From: Coffea arabica
Lineage: Eukaryota; Streptophyta; Magnoliopsida; Gentianales; Rubiaceae
Assembly: GCF_036785885.1 (NCBI RefSeq)
Contig: NC_092323.1
Location: forward strand, 6,952,501-7,016,500
Direction: 5' to 3'
DNA: 64,000 nucleotides
The notes below the pieces were generated by a model. That model was not told the DNA's origin. It was given only the letters and a program-made list of their open reading frames with translations, and did no database searches. The position numbers were made by a program, and so were the translations under genes. Of the stretch, positions 1-64,000 are shown in pieces; the first letter of the stretch is position 1, and each line of letters opens with the position of its first letter.

Positions 1-1329
1 GGCGATTCGCGATCGACTCGATCAGATCGATCGGTCCGATTTGTGTAAGTGGTACGGAAGTTAGTCACTTGGAGCCTTGTTAGGAAATTCGCCAAATTAT
101 CACATGGCAAACCACGAGTCCTAATGAAATTCAATTTAAAAAAACATAGAACTACAAACTATTCACGAAATTGAAACTGAGATTTTCAATGGCTAGTGAT
201 TAATGCGCTCAATGATCTTACGAAATTAATTGTCCGTCCTGTTGTTAGGCGGAGAGCAATTACGATATACTACTTTTTTTCTACTCGAACTGCGGACTAG
301 TTGATCTGCATTGAATCAAGAATCCGAACGACTCATAATTCCACTGAACAATCAGCTACCCTTTTATCTCCGGTAACAAGGGGAAGAGAAAAATGAGAGT
401 TTAATCTACTTATTGAATCGCATGTTTTCTCTTCGAACTCCAATGGGTCAAGGTGGTTGGGGGATTTCATTGATTAAGCTAATTGCTTGGCCCATAATGT
501 TCTGGTGCGTGTCGATGCCTTGAATCGAGAACTGCTTTATACGGTTTTGCACCACAGAAGCAGAGAAGGGAGGAAGGAATACCGGGGGCCCATTTAGGCA
601 ACACATTCCACATCTTTGGTGCACAACGAAGAAAATTAGACGACACATATTGATATAGATCTGACGGCCTTGGCGGATGGAGGACCCGCCTCTTCAGTCT
701 TCATCCTTGTGGGCACACAGCCAGATACTATTTCATCTGGGTTTAGGCCTTAATTTGCCACCTGAGCCTACTCCAGTCCAGCCTCATTGCCATTAGGATT
801 TGAAGGTTAACAGTCACCCGGAAGCCTTCATCGACTACGTGGCTACTTGAGCATCAATGAAATTTTCTTTCTTTTTTATGTAATGCATAAAATACATATG
901 ATCATGGATGAATGATTGAGTTGTATAGAATAATCACTTTATGTAGAAGAATAGACCATAATGATATTTGAGCTCCATGAATTGACTATTCTGCTAGGTG
1001 CCTCAGTCGTTGTCCAGGTGATGGAGCTAGCGCACGAGTTCAAAAATTTTCAAGTTTTTCTACTGCCTTTTGGCTTTTGTGTTTTACAATCAGAATTTTC
1101 TACATTCAAGCTTCCTCCAATATCCTATATGGTCTTTGCTCTAATAAAGACTACGAAGAAGGAAAGTTTGCATTAGATAAAAAGTGCTAACATTTTCTCA
1201 AAAATTGCTTGCCATTGTTCTGGGAAATGTTGCGCTGCACGAGTGCAGTAGTCTTTTTCTTTTTTTTTTTTGTCAAAAGTCATCCACACACGCGTGCGCG
1301 CACACTCACGCGCACACACAGACAAACAG

Positions 1330-1379
<50 letters not shown>

Positions 1380-2490
1380 TAAATGAGTAATTACATAATT
1401 TGCAATCAGAAAATCATTGTGTGTTTCTTTTGAAAATCACACAGGAAAATGATCCTTCCACCTAATATCATTAAAAAGGTTAGTCACAAATTTTGCCAAG
1501 CCCTGGCTACAAAGAATATAATTCCTTCTAATAAAGGTGAATGAACATCTTCGGAAGGCTTAAAGGCCTTCTCAAAAGCTTGATATTATCAACAACAACA
1601 ATTAAAGGGGATACAAACGGGCACCCAATGTCAAAATTGAGATTAGTATTATGGAAGTTTCATGAACAAACTAGATATTACGAATGAAAATGGGGACGAG
1701 TACCTGGCCATGCAGGGGAAGAGTGGTGCGGAGGTTGAGGCGGGGCCGGAATGGCGAAAGGGGAACTTTTTCTCCTCCTATCTAAGGGACCACACCCCCT
1801 CCCATCCCCTGTCATGCCTCTTTTCTAAATATTAATATAGTATAACATTTATGTATTTTTTTATACGTATATATGGAATGAATATCACGTTGTTGTTATT
1901 ATGTAAATATATTGTATTAAATAAATAATATATTATATTATTCTAATAAAATGATGCAATTTTTCGTCAAAACTTCAAAAGAATGATCAATAAAATTATT
2001 ATTAGATATATATAAATAAAAAATTAAATCAAATAAAAAATAATAAATGATAGCGCAGTGGAACGGGTGCACCTGCAAATAGTAGTGCAAGGCGGGGTTG
2101 AGGTCGAGGACAGGAGCTAGAGTCAGGGAAGCTTGGGACAGAGTAGGGGCAAGAGAAACTTTTGTAGAACGGGGCAGGCAGGGAGCTGGGGAAGCTTCCT
2201 CGCCCCGAAACCGCTTGTTGAAGAAATTAAATTTTTTTTTTTTGGTTGAAGAAATTATTTGTTTCTAGCAAGTTTCTTTTGCATATCTCCTGCTGATCTT
2301 CTGCACCACGTTTTTTTTTTTTTTTTTTTTTAATTTGGGTGGTATTCTTCTAAACAGATTAAGGAGAAAAACATCTACTAACATTATTCTTTTTTTTTTT
2401 AATAGCTCAACCGTCCAATTTTATTGAAATTAGTTGGGGAGGTGAGGGCAATTTAATAAAGTATAATTATGAGGTTTCTAATTAAAATTA
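1..2490. other. Intergenic, no gene recognised
   Basis: I found no convincing coding region on either strand. Open frames are all under about 75 codons and lack splice context or family motifs. The stretch is AT-rich, with homopolymer T runs near 2230, 2310 and 2390 and two unusually G-rich patches at about 1690-1830 and 2040-2215. Those patches read like decayed transposon ends but have no clear terminal repeat. Confidence 0.6.
1288..1376. repeat. Compound (CA)n/(TA)n microsatellite
   Basis: Alternating purine-pyrimidine tract: interrupted CA/CG-rich dinucleotides to about 1341, then pure TA for about 34 bp. It would make a length-variable marker. Confidence 0.9.
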
Positions 2491-2539
2491 CCCCTTAGGG
2501 AGATAGGTTGGTGGCAGTAGGGTGGGACCTTGGAAGTGA

Positions 2540-2880
2540 GGCCTACCATTCTCGGTCTGACGAGGGACCTTTGACGCGATGAGACTTCACAATCCCAAAG
2601 GCCCAATGGGCGAATCCGACAAAAGAATCGCTTTTGCTTTCGAACTAGAACAGAAATGGAAAGGTCTGACGGGGCAAAAAATTCGACTCACAACCAAACA
2701 ACTCCACGTCGGTAACAAATCGAATTTGGGTTCGGATCCCACCTCCACGTTTCCCTTGGGTTTGCGTGCCCCAACAGCAGGGCCGTGTCTCTTTCATAGC
2801 TCTAATACCAACGATATGATTGGCTCTAGACCACGATAAGGAGGAACAACATTTCAAGGCCTTCGGATGAGTCTTGACCA
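2540..2880 (-). mobile_element. Possible LTR-retrotransposon leader remnant
   Basis: On the minus strand, about 2785-2800 reads TTGGTATTAGAGC. This is one base from the TGGTATCAGAGC primer-binding site (initiator Met tRNA complement) that follows the 5' LTR in many plant LTR retrotransposons. Downstream on that strand comes a GGATCCGAACCC-type leader. No gag or pol coding frame follows, and no paired LTR was found. If real, this is a short relic. Confidence 0.3.
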
Positions 2881-3017
2881 AATGAGGTTACTCGTTATTT
2901 ATTTATGACGAGGGGACCGGATGAAGTTTACATGGCTGAAATTTGAAATCCACAAATTACTACATTCAAGCATTGGAAATGTAGAAACTAGCTAGGAAGA
3001 ACTTGATAGAGCTACTC

Positions 3018-3522
3018 TTTTTTACCAAAGCCTAAAGACTTTTAGAGTAGTTTACTAATCTTAATCCACAGGAAACCACAAAAGCCGGTAACTGATTTGG
3101 TTCATGAGGAGACTAATATCCTAACCCCAAACCCTCCAGACACCGATGTGGGACTTGACTAGCCTATGCAGCTTAGCTGCTACTAAGGAATAAAGACCCT
3201 CAACTAAAGCTGGTATGGCCAGTTTGTCTTTTTTACCAAAGCCTAAAGACTTTTAGGGTAGTTTACTAACCTTAATCCTTAATCCACAGGAAACCACAAA
3301 AGCCGGTAACTGATGTGGTTCCTGAGGAGACTAATATCCTAACCCCAAACCCCCCCAGACCCCGATGTGGGACTTGACTAGCCTATGCAGCTTAGCTGCT
3401 ACTAAGGAATAAAGACCCCCCACTAAAGCCGGTACGGCCAGTCTGTCTTTTTTACCAAAACCTAAAGACTTTTATGATAGTTTACTAACCTTAATCCACA
3501 GGAAACCACAAAAGCCGGTAAC
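3018..3522 (-). mobile_element. Three-copy tandem retroposed repeat with 16-bp target duplication
   Basis: A unit of about 211-219 bp begins near 3020, 3231 and 3450; the third copy is partial. Units share TTTTACCAAAGCCTAAAG, the AAACCACAAAAGCCGGTAAC block and GATGTGGGACTTGACTAG. The array is flanked by a 16-bp direct repeat, CTTGATAGAGCTACTC, at 3002-3017 and 3523-3538. The left edge is a T run, so on the minus strand the element ends in an A-rich tail. Long target duplications plus an A tail fit LINE-type retroposition of a pre-formed multimer. A degenerate LTR-derived (TRIM-like) unit is the alternative. I see no open frame inside. Confidence 0.7.
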
Positions 3523-3538
3523 CTTGATAGAGCTACTC

Positions 3539-6264
3539 ATTTACCACAATTGGCTAAATGGGGCGGCAGAACAGTGAATCACTATTGAGCCCCGTGATTC
3601 AGACGATTAAATGTGTTTAAGTGTCACTTGACACATTGGATTTGGAGGAGAGGGTTTTATCAAACTTAACTACTGGATGCAGTTGGAAATCATGAAGGAG
3701 AATGTACATTAATCAACAAAAACAGCTTGTTGACGCACCAATGATTTGGTAAGTCGTACATTTAGGAGCAGATCTCAAACAACAAAGCACGTTTTAAGTT
3801 GATTTGAGTATTTTGACATAGACAACGTAATACTACTAATTAAGCTGTGGAAACATGTTTTGACTAGGATGCCAAGGTTCAACATTCTTGGAAGAGCTCT
3901 CTGTTGTGCTAAAAAAAAATTTTTTTTTTGAAAAGAAGTCGAGAAATATCTTACATCTCTCCAGTTAAAAACTACAATTAGGATCATTCAGGAGATAATT
4001 TAGTTTAATACTGGCAGTTGCTCGGTCAATGAACATCAACTGGTCCATTCTTGGGGTTCATATGAGATTAGACATGACCTAATGAGACGGTTAAGCTACT
4101 CTTAGACAGGCTTTAATGCTCGGTTTAGCACTTGCTTCTTCTAAGATAAGGGCAGAATTGACCGTCTAACGACAATAGGTGCTCTATTATTATTATCTCC
4201 AGGACTTGGATCGTTAACTTAACTTTCATTCCAGCCGTCAATATCCTGCACGTATTTTTGTTGTTGTTGTTGTTGTTGTTGTTTGAACTATCAAATTTTA
4301 AAGTCCTAACTTCATTATTCCTGGCACTAGTTTTCTCATATCGTACCACCACATTTACAGGAAACGCATCTTTTTTAGCCACTCATCATGGCTCATGGGA
4401 TGTATATTCCTCCACCCTTTTACCCAATTGATTCGACTGATTAAATTTGGCACCGTCCGAAAGAATCGACTGCGGAACTAGAAAGGCATGCATGGAAATG
4501 TAAGTCTGCATTATTGTTACGCTAGCTGGTATGATGTCAAAATCGGTCATGCAATTGTCTGATACAGACCTATATTATACAATGCACAGGTTTAAATGGC
4601 TGCCATTGGAATTGAGATAGAGATGAGGATAGTAGGGCATCTCTCATTGATGATGATACATTTAGAAGGATTCAGAACATTCAACCACCTCTTTATCAGT
4701 GTATATGGCAAAATCCCATCTAGTCAGTATCCAAGTCAACTGATACTTTGCCCAGGTCTGTAGCCCGTAAGCAGTCGACGCCAGATTGTGGTAGGATATC
4801 GCAATCTACCAGCAATTAAAACTCATATCTACGACAACCCAGATTAGGGTCCTACAGTCGATTAATTGCAGGTTAGATAAATTCGATGACATGGACGAAT
4901 TGTAAAACAGCGTTCACTGATGTAAGCATCATCGTTTGGTACACACAAGAAGTCAATTTGTAAATGGCGTTTTCCGATCCATCAAATGGTGTCAACTTGT
5001 ATCTAAATCATCGATTGGACAAACAAATTCAACCTCTGCTCCACCCAGAATTTTTACCACGCACAAGAGTGGGAGTGTGTGTGGGTGTAAAGATGGAGGA
5101 GGACATTGCTTTGAATTGCATGACAGGTAGTTTTCAAGGATTTGTAACAAAGGGTAAATCAATTCTTCCGCAAATGTATGTGTTCTTCCAGGTACTTGCA
5201 GGCTTGTGACTCTGTTTCTTGCAACAAGTTGGTAATTCTGATAGATTGGCAATTCCTGTTTCATTGAGTTTCATGTCCCCACAAGGCTCAGAAGTAGTAA
5301 AGAACAGGAAACGAGTTCCAACGTCGCTAAAAACTAGGATGACAAAAAAATGCGACATGATAAACCCAAGGTTATAAGTAGTTTATCAAAATGGAAAATT
5401 TTTAGTGCAGGAAGCTATGTTTCAGTCCTTCAGCACACCTGCAGGTGGTTCTATAGAGCATTAAAAAACGGGTGGTTCCATGTATGTGTAAGTTTATCAG
5501 GTTACGCGCTGTATATTCTTTAGTCCGAGAAGCCGGGAGCATGTTCTTGATTCCAGAGGAGACTCCAAGCCCAGAATGGAAGAAAGCAAAGGATTCCAGA
5601 GTGAGAAACTGGTATAGTCTTGCAACTAAAATTGGATTTAGAGAGAAGTTAATGGCTTTCTCCTCTGGAAGGAGGGGTAAAGAAGTCATGTCCGATTTGG
5701 GATAAAAAATCAGCTTAAACTCGGAAAACTTCAAATTGAAATAAACGATTAGATCAGAGACTGAGTTGAGTTGGCTTGATGTCGGACGTAAACTGTACTA
5801 TGGAGTTGCAGGAAACTCATGTGTTCCATTCACTTCATGCATCAAATACATATTTGTTTTGAGCAATTAAGCCGAAAAGCACCAAATACTAGTCTGTATT
5901 GTGATAGCATCAAACGAAAGCAATATACGTTACCAAATAAATTTCCAGTGATTGATCACTATACTTTAAGGTCACTAAATGCATTTTTGCAAATGCGATT
6001 CGGTTCATGCGACGGTTTGATTCACGTTGCGAGTGATTCAGGGAAAAAAAAAAAAGGACGGCAGAGAAAAGCTTTGCGTATTTGGGTACTAATAGAAAAG
6101 ATCCAGCTTGTGTTCGTCACAGTCAGGCTGAACTGCAAATTTTCTTTTGTTTATTATTAGTGGGTTCATGCCTTACAATCGCTAGGACTTGTAATTACCC
6201 AACAAGAGGAAGGCCCATGGGCTGTTCGCAGCACCCAAACACCAAATCTGTACCCCTTTTATAA
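3539..6264. other. Intergenic, no gene recognised
   Basis: Contains a (TTG)n microsatellite at 4257-4283 and several overlapping short frames around 4930-5740 on both strands. None shows a conserved motif or matching splice sites. The frame at 5472-5705 (77 codons, +) has a protein-like composition but no recognisable family, so I do not call it a gene. Confidence 0.5.
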
Positions 6265-6751
6265 GGGCAAATTACACTTTACTTTCTTATGATTTAAAAT
6301 GTTTTTGTACATGACCCTATATAGTTTTAAAAACTGTATATAATCTCTTCATGATTTTAATTAAAGTGTCAAAGTGACGAAATTTGCAATCTACAACGGA
6401 GCCACCTAAGATATCAAAAATACTCCTATGTAAAGTTGAACATTATTTCTTAACCATAGGGGGGTTATGTGTATATTTTGAAAACTATAAGGAGTTATAT
6501 GGTAAAATATTAAATCATACGGGGTTAGTGTATCATGCATATTATGTTTGTATATTTTTGTCACTTCAACCATTTTAATTTTTAAATAAGAGTAATTTTG
6601 ATATTTTCATAGGTTCCGTTACGAATAATCATTTTCGTCACTTTGACACTTTAATCTAAATCATAATGGGGGTTATATATAGTATTTGAAATTATAGGGT
6701 GGTTATGTTCAAAAACACTAAAACCATATGGGGGTAAAGTGTAATTTGACC
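6265..6751. mobile_element. MITE with long imperfect terminal inverted repeats
   Basis: The left end GGGCAAATTACACTTTAC and the reverse complement of the right end (GGTCAAATTACACTTTAC) match except at one base. Complementarity continues imperfectly for about 110 bp, to the shared inner block AAAGTGTCAAAGTGACG at both sides. The element is about 490 bp, AT-rich and non-coding. No matching target duplication was seen, so the superfamily is open; Mutator-type is the likeliest from the long arms. Confidence 0.7.
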
Positions 6752-8397
6752 AAGAAAAAAAATGCCATTAACCGTTTAGATGAAATAATGCAATTCAACG
6801 CCTTCATGCCCTGATAAATTATGGGTTGGAATTATTCAGAAAATCAAAACTTGAAATTATTATGATAACACCAGACCAGTAACGTAGCCTTCAAAGCCCA
6901 ACTTTTTCATTATTGTAATGCTTCAGTTACTCCAGTCTGCTATGCTTTCAGCAATTGATGCATTTCCGTAAGTGTTGATTCGTACGCTATTTTAACTAAA
7001 GTTTTTTAAGTAATTCAGGAAAACATGATAGGGACAAGTCCATATACTAGAAAGATGCAGTTTTTCAAGTTTGTACTTTGTATAGATAATTTGAGTGACA
7101 TGATTTTCGTTTTTTTTGGTACTATTTTAGTTCTATTCAAAATGACTTTTTCTGACATTTTTTTTATACGAGTGTGGGGCTTTTTTTTTGCTTTATGGGT
7201 TTCCTTCCAAAATTCTATTTAGTCTAATATATACATTACAGGGATATGATTTAGGGGCGCTGCTTCATTTGAGTTTGCGCACTTTGCTTCATTTGAGTTA
7301 AAGAGTTTTGACTTTTTGAGTTCATCATAAACTTCTACAAGTATTTTCTTGAGTCAACTTTAGGATATCGCCACATGACATTCATAGATGTGTTTATACC
7401 AAGAATTAGAGGAGAAGAATATGGACTTTCCCAAAATTCATCAACAATTTATCATGCTCAAGTCCCATTAAAACCGTCAATAAAAGTACTGCATACCATC
7501 AAGGATACAAATACAATCAAATGAATCTCATCAACATTTGGATTTGCAATTTTGCAGAACCAAAAAGAGTGGCGCTAATCCCCGAGCCGCAAGCGGTACA
7601 AGAAATCTCCAGCAATGGGCAAAATATACAGCACTTTGGAAAGCGAAAACACCCCCAAGAAATCTTAACAGCTATAGTCAGGTGTCCGTTAGGGTGTCTG
7701 GACGTGGGTAAGAGTGGCCTCTTGCTGTTTTGGGGCTTTGTCTTGTTTCCTCCAAATATCAAATGTACAGTTGTACACCCTCCACTTTCCTCTCTATCTC
7801 TTGTTGCTATCCCATGAATCGTGATCTATAAGGCTGATTAGTAGTAATATACCAATTTTTCCTCATCAGCTCATCATCATACCATATCTGGCCCTATGGA
7901 ATTCTGAATTCTAAATTCTAATACTACTGCTGGATGCTAATGGGCAATTTCTCTCTTTCTTCCATTATACTACGTACGTTCAAAAGGTCTGGACTAGTCT
8001 GGCTCATGGAACGAGGTTAAGGTTCTTCCCTTTTCGCACCTCTCTTCCCTTTTGCTTGCTTCTCACAACTTTTTGAACTTACTGCCCAAACTGTTTTGTC
8101 CTTCCACGTTGTTCTATCATCTGAGATGATCAGCACTCTAGGAATCCGCAGCTGGAGAGCGACCTATGTTAGTATCAGCTTATTATTCTTTCCCAATTTC
8201 ACTGACGCTTCCTTTTCTTTCATCTCTTGTTAAACTCTTCTGCTGATTTACTTCACATCTCTATCATCAACACTGCCTTTCCAGTTCCCACCTCCTACTT
8301 AATTCCCTCTCCCTCCTTCCATCTTTTTCTCATCGCAATTTCCCAACTCCGCCAACTCTCAAAACTCTCATCTCTTCTGCTCTATACTTTCTCTGAA
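6752..8397. other. Upstream region of the EPFL2-like gene
   Basis: No coding region is supported. The last 300 bp before the start codon at 8398 are rich in C and T (about 8180-8400), as is common for plant promoters and 5' leaders. A frame that runs into 8398 from about 8227 has no ATG of its own. Confidence 0.5.
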
Positions 8398-8873
8398 ATG
8401 GGTAGCCGTCAGGGCCTCACATACAGCAGGCTTCACCATTTTGCCATTTCTGTTCTCATTCTCCACCTGGTTTTTAGCTCATCCCACCTGCGAATATTGT
8501 TCAACGCTGAAGGTAAATTTGTTTGCCAGTTAAAGCTTTTAATTTCTCCCACTCAATTCACCAATTTTGAACTTCAGTTTCAATATGTTTTTTTTTTTTG
8601 GCTTTTTCTTCAGGTAGACCAATAGCTAAAACTGTTAGCAATTCAAAGATAGGTTCGAGGCCGCCGCGGTGCGATCGGAAATGCAGCGCTTGTGGGCACT
8701 GCCAAGCTATTCAGGTGCCTACAAATCCCCAAATCAGAGACGGGCACCAGAATTATCCCAGAAACTCCACCACTACTGTTTCCACGATTTTTCATTCCAG
8801 AGGAGATGATTACTCCAACTACAAGCCCATGAGTTGGAAATGCAAGTGTGGAAACCTCATTTTCAACCCCTGA
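8398..8873 (+). CDS. EPFL2: EPIDERMAL PATTERNING FACTOR-like secreted peptide (EPFL2-like)
   Basis: Secreted cysteine-rich peptide precursor of 124 residues. EPFL peptides act outside the cell as ligands of ERECTA-family receptor kinases and shape growth, leaf margins and ovule spacing. Exons are 8398-8512 and 8614-8873, with donor GAAG|GTAAAT and acceptor TTCAG|GT; the junction rebuilds a Gly codon. Residues 11-30 form a hydrophobic signal peptide. The mature domain starts near IGSRPPRC and carries six cysteines (58, 62, 65, 68, 115, 117) in the EPF pattern, ending MSWKCKCGNLIFNP. The start at 8398 is the first ATG and gives a normal signal peptide. The loop between Cys68 and Cys115 is long (46 residues), as in the EPFL1/2/3 group. 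The EPFL2 name rests on C-terminal wording and on the COX6A and acidic-protein neighbours; EPFL1 or EPFL3 cannot be excluded. Confidence 0.88.
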
Positions 8874-10597
8874 TTTCTTTCTTCTCTTCTTTTTTTTTTT
8901 TTTTTTTTTGACTTTTCATGTTTTTGGTAATCCTGTATATAAATGATTATATCAGTTCCTAAAACCATTCTAATATCAGTTAGTTTTTGAGGATGGGGAC
9001 CTTTTTCTTCAAAGGATTTCTTAACATGGTACTTCCATAATTCCGTTATCAGATAATCAGAGACTACGTTAGCAGAAATTTGTAAATGATTAAGATATGG
9101 TATTCAAAAGTCATTGCCCGTAAGCTGATAATGGAATCTGCTTTTTGTGATCAGAGAATCTCTGCCTCTACCATACTTGCTACTGCAGTACTGATGAATC
9201 ATGAATGGTGACAAGTAAATGCAAGACGTCCGTAAAACTACTAAACGTGCAGGAACCATCAATGAAAACGTGTAGTTCTAAACAAATCCGGCAGCAAAAC
9301 TCCGGGTAGCGGATGAAAGATAAAAGTAGCAGAGAGTTTGGAATATATGTAGTCTGGTTACATAGACTGTACTGTTAGGTCTCCCTAGCATTGCTCTTCG
9401 TACTCATGTTACTACAACTGTTGTTTCACTCTCCCTAGCAACAAGTGAACTTGTAGGATTATGGTTGGGCTTTGAGAAGAAAAGAATTTCAATATTCAGG
9501 TCAAAGTTTTCCAGTAGGATCATTGTCCAAACTCTCTTAATAAGGGTCAAAATTCTATTTGTGTTATTTAGTAAGTAAAACAACGAACTGAAGATACCAT
9601 CTTCAAATCTACTACTGGTAGTAAATATTGGGATGCACAAAACCGCAGAATTACTAATTAATGAGGCAAAACAGTGGCTGCAACTAGTAAAAAACTTGGA
9701 CTACTTTTTATTATCTAAAGCAATTCGATAGAGAGCAAAAAGAGACAGAGAGAGAAGTTACTACTGATGATCATTATTATCATGAGGGGAAAGAGCAATC
9801 ATAAGAAAGAACAGCGAGGAGAAGTGTTGAAGCCTGTAGCAGAGGAAATTGTCAATTACTGCTTGTCTTGCTGGATTCCTTGACTTGCAAGGAATTATTC
9901 TAGTAGAGTACTTCTTTTTAGCTTTTCCCGTGGAGGAGTAGAAGTAGAAAGAAGCAGTGGTCCAAATCTACAAGTAGGGTGATCTGCTTGCTTGAGCAAA
10001 TTGTCATCACCTACATTAGCAGGTATAGGCACCAGCCTTTCCCGAGAGGCTGCCTAGCTAGCAAAAGTTTTTGTTGGTAAAAAGTTGCAGAAAACTAAAT
10101 GATAAGTTGTTTCCCTTCCCAGAGGGATTCTACTCTCAAAGTGGAAGACAAGTTGGAAAAAGGTAAAATTAATCCGCAGATACTTTGGACATTGGAGCAT
10201 CAATTTAGGTCACTTGGTAAAATTCAAGTTCCGAAATTGCGTGCAATAGGGAAAAAAGAATCCTTCAAAAAAAAAAAAAGAAAAAAAGAATTGGAACACA
10301 AATCTATACCTAGTTTAGATTAATTTTTTTTATTACAAGTGAAAGAATTTGAATTCGAAACCACTAACTTATACTCCCTCTCTCCAATCATGCAACTTAT
10401 CTCTCGCCCTCAGTTTAGATTAACTTTAACAAAATGCAAGTCCAATTTAGATGGAATTTTTAACTGCATTAAAGAAATTTTGATGCATCCGCACTAAAGT
10501 TATCTCTACCCAGTTATATGTTGACACATCATCATCATCAGTATTGGCTAGAATTTTTTTTTTTTTAAATAATTGTCATTTTGCTGGTATCAAAATT
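8874..10597. other. Intergenic, no gene recognised
   Basis: Holds the EPFL2-like 3' region, with a long T run at about 8889-8910. The rest is AT-rich sequence with only short frames. Nothing in it could be supported as a gene or RNA. Confidence 0.55.
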
Positions 10598-10609
10598 CAA
10601 ACGGAAGCC

Positions 10610-11013
10610 TTTTTTCGAAAACGAAATAAGACACACACGCTCAACTAATTAAATTTGGCTGAGGGTTAAAGCTAAGAAGACCTAAGAGGTAACCTAAGGG
10701 GGACCCACAAAGCCTGTGGACCTTAAGTCCAGGTTAAAGAACCCACATCCTAGCGATGTGGGAAGGATGCCCCTTCCCCCCCCCCCCCAAGCAGATCGCA
10801 CCACCCGAATGGTTGTTTCTTTTTTCGAAGACGAAATAAGACACACACACCCAACTAATTAAATTTGATTGAGGGTTAAAGCTAAAAAGACTTAAGAGAT
10901 AACCTAAAGGGAACCTACAAAGCTTACATGTCCAGCCAATTGGTGACAGGAAGGTAAACCTGTGGACCTTAAGCCCAGGTTAAAGAACCCACATCCTAGC
11001 GATGTGGGAAGGA
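10610..11013 (-). mobile_element. Two-copy tandem retroposed repeat with 12-bp target duplication
   Basis: Two units start near 10611 and 10816 with TTTTTTCGAARACGAAATAA and end with the hairpin CCCACATC-CTAGC-GATGTGGG plus GAAGGA. The right unit holds about 36 bp (near 10925-10960) that the left unit lacks. The pair is flanked by a perfect 12-bp direct repeat, CAAACGGAAGCC, at 10598-10609 and 11014-11025, so it inserted as one piece. A C run of 10 or more separates the units. The left edge is T-rich, so the minus strand has an A-rich end. It resembles the 3018-3522 array in organisation and shares a GATGTGGGA motif with it. No coding frame is present. Confidence 0.75.
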
Positions 11014-11025
11014 CAAACGGAAGCC

Positions 11026-12773
11026 GCAAGGTGGTGAAAGAATAATAGTACCATTAGCACAAAGGGTAATGCCCTGCATTATATATCCAGAAAACTTCCA
11101 GGTCAAGAGCAGTTTTTTCACTGCGTAACTGGCTTCCTCCTTCTTGCTTGCTTAATCTTCCCACCTCCCGAATTAGGCACGATATTTCCTGAGTTAAGCA
11201 CGTACGCTGTACATTTATCTTGTACACATTTCATTTCTCCAAATAAATCACATCCTCATAAATCCACTTGAACTTTGAAGTTACAGCTATTAAGTTACAA
11301 TTTCCAAAACATTCTTAAAAAGAAAAAAGAGTTGCTAAAAAGGTCTGTTATCCTAATTTAACCCTGCGAAAAATGTTGATCTTGCAACCACCCCCGATTA
11401 AACGTACGCCGGGCTCCTTTTCTCTGATGAGCAATGAAATCTTGCATGTGTCAGTAATGAATGCTTGCTACTAGTTCTCGATCATTGAGGAATGCATCAC
11501 CAGCCCGATGAATAAGTTAAAAACTTTTCATCACAGAAAAGAAGCAACTTTTTTTTGGCCCAGGAACTGAAGAAGATCAGAGAGTTGGTGATGCATTCCT
11601 TCGACAGGTGGCCAAGAGTGATAGAAATGTGACAAGAAAAGTTCGTTTGATGCGTCTGTCCAAACAGTTACCATAGCAGTGGAAGCAGAACCATTCTAGC
11701 AGGTAGATGTAGATGGGGTCGCTAATCTTTTATTGATGATGATAATCAGGTATGACGAGACATTTAATGGAAAATGGAAAGAGTTCCCACTGCAGAAATC
11801 TGTTATTTCCGCTTTCTCATTATACAGGCAAAGACTGTCTGAAAATGCGTATACCACTGTGCGGCATGCATGTCAATAAGACAATTCAGCTCAGGTTAAA
11901 TCAACTTTCTAACCCACTGTGGGGAAAAAAAAAAAAAGAAAGCCATGCTACTGAACCTTTTCTTGTGTAGAATTTCTTGTTTTTTTTATCTTATCCATTT
12001 CATGAATTCTCAGGATTCTCCTTCACATCAGAATCTGTTCCTTGAATTTAATCTTGCAGGTGATGTCGTTTGTTGCGAAAGAAGCCCGTCCAGACATCTT
12101 CAATAACAAGGTGAATGTTTAACTTAGAATATCACGCTGGAAGAACGATAAAATCGAATAAATTCCGAGCATCAACTGTCAACTTGGGAATTCAAATCGT
12201 GTACAAAACGTTACAGATGAAACAAGACACAGCTGCATGCGATGTTGTCCCATGAGATTGACGAGATGATCCATCTCCAGGCCAGGGAAAGATCAGCATC
12301 AGATTGTCAAGTGTGGACAATCATCGGAACTATCATATTATATCCGCAAATGCAAAGGACAACTTCCGAATCGGATGCGATGAGGACGGACAAATGGGAG
12401 TCTGTGTGGCGCATGTGCTGCTGAGATTCCCGAAACCTTTTTTGCTTCTTGTTTTGGGCTCGCTTTGCTTACGTTTTGGATTTCTTTTTTTTTATTTTTT
12501 TGCTTTTATTATCTGGGTAGTTTCATTTCATAAATTCTAAGTAATTCATCAGTTTGTTGCGACGGAAATGATTGGCGTCGATGGTATGGAGTAATCTGAT
12601 GGACATTTAAAGCCCTACAGGATTTATGCACTTCACAAAAAAAGGCATCACCGCTACTGTGTTTGGTGGATTAAATGACAGATAAGATAAGGGCATCAAT
12701 CCAGAAGGACAAACCTTACCTCGATGCAGGTAGCAGATAACGCATCCGTAACGACTCCGTGATTTTAGCATAT
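11026..12773. other. Intergenic, with one MIRNA-like hairpin
   Basis: Apart from the stem-loop at 11480-11610 listed separately, I see only short open frames near 11752-11970 and 12242-12540. A segment at 12060-12108 is flanked by AG and GT and open in one frame, but it has no partner exon or recognised family. Confidence 0.45.
11480..11610. ncRNA. Candidate MIRNA-like stem-loop, family not recognised
   Basis: The arm AGGAATGCATCACCAGC (11488-11504) is complementary, with one G:U, to GTTGGTGATGCATTCCT (11584-11600). A loop region of 79 nt lies between. Inside the loop a second pairing (about AAGTTAAAAACTTTTC with GAAAAGAAGCAACTT) extends the fold. Size and arm pairing fit a plant miRNA precursor, but neither arm matches a conserved miRNA I know. 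Strand is unresolved because both strands fold. A decayed fold-back transposon is the alternative. Confidence 0.35.
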
Positions 12774-12782
12774 ACAAGAAAT

Positions 12783-13625
12783 GGGATGATTTAAGAAACC
12801 TCCTCAGAGGTTTTTGACAAGTTTACTGACGTATTCTAAGGTTTAAAAAATTACACTAACAAAATAAGGGGCCATTTGCATTATCTAGCGTGAAATTACT
12901 CATGTACCCCAAAACATTATTTGAGATTAGAAACTCAAATCTAAGAATTAAGTAATCAACTAATTAACAAAATTATCTGTTAATAGTATTAACAGTAACG
13001 TGGAAGATACAAAATGGACCAATTGACGCGCATTTGTGATTGACAGGACTTGACGTTACCATATTTTAATTGTATATACAAGAAAGGCTCGAGCAGAACA
13101 AAGGAAGCATAGAGGAAAGAAATAGAAAAGAAAAAAAATTTATTCTTGAATACTTTTCCCCTTGGCTTAGAACCTAAAGAGATGGCTTTTGTATCAAAAT
13201 AATTTCGCGAAAAGTGGTAAAGAAAAGAGGTAGAGGAAAAGCAAAATTGAATGTTCTTTCCTGCACAAAATCACAAAATGTATCCCTTAAGTCGGGTAAA
13301 CAACCTCTATTGTTCTCAATTTAATATTTAGAAGTTATAGTCTTACTTAAAAATCATAAAATTGTTCAAGACAATCATTATTGCAATACACCTTGACCGA
13401 TGTTTGGTTGCAATTGACAATTATTTTTATTAATACACCTTGATTGGAATGCATAAAAGGCATTTGTCAAACAAAATTTTCATCTCTCTCCCTCGAAAGT
13501 AATTTTTTAATCATACTTTTGTTACCAAATCATAAACCTCAAGGGAGGTTAGTGTAATTTCCCAAACTTCAGGGGAGGTCAATAAAATTATTAAAAATCT
13601 CAAGCGAGGTTTCTAAAATTTTCCC
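12783..13625. mobile_element. Mutator-type MITE with 9-bp target duplication
   Basis: The left end GGGATGATTTAAGAAACCTC and the right end read in reverse (GGGAAAATTTTAGAAACCTC) are imperfect inverted repeats. A second shared inverted block, AAATTACACTAAC, lies about 60-80 bp inside each end. Flanks are ACAAGAAAT (12774-12782) and ACAAGGAAT (13626-13634), a 9-bp target duplication with one mismatch, which is the length typical of Mutator-like elements. The 843-bp interior has no transposase frame, so the element is non-autonomous. Confidence 0.75.
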
Positions 13626-14884
13626 ACAAGGAATGTACTGCTCATCGTTCCACGCCAAGGAGATGCATCAATAGTACCGAGCAAGAAACTTAACGCAAAT
13701 GAACTCCTTTGCGTGGGCAATAGTTCACAAGCTCAGCAAAATGACATGCAACAGACAAAGCTTTTTATTTGATCACAGACAAACCTACATGTGATCGCTT
13801 CCAAAAGTACAAACATTTTATTTCCTCTTAGCTGCATGTTCCTCCATCACTAGCGTACGTCCTACACCTATTGCTACTGAATGTCAAAGGGCTTCCTTCT
13901 TTTCCTAAAACCAGGAGAAATTACCACTATTAGCTACAAGCCCCATCAGCTATATTTTAATTATTATAGAATACTGAACTCATCGACCCAGCGCTACTGG
14001 AAAGAGGCTGAACAGGAAAGTAGACACAAGATGGGCAGAAAGCACCACAAGGCACCAATTGCATGTGAAGAAAGCAGCAAAATTTTCCAGGAAAATTTTC
14101 CATAACAAACCGGAACCTGACTCATTGATGCATCACAGTATATTTCATCCAACAAAATCCATTGATCAGTTTGAAAAACAAAAAACAAAAGTTGCTGCTA
14201 AATTTGAACCATATCAACGATCAGAGCATCTTCACCAGTACAACCAAAGAAGAATAAAAAATACCCTGGAAATAAAAGAGGATTTCCTACCAGAAGGTTA
14301 GACAGGTTTAATCAGGATCCACTTGTAAAGCAAAGACATTATTTGTTCCTGAAGTTTCTTTATGTCACATTTTAACTCGGTTAAGAATCAGCAATTTAAA
14401 TGGAATTCATCAGAAAATAATCACCAAACCGAATATAGCCTTGACCTTCATTAATGACCAGAATATCTTTCTTGAAGCACCAAATAAAGCAACCAGAGCA
14501 GAGAGATTCGCTCATAAACAAAGATAAGCACAAAAGCAGATGGAAAGTTGTTAACGAAAAGCTAGTTAAGACTTGAGACAGTATGAGACTTCCTTCTATC
14601 AATGGTTTCCCAGGCCAAACCAGTTTAAAAGCTCCTGGGCTCGTAAACCAGCAAATATGCATGCTTCTCCAAAATATGATTTTCAATCTTTTAACCGCCC
14701 AGACAATACAGGCCAAACAATGCTGAGCCAAATGGTGTTTAAAAAAGGAAATAGTCAAGAAAACTGCAAAATCACTTCACTGAGGAATTTATTTCCAGGT
14801 TCATTGAAAATGTTAAAGGAAACCAAAAAATTTGTCTTGGAGTACCAAGGTTGCAACAACTTGAATAATTCTGCAATGGACTTA

Positions 14885-15090
14885 TTGTCATGGCTATACA
14901 CCTAGCTCCCAGTTATCTTGAAACAGAGCGAATAGTATAGTCATGATTCTGTATGCACCATACAAGTATATAATTTTTGAATCTTTGAATACTTCTGCAA
15001 CTGCTTTTTTGCATGGTTATACAACTAGCTCCCAGTTATCTTAAAACAGAACAAACAGTATCGTCAAGTATCTGTATGTCTGCAGCAGTT
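14885..15090. repeat. Direct tandem duplication, about 123-bp period
   Basis: The block ATGGCTATACACCTAGCTCC, continuing into CAGTTATCTTGAAACAGA, at about 14890 recurs with few changes at about 15013. The following text (AGTAT-GTCA-TCTGTATG) is also shared. It is non-coding and of unknown origin. Confidence 0.7.
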
Positions 15091-15116
15091 AATAACAGAG
15101 CCACTCTTCTTCTTTC

Positions 15117-15149
15117 CCCTCCTCCTCCTCCTCCCCCCTCTCCCAAAAA

Positions 15150-15184
<35 letters not shown>
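15117..15184. repeat. (CTC)n then (TA)n microsatellite
   Basis: A run of CTC triplets at about 15117-15134 is followed, after a short A run, by about 30 bp of pure TA ending at 15184. Confidence 0.85.
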
Positions 15185-15189
<5 letters not shown>

Positions 15190-16377
15190 TAGAGGTGAGT
15201 GGTCTAGCAGTAAACTCCAGCACCAATACTCAGCAGGCGTAAGGATGCCTAGTGTATCCCCCTTGTAGCGAACAGAAAGCTGCTATGAATTGAAGTTGTC
15301 TGCACGATGACCTTTATATCTAGGTTTTTTCCAGAATTGAAAGATGCCACAGAGTTGAATTTAAATCTTGATAGGAACGATAAAACAGAAAATTTCTCAG
15401 CAACATGCAGTTAATACAAATGTACAAATGTTGAGGCACAACCAGAGTTGATGCACATAGATTTACAAGTCCCCGCTGGTAGTAAAGAGAAGAACTTCAG
15501 AGAAGGCCATTTGGGTGATTTATCATTTCATTTCCCGGTATAACCCACCAAGAGGCAACAATAAGAGACAAAAATATTACCATACACAAAAGAATTTGAA
15601 GAAATTTAAAAATCAACAAAAGTACACATTGAAAGGAATGTCACAAGAACATCAGCATGTAAATGATATTGGTGAGGACACGGGCAACAGTTACTTCATT
15701 ACGTTAGCAATACCAAATTTTCCAAAATTTACAGCAGCGATAATCCTTAAAAGAACACAAGCGCTGATTGTCAAAGGGCGCATCAATTTCCAAATAGCAG
15801 TCACCACAAAGCTCAAAAAGACCAACACCAGCAAGTATACTGTATGTAACTATCTTCATATATTCTCTAACATACTTCATAGGAGCAACTATAGTCATCC
15901 GACCCATTTACTGTTCTTTAAGAAGTCACAACAGTGCAGCATCAGTAGTTTCCAAATAACTCACCACCCATCCAGCTTACAAATAAGAAAAGTAGCTCAT
16001 GAAATATGTGATTTCTACGCAAATAAGCATACAATGATATATCTGTGATTTCTACGCTTATTATATATCTGAAGCCTCATTAAAAGCATATACTTATGAT
16101 TCTGATGATAGCGGAATTGCAACATTATTCACATTGCCAAAATTACATCATCCCCATCAAAATGCCAGACAACTAAATACATATTACACAACCATGAAAC
16201 ACCATAACCATCCATCTAGTGTCAAAAATTTTAGCATTAAGCAACTACCTATGAGTATGAATTGCATCCACAGAGTAATGTCAGACAACACCAGTGAGAC
16301 GCCCATAAGCCCAGGAAGTAGCTGCTCCATGGCACATTTAGAGGTTCAGTTATCGCAAGTTTGGAGCCTCCACCCAA

Positions 16378-17733
16378 TCAGTGCTGTGACCATTGTATAC
16401 TCTTCAAATCTATCCCAGCCTTCACCATCTCATAAAGAGGGCTCATTTCCCTTAACTTCTCAACCTGCATTACAGTTAGCTCCACAGCCCTGTCAATCTC
16501 TTCCTCCGTAGTGAACCTCCCAATCCCATACCTAATAGACGTATGTGCCATGTCCTCTTCCACACCCAATGCCCTCAATACATACGAGGGCTCCAAGCTC
16601 GCACTAGTACAAGCGCTACCACTCGACACGGCGACCTCCTTCAACCCCATCAACAAGCTTTCCCCCTCAACATAAGCAAACGATAAGTTCAAATTGCCTG
16701 CATACCTCCACTCCACGCTACCATTCACTACCACCCCATCAATCTTATCCCTAATTCCATTCAACAACCTCTCTTGCAAAGCCTTAATCCTCTTGTCATC
16801 GTACTCCATTTCCTTCTTAGCGATGTCACAAGCAGCCCCAAAGCCCACAACCAAGGGAGTTGGCACAGTTCCACTCCTTATCCCTCTCTCTTGCCCGCCC
16901 CCATTCATTTGAGGCTCCACGCGGATCCTCGGTCTGCGCCTCATGTACAAAGCCCCAATTCCCTTAGGCCCATAAATCTTATGCCCGCTCAAAGACATCA
17001 AACTGACATTCATCTTATCGACGTCTATGGGAATTTTCCCCAAAGCCTGGGCAGCATCGGTATGAAACGGAACATTAAATTCCTTGCAGATTTTCCCAAT
17101 TTCCTCGACAGGTTGAATCACTCCAATCTCATTATTAACCATCATAACCGAAACTAACCCCGTGTCGGGCCGTATCGCAGCCCGAAGCTTATCCAAATCA
17201 ACGAGCCCGTCAGGTTCAACAGGAAGATAAGTTACCTCAAAACCCTCTTGCTGGAGGTGACGGCAGGAGTCCAAGACGCACTTGTGCTCCGTCTGGGTAG
17301 TGATGACGTGGCGCTTCTTATCCTTATAAAAATGCAAAACCCCCTTGACGGAGATGTTATTGGACTCGGTGGCGCCGGAGGTGAAAATGATCTCCTTAGG
17401 GGAGGCGCTAATTAGGTCTGCCACGTGGGTTCGGGCAGACTCGACGGCCTGGTCGGATTCCCAGCCGTAGAGGTGGGTCCGGGAGTGAGGGTTGCCGAAG
17501 CGGGAGAGATAGTAAGGGAGCATGGCGTCGAGGACCCGAGGGTCCACCGGCGAGGTAGCTTGCATGTCGAGGTAGAGGGGTCTTCCGGAGATTTTTACGC
17601 CTTTCACCGTAATTCCTGATGTGTCTTCTTGATAGGGTTCAGCAACGGCGGCAGCGGCGGTGGAGAAGGGGCGGAGGATTGTGGGTTTTAAGATCGTGCG
17701 GCGGAGGGCGGTGGTTAAAAGCTTCGACGGCAT
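16378..17733 (-). CDS. NFS1: Cysteine desulfurase, mitochondrial (NFS1), intronless
   Basis: PLP enzyme that takes sulfur from L-cysteine, forming alanine, and hands the persulfide to the Fe-S scaffold in the mitochondrial matrix, working with ISD11 and frataxin. The single exon gives 451 residues, the normal plant length. Residues 1-30 are Arg/Ala/Ser-rich without acids, a mitochondrial presequence. Key sites: His150 (TEHK), Asp226 and Gln229 (HTDAAQ), PLP lysine Lys252 ([12 protein letters not shown]) and active Cys375 in [11 protein letters not shown]. The C-terminus SIQWSQH is conserved in eukaryotic NFS1. An in-frame ATG at 17829 would add 32 residues, but the 17733 ATG gives the conserved presequence and length, so I chose it. 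The segmental class I desulfurase loop and all catalytic residues are intact. A distinct plastid enzyme (NFS2) is excluded by the strong match to the mitochondrial form. Confidence 0.97.
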
Positions 17734-18440
17734 CGTTTCGATGTGGGCTTGTGTTCCGTTCACCTCAGACAGCTGTGTAATGAGTCTGACTGCGCGGTCC
17801 TGCGCCAAATTTGTGGGTGGGAGCTTCAACTTTTTATTTTGAAGGTGTTGAAATTAAATCAGAAAAAAAAAAAAAGGGTTCATCTTTATCAAGGAAGGGA
17901 GGGAGGAGATAGAATGACGGCGTTGTGAAAGAAGCCTATGTACTACTAGATCACCGCCTCACCGACGATGCGATGCGATGCGATGCGATGTGGCGCCTTT
18001 AAATTCTCTACTGTAGTAGTATTGACTCAAGGAAATAATAATAAAATCGTTCGTAATGGAGTACAGCACAAGCGTCGTCGTATTGGGCTATAACGACAGC
18101 GTTAAAGCAAATACCCACCAGAGAATTAATAATATTTAATTGTAAGGCTGTCAAAAGACAACAGATATTTTACAGTTTTACTTTACGCCTCCTGGGTTTC
18201 GTCTACAGATCTAAAATCGGGGGATTGAGGGAGAAGCCAAAGAATAAAAACAACAAACCTGTTTGGAAAGTGTTGTTGAACCTTTCTTAATGTCTACCTG
18301 ACACCCACCACCATTGTTAACAACGAACCACTGGTAAACCTTTCCTTCATTGATTGACAATATATATTAGTAGTAGATCCTTTTGCATTATTCACCTTTC
18401 CCTTTAAACCTAATCATTCATTCTTTACAGTGGCCTTAGT
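17734..18440. other. Divergent intergenic region between NFS1 and the acidic-protein gene
   Basis: The two genes are transcribed away from each other, so this roughly 0.7-kb stretch must hold both promoters. Seen in it are a short GCGAT tandem repeat (GATGCGATGCGATGCGATG) at about 17966-17991, a TATA-like AATATATATTAG near 18360, and an AGT triplet repeat at about 18438-18459. A shared bidirectional promoter is possible but cannot be shown here. Confidence 0.45.
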
Positions 18441-18527
18441 AGTAGTAGTAGTAGTAGTTATTTAAAAGGAGACAACTTTCGCACCAACAACAAGCCTTTT
18501 GCTTCTTCTTTCTTAGTATAGGACCAG

Positions 18528-19585
18528 GTATGGCTTGCCTTTTCCTTAGAGATCTCGTCTTTTTTTTTTAATTCATTTGGAAAGTTTGCACGATCATGGG
18601 GTCTTGACTCTATATTTATCTAGTGTTAAATGTACGTGTTTGCTATTTAGTTGAATGCAGATCGATATCAATATAGTATCCTATCCGGGATGTGATCATA
18701 GCTATAAGCATTGCTTCGAATCAATTGTTTCTTGTATGCATCGCTCCGGCCTTGGTTCAAACTGGTATAACAGTTAAATGATATGATAGTTATTACTTGG
18801 TCGAAGTCTTTCCAGCTGAGCTGCTATTTATATGTTTCCAAATAGATAGTCTGGACTCTGGAGACGCCGGATTATTTTCTTATGAAGGAAATGCATAATG
18901 GATTCATGCTCCTGTTTTGTTCTTGATTTATTCTTTATAGCTTATTTTTCAATAATTTCGGTCGGTCGGTCGGATATGGGGTGTGATTTTGTCTGTTCTT
19001 TGGTGCCTGCGTGCTTGATAACCAGCATGATAGTTCAGACCCAATTTGTGTGAGTTGAAGTTACCATCTGCGTTGCGGGCTCTGATCTAAGAGAAACAAT
19101 TATGCTAGTTGGGTTTCTATGAGGTACCTCTGTTCGTTAAGTTTTTAACTTGACTCGACGATTGATGATTACAGCCTGAATGTGCGTAATTGCATTCTGA
19201 TGCTAGTTAGATCCGCATATACCCAAGTTGGATCCTGCAGATGACTCTGTTAATCGTCACTCTCTTCACTATATCTGGAGTTGTTAGTGATTATAGATAT
19301 CAGACTTTCTTAAGAAAAAAAATAATAATAAAAGACATCGGACTGCAGTGGGAGAGAATGTGGTGGTTGCCATGATCTGTTGGCCTCTCGCACTTGCCAT
19401 ACGAAACTCCATTTGTTTTTGAGCATCAAAGTGATTGTCATAGCCATTTGCAACATGTTACTTGGATGGTGTTTAATTCACTTAATTTCAAAGTTTTTTG
19501 AGTATCTAATCCAAGCCTGATTTCTTATGTTCTGAATGTTTACCATAATTCTCCTTAAAATTAACAGTAATTCTTCCTTTTGTAG
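18528..19585 (+). other. Predicted 5' UTR intron of the acidic-protein gene
   Basis: Donor GGACCAG|GTATGG at 18527/18528 and acceptor TTCCTTTTGTAG|AAGTT at 19585/19586 bound a 1058-bp AT/T-rich segment without a gene. The coding ATG lies 77 bases beyond the acceptor. A leader intron is common in plant housekeeping genes. The splice is inferred from sequence only. Confidence 0.5.
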
Positions 19586-19661
19586 AAGTTAAAGAGTTGG
19601 GACAGCTTGTAGCTTCTGGAAGCTGGTTCAACTGAAGATATAGTACAACAGTAAAATCACA

Positions 19662-21674
19662 ATGTTCAGGCTGTCACCTCGGAGGAATCAGAGAAATAAA
19701 GGTTTTAAGGTGAAGCATGCCCTGCAGATATGTGTGCTAGTTGGTGTTTGCATCTGGCTGCTTTATCAGGTCCAGCACTCCCGTAGCAAAAAGGCATCAT
19801 ATGGAGAAAGCTCAAACATTTTGGAGAAGGTACAAAAATTTGGGAGAAAAGACATCCAACCAAAAAATATTGAAATGATAACACGGGATGAGAATCGAAA
19901 GGAGGAACGAGAAGAAGCCAGTAAACAACTTGAAGATGAGCTCAAGCCCGAGGAAAATGATCATGATCAAGACAAACTGGGAGAGGAAGGAGAAAAGGAG
20001 ACAGAAAGTACAGAGCAAGAAGTGAAAGATGAAGAGAATGGAGAGAACAAAGATGCAGAGGGTGAAGGGGGAAATGAGATGCAAAATCAAGAGAAAGAGA
20101 ATGATGGAAATAAAAATAATGGTGAGGAGGAGGAAACTAGAGAAGACGACCGGGGAAAGCATGATGAAGAGCAAAGTGGTGAGGAGACTGGAGAAAATAA
20201 AGAAAATGGCGGCGCAGAAAAGGAGAATGAAACGAAGGAGGAGAACAATGAGAGTGCTAATGAAGACACAAAAGAAAATGGAGCTGAGCAGAAAGGTAAT
20301 GAGGAAAAGGATGCAAAAGAAGAGAATGGGGAAAATGAAGAGACCAGGGAAAATAAGAATGACCTGGATGGAGGTGAAGAGCAGGAAGTGAAGGAGCAGG
20401 TTAACGATGAGAGCAAGGCAACAGAAAAGGAAGAGAAGAAACAAATAGGCAATGAAGATCAAGGTAGAGAGAAACAGGAAGACCATGAAGTGAAGGAACA
20501 AAAAGAAGGTAAATCTGAGGAATCACCAGATGAGAAGGTTCATCAAGCAAATGAGCAGACAAACGAAGCTGCTGCACGGGAAAACACCAATGGTGGGAAT
20601 GTCCAGAGTGAAGAGGTTCAGGATTCTCAAAGTATGAAAGACACTGAGAAAGTAAATAAGGAAAACGTAAATGGGGAAGAACAGTCGACTGAGAAGGTCC
20701 AGGACAAGTCTGAAGGCAACAGTGAAAATGTGACAGAGGCAAATAAGGTACACGATAATGAATCAGGTTCAAATGCAAAAGAAGGTGAGTCAAATGAACA
20801 GAATAGTCCATCAACTGTTGCGACTGATGAAGGCAATGACAGTGAAAACACACAGCAGGGATCAGGTCACGATTCCAATCCTGCAGAAGGAAGGAGGGAA
20901 GCTAATCAAGAGCAAGGCAACGGCAATGAGACCACACAGCAGGAATCAGGGGAATCTTCCAATCCTACAGAAGGAACACATGAAGCTAATGAAAAGCAAG
21001 GCAATGCCAATGAAACCACACAGCAAGGATCATGGGATAACTCCAATCCCACAGAAGGAACAAAGGAAGCTAATCAACAGCAGAGCATTAGCGACAATTC
21101 TAAGGATGATGCCGATCAAAACCAGAGAAATGCTGTTGGTCATGTCCTTCCTGGGGGAGATGGTGCGCAGACTACTCAAGAGGAGCAAACCGATAACAAG
21201 GATGCTGCAACAAACAATGACAAATCCGATACAAGTTCAAATATGAAGGAGGGCTCAGCATATGGAGAAGGTTCAAATGATGTGGGCAATAGACAAAATG
21301 CTGGTAGCAATACTGTTGGGGGTACAGAGAAAAGTTCAGAAAATTCATCAGCCAATCAGGTTAATGAAAAGGTCGAGATCCAGAAGTCTGATGCTCATTC
21401 TGAAACAGGACCGGAAGAAAAGATTAACCCTTCAAATGACAATGACAATACTGATTCCAGTGAAAATAGATCAGTAGATTCTTCTGGTTCCTCGAGTGCT
21501 ACTAAAGAGGAGGCATCTTCAAACTCAAATGAGAATGCTGAAGCTGAGCAGAATAGCATGGTTGACTCATCAAGTTCTACAATTCCCCAAGAAGAGAAAG
21601 AGGCTCGCACTGACCTTGAAACTTTGCCTGAGATGGGAAATGAGGGAACTAGTCAAGAAGATGCAGTCGCTTAG
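19662..21674 (+). CDS. Glu/Asn-rich acidic protein with N-terminal membrane anchor
   Basis: Single coding exon, 670 residues. A basic N-terminus (RRNQRNKGFKVK) precedes one hydrophobic segment at about residues 23-40 (LQICVLVGVCIWLLY). The remaining roughly 600 residues are highly polar and likely disordered: a Glu/Lys/Asn-rich first half and a Ser/Asn/Thr/Gln-rich second half. Basic residues before the anchor suggest a type II (lumenal tail) orientation, by the positive-inside rule. Residues of about 397-480 are three in-frame copies of a 28-residue repeat with a SNPTEG core (84-bp DNA period from 20850). No domain or catalytic motif is visible and the biochemical role is unknown. By position next to COX6A it may be the counterpart of Arabidopsis At4g37820 (from memory, an acidic membrane protein). 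The start is the first ATG and supplies the membrane anchor. Confidence 0.85.
   Translation: MFRLSPRRNQRNKGFKVKHALQICVLVGVCIWLLYQVQHSRSKKASYGESSNILEKVQKFGRKDIQPKNIEMITRDENRKEEREEASKQLEDELKPEENDHDQDKLGEEGEKETESTEQEVKDEENGENKDAEGEGGNEMQNQEKENDGNKNNGEEEETREDDRGKHDEEQSGEETGENKENGGAEKENETKEENNESANEDTKENGAEQKGNEEKDAKEENGENEETRENKNDLDGGEEQEVKEQVNDESKATEKEEKKQIGNEDQGREKQEDHEVKEQKEGKSEESPDEKVHQANEQTNEAAARENTNGGNVQSEEVQDSQSMKDTEKVNKENVNGEEQSTEKVQDKSEGNSENVTEANKVHDNESGSNAKEGESNEQNSPSTVATDEGNDSENTQQGSGHDSNPAEGRREANQEQGNGNETTQQESGESSNPTEGTHEANEKQGNANETTQQGSWDNSNPTEGTKEANQQQSISDNSKDDADQNQRNAVGHVLPGGDGAQTTQEEQTDNKDAATNNDKSDTSSNMKEGSAYGEGSNDVGNRQNAGSNTVGGTEKSSENSSANQVNEKVEIQKSDAHSETGPEEKINPSNDNDNTDSSENRSVDSSGSSSATKEEASSNSNENAEAEQNSMVDSSSSTIPQEEKEARTDLETLPEMGNEGTSQEDAVA
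20850..21098 (+). repeat. In-frame 84-bp minisatellite, three copies
   Basis: Copies start at 20850, 20934 and 21018 with ACACAGCARG. Each encodes 28 residues containing TQQ-S-NPxEG-xEAN. The exact 84-bp spacing keeps the frame, so copy number can change protein length without breaking it. Confidence 0.9.
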
Positions 21675-23455
21675 TGATGCTACATATTAGCCTTTTGTGA
21701 ACTTTGAAGCTTTTGTTGCATTCTTTGCTTCCTTTCATGGTTATTGCCAGAACAATTGTGGAAGTATGTACACTTCGTTTGATGACGTTGATGCTGGTCA
21801 TTTGTTGTGGACCAGAACCAGGAAATGCAAGTAATGAAATGAACTAAAATGCAATGAATCAATAGACTGCAAAAGTCTGAGCAACTCAAACGAACAACTC
21901 CATATTCATTGATAAGCTTCAGTAAAGGATTACAGAAGCAGAATGGCGGGAAAGAACATAAGGGGAAAGAGATTGAAGGAAACCGTGGGGAGGGGGAAAA
22001 CGCAGAGAGGATATTCCTTCTCTGATTACAATATCAAATTTGCAAAAGGTTCCCTAACAATTACATGATCCTCACGGTTTATACAACTGCCATTCTAACT
22101 GATTTTCAAGTGAACAAATGAGCTTCCAACACGTGTCCAACAGAATCTTCTAGCTGAACTGGTCCCCAACTGGCTGAATCAACGTGAACCCAGTAAAGGC
22201 GTGCTCTTCTACTCACGCCTTCTTGTCTCTCAGCTACTTCACGCCTTCCCAATGTTTCCTTCCTACTCCTGCATCCGCTGCCGCTGACATCATTACATCA
22301 TTCGGCCAAAAAATTTGTAGCCAACGTCATTGTTATTAACAGCCTTGATCGTGTAATACTACGGAACTGCGTTGCTCATGTTATTAGTACTAATGCATTG
22401 TCCTCATTAGCCTACCCAAGCTTTCGTTGTAGGTTCTTTGCTTGCTAATTTGTACTTCGCACTCGTCGACAAAAATTGATCCAAGCTTACATTTGCTCAT
22501 CTCCTGGCCGTGCTCTACAAGAATCGCTTATGGGTTTTGTGCAGTCGCGTACATTTCCAGGTTACTATCCTGACTATTCAAGTTCTTCCTTTTCTTTTCA
22601 TCTTGGACCGCTAACTGCTTCGATTTGAAGCGTCCATACATTTAGACTATATTTCTTTCGGAAACCTTTTTTTTTTTTTCGCAACGATAACATTTATATA
22701 ATCTACTCTAATCTAATCTAAAAAGAAGGAGAGTCTAATCGACGAAAAAACCCATCAAGGGACACCACTTGAAAGTGACAACCATAGTTAAGTGACAAGC
22801 ATATTTGTTCGGGAACTTAGGGAGGAGAAAGCAGGCAAACACAGCTTTTTTTTTTCTTTTTCCGTTGGGCAAATAGCTTAATAAGTTGTACGTTTTCAAC
22901 ACTAACAGTCCCTACCATTGCTCAAGTTCTGAAAGCCACTTTAATCAACCACGGCTAAACAAGGCATCTAGACTCGTTTGAGTAAGAACATATAATCCGT
23001 CCCTCTCCCTTCCCCCTCTCCCAACGAAACCCCGCTTTCTTTTGCCAGTCTTGTGGCGGCAGGGGGGCACAAAATTCTGCGCCCAGTTATATGCAAGGCC
23101 AGCAACTCCCCCCTACCCACCCACCCACCCAACCAAAAGAGGAAAAAAAGAAAGGGCATGTGCCAGATGAATTGCATCCAAAACCAAAACCCAACATGTA
23201 TCCCAGTGAAGCATGATGGCAACAATATCGTCAAATTTATTTGAATAGAGCAGATTGCAAGAAACAAAATAAAAAAAAATGAAACACGAAATTTGAAAGC
23301 ATGCCAAAAGAAAACATCTGCTCGTTTCAAAACGTAACTAAAATAACACAGCCCGTTATAATGTCCAAGATAATTTTGACAATACAGCCTCCAATGATGC
23401 CAAAGCAAAGATGAACAACCATTATTCGACTCCTTCAGATTACGATCATCAGACA
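21675..23455. other. Convergent 3' region between the acidic-protein gene and COX6A
   Basis: The flanking genes end toward each other here, so their 3' UTRs lie at the two edges. Short frames, including a 162-codon frame on minus at 22968-23456, overlap the COX6A 3' end and translate to Phe/Trp-rich text with no motif. No gene is supported. Confidence 0.5.
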
Positions 23456-25392
23456 TCAGTGGTGCTTCTTCTCAAAAAGACCATCTGGACCTACAATCAT
23501 GCATAACGTGTCAAATTTAGTTAAAGTGTATCTCAGCAATTAGTAGTTAAAATGTGTTCACCCATCTTTCTACTAAACAACTAGCTTAAGAAATCTAATC
23601 TGATCTATGCTGTACATGACAGTGTATAAAATAACTTCCTAGGCTTGCTAAATCCTCTGTTGTGCTTCTCCCCATTTCAATAAATGGAGGAAAGTTTCAG
23701 TGGTTAAACTTAAAGAATAAAACAGGGATAGTTACAATAACAGGGTTGAGAAAAAGCACAAGCATAAACTGGATAATACGACCCAAATAACTAAGCTACA
23801 ATATATGCATTACATAAATCTCCCCAAGCATCTAAAACCTCACTAGACCAAGCATATGTTCTCCTGATCATGCTTGACCAAAAAGCACTAAGACAGCTAC
23901 AGAAGATGGAAGTTGAACCTCAAAAAATAAAACTGAGAACTGCTATAGCGGTCCCCAGCTCTCTACAACATCTTTTGTGAAACCTTGTTATTTACGTGAA
24001 GCAATTAAGCCTTAAATTCATCCTACAACACAATAACACTCATGCATTTTAGAGAAAAAAAAATTGCAAAGGCTATTCCAGTACTGCAGCACAGTAAACT
24101 GTAATCATGTATAAAAATAACTGAGGAAGCACATGTAGTGATATATGAGAAGCATTACTAGGATTTAATATTGCACCAATCCGATTTCGAATAGAAAATA
24201 CAATTAAACTTCTAATCTGATCCACCTGGAAAAGCTTGTGCCAATAATAAATATACATTTCAGTTGAAGATTGAGTCCTCATTGTGTTATAGGGATGAAA
24301 TGATGTGCTTACAACTTTTAAGGAACAGCACTACTCAATATTCAGGGAAATATTTTCTTGAAAACTTCAGAAATCATTACAACAACTCCCCAAACCAAAT
24401 CACTATTTGTATCAATGAACAAATAAAACAGCGTACACCTGATATTCTATACAAATCAAGCAAAGATTCATGAAAATGCAACATTATCAATGAGAGAGGT
24501 AAAATAACTCAGTTTTGAAATGTACCCCATGGAAACTCCTTGTTGCGAATGTGCAAGTAGGGATAAGACTGCAACAGTAAATTCTTACATTAGTAAACAT
24601 AAAAAATTTCAGATTCCCTTAATATTATATAACACATAATTCCATCACAGCTGGATAAATTTCCTAATGATCATAGAACATATAACCAGTGCAGTTTACA
24701 ACATAACACAGTATGACTCATATTAACCAAAATAACACCTACGTTAACAAATGGAACAACAGCATTGATCTAAAAGTAGACAGATAAACAGTTCAATGAA
24801 GGGGGTATAGAAAAAGCTTACAGGAGGCTCTTCATGGTGGTGATGACCCTTGGAGAGGTTATAGACTGAGAGAGTAGAGCAGGTGGCTATCGCAAGGTAT
24901 GTAATCTTCTCCCACTTCGAAGCCTCAGCTACATAAACCCAAAATCACAAAAATAATTAGATAAAAATGAGATTTTTAATCACAGAACAGCAAAGCAAAT
25001 TCCAAAACAAACTAATTAGAAATTTACATAGCACAAATTCCTGCTTGAATCTGGAGGAAAATATCCATAGAGTAGTATTTACTCAATCAAATAAACACCA
25101 AACCTAGAAAACCCTAAAATACAAAAGCAATTTATATTACTAAGAAATACAAAGAAGAACTGTTTAACCGAATATGAGATTTTTCTTAACAAACTAGCAT
25201 GTCTTGCGTGCGGTATGATACTATAAAGATGGAGAATTCAATTTACTAAAAGCGACGGGAAATGAAGATACCGGCTTCATCGTGATAGGCAGAGGCGGAA
25301 AAAGTTCTCTTAGATGCCGGAGCTGGAGCTGTACGAGAGGCGCCGCCGCGGATGGCGGAGCGGAGGCCAGATCTAACAATTGCAGATGCCAT
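23456..25392 (-). CDS. COX6A: Cytochrome c oxidase subunit 6a, mitochondrial (COX6A)
   Basis: Small nuclear-encoded subunit of respiratory complex IV in the mitochondrial inner membrane. I assembled four exons: 25392-25272, 24928-24822, 24568-24526 and 23490-23456. All have GT/AG borders and consistent phases, giving 101 residues, the usual plant length. Residues 1-34 are an Arg/Ser/Ala-rich presequence. The core reads EASKWEKITYLAIATC, with one membrane helix at about residues 46-65, then LSKGHHHHEEPP and PYLHIRNKEFPWGPDGLFE, the family signature. The tail EKKHH is short and basic. The start at 25392 is the only ATG giving a presequence. The introns have no unusual features. No alternative identity is credible. 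Confidence 0.95.
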
Positions 25393-27047
25393 TTCAGAGC
25401 CGTCGTCTTCTCTTCGTTACTCTCAACTACTTTGCTGAGTCGATTCGCTACGCTCGCGGATAGGTAATTGTTAATTGTTATTTAGACTTCAGTTACGGAG
25501 CTGCCGTTAATTGTTTAACAGTTTTACCAATTCTCTCCCCCCTTCAAACCCCTTTTCTCTTGTGAGAATTTTTTACCTGTTTCTGGAGAAAAAGAAAACC
25601 TAAAAAAGAAAGAGTAAGTTCTTTTCACCGTCTAGACCTCAGGACAAATAAAAATATTGAAAAATAAATTTAAGACATTTTTAATTTTGGGAATGAAAAA
25701 CACAAGGGCCAATTAGTACCCAAAATAGTTAGTGAACAAAAACTGGACAATCATTTGGTACATTAACTCTTTTCACACAGTGGTTAACACTAAGTTATCG
25801 ATTGGAGTTATCAATAGTGTAGATAGAATCTCATTATTAATTCTTTTTGTGATAATAATGATAATAATAAAAGTTATTAGTGGTTGACACCATCGTTACA
25901 AATAATAAGGGTGATTTTTCATTTTTTCCAAAGTTTAGTGTACTCATTTTCTTTTTTAGTCTTAAGTGGAAGATTTCGAATGTCAATACAAGGTGTATTG
26001 ACAGCTTAGCTGGACTAATCACCCTGCACCTAAAGTACCCCGACCCCCGAGAACACCCAGGCGTTAAGAGAGGTTCGAATCCTGGACCTTGGAGTACCGG
26101 AAGTAGCCCAAGACCAGATGCTCTAACCCCGGGGACCTTACAGTATTATTCAACCAATCTCTTCCCCAAACTTTTAGCATACTTTTGTTTCGTAAGTAAA
26201 CAGCATAACTTTTTTTCCAAAAAAAATAAATCTTGATTCCATCCATTTAGTTTTGAAATGATCAAATTGTGTGTGTTCGACTGGTCCAATTTTTTTTTTT
26301 TTTCCAAACCATTTTTCTTGCTTTTAAGTCCTATTGTAAAGCCTGTTCACATTACTCACTTTTGCCGTTTCCACTTGGACTGTAAACTTAAAAGAGAAAA
26401 AACTTATTTTTGTTGAGGGACTTATAAGAGAAAAACTAATAATTACTTGAAGTGGCTGCACAAAGTGGATCAAAAGTTAACCTTGTTCGACTCGGTCTAC
26501 GAATTCCATATAGTACAATACTAGAAATTTTAGCGTCAAAGCTAATCGGCTTATTTTTTTTAAAAAAAGACCTGATTCTGCTTCTTGCCTCGAATGCTCG
26601 TGCTGTGAATTTTTGACGAAATGTCACATTTGTAGATAGCGGTATATTCTGAACCATGTCATGCATAGATATATATATGGACATGATTTTCTTTTTCCGT
26701 ATTTAGCACGTATGGTAGGGGATCCGACTCCCCTTCTTTCCACTTTTTCTTTGCATGCAAATAGTATCAAATTAAACCATATACAGATTTTGGCAAAGGA
26801 AAAGCTGTTCATTATATATAAAACCAATTCAGAGGAAAAAGAAAGAGAATACATCACATCATCAACGAATTGAACATTTGAATAATTGAATTTAAATGAA
26901 TAGTTCTTCTATGCCGAAGATGCCTCTTCGCAGTGATCGTTTATTCTTGTACTTCAAATTGAATTTGCATGTAATGGAAATCAAAGAATATAAAGAACCG
27001 AAAGACCATCTGATAATTGCCAAATTTGCAAGTTGCCCGTCACTGAC
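25393..27047. other. Upstream of COX6A; one SINE-like element, otherwise nothing clear
   Basis: The COX6A promoter should lie in the first few hundred bases. A SINE-like segment at 25995-26240 is listed separately. The remaining AT-rich sequence has only short frames on both strands near 26430-26870, none with motifs. Confidence 0.45.
25995..26240 (+). mobile_element. Possible tRNA-derived SINE
   Basis: An A-box-like AGCTTAGCTGG at 26003-26013 and a perfect B-box GGTTCGAATCC at 26072-26082 are spaced as in a tRNA-type RNA polymerase III promoter. An A-rich run (CCAAAAAAAATAAA) follows near 26217-26230. The T-arm pairing is poor, so it is not a functional tRNA gene. A target duplication was not identified. 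Confidence 0.4.
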
Positions 27048-27320
27048 TCAGTTGTGCGTGCCAGTGACAACCTTGTTTCCGGTGCCAGGACTCGGACCAG
27101 AATCCTTGATTCCTCCGAGGGGCTGAACGTTAGTGTATTTATGCCCAACTCCGGGACTTGGACCGTCCTTCACGGCGCCAAGGGCGTCCATGTATCCCCC
27201 GGCTGGGCTCTGAATTTTCGAGGCAGGGGTAGTAGTAGCGGTGGTGCTCAGAGGACGGCCTTCGGCGACAAAGAGAACCGAGACAATCAATGCAAGGAAA
27301 ATGTATCCTGCTTTGGCCAT
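27048..27320 (-). CDS. PIP-like secreted peptide precursor with two peptide motifs
   Basis: Precursor of 90 residues with a signal peptide (residues 1-21, cleavage near VAEG-RP). Two copies of the SGPSPG-type motif follow: DGPSPGVGHK at 52-61 and SGPSPGTGNK at 74-83. This pattern is that of PAMP-induced peptide (PIP/PIPL) precursors, whose C-terminal peptides are cut out, hydroxylated on proline and sensed at the cell surface (RLK7 for PIP1). The last His of the motif is Asn in the second copy. The first copy also resembles the CEP ending SPGVGH, so a CEP relative is the alternative. The ATG at 27320 was chosen because it starts directly before the signal peptide; an upstream in-frame ATG at 27359 would add 13 residues. 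A TATA box lies 110 bp upstream. No intron. Confidence 0.82.
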   Translation of the reverse strand: MAKAGYIFLALIVSVLFVAEGRPLSTTATTTPASKIQSPAGGYMDALGAVKDGPSPGVGHKYTNVQPLGGIKDSGPSPGTGNKVVTGTHN

Positions 27321-27429
27321 CTCTGAAACCAAAGGAAAAGAGATTTTGGTCTGATACAAGCTCTAAAGTTGCAAACTAGGAAGTTCGGTTAGCTTTTGTT
27401 GGATGAAAAAATGATCGAGGGACGCCCCA

Positions 27430-27436
27430 ATTTATA
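27430..27436 (-). promoter_or_regulatory. TATA box of the PIP-like gene
   Basis: The minus strand reads GTATAAATTGGGG, with TATAAAT lying 110 bp before the ATG at 27320. This spacing allows a leader of about 80 nt. No other TATA box is seen in the nearby upstream sequence. Confidence 0.55.
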
Positions 27437-30400
27437 CTAGTGATGCTGAGGCATGGAATGCAAGAGCCAAGTTAATTTGGTTTTCTTGAATGAGGAGGAG
27501 GCTATGGCATCCATTCAAACTTCAAACCAACGTGAGAATTAGAATTTTGCTAGATGAAGGAATTCATGCGTATGAACTGGCGAGGCTGGTTCTTGGCCTG
27601 GGAAAATTAAGGTCAAGAGATGAGAAATTAAGAGATTGCGAGTCCAAGTTGTATAGCATATTATTCATCGGTTTTACCAGATGCCTGCGTTATGGAAAAT
27701 CTTTAACCTCGTGACCATGCAGCCTCTGAAGGCTGAATATTTGAATTCAGCACTTGGACTCTTATCGTCGCCAGACCAATTGGACTTTTTTTTTGTTATA
27801 ATTGACGCTTATGCATCGTAAATTCATATTTACGAACTGCTAAAAGTTTTTTCACTATCTAAAATTGGTTCATCATATCTCCTCATCTATTACTAAGAAA
27901 TAGTAGTGGTACTAATAAAATTTTCTTGTGTTTGGTGAGATTTCTTCGACTGGTCAACTACGTACAAGTGTAGCTATTCAACTTGCCCACATCAACATCA
28001 ACCTCCTCGTACCTACACCGGACGGCATCCACGACTTGTTAATTATATTCCTTAGGATCTAGCTGCTATTAGTTAATAGTTCGGTAACTTCGTGCTCTTT
28101 GTTAGGGAACATCGTGCACAAGTCAAAGAAACTAATGTATCTCGAAATTTAGAGTTCTTCTGACACTATATGGACTTATTCACAAGAATCTATTAGAGTT
28201 CTTCTGCTCTTAACTTTTCTTTTCGGATCTCTTAACTTTTGGGAGGCATTATGAGTGTTAACCGCTAATTAAACCATCCCATGCATCATGATTAGCAAAC
28301 TCATCCATGACACCCAAGTTCTGCCAAACTCATGCACGACTTGTATTTTTTAGTTGAGCGATTCAGCCAAGGGGAGGGCTAAATGTACATTTTAAATTGC
28401 AATAAGGATGACTCGTCTTATTAGCATCGAAACTTGCGCAATGCGTAAACATAGAATGAAGGGATATAGCTTTAACATCTTCTTTTAACTTGATGATGAT
28501 ACCTGAAGAAAGAATGTATGTTGTTTCGATATAATTATAAACTTTATCTACTACTTTCTCTCACTCTTTATGGGCTGGGTACTGCTGGCTGGGATGTGCC
28601 CATTTCAAGTACAAACGTCTAACAACCAACTATTCTTAGAGCAGTTGACCTGCGTTCTAGAGACTCTATTCGATATAGGTCAAAAGATTGAATTTCTTGA
28701 CCAGCGTTCTAAAAATTCAGAACTTGCTAGAATGTTTCGCTAGTGGGTGCGTAGGCATTCGTCAAGACTGATAATGATTTAATCCCCTTGAATTCTCCCC
28801 TTGGCCCCGTTGGGTCATTCCCCTCCTCATAGTATGAAATAGGAATAGGCTCCTTATAGTATAAAATATGAATAGGTCTATCGTATTTAGCCAAAAAAAA
28901 AGGTATGAACGTCTAGCAGAGGGACTCATGCAAGTAATTTCATCAGTCCAACATATATATTTCTCTTGTGGATGTAGCCATCGGATCGTAATCTCAGTCA
29001 TGTATCGCTCCAGAAAATCTCAACAAAGCAATAGCGACTCTTCAGATTTTGAATTTAGAAATGTACTCAGTCCGTTGTCCGCCTTGGGAATTATCAAGCT
29101 CATCTGGACTTTTCTTGTTTAGCATGTACGGTGAATCTAGCCAAAAATGTGACTATGTGTGTTGTTTTTCGTTAGCTGGCGGAAGGACTGGACTGAATTG
29201 ATAAACAAGACAGAAGAGCTCCTTTGCAGAAGCTACATTCACTTGTTCATTCCGCCAATCGATTAAATGGTCTAGACTTCGTAAATGTTTTTGGAGCTTG
29301 TTGTAACCCAGTAAAAATACACTACTAATATACCAAAAGAAAGAAGACAAATATCCCCAAAATAAGAATAGAGTATACAAAATTTACCCCTCAAGATTAA
29401 TATCATCATTTTGTATAAACAGAGAACCTCCAAGATCCACAGTGTAAATCCTATAGAAGATGATGAATTTCGAGGTTCTCAGTAATCTGATTGACCAACG
29501 TCCAAAATTAGTTCAAGCCCATGAAAAGAAAAAAAAAGAAACTATCAGGCCTTTCTCAGCGCAATGCACACGGCTCACAGTCCGCACCATTTAGCCTGAT
29601 GGTGGAAATTATAGAAATTTGACATTGATGAGATCATATGTGCTTACCTTAGTTATGTACATGATTTACTTTTTAAAGGTACTAGAGTTTGTTTTCCTGG
29701 GTTAATTCCAGAAAACTTCCCTCAGAAATATTAATTAGTATTTTTTGAAGTTTAAAAATATTAATTAGTATTTTTGGAACAGATAAGATTATTTCATTTC
29801 AAAATTGCTCTTTTGTTGTGGCCCCTTTATTGCCATTTCTACGCTTTGGTCTCAACATGGAGTAGTGATGTGAATCGTGTGTTTCCCAAAATCTATCTTC
29901 TTCTTGTCCTAACTCCTAACATTTCAGGTTTCCTCATCCTCAGACAGGCAGTGGCTTCCAATGCGAATAGCGACCCTACCATACTAAGATTCTACTCATT
30001 TTCTATGGGAATTCTAAGAACATAAAAAAAAAAAAAATTGTTTTTGGGGGAAAGAACATAAAGATTAACTATAAATTTTGCTTAAATCTTTTAACTAAAA
30101 TTATGTCCTTGTACATTTCTTTTATGAATATCAAAAGAAATAATATTGATAATAATGAAAATTCGAAGGACGTTCCTACATTACCTCAGAGTGTCTGTCA
30201 TACGTTAAGAAACTTGAGAAATCTCGGAATATATACAAATTCATAAACCAAAAAAAGAAAAAAAAATCTAAAGATAAGAAATGATTAGATGTCCAACTTT
30301 TGCGAGCAAGTGCTAGCATAAAAATTGTGTGTATATGGTGGAAATTTGTGTATTCCTCCCGACATCAGCTTCGTCACATTCAGCCTAATTATCCAGATTC

Positions 30401-30708
30401 TTCCTCCATCTCTTGATGGCATCGCCAGGAATTGAGTTGATGATAACTGAAATCAATATATACAAAATTTTAGCCGCTAAACACTCTCTGCATGTACAAC
30501 GAATTCACATGCATGCATTGAAGTGTTATTATTATTATCTAATCTCATAATTGAAAATTTTATTTACAATGACTACAAGAATTCCACTTTCCAAGAACAA
30601 TTCTAATTGCGTTAAAAAAAAAAGGAATAAAAATTAAAGGGAAAACAATAGAAAAGCCGATCGATTGGGAGGTCAATGAATCCAGATACCCCCATGGAAC
30701 TGTGGCAA
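27437..30708. other. Intergenic, no gene recognised
   Basis: About 3.2 kb of AT-rich sequence between the PIP-like gene (starting here, minus) and the 3' end of the SMI1/KNR4-like gene. Only short frames (up to about 84 codons) occur, with no motif, RNA gene or clear repeat. Confidence 0.55.
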
Positions 30709-31839
30709 TCACGCCTTGATAGAGTGCATGTTCATTTGACTCTCCTTAGTAGTATTAGCATTAGAATTATTTTTTTGATCGTGTCGAAACTCGAACCAAC
30801 AATCTCCATCAGGTGGTGGTGGGTCAGGATCGCCCAAATAATCCTCCGGAAAACCGAGCGACTCCATCACATCTTCCCCGCTCCACCCCGCACGCAACAG
30901 CCTCTTAGACAATACCTTCACGTGCCAGACGATCCCTTCCTTATCAATCAACGCAGCGTTCTTATCAAAACCATTTCGTCCGGTGCAGTGATCATCATCG
31001 TTCTCATCACGCCCGTCCATCATCATCATCTCCCTTACATCCTCTTCTTTCCACCCTCCGTTCCTTAATCTCCAAAACGCCTCCTCCAAGCACCCCCCTA
31101 ACTCCCCACTCCACCACCTGCGCGTGCCACCACACGCCGCCAGCCTTTCCCCCCTCTCCACCAACTCCGACCATACCTCGATCCTCCTCGGCTCAGTCGC
31201 GGCCCAGGCCGGCGTGCTGAATAATTTGGACAAGGTGGGCCTTCTCAAGATGTCCTCGTTCGTGGTGAATTCCGCCTGCTGGAAGAATCCGGCTATATCG
31301 AAACTCCACAGCTGAACATTCCCTCCATGCACGTAAAACACGGGATTCCCCGCCATACACGGCGTCGAAGGAACGTAGAAATGCCGGTACACCGGAACAA
31401 GAAACGGCGCATTTCTCAAGAATCCTTTACCTAAATTCACAGCTTGATCATCATCTCCTGGCCTTTCACCCCAAGAATCGAGCCACAAATGGTTTCTTGA
31501 TATTTCCTTGCATACACCTGAGACGGGTAGACTGGTGAGGACCTGAAGTTGTTGAACGGAGGAGGATGATCGCCAGTTGGGGAAGCCGGGACCCACAGGG
31601 AGGCCTTCTTGGAGAATAGAACGTAAATCGGGGGGAAATGTGAAATTGAAGGTGGATTCAATGGAGGATAATTCGGCGTCGGTGAGGCCTTCTTCAATGG
31701 GAATATCGGAGGATTTTAGGTAATGAATGAGGTTCTTGGTGTAGGCTGCAAATGAAAAACAAACCCGCATGGGTTTTGGATCGGTGACCGCCATGGTTAA
31801 CGGGCTCAGTGGTGGTTCGACGAGTAGTGCTGCTGCCAT
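30709..31839 (-). CDS. SMI1/KNR4-like protein, plant-specific, function unknown
   Basis: Single exon, 376 residues. The segment GLTDAELSSIESTFNFTFPP (about residues 51-70), continuing into DLRSILQEGLPVGPGFPNW, is the SMI1/KNR4 domain signature. In yeast this family regulates cell-wall synthesis; in plants the role is not established. A second conserved part (residues about 140-215, VPVYRHFYVPSTPCMAGNP, then VQLWSFDIAGFF) is shared with a plant family of uncharacterised proteins. A His/Asp-rich low-complexity stretch lies near residues 285-300, and the C-terminus is Asn-rich. No signal peptide or membrane helix is present, so it is probably soluble. The ATG at 31839 is the first in frame; an internal Met at residue 16 or 24 could also serve. 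Confidence 0.85.
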   Translation of the reverse strand: MAAALLVEPPLSPLTMAVTDPKPMRVCFSFAAYTKNLIHYLKSSDIPIEEGLTDAELSSIESTFNFTFPPDLRSILQEGLPVGPGFPNWRSSSSVQQLQVLTSLPVSGVCKEISRNHLWLDSWGERPGDDDQAVNLGKGFLRNAPFLVPVYRHFYVPSTPCMAGNPVFYVHGGNVQLWSFDIAGFFQQAEFTTNEDILRRPTLSKLFSTPAWAATEPRRIEVWSELVERGERLAACGGTRRWWSGELGGCLEEAFWRLRNGGWKEEDVREMMMMDGRDENDDDHCTGRNGFDKNAALIDKEGIVWHVKVLSKRLLRAGWSGEDVMESLGFPEDYLGDPDPPPPDGDCWFEFRHDQKNNSNANTTKESQMNMHSIKA

Positions 31840-34399
31840 TGAATACGAGTACTTGGGCTAATATTGATTGACAACAACAACAACAGTTGTAGATAACACA
31901 TGTTATGGAGTAGATAATGCATATGGAAGCAAGCCAGTAATGGTAATTCAGATTTGAGTTTCGTGTTTATCCACACTGGCAGGCCGGGATAGAGTAGTTA
32001 GAGCATATAACGGAGGAAAAAGTGAGTGAGTTTTTACGGGAACTTTTGATGCTCTATTCTCACAACTCCTCCCATCTGATGTCGGGACTCTTGAGACTAT
32101 TTCAAAGTAACAATGAACTGAAGCGATTTGTTTTGGAATTTTGAGGGCACAAAAATGCAAAATGGGGTCTCTGACTAATCATGGAATTGATACGTGAAGT
32201 CTTTGCTAACTTGGCATGGATGTAATGCATTCCAAATGTCACTTCCTGATGATCCATATTTTGTAGAAGATTTGGAGTCTGGCCAAAGTGCTGAACCATA
32301 CGTTGTCAGTCAAGTTGGGGTTCTCAATTGTTCTTTCACATATTTTCTTGCTTATGGTCAGAGATGCGGCTTTACTAATTACTACGAGGGCAGCCGGCAG
32401 CCTAATTAAGATTTATAAGAAGAAATTTTGTAGTAGTTTATATCGGGAAATCAAAAGGTTCAGAAAATTCTAGCTGTCCAACCAATAGTAGTAGGCTTAG
32501 TCGCTACAGAGAAATATCAGGAATTGTTAATTGGTATCAGGTAAGCAACTAATTTATAGAAATGTAGTTGGCTTACTCCATTCCTTATGAGAAAATTTCA
32601 GTTGCATAAAAAAATCAACCTTAACAACAAGACATTTGTCATTTGTTTCACCAACTGTTATAATACAAATGTTCAAATTTTAGGCACCGACCGCCCTTCT
32701 TGATCACCTTCCCCTTCGTCTGCCCCCTCCTCGCTGTGAGGGATCAAGACCATATCAGTGGTAGCATACTGCTTTATAACGTATGGTACGTCAACGTAAT
32801 CTTTTATATTTGGAGAAAATAGAGATAAAAAAATGTTATCAAGGAGAATTGGTGCAAGTACTTCTATATATTTATGCAGTCGATTAACTTAGAAGCAGCA
32901 CCTATTCTTGCGCATTTCGTCATTTAGCCTCACTTTGAATAAGAAAAGTGAAAAGACAATTGACACTGTTACAATTCAAATCTGAATACCATGAGCATTC
33001 CTATACCATCCATCTCCTCAATTTTTTACTATATTTAACTTGACTTTAGAAATATTTTATGGTAAATTATTTGTGACGTTAGAACTTGAACTTTGAGAAT
33101 AGCACCAGCCAAATAAAAGTCGTCCGAGACATCTCAGCTTATATCACATTTATAATTTCCTTCCATCCAAATGAAGAGAATTTTCTGGTCCTTGTTGGAA
33201 TTACTATGGAAGAAACTCAGAATTGGAGAAAAGGAATTCCCCTAAAAGGTTCCTAACCACCATAATCTTGTCGATAGCTTGTCTATTGCTTTGACCGTTT
33301 CTCCTTCTTCTTCTTCGCATTCCCTTTTGTGCGACACGTTATTTCTGAAATTGGGTGTCTGTTTCTTTCTTTCTTTCTTTCTAGATAACTTGAGGACCGT
33401 GTTGATAATTACGTTTTGGCAATCCTGATACTTAACCTATACATAGAACCATTTACTTTTCTAACATTCTATACAGATCTCTTAAGAGCCTGGAACACGG
33501 CTTTTTGACGAATGACTCAATGCTTGGGATTTTTTTTAGGACACGATGGAATCTATTCTAGATATGCTCCTACTTTATACTAGAGGGAAGGAAGGACCTG
33601 AAGAGATCCAAGAAGAATTCGGAGGGGACTAATCACCGATTCAGACGGGTGCCTACGCATCCACTGACGAAATCTCCAGGAAAGTCTGAATTTTTTAAAA
33701 TGCAAGTTAAGAGATCAAATTCCTTGACTTACACTCAAGTAGAGTTTTAAAACTCTTTTAGTGGCTAACTATTCTAGAAGTAATTGGTTCAATGCTTGGG
33801 AAATTGGGAATATGCTGAATCTCGTTCTGCTGTGCATCTGCTCATCTAAGATTTGATCCAAGAGTCTTAATAGAAAAATTTAAAGGCAGCAAGGCCTAGC
33901 CATAATGTTTCTTTTTTACTGTTGAGAAGGACTATTGACCATGGCAAGACATCTATTTGGCATCGTGCGCATCTAGAAAATTACTTTCAACCCAAGTTCC
34001 CTGGAACGTGTCCTCATTTGCGCTTTGCTATTTTCACATTCCAGTTGCCTGGTGATGAAATTCACCAAGTTTTTAGGGGCGATGACAGCAAAGTTGCACT
34101 ATTTGCCTCCACTAAAGTATCAGTTGACATTTTGCGCCAGATTCACGAAAATAACATTTTAGAACTATTATAATAACGATGCATAATCTATTATAGTCCC
34201 TTTTTGTGCCAGAAATTCGGTATTTTTTAGTCATAAAAACTGCCATACTGTGTTTGACCGTGTGGATGAAGATGACAATAATATGGATTATCCGAAACAT
34301 TATTAAATGGCAACGTTTATTTTTTCTTTATTTTGTGGGATGACTAATCACCGTAGGATGACTCACCCAGAAGGGACTGAAAAAAAAAGTTAAAATTTT
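31840..34399. other. Intergenic, no gene recognised
   Basis: The left edge is the promoter side of the SMI1/KNR4-like gene. Frames at 32194-32409 and 33922-34173 (+) look protein-like in places but match no family I know and lack supporting splice sites. A (TTTC)n run lies near 33363-33382. Confidence 0.45.
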
Positions 34400-34401
34400 T
34401 A

Positions 34402-35380
34402 GTGTCTGTTTGATAATATAAAAAAGTGCTAAAACTGAATTCATTCAGACAGTCAGATGTGTTGGGTGTTTGATAAATAAAAATTTTTCTGCTGAACTTA
34501 TTAAGTGGTGTTGAATTTGTATGTATTTTTTTCAGCACAAGAATCGTAACTGAATACTTAATTTGATAAGAATCAAGAGATTTACTTCAACTACTTTATC
34601 TTATCTACCAAATCTATCCTTGTTTGTTAATTACATTCAAAATTCTTATCTAATTAAACAACCTAATATTCTCTATCCAAAATACTTATCTAATTAAACA
34701 ACCTGACATTCTCTGTCTAATGGCTTTCTACTTCTATTTTCTCCCTATTTAATGACTTTTTTACAATTTCTCCATACTCCTCACATCTGTCTACTCCTTA
34801 TCTTTTTCCATCTTTCTACTCTTGCATAATTTTGTCATTTTTTTCCTCCCAATTTTTTTTATTGCTACCGTACTCAGCGATCTCAAATTCATTATTTCCA
34901 AGGTAGATTATTTGTTGTTTTGCGTCAACATTTTTTCATTGAAGTAATTAAATTTCTATATAATTTGGTGTGAATTTAAAACTTGTTTATTGCATCTTCC
35001 TTTTGCTTATATTTGGACTTTTCTTATCAAATTCTGATTTAAAAATATATTTGCACCGATATTTGGACTTTTCCATAATATATTTCTTCTTTTATATTAC
35101 TTTGATTTAAACATAAATATTGTCATTTTCATACCTAACAATTTTAAGCTAATTAAATCATAGGTTCTATTTCCTTTTTGAATTAAAAGATAGAAGGGCA
35201 AAATTTTACAATTTAGCTTATTAAGCATTAAGTTATAAATGTTTATCAAACAGTATAAATATGTTCAACATTAAGATTCAGATATTCATATATCTCTTTT
35301 CAGTACTTAATATTCAGCAAATTAATTGTTTTAGTATTCAGAATTCAGAATTCAGATTCAGTTTTATCAAACGGAGCCTT
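34402..35380. mobile_element. AT-rich MITE-like element with GTTTGATAA ends
   Basis: The left end has CTGTTTGATAA followed by ACTGAATTCATTCAG. The right end, reversed, has CCGTTTGATAAAACTGAATC. These are short inverted ends typical of plant hAT-like or similar MITEs. The interior is about 980 bp, AT-rich and free of coding frames. Target duplication is unclear, so the exact ends are uncertain by a few bases. Confidence 0.5.
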
Positions 35381-35622
35381 AGTTTTTTTTTTAAAGAAAA
35401 AAATATATTCAATTTCTTTGAAATGCGGCTGTGTTTACACGGATGCTTACCTTCACAAGATCGAGCTGCTAATAAGGCACAAAACATACAGGTTAAATTT
35501 AAACTCAATTCTATTAGTAGTTCTTCAAATGGATGCAAAATTTTCGCACAAGTATGTCCAACATTGTCAAATTTCAAGGACCTTTCACTGGTCAAGCATT
35601 ATCTTCTGCCCCTGAGCTCTTG

Positions 35623-38156
35623 TCATTCTCCGGTTCTTGTTTTTTCATCATCAGCTAATTCAGCTTCCACAGTTTGAACAACCGATCCATCCTCTTTGTT
35701 CCCAAAGTTCCAGCCAACGACAGCTTCGCTTTCATGTTCTAGAATATTCATGTTGTTATGGGATATTTGAGCTGTAACATCTAGCATATCTCTTCCGCAT
35801 TCTTCAGGGGAGGTAGTTGATGTCCAGAGCAAATTTGCGTTACTGGTCATCCCCACAAAGTTTCCAGAAGAATTACTTCCTCCAGTCCTATAAACATTCT
35901 GAGATGAATTTGTAAAAGAAGCGGAGCCCCTAGTGTCATAATTCTTCAACTCAGGCTTGATGGAAGCCTTGCTAATTAGGACTGCAGAATGATGATAGGA
36001 ACTGTTGTCGCATAATCCGCTGCTACATGGAATCTCAAGACTGCCACTAGAATTGATGAAAGGAATTTTAACCTTTCCCTCGTTTGTATGCTGCACAGAT
36101 GGCTCATTTTCCACTTTTTTTAAAATCACTTTCTCATAGTGTAGTTTTTTAGTCTGACAAAGAGTTTCAAGTAGTCCAGACTTCCTATTCCAAATTCGAG
36201 GGCATGAAGTATCTGTTGAAGGCAACCTTCCATCTGGGGTTACCAGTTTCTCTGGCCTTCCTCTCTTTGAAGTCTTTGCACCTGAAGAAACCCCAGTTGC
36301 AGTAGTTGTTCCCTCTTTTACAACAGGTTTTAGGGACAATACGTCTTCCTCAAGCTTTGTTAACCGGCCCTTACAATCTGCCAGTTCAGATTGCAACTCA
36401 CCAACAATCTTCCGTAGGTGAACATTCTCCAAAGACTGTCGCCCCAAACACCAAAGAGCAAAAGGAAAAAACAAACAATGGCATCAAGGTAACTTACATC
36501 ACAGAGTAAAGAATGGGCCACAAAGAAATGTATATCCTAGTATCTTACTTGAGCTTCCCATAGTTGCTGGTGCATCAGAGAGAGTTTTGCAGTTGGTCTC
36601 ATCGTACTTCCCTGGTTTGATGTGGTGGAAGCCGATGAAGAACCGGGTATTGGTGGCTGAATTGGAGAGAAATAAGGACAGTGTCCAGGGAAGGCACTGC
36701 TATGAGGAGGTAGTAGATGTTGTGGAAGGCTCAACCAAGATGAAGGATCCCAAGGGCCTATTAAATATTAACAAGTAATATCTTCTGCATTAGTGGCACT
36801 TATAGCACTACATCAGAATTAATCAGCTATGAATGATCAAATTTAACTATGTTTATTCTTGAACTACTTTTAGAATGTATATGGCATATTTGCAAATATG
36901 GCCGTTGAAAACAGCAAACAATTAGTCAAAACACTCCTTGGTACTTCTTTGACACCTCAACAGACTTGATCCCAATACCACGACCTTCCAAGCCACATTC
37001 TCTGGGTAAATCAAATTTGTTCTGGAGAACTTGTCAGAAACTTCCCACAATGTCAAGCGTGAAACAGATTGATTGTGACATTATACCTGGAAAGCCTGGA
37101 TATGGGTAGCCAACATGGTAACAATAGCTAGGAATCTGCTGTTGGCTTCTTGGAGTTGCTCCATAACCAGGTCCTCCCCCGGTAATGCCAGTCGTTCCTG
37201 CAGGAGGAGGGACGGGCTGATAGAGAGCTGGCAGACTGGCACCCGGCAAATGTTGACCAGGGAGCAGGGGAATCCAGGATGGCATGTTGAGTTGTGTAAA
37301 CGGGGGCATTGGTTGTTCCTGTTGGAACTGCTGCATAGTGCAAGTATGTTGCTGTTGATGACATTGGTCTGGGATGAGTGGTGGAGGCAACTGGTTGAGA
37401 CTGCAGGATTTTAGGATCAAAGGGGACTTTTCACAAGCAGGTTGAGATGAACAAGGAAATTGGACACCATCTGCAGTACGCTCAATCGGGGAAGTTGCAT
37501 TTTCAAGTGAAGAGCCACCGACCGCTGTACTATTATTTTGATTTTGATGTTCAATTATCTGTTCAAGAATGGATTCATTTATCAAGAGTAAATAACACGA
37601 GGAAATTAAGCAATCAAGAGTACTAATAAGTAGTTATATTCCTGTAGCATTAAGGATCTCAATAAAATTAATTTCAATGCCATAATGCAGGAGGACAGAC
37701 ACATATCAAGTACTTTGACAGTGTCGAAAAATAATCTGCAAGAACTGCTGCTTGCTTGAATATTCTTTAGAGGTAACCTTGAAACACCAAAAGTAAGGGG
37801 AATTGATCAACTGGGAAATTAGGGACCGGTACAATATTTGCGGAGTATTCTGGGGGAAAAAAATCAAATCGGCCCTTCTATCTCTCTCTCATTATCTGGG
37901 TACAACCCCCAACACATGCAGCAAGAAACAAAACATCTGGAAAATAAAGTATGTGAAAAACCAAAAAAAAGTACTAATGATTTTAAGTATGTGAAAATAA
38001 CGGGGAAGCCACGAGTACTTTTTAGCAGGGAAACTTGCATATGAAAAATCCACCAAATAACGAAGTGAGGAGATGCATTACCCGGTTCTCCACTGAACCA
38101 CTAGCATCTGGAGAGGTAGAGTTTTCATGTTTTTTCTTTTTATTCTTCTGATTCAT
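35623..38156 (-). CDS. Probable nuclear coiled-coil protein, four exons, function unknown
   Basis: I assembled exons 38156-38082, 37558-37087, 36757-36549 and 36435-35623. All have GT/AG borders and matching phases, giving 522 residues. The N-terminus is Lys-rich (MNQKNKKKKH), a likely nuclear localisation signal. Exon 2 and exon 3 products are Pro/Gln-rich with a conserved-looking GPWDPSSWLSLPQHL across their junction. Exon 4 opens with a coiled coil (residues about 254-288, LENVHLRKIVGELQSEL onward). An AT-hook-like KRGRP follows at 309-313, and then a Ser/Asn-rich acidic tail. There is no basic region before the coiled coil, so it is not a bZIP. This could be a transcription-related adaptor. 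HAPLESS 8-type Arabidopsis proteins are a weak candidate from memory. The first coding ATG was chosen because it begins the Lys-rich exon and is the first in frame. Confidence 0.72.
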
Positions 38157-39089
38157 GGTTTTTTGAAAGTGATTTTTTTTTTCCCTATATTTTGCGAAAG
38201 GGGAGCAAAGGTAAAACTTAAAAGAGGGAGTAGAGCAGTGGCCTCCGCCGGTAAAAGCCTGCCGTACAACAACAAGAGAAGTGGTGCGTTGGAATTTTAA
38301 GCCCCAAAGCCAGAAACAAGGAAAACGTGCGTGGTGCGGGAGCCGGGGAATTTCTACTTTTGGAGCAACATTTTCTAATTTCTACTCCATTGCCGCCCTG
38401 CCGCAAATTTGTCCTCTGTCTGGTCAATCACAGCCGTTTCTTTTTCTTTCTTTTTTTTTTTGGTAATAAAAGATTGCATAAATAAAAATTTTAAGTCCGT
38501 ACATCACATATTTGTTTGGGAAGGAAGGGCCCCTTAAATCATCACACAAAATAGTTCCTAGCTGGGGAGGACAGTTATGATAAGAGTGAAAAAGTCGACA
38601 AAAAGATTTCCACCCTTAAATCATCACAGCCGTTTGATTTTGCATCATTTTAACCTTTCTTCCTCAGCTCAACTGCACGAAGAACGAATGAAAGGAGAAA
38701 GAGAAGAAATTGGAGCATTGTATTTGACGATTGCCATCTTATTTTACTGGTTAAAGAGTCAAAGAACAAAAAATAATAATAATAATAATAAAAGACGAAG
38801 CAAAGCAAACACTTGTCCAGTTTTAAAGGTGTTGAAGGCTTGTTTGGGGAGTTATTAGAGTCAAAAGCTGTTATTATTGAGTACTAATACACAAGGATAG
38901 TCCTCGATCTTCGTTTTAAAATTTCTCATACAAATTCTATTAATCTTTTTTTCTTGTGCACCAATTTTAAAAGTATCTATTGGTGTTGCTATGAAACTTT
39001 TGTATTGTGGATCGTATTTTTCTCTTCAGAAAAATAATTCGCGAAACCATCTTAATGCGAGAGAAACTTTGAAGTCTGCATGTGTCAAA
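38157..39089. other. Promoter side of the coiled-coil gene; otherwise nothing clear
   Basis: The gene ending at 38156 starts here on the minus strand, so its promoter and leader fall in the first few hundred bases. A short AAT triplet run lies near 38772-38790. I saw no other gene. Confidence 0.45.
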
Positions 39090-39098
39090 TCGATATAA

Positions 39099-39163
<65 letters not shown>

Positions 39164-40783
39164 AAGTCGTATTTTCATTCTTATTCCTTCATGTTTTTTC
39201 TTTCCTACGTGGCTTAATGAGACGACAAGTAGTTTTCTAATAGGATTCTTAATAAATCATATATATATATATATATATAATAAAGTCTTATTTTCATCCT
39301 TATCCTTTTAGTTTATCTCTTTCCTACGTGGCTTATCGACATAGCAAGTAGGTGCAACGCGCTCTATGAGTTAACTCCCTAATAATCTACGCTATTCTAT
39401 CTCTCTTTTTTCTCTTGACTTTACAATTCTAGATAATCCTTCCATAATTATCTCTTCCATCCTCTCACCTTTTTTCCCTTAATCCTAATCGTCAAGCCTA
39501 AATTTTCAGGGGATTAGTATAAATAATTTTGAATTTTGTTTTTAACTTTATCTCATCTTCAACTCAAAAGTTTGAAATATCAATTCAAATATTAGATTAT
39601 CTTTATCAGATTATCGCTATCGAAGATACTCTACATTTTTACTCATATATATGGTTATCGATCTATTACTTGTCACTTTATCAAGCAGTGCAGCTGTTTA
39701 CACTTTTTCACAATGTTTTTGGAAATATTTTTTTTTCAATGTAAGGACCGGATTTGGAACTTCGTTTTTATTCCCTTCAATACAAGGACCGCAGTTGGAC
39801 TTTGTTTATGCTCGCTGTATATGGTCTGTAATTTCCTACACTTTTTTCATAACTAGATCATTGAATTTGAATTTTCTAATTCTTCAAAAGTTACGATTTG
39901 GTTTTTATTTCTGACAAGATTTTTGTAATTAATTTGTTATTTCAATTTATGGATTTACTCTTCAATTTAAGTAGAACATATATTATTTTTTTGGTTAGTG
40001 ATTTAGAAGTGGCCTTTTTAAACTATGTGTTTTCACACGATTTTTTAATTGCCTTTGACAATTTATTAATTGTCTTCAACAACGTATTAATTTTTTTCAT
40101 TTTTTGGGTTTCTGGGGTTAAAAAAATTTTGTGCAGTTTTTAATGTTTTTTTTTTAGATTTTGATAGATAGCTTCTAAAGAACAAGAAGGTGTCATTGAT
40201 TACATAAATGGCAAGACATCAAGTTCATTGTCATACAGCAGTTCACGTCATGCAATATACATCAGATTATTTAGAATTTTTATATTTTTGACTTAATAGC
40301 AAAATACATCTTATGTTTTCGTTTTGGTTTCTATTAGCCATGAACAGATTTAGAAGGTTGATATGTTTCTGTGACTTGATTGATTCTGAATTATTATCTT
40401 TTATTAATATTTCATTCGACTTCTTTTCTTTTCACATTAACCTTTAAAGCCATTTATATTAAGTACCAAAATTGATGTTTTGGTAACGGGTTGGCCATTC
40501 TTTTGTTTACAAAAAATCAGCCAAGATTTGATCTTCTCTATTTTCAAGTTTTTGAATGTCATCATATTGTCGATTTTTTTTTTTTTACATTTCGAATTAT
40601 TAATCACTGAATTAGATGTTTAAATTTACATTATAAGACTATTTTTTAATAACAATGTATTTAAGAAAAGTTATAATAGATTATACAATAAGTTTTGTAT
40701 TTTATGAAAATATTTTTATGAACTACACTAAATAATTTATTATTTTTTAACAATTCCCATTCAACGAATGGGTACAAAACTAG
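39090..40783 (+). mobile_element. Non-autonomous Helitron
   Basis: The right end has the Helitron signature: a hairpin CCCATTC-AAC-GAATGGG (40756-40772, perfect 7-bp stem), 7 nt, then CTAG (40780-40783) followed by T. The left end begins TC at 39090 after an A, giving the A^T insertion expected. The 1694-bp interior has no Rep/helicase frame. Near the left end the text ATAAAGTCNTATTTTCATYC, continuing to CTTTCCTACGTGGCTTA, occurs twice (about 39161 and 39280). That looks like a duplicated Helitron 5' end, or nested insertion. Two TA tracts sit in the same positions of both copies. Confidence 0.75.
39102..39161. repeat. (TA)n microsatellite inside the Helitron
   Basis: About 60 bp of uninterrupted TA just inside the Helitron left end. 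A shorter run (39259-39280) occupies the matching place in the second copy of the 5' end. Confidence 0.9.
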
Positions 40784-41266
40784 TTGTAGTAGAAATTCAA
40801 CCTTGTGGAATTAAAAGTCTTAAGAGTGTTGGTGATAAGAAGTGTGTTTTCTTTTCTTTTCGCATTTCTTTTTTTTTTCCCCGTTTGAAGGGAAGGCCAC
40901 TCTTTGAATTAGTTTCATTTCACCTTCTTTCAACAGTTAAATTGGAGTGAAAATTGGACAATAGGATCAATAATCAATTGATATATACCATCTTCCCATG
41001 TCTTGATCTTGGTGCTACATAGTGTTTTTTTTTTTCATTTTTTTTCCCCTTAGATCGAGTTTAAAGACTTTGATGCATCTTGGCTCGTAAGTATAATTTT
41101 ATATTATCATAATCCAATGAGTTTTTAGAAAAATCAGGTTCGAGGTTTGCTCCGATCGTCAACTAACCACTTCTTACGTACATTATTACCAAATGTATCC
41201 TCGAAAGAATTGATTGTATAAGATCAGTATTTTTGGAGTAGTTACCAAATAAATAAGATAAAGAAA

Positions 41267-41329
<63 letters not shown>

Positions 41330-41535
41330 GATAACGTTTCAGTAATAGAAGGATTTGATTTATTAAACGATCACAAGAAAAATTAACGTTAGAGAGTGAA
41401 AATATCAAGGCAACTAACGAGGTTGATAATTCCATGTGTACTAGATTCATGATTCTCGCAAGACATATTGGAAAAGGACGAGAGGACCCTGATCGATCGA
41501 GGATGTTAAATAGAAGCTAGCAATCCCGAAAGAGA
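40784..41535. other. Intergenic with a long (TA)n tract
   Basis: No gene seen. A pure TA run of about 58 bp fills 41269-41326. Confidence 0.6.
41269..41326. repeat. (TA)n microsatellite
   Basis: Uninterrupted AT dinucleotides, about 29 units, between the Helitron and the MIR169-like pair. Confidence 0.92.
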
Positions 41536-41539
41536 AGGC

Positions 41540-41672
41540 CTATAATGATGAGAAGCGTCTGTCAAATGAGCAAGGACGACTTGCCATATCAAAATCAGAA
41601 AGGCTTTGAACGCACGCAGGCAGTAGGAGGCAAGTCATCCTTGTTGGCGATGAAACCAGAGTCTCCTCCCCA
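41540..41672 (-). ncRNA. MIR169: MIR169-like precursor, copy 1
   Basis: On the minus strand, the 5' arm at 41647-41627 contains CAAGGATGACTTGCCT, 16 consecutive bases of miR169. The four 5'-most bases differ from the family. The 3' arm (41587-41567) reads GGCAAGTCGTCCTTG, the usual miR169-star form, and the arms pair through about 15 bp with one G:U. miR169 guides cleavage of NF-YA transcription factor mRNAs. A TATA-like ATATATATAT sits on the minus strand at about 41966-41977, roughly 300 bp upstream of the hairpin. The altered 5' end could weaken target recognition or mark a new isoform. Confidence 0.6.
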
Positions 41673-42260
41673 TTTTAGCCAACTCTTTCTACCAAAATGT
41701 TGATCCAATTAAGCCAGAAGTACGTCTTTTTTCTTAACGCAATTGATCGAATTGCTCAATATTCAAGACTGTACCCTAAGAAGACAATAAAAAAAATGCA
41801 GGGCTTACGTGAAGCACAAGAGACATAAACTAGTGGAGTACTACGTAACTTGAAGCTGCATGCCAAGCTACAGGTGAAGAGAGTGCTACTGCATGTAAGA
41901 CCTCCCTTTCAAATGGGATTCCATGAAATTTTCTTGTGCTTCGATGATGAGTTCATTACAAGTTACATATATATATGTAGAGCTACAGAAAAGGAAGATG
42001 GGGGTCGACGATCTCGCAGTTTGAGCTCCCCTAACCGAGATTTTCCTCAATAATTATTATGCAATGAAAGAATATATTCTACCTGTGCTACAGGAGAGGA
42101 GGGTAGCTAGGGGCCCCGACTTATCTTCTTCAGTCTTCATGTCTTACAACTTGATACGATGGGAGAACAGAATTTCAACGTAAAGGTGCCCTTCACTTTC
42201 TTGCCTCTGCTGCCTCTCGTGAAACTTCAATGTTGGCAACTTGCCCGGAATCAATTTCCC
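41673..42260 (-). promoter_or_regulatory. Leader and promoter block of MIR169 copy 1, duplicated at 44723-45190
   Basis: This segment aligns along most of its length with the one upstream (minus strand) of the second hairpin. Shared words include GTAAGACCTCCCTTT, GAATATATTCT, AATTTCAACGTAAA and CCAAGCTA-type text. The similarity shows that the duplication covers the transcription unit and promoter, not only the hairpin. The frame at 41850-42053 lies inside and is not considered coding. Confidence 0.5.
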
Positions 42261-44587
42261 TAACAAATCAAATGTTTAAGGGACTTTTTTTCCCTTTTTT
42301 TTTTGTTGGATTAAAGAGAAAAGTAAACATTATAAAGAGGAGTACATAGTAACGCCACTGACACAACATCTGCCAGGAGACTTAGAGTCAACATTAAAAT
42401 TGTAATCAACTCCCCAATGTGCTAAGAATCAGCACAATCAATCAACTCCCCAAGTGTTTTTACAATAACATCCCTAAAAAAAAAAAAAAAATCCCCGAGT
42501 GCCAACTTTCACATTTGAGTGACATTTTTTCTTAATAAGAGGAAAAACTACACTGATAATCATATGCAAATTATTTGCAAATTCTTACAGCAAAAATTAA
42601 AAAAAAAACACTGAAAATGCAGAAATTTGTTAATATTATACATTCATGTGAGTCTTTGAGCCTTGACGATATTGCGTGTTAATATTATCCAGATTTTGGC
42701 TTTCAGATAATTTGTTCATTTTTTTTGTCAAAAATAAAAAACAAAAAAAGGAAAAAGCAAAATGTTAATAAGTTTGTTCTCATTTGCTATAGTTAAAAGA
42801 TTAGACAACTGTTGTGGTTTTGGCGCGGTTGGTTCGAACTTTTCTTTCTTTCTCTTTTTTTTTTCTTTTGCATTAAATTGAACAAACTTTTTTTTTTCTA
42901 TAAGGGCCTTGCTGTATGTTGTACACGAAATTAAGGAACTAAATTACTAGTTTTACTCAGTTTGTTTCGTTTATCCTTAGTTGGGATATTCCTAGATATC
43001 AAAGTGAGGAGTATTTTCAGTTGGAAATCCAAATTTTTTTTAACCCTCCCTACACCCTTTCCATCCTTGCCACTACTACAGCTACCCAAAATATGATCTT
43101 CTGATCGAGAACACCATTTCTTATCAAGATCGTTCTGAGTTCCCCTTGGTCTTCCTTGTACCATTCTAAGATGCATCTACATCTTAATGTATAATTAGCA
43201 ACAGCCTTCAAGACTTCAATGGCTGATTGACAAAAGATTGAAAGCCTGCTGCTTTTGTTGCCCTGCTGGTCTTCTAAGCTGGCCAGAAAGGGTGTCTTGA
43301 CAAAAATCATCAAGAAGCCAGAAAAAAGTTCGTCATCCCTTGGCATAGCACCTCATAAATTAGTACACAATGTCTGAATTTTCTTCAGGCCTTAGGAGAG
43401 GAGTACTAAAAGGCAACCAAAAAGTCATAAATATAACCGATGGTTACTTGATTCCTCGTCAGACGTACACAAGAGCAATAGAAGCTTTATTGATTTTCTC
43501 CGGGAAAACAGATCACATGTTTTTCATATTATTCGATTTGGAATGATATTCCATTAAGTCAGAGTTTGAGTCTTGCTGATCAAAATCATCGACTAAGGTA
43601 TTTTTAAGGTTATGGACAAGAAAAAATACAGGCTAGTTTTTGCTTTGATGTTGTAGAACTAAACTTGTACGCTAGTTTTTCTTCAAGAAAGCCAATGAGA
43701 TTAAAATGGCACTGCCTTTAGAGAGAGTAACTAAGTCCCAGGTTTCAGCATTGTCAAGGAGTGATCTACTGTTGTGACTAGAGCATATTTGTTTCTTAAT
43801 TTAGAGAAAAACAAGTAATAACAAGGATTAATTCCATTTTGCATCCTTCAACTATACCCAAATTCTTTAAAAAAAAAAAAAAAAAAAGCCTATACCCGAA
43901 TTCTTACTTTGATACCTGAACTTCAAATGGAATGCTTTAGTCTCTAAAGTATAAAATTTGTCACATTTTAGTTCAAAAGAAGAAAACCTATCCTATTTTA
44001 TTTCTTTAAATACAAAGTCAGTCCACTTTAGTTCTTAAATTATAAAATCTGTACACTTAAATATAAAATTTGTTCCATTTCTCTCAACGATTTTGCTTAA
44101 GTGGGACAAATTTTATATTTTAGCGATCAAGTTTTTAATTTTAAAATTTAGGGACCAATGTGTACATCTCATGTACTTGAGAGGTGGGAAGTGAAACTAA
44201 CCCAAAAAAATAATGATGCAATCATCATCTGGCAAGTTGGTCGTGAGTATGTGATGTAGCGTTCATATAAATATGGTAACCTGATTACAGCTAGTTCAGG
44301 AAGTCGCCCCAAAAAGAAAAGATGAACAAATTAATGAGCATGTGTTTGATAACTACAAGAATCTGATCCAAAGCGCAAAACAAAATTACAGGTAGAGAAT
44401 GAAAAATTCCATATTTGAACTCAGCGCTCAAGAACTTTATATTCATCTTTAAAGAAAAAACTTTATATTCATCTATCCAAAACCTATAACATCAATGGAT
44501 TCTTTTTCTCTTAGTCCAGGAGGGGGTTACCGAATCAGCTTGATGGAGGATGCCAGGTAGTAAAAATTCTGAAAGAGGATGCCAAGA
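42261..44587. other. Spacer between the two MIR169-like copies
   Basis: Includes a possible MITE at 43827-44206 and a minus-strand open frame of 98 codons at 43050-43346 whose product matches nothing I know. The rest is AT-rich with homopolymer runs. No gene is supported. Confidence 0.45.
43827..44206. mobile_element. Possible MITE, GGATTAATTCC ends
   Basis: The left end GGATTAATTCCATTTTGCAT and the reversed right end GGGTTAGTTTCACTTCCCAC are weakly inverted. The interior is AT-rich and contains inverted copies of the phrase ATAAAATTTGTCACATTTTA / TGGGACAAATTTTATATTTT. No clean target duplication was found. Confidence 0.35.
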
Positions 44588-44722
44588 ATGACGAGGAAAG
44601 CCTGTCAAGGTAGCCCGGACGACTTGCCTGCAAATCCATTAATCAAGAATTTACACTTGTACATGGATGGATCTTGAAGGATGAAGAGGCAAGCCATCCT
44701 TGGCTACGAAACAGGAGTCTCA
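44588..44722 (-). ncRNA. MIR169: MIR169-like precursor, copy 2
   Basis: On the minus strand the 5' arm (44706-44686) begins TAGCCAAGGATGGCTTGCCT, which differs from a common miR169 form only by G for A at position 13, within this 20-base stretch. The 3' arm (44631-44611) reads GGCAAGTCGTCCGGGCTACC, a star strand with a one-base length difference. The loop region also pairs (AATCCAT with ATGGATG). A TATA box, TATAAATAGA, lies at 44980-44971 on the minus strand, about 250 bp upstream of the hairpin. The predicted target class is NF-YA. Transcription from the minus strand is preferred because of the TATA box and the better miR169 match. Confidence 0.68.
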
Positions 44723-44970
44723 TCCCCATTCCAGGCATTTCTTTCTATAAAATGTTAACCACGAATTATATCGAAAAGGTATACAAGTGCACTCTTGACT
44801 GATAACGATCCCGATAACTCAACGGAAAAGGGGTCTTGCGTGAAGAAAAAGAGACATTGGTCAAGTGGCCGCCAAGGCCAAACAGCATGAGGCTTCTTCA
44901 CGTAAGACCTCCCTTTGGAATTATTGAGTTGGTCTTTTTCTTGTATGCTGATGATCGTCTGTTTCAAGTG

Positions 44971-44980
44971 TCTATTTATA
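44971..44980 (-). promoter_or_regulatory. TATA box for MIR169 copy 2
   Basis: TATAAATAGA on the minus strand. The start site expected 25-35 bp downstream would give a primary transcript in which the hairpin begins at about nucleotide 220. Confidence 0.5.
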
Positions 44981-45199
44981 GCAACAGAAAATGAAAGATG
45001 TGAGGCTTCGGAATTAGATGATGTGCAAGTTAGAGCTAGCCAAGTAACTTTCTTCACTATTATTTTCGTGAAGGAATATATTCTCTTCCTGTTTCAGGGG
45101 TGCAGAGGATCCCAACTTATCTAGTACCTCATGTTCGTACAGCTGAAAGATGATAGGAGAGCTAGCCGAATTTCAACGTAAAAGTCCCATTAATTCGCA

Positions 45200-47032
45200 C
45201 GTTTTGTTGGCAACTTGCACCGAATCATTGCAATAAGTGCAATGAATTTCCTTTTCCATATCTGGTCAATGTTCAGTAGAATCATTGCAATTAGCGCATG
45301 GCTTGAAACCTGGGACCTCTTCAAAACCCGAGCAGCCAAATAAAAAGGGGGGGGGGGGGTGTAACTTAGTAATGTGTAACTTTTCTTCCTTCGGCTAGTT
45401 CACTTAGTAATGTGTAGGATCAAACCATGATATTATCTGCTGTCAAATTCCCAGCTATATAACTTCTCAATGTCCTGGACATATTACTGGCACTTGCAAA
45501 GTCACACTAAAGCTTTTCTTTTTCTTTTCTTTCTTTTTTTCAACTAAAGTTCATGTTAAGGGAGAATTTCAGTTGAAGAAAGAAAATTCAGCAAAGCAGT
45601 AGTGTTAACTCAGATGGCAAAGTCGTTCATTTATTTATTATTTCGGTGAAATGTCAGTCGTTTGTGAACTTTTTGGAGTTTGGACTGTTGAAACCAAGTT
45701 GGATTTGCAACGTTGTGCTTCTTTTTCTTTTTTTTTTTTCTTTTTTCTTTACACGCTTCGTTGAGATTATCAGATAAAATTCTCCTTAATTTGCTTTTTT
45801 AATTAGCTGGGTTGACTTTAGACTGTACCCAGTGGGTCTGAATGTTCACGTAAGTGCTGCTATATCTGTAGTCCTTTGCATAAATAAAACTGACAATAAT
45901 ACGAATCACGTCTGTTTTCTCTCTGCCTGCTTTATCCGTTTGGATTTTATCCTAACTTTAGGTGGGCTTGATTCGTATTAGATTGGAGTGATAATGAGAT
46001 GTATTCGATATTCTGTACCGATAAAGAAGGTTATACTGCAACAATAGACACCTCAGCTGATCTCTCGTTTCTATTTCCCTAATTCATGCTTCTAGACGTC
46101 GTTGACTTATGGGGGCATCCTGTCCTGTCCAGTTAGTTTCCGGTTAAACCTTTCTGATTCTAGCTCAATCTTCATGCATTATTAAGTACGATTGCAGGTT
46201 GGAGAAAGTTCTATAACAAATTCTTAGTCATCAAGATGATTTTAACAATTCACTTGATAAAATCAAGAAAATTTTCTAAGATTTTAGATGGGGCAAAATA
46301 GCGGCTGTAAATGAAATTACCAAAAGTCCTTCAGGGTTAAAAAGCATTAGCCAAAACTTGGGGCCGGCTGCTACCAACTCCTGCCGCAGTGGATTTTGTG
46401 GTAACTATCAGTTCTAGGAACGCTGGTCCTGCGTGCCTTGCCTCAAATGACTCCTTCATATTGTTTTGAACCGTCATCAATAGTTTGATTCGCCAACCAA
46501 CCCATTAATTGGGATCGTTCATGCCTGAATTCCAGACAGCCTCTATGCCTGTCGACATGCTTGCCAAGGTAGACGGAGATGGAATTCCTTCGAAGCACCG
46601 TATCAAAGAGTGTGACAGCATCATGCAGAGACAGCCGCGCGGAAAATGCGAGTGGAACAAATACCCAGCTTTAGCACTACTACATGCATTTGTCTCGATC
46701 AAAAGAGTAGAGATTTTACAGCAATCCAACTCTGGTACTGAATCTTCTAGTATTACAATTTTCAGTGCTTCTATCTACCTTTCTAATTCACAGCGTACAG
46801 AAGTAGAGCTAGTCAACTTTTAGCACTTGCTACTGAATAGTTTCTAGGACTTTTTAGACATTGTCAAGCATCTGCTTAGTCGCTATCCAGTTGGTATTGG
46901 CACAGTCCTATACATTCTAGAACAATACCGAGGCCAGATTCAAAACCGCAATGATTCTTCTTCTTCTTCTTTTTTTCTCTTTTTTTCCTTTTTAGTGATA
47001 CACCAACACTGTATGTGCTATATACTACATTG
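45200..47032. other. Intergenic, no gene recognised
   Basis: Frames on both strands at about 46505-46823 overlap one another and carry no family motif. The sequence is otherwise AT-rich with a G run at 45349-45359 and T/C runs. The right edge includes the 3' UTR of the HSL2-like gene. Confidence 0.5.
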
Positions 47033-50000
47033 CTAAGAACGGGCCCTGGATTTGTCTTTGAGCAATTCTACCACTCTTCTCATGGAGGGCCTGTTCATTG
47101 GAAGAGATGAAACGCACTGAAGGGCGACGTCTAAGACCGCCCTAATCTCTTCAAGCTCAGATGTTGATGGTTTCAACCTTGCATCTACAAGGTGATCCAA
47201 ATAGTCAGCACAAATTTTGGCAGTATCGTTGGCTATTGGTTGTTCTGCAGATGACAATGCCACCTCCATTACCCACTGTACGATATCTTTATTCTCCCCA
47301 AAAGAGGGATCGATTGGCCGTTTACCAGTAATCAGTTCCAACAGAACCACACCAAAGCTGTATACATCACTCTTCTCTGTGATCTTCAGAGTGTATGCAT
47401 ATTCTGCAGAAACAAGAAGACAGCAAAAGCATGTTAGTTAGCCACCATGGCTTCAGACTCAAAAGATAATCACAGTCAGGGAAAGAACATTTTAAAAAAA
47501 AAAAAAATTTTTTGAGAGAATTAATATCACGATTACATTAATCGACAATCTAGCATTAATTTCTAACAATCTCCTTAATAACTAATATGCACCCCGAGGG
47601 CAAAGATGAAGTATGTCTACTTGATATGTTCCTTTTCCTTTCATTCCAAGCACAAGTAAACCTAAAAACAGCTTGAAACCTATAATCAGAGTATATAACT
47701 GGTCTTGCTCCCTTCAGTAGAAGTTCATGTCCAGCGAAGGAAAGCTAATAACAATAAAATGGCATTCGATAAATATAGTTCAACATACATTTTTATAATA
47801 AATAAAAAAAAATGGCTTTTAACCCAGTCACTCTAACTGGTTGGAGTTGAAGCCTTCAAGACAAAAGAAAGGAGGTTTGAGATAAACACACCAAATGAAA
47901 ACTTGACTAAACCCCGGTCAAACTAAGCTCAGTGTCGCTACTAATTCAAGTAAAATCAACTTTCTTTCGGCAAGAATTGGTTCAAAGCCAATTCATATCT
48001 TCCACTTCAAAACAATGGGCTAAAGATGCTAGAATAAGACAATCTTCCCACCAATCTTAGTCATAGACTAGTTCCCTCATGCGATTTTCCAACTGGAGCA
48101 ATTGTTTATGTGTAATCACGATTACGGGTGAATAGAGAATTTTTAATCTTTGTTTTTTGTATTATACAATTGTATCTTACTATTTGTTGTCCTTGGAACA
48201 GAAACTAGATATCTCCAAGCTCCTGTGTCTCTTTTTTTGGTCTTGCAGTCAAATTCGCTTTTGGCCACAGACAAGTACATGCAATATGATTTGAAGCGAT
48301 GTCGCAACAAAGACAAAGTGACAAAACCATCCGTAAACATGAGGCAACTCTCAATTCCAATCAAATGGAGAACTCAAAGCCTAAAACTAGTCAAATTAAG
48401 AACTGAGAGCCTAACACCATATGCCGCTTGCTTGCTGGAACAAAATCAAGAATAGCCATCCCCACTCTACACCCATAATACCCTAGTAAAAACATAATTG
48501 CTGCAGGGGAAACTAAAAAGAATTACATTAAGCCAAATCTATCATATTAATGAATGAAACAATTGATAATTACTACAAATAAAAGGCCATAATATAGACA
48601 GAAAAGTTATGCCTCACCTGGAGCAATATAGCCGTAGGAGCCAGCAATCTGAGACATGAGTTGGCCGCCCTCCTCCATATTTTTATGCAGAGTTTTTGCC
48701 AAACCAAAATCAGCGACCTTTGGCCTGAATTCCTCATCCAACAATAAGTTGTTAGACTTCACATCCCTATGAACAATTGCGGGTACGCAATCATGGTGCA
48801 AATAGGCCAGCCCTTGAGCAGCCCCAATTGCAATCTTGAACCTCGTATGCCAATCCAACAATACCCCACCTTTCTCTCCGTGTAGTACATCCCCCAAGCT
48901 CCCATTCTCCATGTAATCGTACACTAATATCCTAAAGTTGTCTCCAGAGCAACTGAACAACAACTTCACTATGCAACCATGCTTGATTCTGCCCAAAGTC
49001 TCCACCTCTGATTGGAACACCTCTTCAGATTCTGGTCCACGATTAGCATCCCAGAGTCTCTTGACTGCGACTGTCGGCCCGTTCTTCAACATGACACGAT
49101 AAACTTGGCCCGACCCGCCTGTTGCAATGAGATTATCTTGACTCAGAAAGGCAACAATATCTTCCTCGTTGAACCACAGTCGCTGAAATGCAGTCATTTT
49201 CCATGATTTTTTGCCCCGACCTGCAAATAAATTTAGCTTCTTTGACTTGATCAATAGCCATAGAAATGATACGACGAGTATTCCTGACAAGGCTGATAAA
49301 ATTCCCACCAAAACCAAGCTTATGGGTCTTCTTTTCTGGCATGAAGGGAGAGGTTTAAGATCAGGACTGCACAAATCCGAATTGCCCACTAAGCTTGAAA
49401 TGAAAATTTCATTGTCGAATGCACTAGGTACTCTGCCCTGAAGCCTATTATTTGATAAATTGAACATATTGAGCTTGAGTTTTGACAAATCCGATGGAAT
49501 CTCACCAGAAAGTAAATTCTCGGAAAGATCTAAGTATGTCAAATCAGGCAACTCCCCGAGCTCAGCTGGAATTGTACCAGAAAATTGATTGCCAGATAAG
49601 TTCAATTCTGTTAAATCAGTCCAAGTGGTAACAGAGGTCGGGATTTCACCTGTGATTGAGTTTTCTTGGACATCAAGCTTGAGTAACTTGTTCAATTTGG
49701 TCATGCACGAGGGCAGTTTGCCTGAGAACCGGTTGCTGCTAATGTCTATAATTTGAAGCTGTTCCAACTCGCATATTCCCTCCGGCAACTGGCCAGAAAA
49801 GCTGTTGCCCGATATCAAAAATCCTGTTAGATTACGGGCATTTGAAACCGTAGGAGGAATTTCACCCTCTAGTCTATTGTTTCGGAGTTCAAAAATCGTA
49901 AGCCCAGGAAAACTCCAGAAACTAGGAGGTACAACTCCAGACAGCTCATTACTGAAAATCCGGACGTACGTTAACGAACTGCACTCACCATACGACTCAG

Positions 50001-51240
50001 GGATTGGACCAGAAAAGTTATTGTTAAACAAAACTAATCTGTCTAGCTGCTTCTTGAAACAAAGATTTGGAGGCAAAGGCCCTTCTAGAAAATTCCCAGA
50101 TACATCAAAATCTTCCAAGCCTGAATTCCTTCCCAAATTAACCGGTAAATTGCCGGATAATCTGTTATTAAAGAGCTTGAGCTGATAAAGATAAGGATTT
50201 AGAGCTAAATTTTCTGGGATTTGGCCTTCCAAATTGTTGTCATTGAGATTGAAGGATTGCAGAGCTAAACCGGTTAGACTTTCTGGTATTCTTCCGGTGA
50301 GATTGTTCGATGAAGCATCGAAATTATATAGAGAAGTCAGGTTCGAAAATGTATCTGGAATTTCACCGGAGAGTTGGTTTGAATAGAGCTCTATCTGTTC
50401 GACAGCAATTAGTCCTCCGATACTTTCTGGGATCTTTCCAGTGAGGTTGTTGACGGAGAGGTCGAGGTTTTTAAGAGATTTGAGGTTTCCAATTGATTCT
50501 GGGATTGAACCAATTATATTTGAAAATGGAAACCAGAGATTTTCGAGTTTGGTGAGGCGGCCTATGTCGGCCGGAAGTGGGCTTGGGCCGAAATTGTTGG
50601 CAGCGATTTCTAGACGAGTTAACTCGGTGAGATTGGTTAAGAAATCCGGGATAGACCCGTTGAGTAAGTTGGAGAGAAGACGGAGCACCTGAAGGTTGGG
50701 TAAGCGGGAACCGTAACTCGCCGGAATCTCACCGGAGAAATTGTTAGCTGACAGGTCGAAGGTGGTGAGGTTGAGGAACTGAGTTTGAAGCTCCGGCAGC
50801 CCGCCAACGAACAAGTTGGAGGACAGATTGAGGAATTGCAGGTGGGAGCAGAGAGTGAGCGCTTCAGGTGAGAGGGTTCCGTTGAAGTAGTTACCGGAAA
50901 GGTCCAGAAAGCGGAGAGTCTGAATCCGGCAAAAGTCCGCCGGAAAATAGCCTGAGATGCTGAGGCTGGAGAGATTAACGGAAACGACATCGTTAGTTTG
51001 GTTGTCACAACCAATGCCAGTCCAGTTGCAGGGAGCATTGGGTGCGGACTGCTGCCAATCAGCGAGAAGACCACTGGGGTCTTGCAGTTCATTGGCCTTG
51101 ACTCGAAGCAAAACGACGACGTCCCTGTTCGATGAACTGGTACCAGGAATTATCAGAGCAATGCAGAAAAGCAGTTTGATGAGATAGAGATAGAGGGGCA
51201 GAGGTCTGCAGGTAAAGCTAAAGCACATAGTACCGGTCAT
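47033..51240 (-). CDS. HSL2: LRR receptor-like serine/threonine kinase, HAESA-LIKE 2 type
   Basis: Plasma-membrane receptor kinase of the LRR-XI/HAESA class; in Arabidopsis HSL2 perceives IDA-family peptides in organ separation. Exons are 51240-48618 and 47403-47033, separated by a 1214-bp intron (donor CCAG|GTGAGG, acceptor CTGCAG|AATATG; the junction restores SYGYIAPEYAY). The protein has 997 residues, close to the family length. Order: signal peptide (1-36), LRR N-cap with [10 protein letters not shown], about 20 LRRs (70-610), a [11 protein letters not shown] cysteine pair, a membrane helix (about 632-655), then the kinase. Kinase landmarks are [23 protein letters not shown] (Asp826), DFG (844-846) and the APE-like APEYAY. 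All catalytic residues are present, so it should be active. A nearby ATG could move the start by 4 residues. HSL2 is preferred over HAE/HSL1 by wording in the LRRs; HSL1 is the main alternative. Confidence 0.93.
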
Positions 51241-52903
51241 TTTCTTCTGTTAATTAAACTACCACCCCACAAACCGCAACTACTAGAATGTATAATGCAA
51301 TCTATCTAAAGAAAATTGAGTTTGAGGAAATGATGGGCTAATTCGATGATGAAATCGTGAAAATGAGAATTATTCATGATTTGTATTTAGCCATTGGATT
51401 TGAAAGACGGCAGCAGGCAACTGGCAAGTAGTGCATGGCCATGGACAGAGTAACACGTGCAGGCAGATTGGGAGAACCGCTGGAAGGGGGTGGAGGTAGT
51501 GAGCTAATTAGTCTACTCATTCTTGACTTAGGATTCTTAATTTATGGTGAATCTTGATAGACTAAGGTCAAAATATCTTGATAGACTACATCGATACTTG
51601 TATTCTGTTCACATGTGAAGGGCTGGTCATAGATGGCATTTAGTGTACTAAAAATTTCCATGTGGAGATGAGAAAGTTAGCAATAATATGATAAAATCGA
51701 CAATGATTGTCAAAGTAGGTCTCAACGAGTCGAGTCCGATCGAATTTTAATTTAATTGAATTGAGTCTCAATTTCATTTTATTAAATTCGATTAGAATTT
51801 AGTGTAAAACTTGAGCTCGACATCAAATTCGCTTGAACTAGTTTGCAGGATTCACAATGATTATCATTTTTTTTTTGGAAGCAAATGATTGTCAAAGATT
51901 GGTGGGAGTGAATTAGGCGGATTAAAACTGAAAGGTAAGGAAATGAATTTTTCCAGAAACACATTATTCATTATTTGGTCATAGACGGAAGATTGATGGT
52001 TTTATATGCCTTTGTAGATAGTGTAGAACATAAGAGGGGCATGTCTCATGTTTACAAATTACAACTGCTGAGAAGAAGATTGCCCTTTGGGAATACCATT
52101 GCTTGTTTGGGGTGGATATCAACCACTGAGCTTGGCTCAGTGGCCACCAAGGAGGAAAAAAACCTCATCTGTTTGGATTATAAGTGGGGATTCAAATCAC
52201 ACATGCAATAAAAAAAAATCAAAAGTGGTGTCAAATCACCCTTTTGGTCTAGTCTCTAACACAAGTCTGTTTAGATTTTCCTGAAAAAAAAATTTAGGAT
52301 GGATATCTTTATTATATTTGGATCATCCATGAACCATGGCCCCGTTTGATAAATGAGTATTTAGATATTTGTCTAAAATTTTACCTTCTTGTAGTAGTTG
52401 TATGAATAATTTGTAAGATAAAAATTTTTTTTTTAATTTTCTCTCTCTCCCTCTTCCCCCTCTCCCATGCTACTATCCCCTTCCCCCGACGCGATCTGAT
52501 CTCACGACTAGATTGAGCAAAGGGGGATAGAGAGGGAGAGGGGAGGAGAAAGGTAGTGGGGGAGGAAGAGGAGCGGAGATAGGTGGCAGACGAGAGGAAC
52601 GGAGAAGGAGGGAAGAGGAGAAAAAAAAAAAAGGTGGTCGTCTGGCTGGCGGCAAAGGTGGTGGTGGGTTGAGGTGGAAGAAAGAAGAAAAAAAATTTTT
52701 AATTGTTTTGGGCATTTTGAATTGTATAGTTTAAAATTTTTGAAAATTTTTTTAAGATTCTTGTAATTAAAATTATTAAAAAAATTGATGTGAGACAAAT
52801 TTAGCAAAAACTCGCTTTGCCAATCAGGCCCATATTTCACCATGTAACGATGATTTCCTTCTCCATGATTTACTTGTATTTTCTTGTGTCTTAGAAAGTC
52901 TTA
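51241..52903. other. Promoter side of the HSL2-like gene, then repeats
   Basis: The first few hundred bases are upstream of the HSL2-like start. From about 52339 to 52833 there is a possible transposon relic (GGCCCCGTTTGATAA left end, GGGCCTGATTGGC right end reversed) containing a purine-rich patch. Frames at 52473-52843 on minus are pyrimidine-rich shadows of that patch. No gene is seen. Confidence 0.4.
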
Positions 52904-53050
52904 GGCCTTGTTTGGATTGCGATTTTCCGTCGGAAAATTACGTCGTTTTTCGTGATCACATTTTCCTATTACCTTTTTCCCTCACATACATCAAATCGCT
53001 ACAGTATTTTTTCCATGAAAAATCATGAAAAATGCAATCCAAACACAACC
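52904..53050. mobile_element. PIF/Harbinger-type MITE with TTA target duplication
   Basis: Ends GGCCTTGTTTGGATTGC and (reversed) GGTTGTGTTTGGATTGC form 17-bp inverted repeats with two mismatches. They are flanked by TTA at 52901-52903 and 53051-53053. The 147-bp body is non-coding and includes CGCTACAGTATTTTTTCC. A 3-bp TTA duplication is typical of PIF/Harbinger elements. Confidence 0.8.
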
Positions 53051-53053
53051 TTA

Positions 53054-55058
53054 TCCTTTTACTACCGGTTGGCTACCTTTCACAACCACTGTCGTTGTGC
53101 GTACAGGGATTACTCGTGTATTGAGTGTGATGCCTTTGGAGTCTTCGCCCATGCCTGAAAAACAAACGAGTAAAGCAGTCAAAAAGGTTCTCAAGCGGTC
53201 AGACAATGCAGTTGGCCGAAATTGGTGACCAATATATAAATGCAAGGGTCCATCATTTCTTTTCAGTTGATTTGTATTGTTCTTCGGAGGGTCCATCAAC
53301 TCTATGATTTTTTTTTTCTGAGGTGCTTATCAACTCAATGATCTCAATTCAAGACAAAAGGATAAGTTAACAATAATCGAAGACTCGGGGATTTGAAGGT
53401 ATGCGAGTGTGGAATTATTCCAGAAGCAAAGATAATAAATACATGGCTAATTATTTTAGTGCGGAGGGTCAAAAAAATCTACAAGTTGATGCAAGCAAAA
53501 GGGGTGCAAACGGATGTTGTTGCAAGCGAAAGGTGTTTGCATCCCTTAATTATGAGATTTCGGATTCAAAATTTATGGGAATGAAAAGGACAATGTTAAG
53601 AAAATTTCTCCTGCAAGAGACCCGACTCGAGTCGAACAAAATTAATCACAGCTCGTGAAACGGACACAGATACCTATGAATTATAAAAAAAAAAAAATCT
53701 ACAAATCCCAATAGTAAGGGCGCGGCGAATGGTAACTCATTTTCTACATTGCTGAATTTAACACGAGTGTGGGACACTAAATTCATAATCGAATCTTTGA
53801 CTGTGAGCTGTAAACTATGAAGGACAGCTTCTAGGAATTGAATTGTGTTCGAAATTTGGGAAAAAAGATGTACAGTCGCTTCAATTCGAAGCAAAGTAGT
53901 AGTCAGCAAGCAGCAGTCCAGCCACTAGTGGAAAATCGTATCGTATTGTATCACTTTTTCTCTGGGAATGTTTACATGAAAGAATTGATGCGTGCGTAAG
54001 GATTGGAATTTATTAAGATGGAAGAGATCGTGCGAAGGAAGCATAGAATATAAAAGTTCGGCTTAGTTGGTTCTCGTTCTGTTTCTTTTTGGTAGTTATG
54101 GGATTCTTTTAGCAAGTCTCTGAGATTCTAAGTGGATTGGTTGGATGCCGGTTCTAGAATTAATAGATTTACCCCTCAGTTTTAGTTACATAACTTGTAC
54201 TCAGCTGAATGTTCTTTCAATGGGAAAAAAAAAAAGAAGGTTTGATATTACTAGCAAATTAAAAGTGCTTCGTAGCCTTGACCAGGGAAGAGCTAATAGT
54301 AGTGGCTCCCTCATAGTAAAATTTCTCTAAGCAACTCCTCAAATTTTGGTGTTTGGAGACTTGGAAATAAAAGTTCAACAGATTACAGAACATGATAGGA
54401 CATCCCTTATAAAGTAGTAGTATATAAATTCTTTCTTGCCCTAGATTAGATTTCCGCTCTCGTTTAGAAATATGCAAATGCTTGAGACGGTACTTTGCAG
54501 TCAAGAAACAATAGAAAACAATAATTGGCTTTATTAAAACTAAGTATTACTTTATTTTGTTTTGTTGCCCTCGTGCTTTCCCATTTTGCTTTTGCTTTTT
54601 CTGTTCTCTTCTTTAGCTCCATTTCAATGTTGTAGGGTCCCATAATTATGGCTGTTCCATAATAGCGTACTCAGAAGTCAAAATTCTGTTCATACAAATG
54701 GGAAATGCTAGGACCGCAAACTTGAAATTAAAAGGATCAGCCAATCACAATTGCCAAGTGCCTCGGGGCTGGGGACTACTTGCTTGACGTTTTGTCATGA
54801 TAGTAGTATAAAACTGAACCACTGAGCTTTTGGCTGTAAGCCAAAACCACTAAGCTTTTGGTCGTAAGTCGGTTCGAACTTCACCGGCGGTGAAAAAACT
54901 TAAATTTGGCGTCAGATCATATTTTTTATCTAGCCAGATTTATATACCTACCTGTTAATCTCTTATACAGTCTCGTTAAACTTTTATTCTCTATAAAATA
55001 GGATAGATCAGAATCATCAGATTATACAATATTATTATTGCTGGAAAAAAAAAATAGT
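53054..55058. other. Intergenic, no gene recognised
   Basis: Short frames at 53393-53658 (+) and 53646-53909 (-) carry no known motif. A B-box-like GGTTCGAACTT near 54872, preceded by duplicated ACCACTRAGCTTTTGG text (about 54820-54860), hints at a degraded SINE but lacks a clean A-box and tail. Confidence 0.45.
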
Positions 55059-55228
55059 GAGTGTGTTTGGATTGTAAGTTATTTGAAATATTTTTACTGT
55101 AGCACTTTTTGTGATGTGATGTATGTGAGATAAAAAGGTAATTGGGAAGATAAAAAGGTGTATTGAAAATTGTAATGGTGATGTCAGCAAATATATTTGG
55201 CCAAATAATTGGCTGTCCAAACACACTC
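55059..55228. mobile_element. MITE with GAGTGTGTTTGG ends
   Basis: The left end GAGTGTGTTTGGATTG and the reversed right end GAGTGTGTTTGGACAG share 13 of the first 16 bases, including the first 13. AGT flanks both ends (55056-55058, 55229-55231). The body is 170 bp and contains TTTACTGTAGCAC, a word shared with the elements at 52904 and 62345. It fits a PIF/Harbinger-like family. Confidence 0.7.
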
Positions 55229-55231
55229 AGT

Positions 55232-58200
55232 ATAAAACTGTGTCGTTCAAAAAGTATACATGCAAACGAAAGATGATGACGGTCCGTGTCATGCTCATGT
55301 ATAGATCAACAACTAATTTTAACTTTTATTATTTTCTCTTTTTTTTGGTCCCCCCTTTTTTTTCTTTTTCTAATTTACTAGCAACCAATTTTATATCTGA
55401 GATAGTGGGACAGAGAGTAAACTTTAAGGGCATTAGCTAGGATTTTTCGATGCCTAGCTTTCTAGGAGTACTCAGAGAATTCATTCACCGTATGCCAGTG
55501 GATAACTTCTCAGTCTCCATTCAAGCATCTAGTATATCTTGTTCTCTTCCTTTGTTTGACTTGATTTAAATTGAAACGAAATTATTAGGAAGTCCAATTC
55601 AAAGACCAATTAATTCTTCGTTAATAATGTCGCGCGTTGATGGTAACATATGTTCAGTTTCTGGAAAATGCTCCAATAAACTATTACCACTTGGAATGAA
55701 TTTGAATGGCTGGTACGCCCGAAAGAGATATACGCAGGGAGGAACGTTGTTTGGACTTGTACAACTTTCAAGCAGTCTTCAACACTTGAGTCAGTACTGA
55801 AATATAACAAAGAATAATTGAAATTCAAAAAGATGACAATAATTAGAAAAGCGTAGAATGAATAAACTAAACTTGGTGCTCATATATATATATTTTTTAA
55901 GTAGTTAAAGTAGAGAATGTAGTGGACTTCTTGCCAAGTTTGCTTACTAAAACTTCACGGCCTTGGCCCGCACCAAAATACAAGGGTCCAACGGGCTTGA
56001 AGTATGCTTTCCCCGAGAGAGAGAGAGAGAGAGAGGGGCAAGAACGGCTGCTTCCTGCAACCAACCGTGTCTGTATAAAGTTACATTTTGTATAAAATCC
56101 GCCGGGACAGTTTTTTTTTTTTTTTAATTTATTTTATGTGGCGGAATGCACAAACTAACTGGGGGTGCAAGAGCCAAGATGGAATATCACGAATACTGGA
56201 GATGGATAGCTTCGGGTTTCTGTGTTCTGCGAGAATTTGATAAACAAATTTTAAGAGGAAGCTGTCTGCAAAGTGAGGAACGGACAAAGCAACTCAAAGT
56301 CAACGTCGCCGTGAAGCAAAAGTTGTTCTACTAAAGAACCCGACGATCTTCCCATTTGTACTAATTTTACGCTTTTCAGCTCCCCAGAGGGCAAAGGCGA
56401 ACGCCCCAACATGTGTTCTAAATTCTAATCTACTACTCCCAGTAGCGATTGATGCTCACCACCAGTTTTTGCTATCTTTCTAAACATGGATAGACCGTCC
56501 AAGTAACTCGAAAAACCTGATCCTCTCTCTTGTAACGTAATCAATGGCTTCTTGATGAATTTACTGATACTTTGAAGAAGCGTGCATGGGAATCTGTATA
56601 TATCAAATGTTCTTCATTCGAAAAAATATAAGGACTGACATTCTTTCGAGTGTATAAGATGGTGCGGTTAGGCAAGAGAACACGTTCAGATGGTCAAAAG
56701 TGTTTGGTGCAGTGGGTGAGGTAAATCTTGATTAGCACGAACTTCAATAATCAAATGATCAACCGCACCTGATTAATTTTTGGTGGTTCAGTTTGGAATT
56801 CAATTTGGAACCACACAGTATCATACGTTTTTACGCTCAGCACTAGCCACCAAACAAGATGATGCATCAGTTTTATAACTCATTCACGATCGTGGATTTC
56901 CTATATTTGTTTTGCAAAAGGATTGGAAATTTAATAACAGCATCAATGGAACAAATGATGGGTTAGGTCTGACGGCGATTGGGGGTGAGAGAAAGGGTTG
57001 GTTGTTCCTTGAACAGTTGTTTAAAAGGATATGTATCATCTGATTGATGAGTCGTCATAATAATAAGACAATTCGCGGTTCGCATACTTATTAAGTATGA
57101 ATTTTTGCTAATTTAGGAATAAAAAATTGATCCATCTACGTGAGTTCATGAGCCAACAAATAAAATAAAGGATTTTTATCTTCGAAACCCATTGCATTGC
57201 TCTTACAATCATATGATTTTATTATCTAATTTTGCAAAATTCAATACTGGTTTTAGAGTTTGTAAAATTATAATTAAATCATTAGTGCAATTCTGGAGAT
57301 GTAAGTACATAATATATAAACTAAGAGATACTTTATACTTCATGAATTTAGTTTGATGATTTTGTTTTTAAAATTTTTAGCCAAAAAAGAAAAATAAATT
57401 CTTGGAATGACTTGAAATTTTATCTGTTAGCATATAATGCTAGAAATTAAATATTTAATGTGAAGAGCTTTACTCTTCTTTTTTTTTTTTTTGGTAAAAT
57501 TGCATTTTCAAATTTTGTTTGCATATATTTTCATGAATAATAAAATTTTAAGTACATAAAATATTGATTTTTTATATCATAACTTTCAAAACGATTCAAG
57601 GAGGGATACCAATCTTAAGAATGTTGTTTCTAATGGATATTGAGATTGAGGACGACAAAAACACCAGAATTTGCGCTCAGAAATTTAAGTTGGGCATGGT
57701 CCAGTACTAGGAAAATGCGCAGTCGCCACTGGTCAAATCCATACCCCAATTCAAAGCGTCTGGGCATCTTCTTCATTTTTGGGCCCATATTAAGTTAACC
57801 GCAAAAAAAAAATTTTTAATTATTATAAAGACGAGAGAACACGACGCGATGTTATTATAAGCAAGACTCCAAGGCTCTGATATCTGATCCACTCGTCCAC
57901 ATGCCGTTGCAGCACCGTCACTGATCGCCTGTCGTCTGCTACTAAAAATGCATGTTACGGTAACAGCTCTTTTCTGTTTCTTTTTCTGGGTTACTCAATT
58001 AGGTGTAATCTTTTCTCATTATGTGGTATAGATCCCTGACTCTCAGAAAAACTTGCGGGTGTAATGATGGGGTGATCAGGGTCCGATACCCGACCCATCA
58101 TCGTAGTATGACCAAGAACTATGGTCTAATCCGATGTGGGGAAAATATAGGATTAGTTGAACTGAAACCGACCTAGTTAAGCTTCTAATCTGGCATTTTT

Positions 58201-60677
58201 CCTGCTTACAAGCCAGAGATGAAAGGACGACAGTTGTGCTTCAGAAACTAGTCCTGTTTAAAACAATTCTCCTCACAACAACCAAGACATTTACAACATT
58301 CCGTTTCCACCTGACATGTCCTCCATTCCCTGCCTTGGAAATGCAGAAAGCCAAAGCTAGCAGGGCTGGCAGCAGGAAAAAGTTCCAAATTGAATGGTCT
58401 CGGCCACATTATTTGACATTTGTCCCTAATGATGCTAACTAGTTAAAGAACCAATAATTGATCTTCCCTCCCCTGGACTTGTTTTCCACATTCAACAAAT
58501 TATCGGAATCTATTCAGCAAAGCATTTGATCATGCTGCTTTTTTTTTTCTTTTTTCTTTTTTCTTTTTAAGGAAACAGACTCATGCATGCATTACGGTTT
58601 TCAATGGGATCAAAGGAAAATTTTGTCCTGTCGTTGACCTAAGAGTAATTATGAGGTTCTTATCTAAAGTTACTTCGTGAATGTTGCACCCGTATTCCTA
58701 CCACTCCACCACGTAAGACTGCAGTTGAAGCTTGAGAATATACAGATCATGAAGCAACACATACAATGTAATACACTTTTCTTGGTTTAGAATGCGAAAA
58801 GGCAGTGATGGATTAATATTTATTAGTTGCTATTTCCTAATAAACATGGGAAACATAAGTTTGTGATGACAGCATTTTAGTTGACACCGGAAACGACATC
58901 AGTGAACATTTTTCCTGAGCATGCCATTTTAGTGGCGTTTGACCCACATACATATTAACTTTTAGATTTTTTTTCCCTATTTGAGTTGCAAGTTTAATGT
59001 AAAAGATTAAAGATTGTCGTGTGCCCCGGATTAAGTTGAACCAGACGCGGGTTGCCCAAAAAATCTGCGGAAGAATAGCTTCGAATTTGTTATGAACTAA
59101 CAAAACACGAAATTCATTTGCATGTTTGTTCTGTCCCAGGACAGATAAAGAACACTACCTCATTACTCGCTATTATATTGGCTTCAGTAGTAAAGGTACT
59201 AGGTCTTGGTATTCCGAGTGATGACACGGGTAATAATCTGAGAAGTTCAACACAAGTACATGAACACGCAGGAAAACTTTTACTTCGCAAATGTATAAAC
59301 CTTTGAAAGAAGTTCTTAATACATGTCTCGTCATGTCTTAAGAATACGCATTTCTTTATATGCTAACTCTAGCTTATAGCAAGTAAACTCTTATATCTGA
59401 ATCTTTCGAAGACAAAATGTTGATATGCAAAACAAAATTGCAAATTTACAGAAACCAAGGGGATTAAGCTCCTACAGCAGGCGAATAAAGGACGCATCAT
59501 GATTTTGTGATTGTCGAGAATCACTTTAATTCTAGTAAAAGCAAGGAATGTATTTCCTCAAAAAAAAAAAAAAAAAAAAAAGGTATCCATTTGATTATGT
59601 GCTTCTATGTGAAACAATATTCCTTCTTGATGAATATGATATGAAGCATGAAGAGAGAGAGAGGATTTCACAAGCAATCATGAATTTCGATAAACATTAA
59701 CAATTAAACAAATTTTTGCCCCACGATCTCCTTGCAGTAATAGAGAAAAGCCCTGAAACCAGCGCATGGCCTAACGGAAGAATGGAAAAAGTATTTCTCA
59801 TAAGCTCAAAAAAAAAAAAAAAAAAAAAAAAGAATAAGGTTGTCAAGTACTCCCATGTCAAACTTATAACACGGCATTTCCAGATTTCCCGATTAAGTGG
59901 AAAAAAAAAAATGGATGACAAAAATCCTGTGCTTGCCCTAATACCTATCTTTGTATAGAATTAGATGCTTAAACGTTCAGCGGGAAAATAACAATACTAC
60001 TAAACTAAAAACATATGCGACGTAAAAACTATAGAATGCACAGGCCATATAACCGAATTAAGATGAAGGTGATATTTCTCTTTTCAATTTTCTTTTTTGT
60101 CAGAGTAAACGGTAAGCTTTGAGGTTGCTGTTCTACAACTGTATTTTCGATCTTTTGTTGTCAGTGTCCTCGCCCTGTCACGATACGTATCATGAAAATC
60201 ACAAGCAGAAAAGCAAACATTAAAAGATTGGCAGTTAAAAGCAAACCCTATACATAATTACATACTAAAATGGCAGATTCAGAACTACAAGTCTACGAAA
60301 TAAAATTCCATTAATATAATATACCAGAAAAACAAGTAAGAATACCGTATATAGTGTTGATATTCTTATAGGAGTCTATCTTTGTGGGAATATCCACTAC
60401 TCAGTACGATCTGTTGCATAACCAATGATCGAAAATATCATGATACTCAGACAAAGCAAAGACTCTCAAGAATATTAATTTTCTTTGAACTTAAAAAAAC
60501 TGAATGGAACTAGGGGAGTAATATATTTGTGCATCTGATCAATAAAATAAAATGACGATAACATGAAGGAAGTAAGAGAGTATTGTAAGTAAATTAATTA
60601 AGAAAAGAAACCCAAAACAGTATTGCCTGGCTCCGTTCTGTCTGCCTCTTTCTTTAGCTTGGGAGGTTGCAGAGGCC
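55232..60677. other. Intergenic, no gene recognised
   Basis: About 5.4 kb with no supported gene. Contents seen: a (GA)n microsatellite at 56015-56035; T and A homopolymers near 56110, 57480, 59561 and 59810; and scattered short frames without motifs, such as 56146-56334. Confidence 0.5.
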
Positions 60678-60932
60678 TTATAACAACAAAGAGCCCCCTA
60701 CTAGAACTGATGAAGAACCCTTCTTGGACTTGTTGATGAGTTTTCCCCACCAACTTGAACGTCCTCGACCACCAGAAGAGAACTTTGCTAAACGTTTTAG
60801 TGGTAGTACTACCAGTTGTAAATCCTTCTTTTTCTTGAACCAGTGCAACAAGTTGGCTTCTGGGATTAGTAATAATATTAGAAGTAAACAAGTAAATGGT
60901 TGTGAAGCGAAATTTTCATCTTCTTCAACCAT
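60678..60932 (-). CDS. Possible small basic protein, function unknown
   Basis: Weak candidate of 84 residues. An acidic N-terminus (MVEEDEN) is followed by a hydrophobic stretch (residues 13-32), then KKKK and a Lys/Arg/Ser-rich tail. I recognise no family. The ATG context (AAAGATGG) is good, and the minus-strand sequence upstream is a long CT-rich leader containing a (GAA)n tract (60975-61019), as in many plant 5' UTRs. Against it, overlapping frames of similar length exist on both strands and there is no TATA box or conserved motif. The longer poly-Arg frame reaching 61031 is the triplet repeat and not part of the call. Confidence 0.22.
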   Translation of the reverse strand: MVEEDENFASQPFTCLLLILLLIPEANLLHWFKKKKDLQLVVLPLKRLAKFSSGGRGRSSWWGKLINKSKKGSSSVLVGGSLLL

Positions 60933-60974
60933 CTTTGCATAATTATTTAAAATGCAACCACCAACCACCCTCCC

Positions 60975-61019
60975 TCTTCTTCTTCTTCTTCTTCTTCTTC
61001 TTCTTCTTCTTCTTCTTCT
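60975..61019. repeat. (CTT)n microsatellite
   Basis: About 15 uninterrupted CTT units on the plus strand (GAA on minus). It produces the poly-Leu and poly-Arg frames seen here, which should not be read as proteins. Confidence 0.93.
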
Positions 61020-62344
61020 ACTGTTACACAAACCCCTCTTTTCTTATTTCTGTTTGTGGCCAACAGCGGGATTTGATATACATCACGCAAAAGGATACAT
61101 ATGTGTATCCTTGGAGAAAGAAGAGAGAGAAATGGAGAGTTGAGACTTGAGAGTAGAGAGGGGAAGCTATGGGATGGTGAAAAAGAGAGTGGCTGAGAGC
61201 TGAAGGAGGGAGGGCAGAGAGAAGGGAGGGTTCTTAAAAGAAGGGTCCCAGCCCCGGAAGAGGAATAGACATTTTGTCCATGCGACTTGTTCTATTTCAC
61301 GCTTCTTGTTTTGCCTTCCGGGTCGGCCAGTTGAATTCCCTTTCAAGTTTTGTCCACTCGCATATGCAGTACAAATCCGTGACCGACTCCTGCCAGGCAC
61401 TTTTGGGAATTTTTTGCAATTTCTATTTTAAAAAATATTCAAAATATCTCTAATATTTTGTTAAATAAATATATTTTGTTTTTTATTTTTAAAATATTAA
61501 CTTTACGTTTCTTATAAATTTAAGTTAGAAAATTTTAGTTTAACCTAAGTTTTTGCCCATTTTTTAGTCAGAAATCATCATGTGACATATATTCAATATT
61601 TTTTATGTATAAAAGAGTTAGATTTTACCTTATTAGTTACAAAAATGAATATGAATTAAATTAGATCTCACTTTTTGGAGAAAAAATAAACATAGATTAG
61701 GTCAAATTTTACTTTTCAAGGGGTAAAAAAAATATGAATAAAGCAATTTATTTAAATATAAATAATATTTAATCATTTTATCGTTAAAAAAGTGACTATA
61801 TGTGAGTCATGTGATGAATTTAGAATAAAAAAATGATATAAACTTATATTCAAATTAAATTTTATAGTCTTGATTTTATAAGAAACGTAAAATCGCCTTT
61901 TTAAGTAAAGAATGAAAATTTTTATTTGATAAAATGTGATGGAAACGATTTTTCCTTTATGTTTTAAGGAATTATTGTTGTTATTATTGGAGGTTGGTGA
62001 TGTAATATGGTACACTTGAAGGTTTGTAAAAAAGCGGCGAGTGGGATTGATAAGTACGCGCGAAGGAAACGAGTAGGAGAAGAAAAGGTACATGGAAGGC
62101 CGGTGATGGGCCCTTTTCAACTTTCATATTGGTCCGTATTCTAGTGAATGGGCGAGACGCAAATTCTCGCCTTCGTGGTCTCATTCAACCAATCGATCAT
62201 AATATCATCTGCTCATTATTCTTCCTTGTCCCTCTTCAACACTTCTGGACTCGAAACTTTTTAGTACTACAAGATGCTAAAGCTGAATGAAGCTGGAGTT
62301 TCATGCTACTCTCCATTCCTTCCGTATGTATTAGCTATTTTTTA

Positions 62345-62502
62345 GAGTGTTTTTGAAAAAAATACTGTAGCAGTGTATATGAAATTTTTTTTGAAATATT
62401 TGAAATATTGTATGAATGAGATGTTTTTTGAGTTATTATGTATTATTGTAGTATTGTATTTAAAAAACTTATTTTTGAAAAAATGGTCAATCCAAACGGA
62501 GT
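62345..62502. mobile_element. Possible PIF-like MITE
   Basis: The left end GAGTGTTTTTGAAAAA and the reversed right end ACTCCGTTTGGATTGACC resemble the ends at 55059. The body contains ATACTGTAGCAGTG, shared with the two better MITEs above. Ends are diverged and target duplication is unclear. Confidence 0.4.
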
Positions 62503-62518
62503 GTCTAAAAGGTACTCT

Positions 62519-62602
62519 GGGATATAGTTTCGATTTTCATCATATTCCAAAATTGTTTCTGGGATATAGTTTCGATTTTCATCACATTCCAAAATTGAGC
62601 TT
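62519..62602. repeat. 42-bp direct tandem duplication
   Basis: GGGATATAGTTTCGATTTTC and the following CATCAYATTCCAAAATTG appear at 62519 and again at 62561, differing by one base. This suggests a recent duplication. Confidence 0.9.
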
Positions 62603-63787
62603 AACGCTATTTCCTCCAAAGTTTCACAAATGATATCATATTAGAGTAGTTTTTATTTAGTTATATTGAGTTGCAAGCCCTTCCCTTTCTATTTTGTAAG
62701 GTTTGGAGTTTTCTCTTAAATTTAAAAAATTTATAATTAACATAATAAAAAAAGAAATATAATTTGCACTCCATTTTTTATTATTGGCTCTTCTAGCATT
62801 TGTTTTATCATATAGTCTATTAAAAGAAAACTATATGATTAAAATGATAGTAAGAATGTAATTAATAAAAATGAAAGTGCAAATAACATTTCTCTTAAAA
62901 AAAAAGAAGCTATAGTAAGGGTACATTTGATAAAATTGAAATTTGAAAACTAAAATCTGAGTCCATTAAATTGTTGACTCGTTAAGTATTAAATTTTGAT
63001 ATGTTTGAATATATATATTAAATGAGTATATCTTATATACACTGACAATGTATGCACTATCACCGTTTGATTCATAACATGTGCGAAAAGTTGAATTTCA
63101 AATTTAAATTTTGCATAGTTGTCATTCATCCAACGATGACAGTGTAGGAAAGATTAATCCATATTTAAATTACATGATAAGTGATATCACTGGTCACTTT
63201 TTTTTGGAGTAAGTTTTGTTTAGAAAATTCAGTATCATTTAATTAATTTAGATGTTCTATTTTAGTTATTAATGTATATGAACATGTTAACATCTGAACT
63301 CATTAAACTTAAATGTTAAATTGAATCATTAAACGGGGTCTAAGTTGATCATAATGTTGTTAGCGTGGCCAAAGTGAAGCTAAGTTGGTAATAGCTGAAA
63401 ATTGCGCCCTGTATATATGATGTACCCATGACCTTAATTGAATGTCAGTCGTTTTCTCATGGAAAAGTAGAGTAACGTAACTTCGAAATTTAAAGTCCGT
63501 CAGGAAGCAAATGCGCGCAAAATGCAGGCTTTCAGTTGTCTTGTTATGTCGATTACTATTCTTGCCATTATATTCCTTTATAACACGACCATGCTTAATT
63601 GGATTCTCGATTTAGAAAGAAGATTTGATTGGTTGTACTAAGGTCTACTTAGTAGGGTTGCTCAGTTCATCCTCGCCGTCTAATGAAATTTTTGCTCCAG
63701 TTACTAGCTAAGGATGAATCTTGAATCAAAGGAAAACCAAATCTAGCACACGACGACACTATTGATGCAGCCAATTGCAAAATCCAG

Positions 63788-63788
63788 A

Positions 63789-63825
<37 letters not shown>

Positions 63826-63827
63826 AG
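63788..63827. repeat. (TA)n(GA)n microsatellite
   Basis: About 26 bp of TA followed by about 12 bp of GA. Confidence 0.9.
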
Positions 63828-64000
63828 CAGGCCATGATGCCACGTCGTCTACGCTGTGCAGGAAATGACTTTGGAAATCAAGACAATCCAGGGTCGGCTA
63901 TATTGACTTGCAATCCATCCATTTTTTTTTTTTTTTCATCACAGTGGGTATCTGGGGCCGAGAACTGGTTACCGTACGCCCCAACTAATCCCACTGCGTG

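Follow-up and report, generated by a model that had tools for sequence, protein, structure and literature searches.

A 64,000-nucleotide stretch of the Coffea arabica genome (C14:6952501-7016500; hereafter, the window) carries two miR169-like hairpins, both on the minus strand and 3,059 bp apart. The miR169 core, AAGGATGACTTGCCT, is present without mismatch at 41628-41642 (minus strand) in the hairpin that we call copy 1 and with one mismatch at 44687-44701 (minus strand) in copy 2. When up to three mismatches were allowed, the window contained seven matches to AAGGATGACTTGCCT, compared with a mean of 2.1 expected, and seven was reached in 1 of 100 shuffles; besides the two cores, they comprise both opposite arms and three dispersed sites. 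The interval 41.5-45.2 kb contains no open reading frame of 120 or more amino acids. Two of the five window proteins scanned matched Pfam families, namely a class-V aminotransferase, which we take to be NFS1-like, and a leucine-rich-repeat receptor kinase. When both copies were compared with the window by blastn, they matched only each other and no third copy; nor did blastn at E 1e-5 reveal a third copy in the C14 sequence adjoining the window (100 kb, half of it on each side), where the 14-base core occurs at two places, each only with two mismatches.

Among the 4,227 Rfam families compared, MIR169_2 on the minus strand is the top family for both hairpins. Copy 2 scores 46.5 bits (E 6.2e-11) at 44597-44720, just below the MIR169_2 gathering score of 50 bits, and copy 1 scores 31.8 bits (E 8.3e-6) at 41571-41643, with only partial coverage of the model. 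The plus-strand scores are 27.9 bits for copy 2 and 24.2 bits for copy 1, so that neither hairpin reaches the gathering score on either strand. For copy 2 this miss is real, but it concerns a database threshold rather than a feature that defines the family. A scan of the same 100 kb of flanks at the gathering threshold gave no Rfam matches, although the two known hairpins also fall short of that threshold and similar copies would therefore escape it.

Folding revealed that the minus strand of both hairpins is more stable than shuffled sequence. Over the segments delimited by an earlier sequence-only reading of this DNA, copy 2 folds at -52.5 kcal/mol (z -5.7), which none of 200 shuffles equaled, and copy 1 at -42.2 kcal/mol (z -2.7), which 3 of 200 shuffles equaled or bettered. 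Longer segments revealed long lower stems in both copies, and the extended hairpins are more stable still: copy 2, at 44572-44746 (minus strand), reaches -74.6 kcal/mol (z -6.66), and copy 1, at 41525-41700 (minus strand), reaches -61.7 kcal/mol (z -3.79), with none of 200 shuffles as good in either case. Energy alone does not single out these hairpins: among 5,110 135-base segments of the window, 5 reached -52.5 kcal/mol or better and 86 reached -42.2 kcal/mol or better; the raw energy of copy 1 is thus unexceptional in the window, and the case needs homology as well as folding. Core matches, Rfam and folding together confirm the two hairpins 3.06 kb apart with a minus-strand miR169 core that the sequence-only reading had described, and the first rank of minus-strand MIR169_2 for both supports its view of a tandem MIR169 pair in that orientation. 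Elsewhere, 52426-52585 contains the most stable fold among the 5,110 window segments scanned (-59.6 kcal/mol); Rfam gave no hit for this region with E up to 1.

The predicted mature miR169 of copy 2, UAGCCAAGGAUGGCUUGCCUC, lies in the 5' arm at 44686-44706 (minus strand) and departs from the common miR169 sequence at two positions, 13 and 21; the single central change previously ascribed to this copy is the one at position 13. The arm is of the (U/C)AGCCAAGGAUGACUUGCC type and is identical to Arabidopsis miR169i.1 at 19 of 20 aligned bases, which none of 1,256 background segments equaled. Within the hairpin, 19 of the 21 mature-arm bases are paired and two are unpaired, and the predicted miRNA and its star lie in opposite arms of one stable hairpin; criteria for plant miRNAs set a limit of about five mismatches in the duplex. 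The star arm (44608-44629, minus strand) pairs with the mature arm, but lacks one base opposite AA. In both copies the star arm retains a U across from position 13, which suggests that A was probably the ancestral base at this position and that the G of copy 2 is derived. The core of the mature arm in two spellings and six other strings from both hairpins were unmatched in the literature searched, a search that miRBase and supplementary files lay outside, so this is no proof of novelty.

Complementarity to NF-YA was scored on five published sites, all from plants other than the host: four soybean sites with 5' RACE support (PMC3481472, Table 3) and one predicted Arabidopsis site (PMC4354979). 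Mismatches counted 1 and G:U pairs 0.5, doubled at positions 2-13, so that lower scores are better. Copy 2 scored 4, 4, 5, 3 and 2.5, compared with 2.5, 2, 3, 4.5 and 1.5 for an ordinary miR169, grape miR169e (PMC3145640); it is thus slightly worse at four of the five sites and better at one. Copy 2 is also the best-scoring of all window 21-mers on both strands. With G in place of A at position 13, an A:U pair becomes G:U at four of the five sites, and the fifth, which has C, gains a G:C pair.

At the former mature-arm position of copy 1 (41627-41647, minus strand; CCAACAAGGAUGACUUGCCUC), a 3-base insertion adjoins the core. Alignment with copy 2 and with ordinary miR169 places three extra bases between GCC and AAGG, accompanied by nearby substitutions; the statement of the sequence-only reading that copy 1 differs at its first four bases is therefore right in register, and alignment resolves the difference into an insertion plus substitutions. 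The alignment of copy 1 with Arabidopsis miR169i.1 covers only a 16-base core and does not extend to a miR169-type 5' end. In the canonical register 6 of 21 bases are unpaired, namely the first four and the last two, more than the roughly five allowed; the 15 bp core stem forms the paired run and is flanked by unpaired stretches. On the same five NF-YA sites, copy 1 scored 9, 9, 10, 11 and 7. Besides copies 1 and 2, three unrelated window 21-mers score 7 or lower on NF-YA sites (6.0, 6.5 and 7.0), and none of the 16 copy 1 registers tested (5' ends 41640-41655) beats the NF-YA score of the canonical register. Complementarity to NF-YA, the known target of miR169, is thus retained on these sites of other plants by copy 2 (2.5-5, compared with 1.5-4.5 for ordinary miR169) and lost by copy 1 (7-11, at background level).

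The similarity between the copies extends upstream of the hairpins, as had been proposed. Minus-strand sequence at 41737-42274 in copy 1 aligns with 44761-45244 in copy 2 at a score of 190, while the best of 500 other window segments reached 47, and three separate blocks (hairpin, leader and promoter region) each score above all 300 controls. In the downstream direction, a wide test was not significant (score 43, with controls up to 124; n = 500) and a narrow test was borderline (31, with a control maximum of 30; n = 300), and we therefore claim a duplicated unit from the hairpin to 42274/45244 only. Inter-copy identity over ungapped columns is 86% in the miR169 arm, 79% and 75% in the lower stem, 76% in the star arm and 64% in the promoter region, and it falls to 33% in the loop, 48% in the leader from the inverted repeat (see below) to the hairpin, and 48-49% across leader and downstream flank. 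These identities indicate that the duplication is old and that the hairpin arms changed more slowly than the rest, a pattern of the kind expected if selection maintained the hairpin during at least some of the period after the duplication. A TATA box, which the sequence-only reading had placed at 44971-44980, is present as TATAAATA at 44980-44973 (minus strand), 227 bases upstream of the extended copy 2 hairpin. It is confined to copy 2, because the aligned place in copy 1 reads CATATATATATG, which contains TATATATA and lacks TATAAATA; the octamer occurs seven times in the window, both strands counted.

Between this TATA box and the copy 2 hairpin lies an inverted repeat, GGTCTTGCGTGAAGAA / TTCTTCACGTAAGACC, at 44832-44909, with 16-base arms that are 94% complementary and 46 bases apart. 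A fold of 44829-44921 is more stable than shuffles on both strands (z -3.8 minus, -5.1 plus), while the equivalent region of copy 1 folds barely better than shuffles (z -1.1 and -1.3), and a repeat search detected the leader inverted repeat in copy 2 only. Between copies, the arm stretches are 83% and 77% alike and the spacer 49% (ungapped columns). No Rfam family matched the repeat with E up to 1, and six strings from its arms were unmatched in the literature searched. We considered a second miRNA at this place and rejected it, because the fold is largely lost in copy 1, Rfam offers no match and the literature searched holds no printed precedent; possible identities are a paired DNA element and a leader hairpin. 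We regard it as very unlikely that the locus makes three small RNAs, one per hairpin, from copy 2, the leader hairpin and a copy 1 with new 5' sequence; if true, duplication of one MIR169 gene would have seeded new small-RNA families.

A genome search with the copy 2 hairpin returned at least one other match, which is 97% identical and lies at C13:5276705-5276838. The surrounding C13:5241001-5289000 is collinear with window positions 7133-54839 in 20 blocks of at least 150 bp at 88-97% identity. This counterpart locus has both hairpins, and the mature arms are identical to those on C14 at 21 of 21 bases in both copies, copy 1 insertion included, an identity without statistical weight because the 2-5% divergence of the locus predicts about one change or fewer. 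Since the copy 1 insertion is common to C13 and C14, it predates their split. Between C13 and C14, the copy 1 hairpin has 3 substitutions in 176 bases (1.7%) and three indel events, one of them in its star arm; the copy 2 hairpin has 5 substitutions in 174 bases and one indel event; and the spacer has 49 substitutions in 2,042 bases (2.4%) and 17 indel events. The copy 2 star arm differs from its counterpart by one substitution and one indel. With so few changes, selection cannot be demonstrated for either hairpin, and the substitutions do not favour decay of copy 1 over that of copy 2. A hairpin fold persists in the C13 version of copy 1 (-69.0 kcal/mol over the segment examined).

The C13 locus also carries an insertion of ~3.77 kb (C13:5270074-5273840) that parts the copy 1 hairpin from its upstream region. 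The insertion is flanked by a 5-base duplication, GTACC, has TG...CA ends and is bounded by direct terminal repeats of 592 bases with 100% identity; it is a young LTR retrotransposon. Its position corresponds to window 41775-41778, ~75 bases upstream of the extended copy 1 hairpin, and it would thus disconnect copy 1 from its old promoter on C13. A tandem repeat with a 36-base period lies in the interior of the element. Separately, ~2.2 kb of the window at 38986-41195 corresponds to ~80 bases between aligned blocks in C13.

Together, these data make it quite probable that a MIR169 gene underwent tandem duplication long ago, with copy 2 most likely a functional gene and copy 1 most likely a decaying MIR169-like copy. 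From the sequence, the duplication, the folds, the complementarity to published sites of other plants and the counterpart locus, we infer a course of events in which RNA polymerase II would transcribe copy 2 from the minus strand, its pri-miRNA would fold into the long hairpin, and a DICER-LIKE enzyme would free UAGCCAAGGAUGGCUUGCCUC or a close variant, which, once loaded, would guide cleavage of NF-YA mRNAs. In copy 1, the three extra bases and nearby substitutions would have taken away the 5' targeting end and the pairing there; with these lost, copy 1 should be neither precisely diced to miR169 nor able to cleave NF-YA mRNAs.

The sequence-only reading had suggested that the pair may make diverged isoforms, but our results do not support two copies that both yield working ones: the 5' end of copy 1 is unpaired, its NF-YA scores of 7-11 compare with 2.5-5 for copy 2, TATAAATA is found in copy 2 only, and the C13 element splits copy 1 from its upstream region. 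A related proposal, neofunctionalisation, would keep both copies functional, with a copy 1 small RNA that silences other mRNAs through its new 5' end. We think this unlikely. Copy 1 does retain its 15-bp core stem and lower stem (z -3.79), and its hairpin has only three substitutions in 176 bases relative to C13, but that 1.7% divergence is not clearly under the 2.4% of the spacer, the 6 of 21 unpaired bases in the canonical register leave a 15 bp run between unpaired stretches, and the scores on NF-YA, the only targets scored, are at background level; the LTR element separating the hairpin from its upstream region in C13 weighs in the same direction. If instead both copies were relics and other loci supplied the miR169 of the plant, the Rfam cut-off missed by both hairpins would fit, as would the copy 2 star arm, which is one base short opposite AA and changed again in C13. 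We consider this improbable, given that copy 2 matches miR169i.1 at 19 of 20 bases, has 19 of 21 mature-arm bases paired, reaches a fold z of -6.7 and has kept its NF-YA complementarity.

Transcription of the hairpins from the plus strand, yielding antisense miR169-like RNAs, is highly improbable in our estimation. The hairpins are near-palindromic and have weak plus-strand Rfam matches and stable plus-strand folds (z -4.1 for copy 2; z -3.73 for copy 1, practically equal to -3.79 on the minus strand), but the minus strand has the higher Rfam score by 18.6 bits in copy 2 and 7.6 bits in copy 1, the lower energy in both copies and the TATA box. Moreover, only the minus-strand arm of copy 2 fits NF-YA well, the best plus-strand scores being 10 for copy 2 and 9.5 for copy 1.

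A tandem MIR169 pair with one probably functional and one probably decaying copy has described parallels, and the locus is an ordinary further example of this duplication-and-decay kind. In rice, miR169n and miR169o are reported as a tandem pair with 3,707 bp between the mature miRNAs and conserved surroundings, between two annotated genes, with salt induction and an NF-YA target identified by 5' RACE (PMC2670843). The coffee locus shares with it the tandem arrangement of two MIR169 genes, but the rice duplication is called very recent (PMC2670843), whereas the copies here are old and one is without its targeting end. Soybean has tandem MIR169 genes among 'MIR169-like' genes that lack an accepted mature miRNA, which its authors read as gene birth and death (PMC3481472). 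Tandem copies with a MIR169-like neighbour are common to both species, but the soybean clusters, as described, have more copies each, vary in orientation between paralogous loci and come with small-RNA data. The coffee pair seems to be a tandem MIR169 locus at an intermediate stage, in which copy 2 is apparently intact and copy 1 appears to retain a fold after loss of its targeting end; together with the C13 counterpart, in which the element with identical LTRs lies between copy 1 and its upstream sequence, it would be well suited to tracing how a plant miRNA gene dies.

The Arabidopsis MIR169i-n cluster is likewise of the UAGCCAAGGAUGACUUGCCUG type and comprises six genes by their letters, with A at position 13 of the mature miRNA (PMC2812943, PMC2945783), unlike the pair of copies here and the G of copy 2. 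A lower stem is a further likeness, and that of Arabidopsis MIR169m is described as yielding extra small RNAs (PMC2945783). Compared with miR169i.2-3p, the lower stem of copy 1 gave a match that is only suggestive (17 of 1,256 background segments as good), and in copy 2 the similarity is absent (337 of 1,256). We rejected lower-stem homology to Arabidopsis miR169i.2, since, across eight published small RNAs and two copies, no match except that to miR169i.1 survives the number of tests (best 17 of 1,256). Between the two coffee copies, at 44044-44135, lies an AT-rich inverted repeat with weak matches to MIR6224, MIR9563 and MIR6440, far under the family cut-offs, and this element is perhaps a MITE-like relic.
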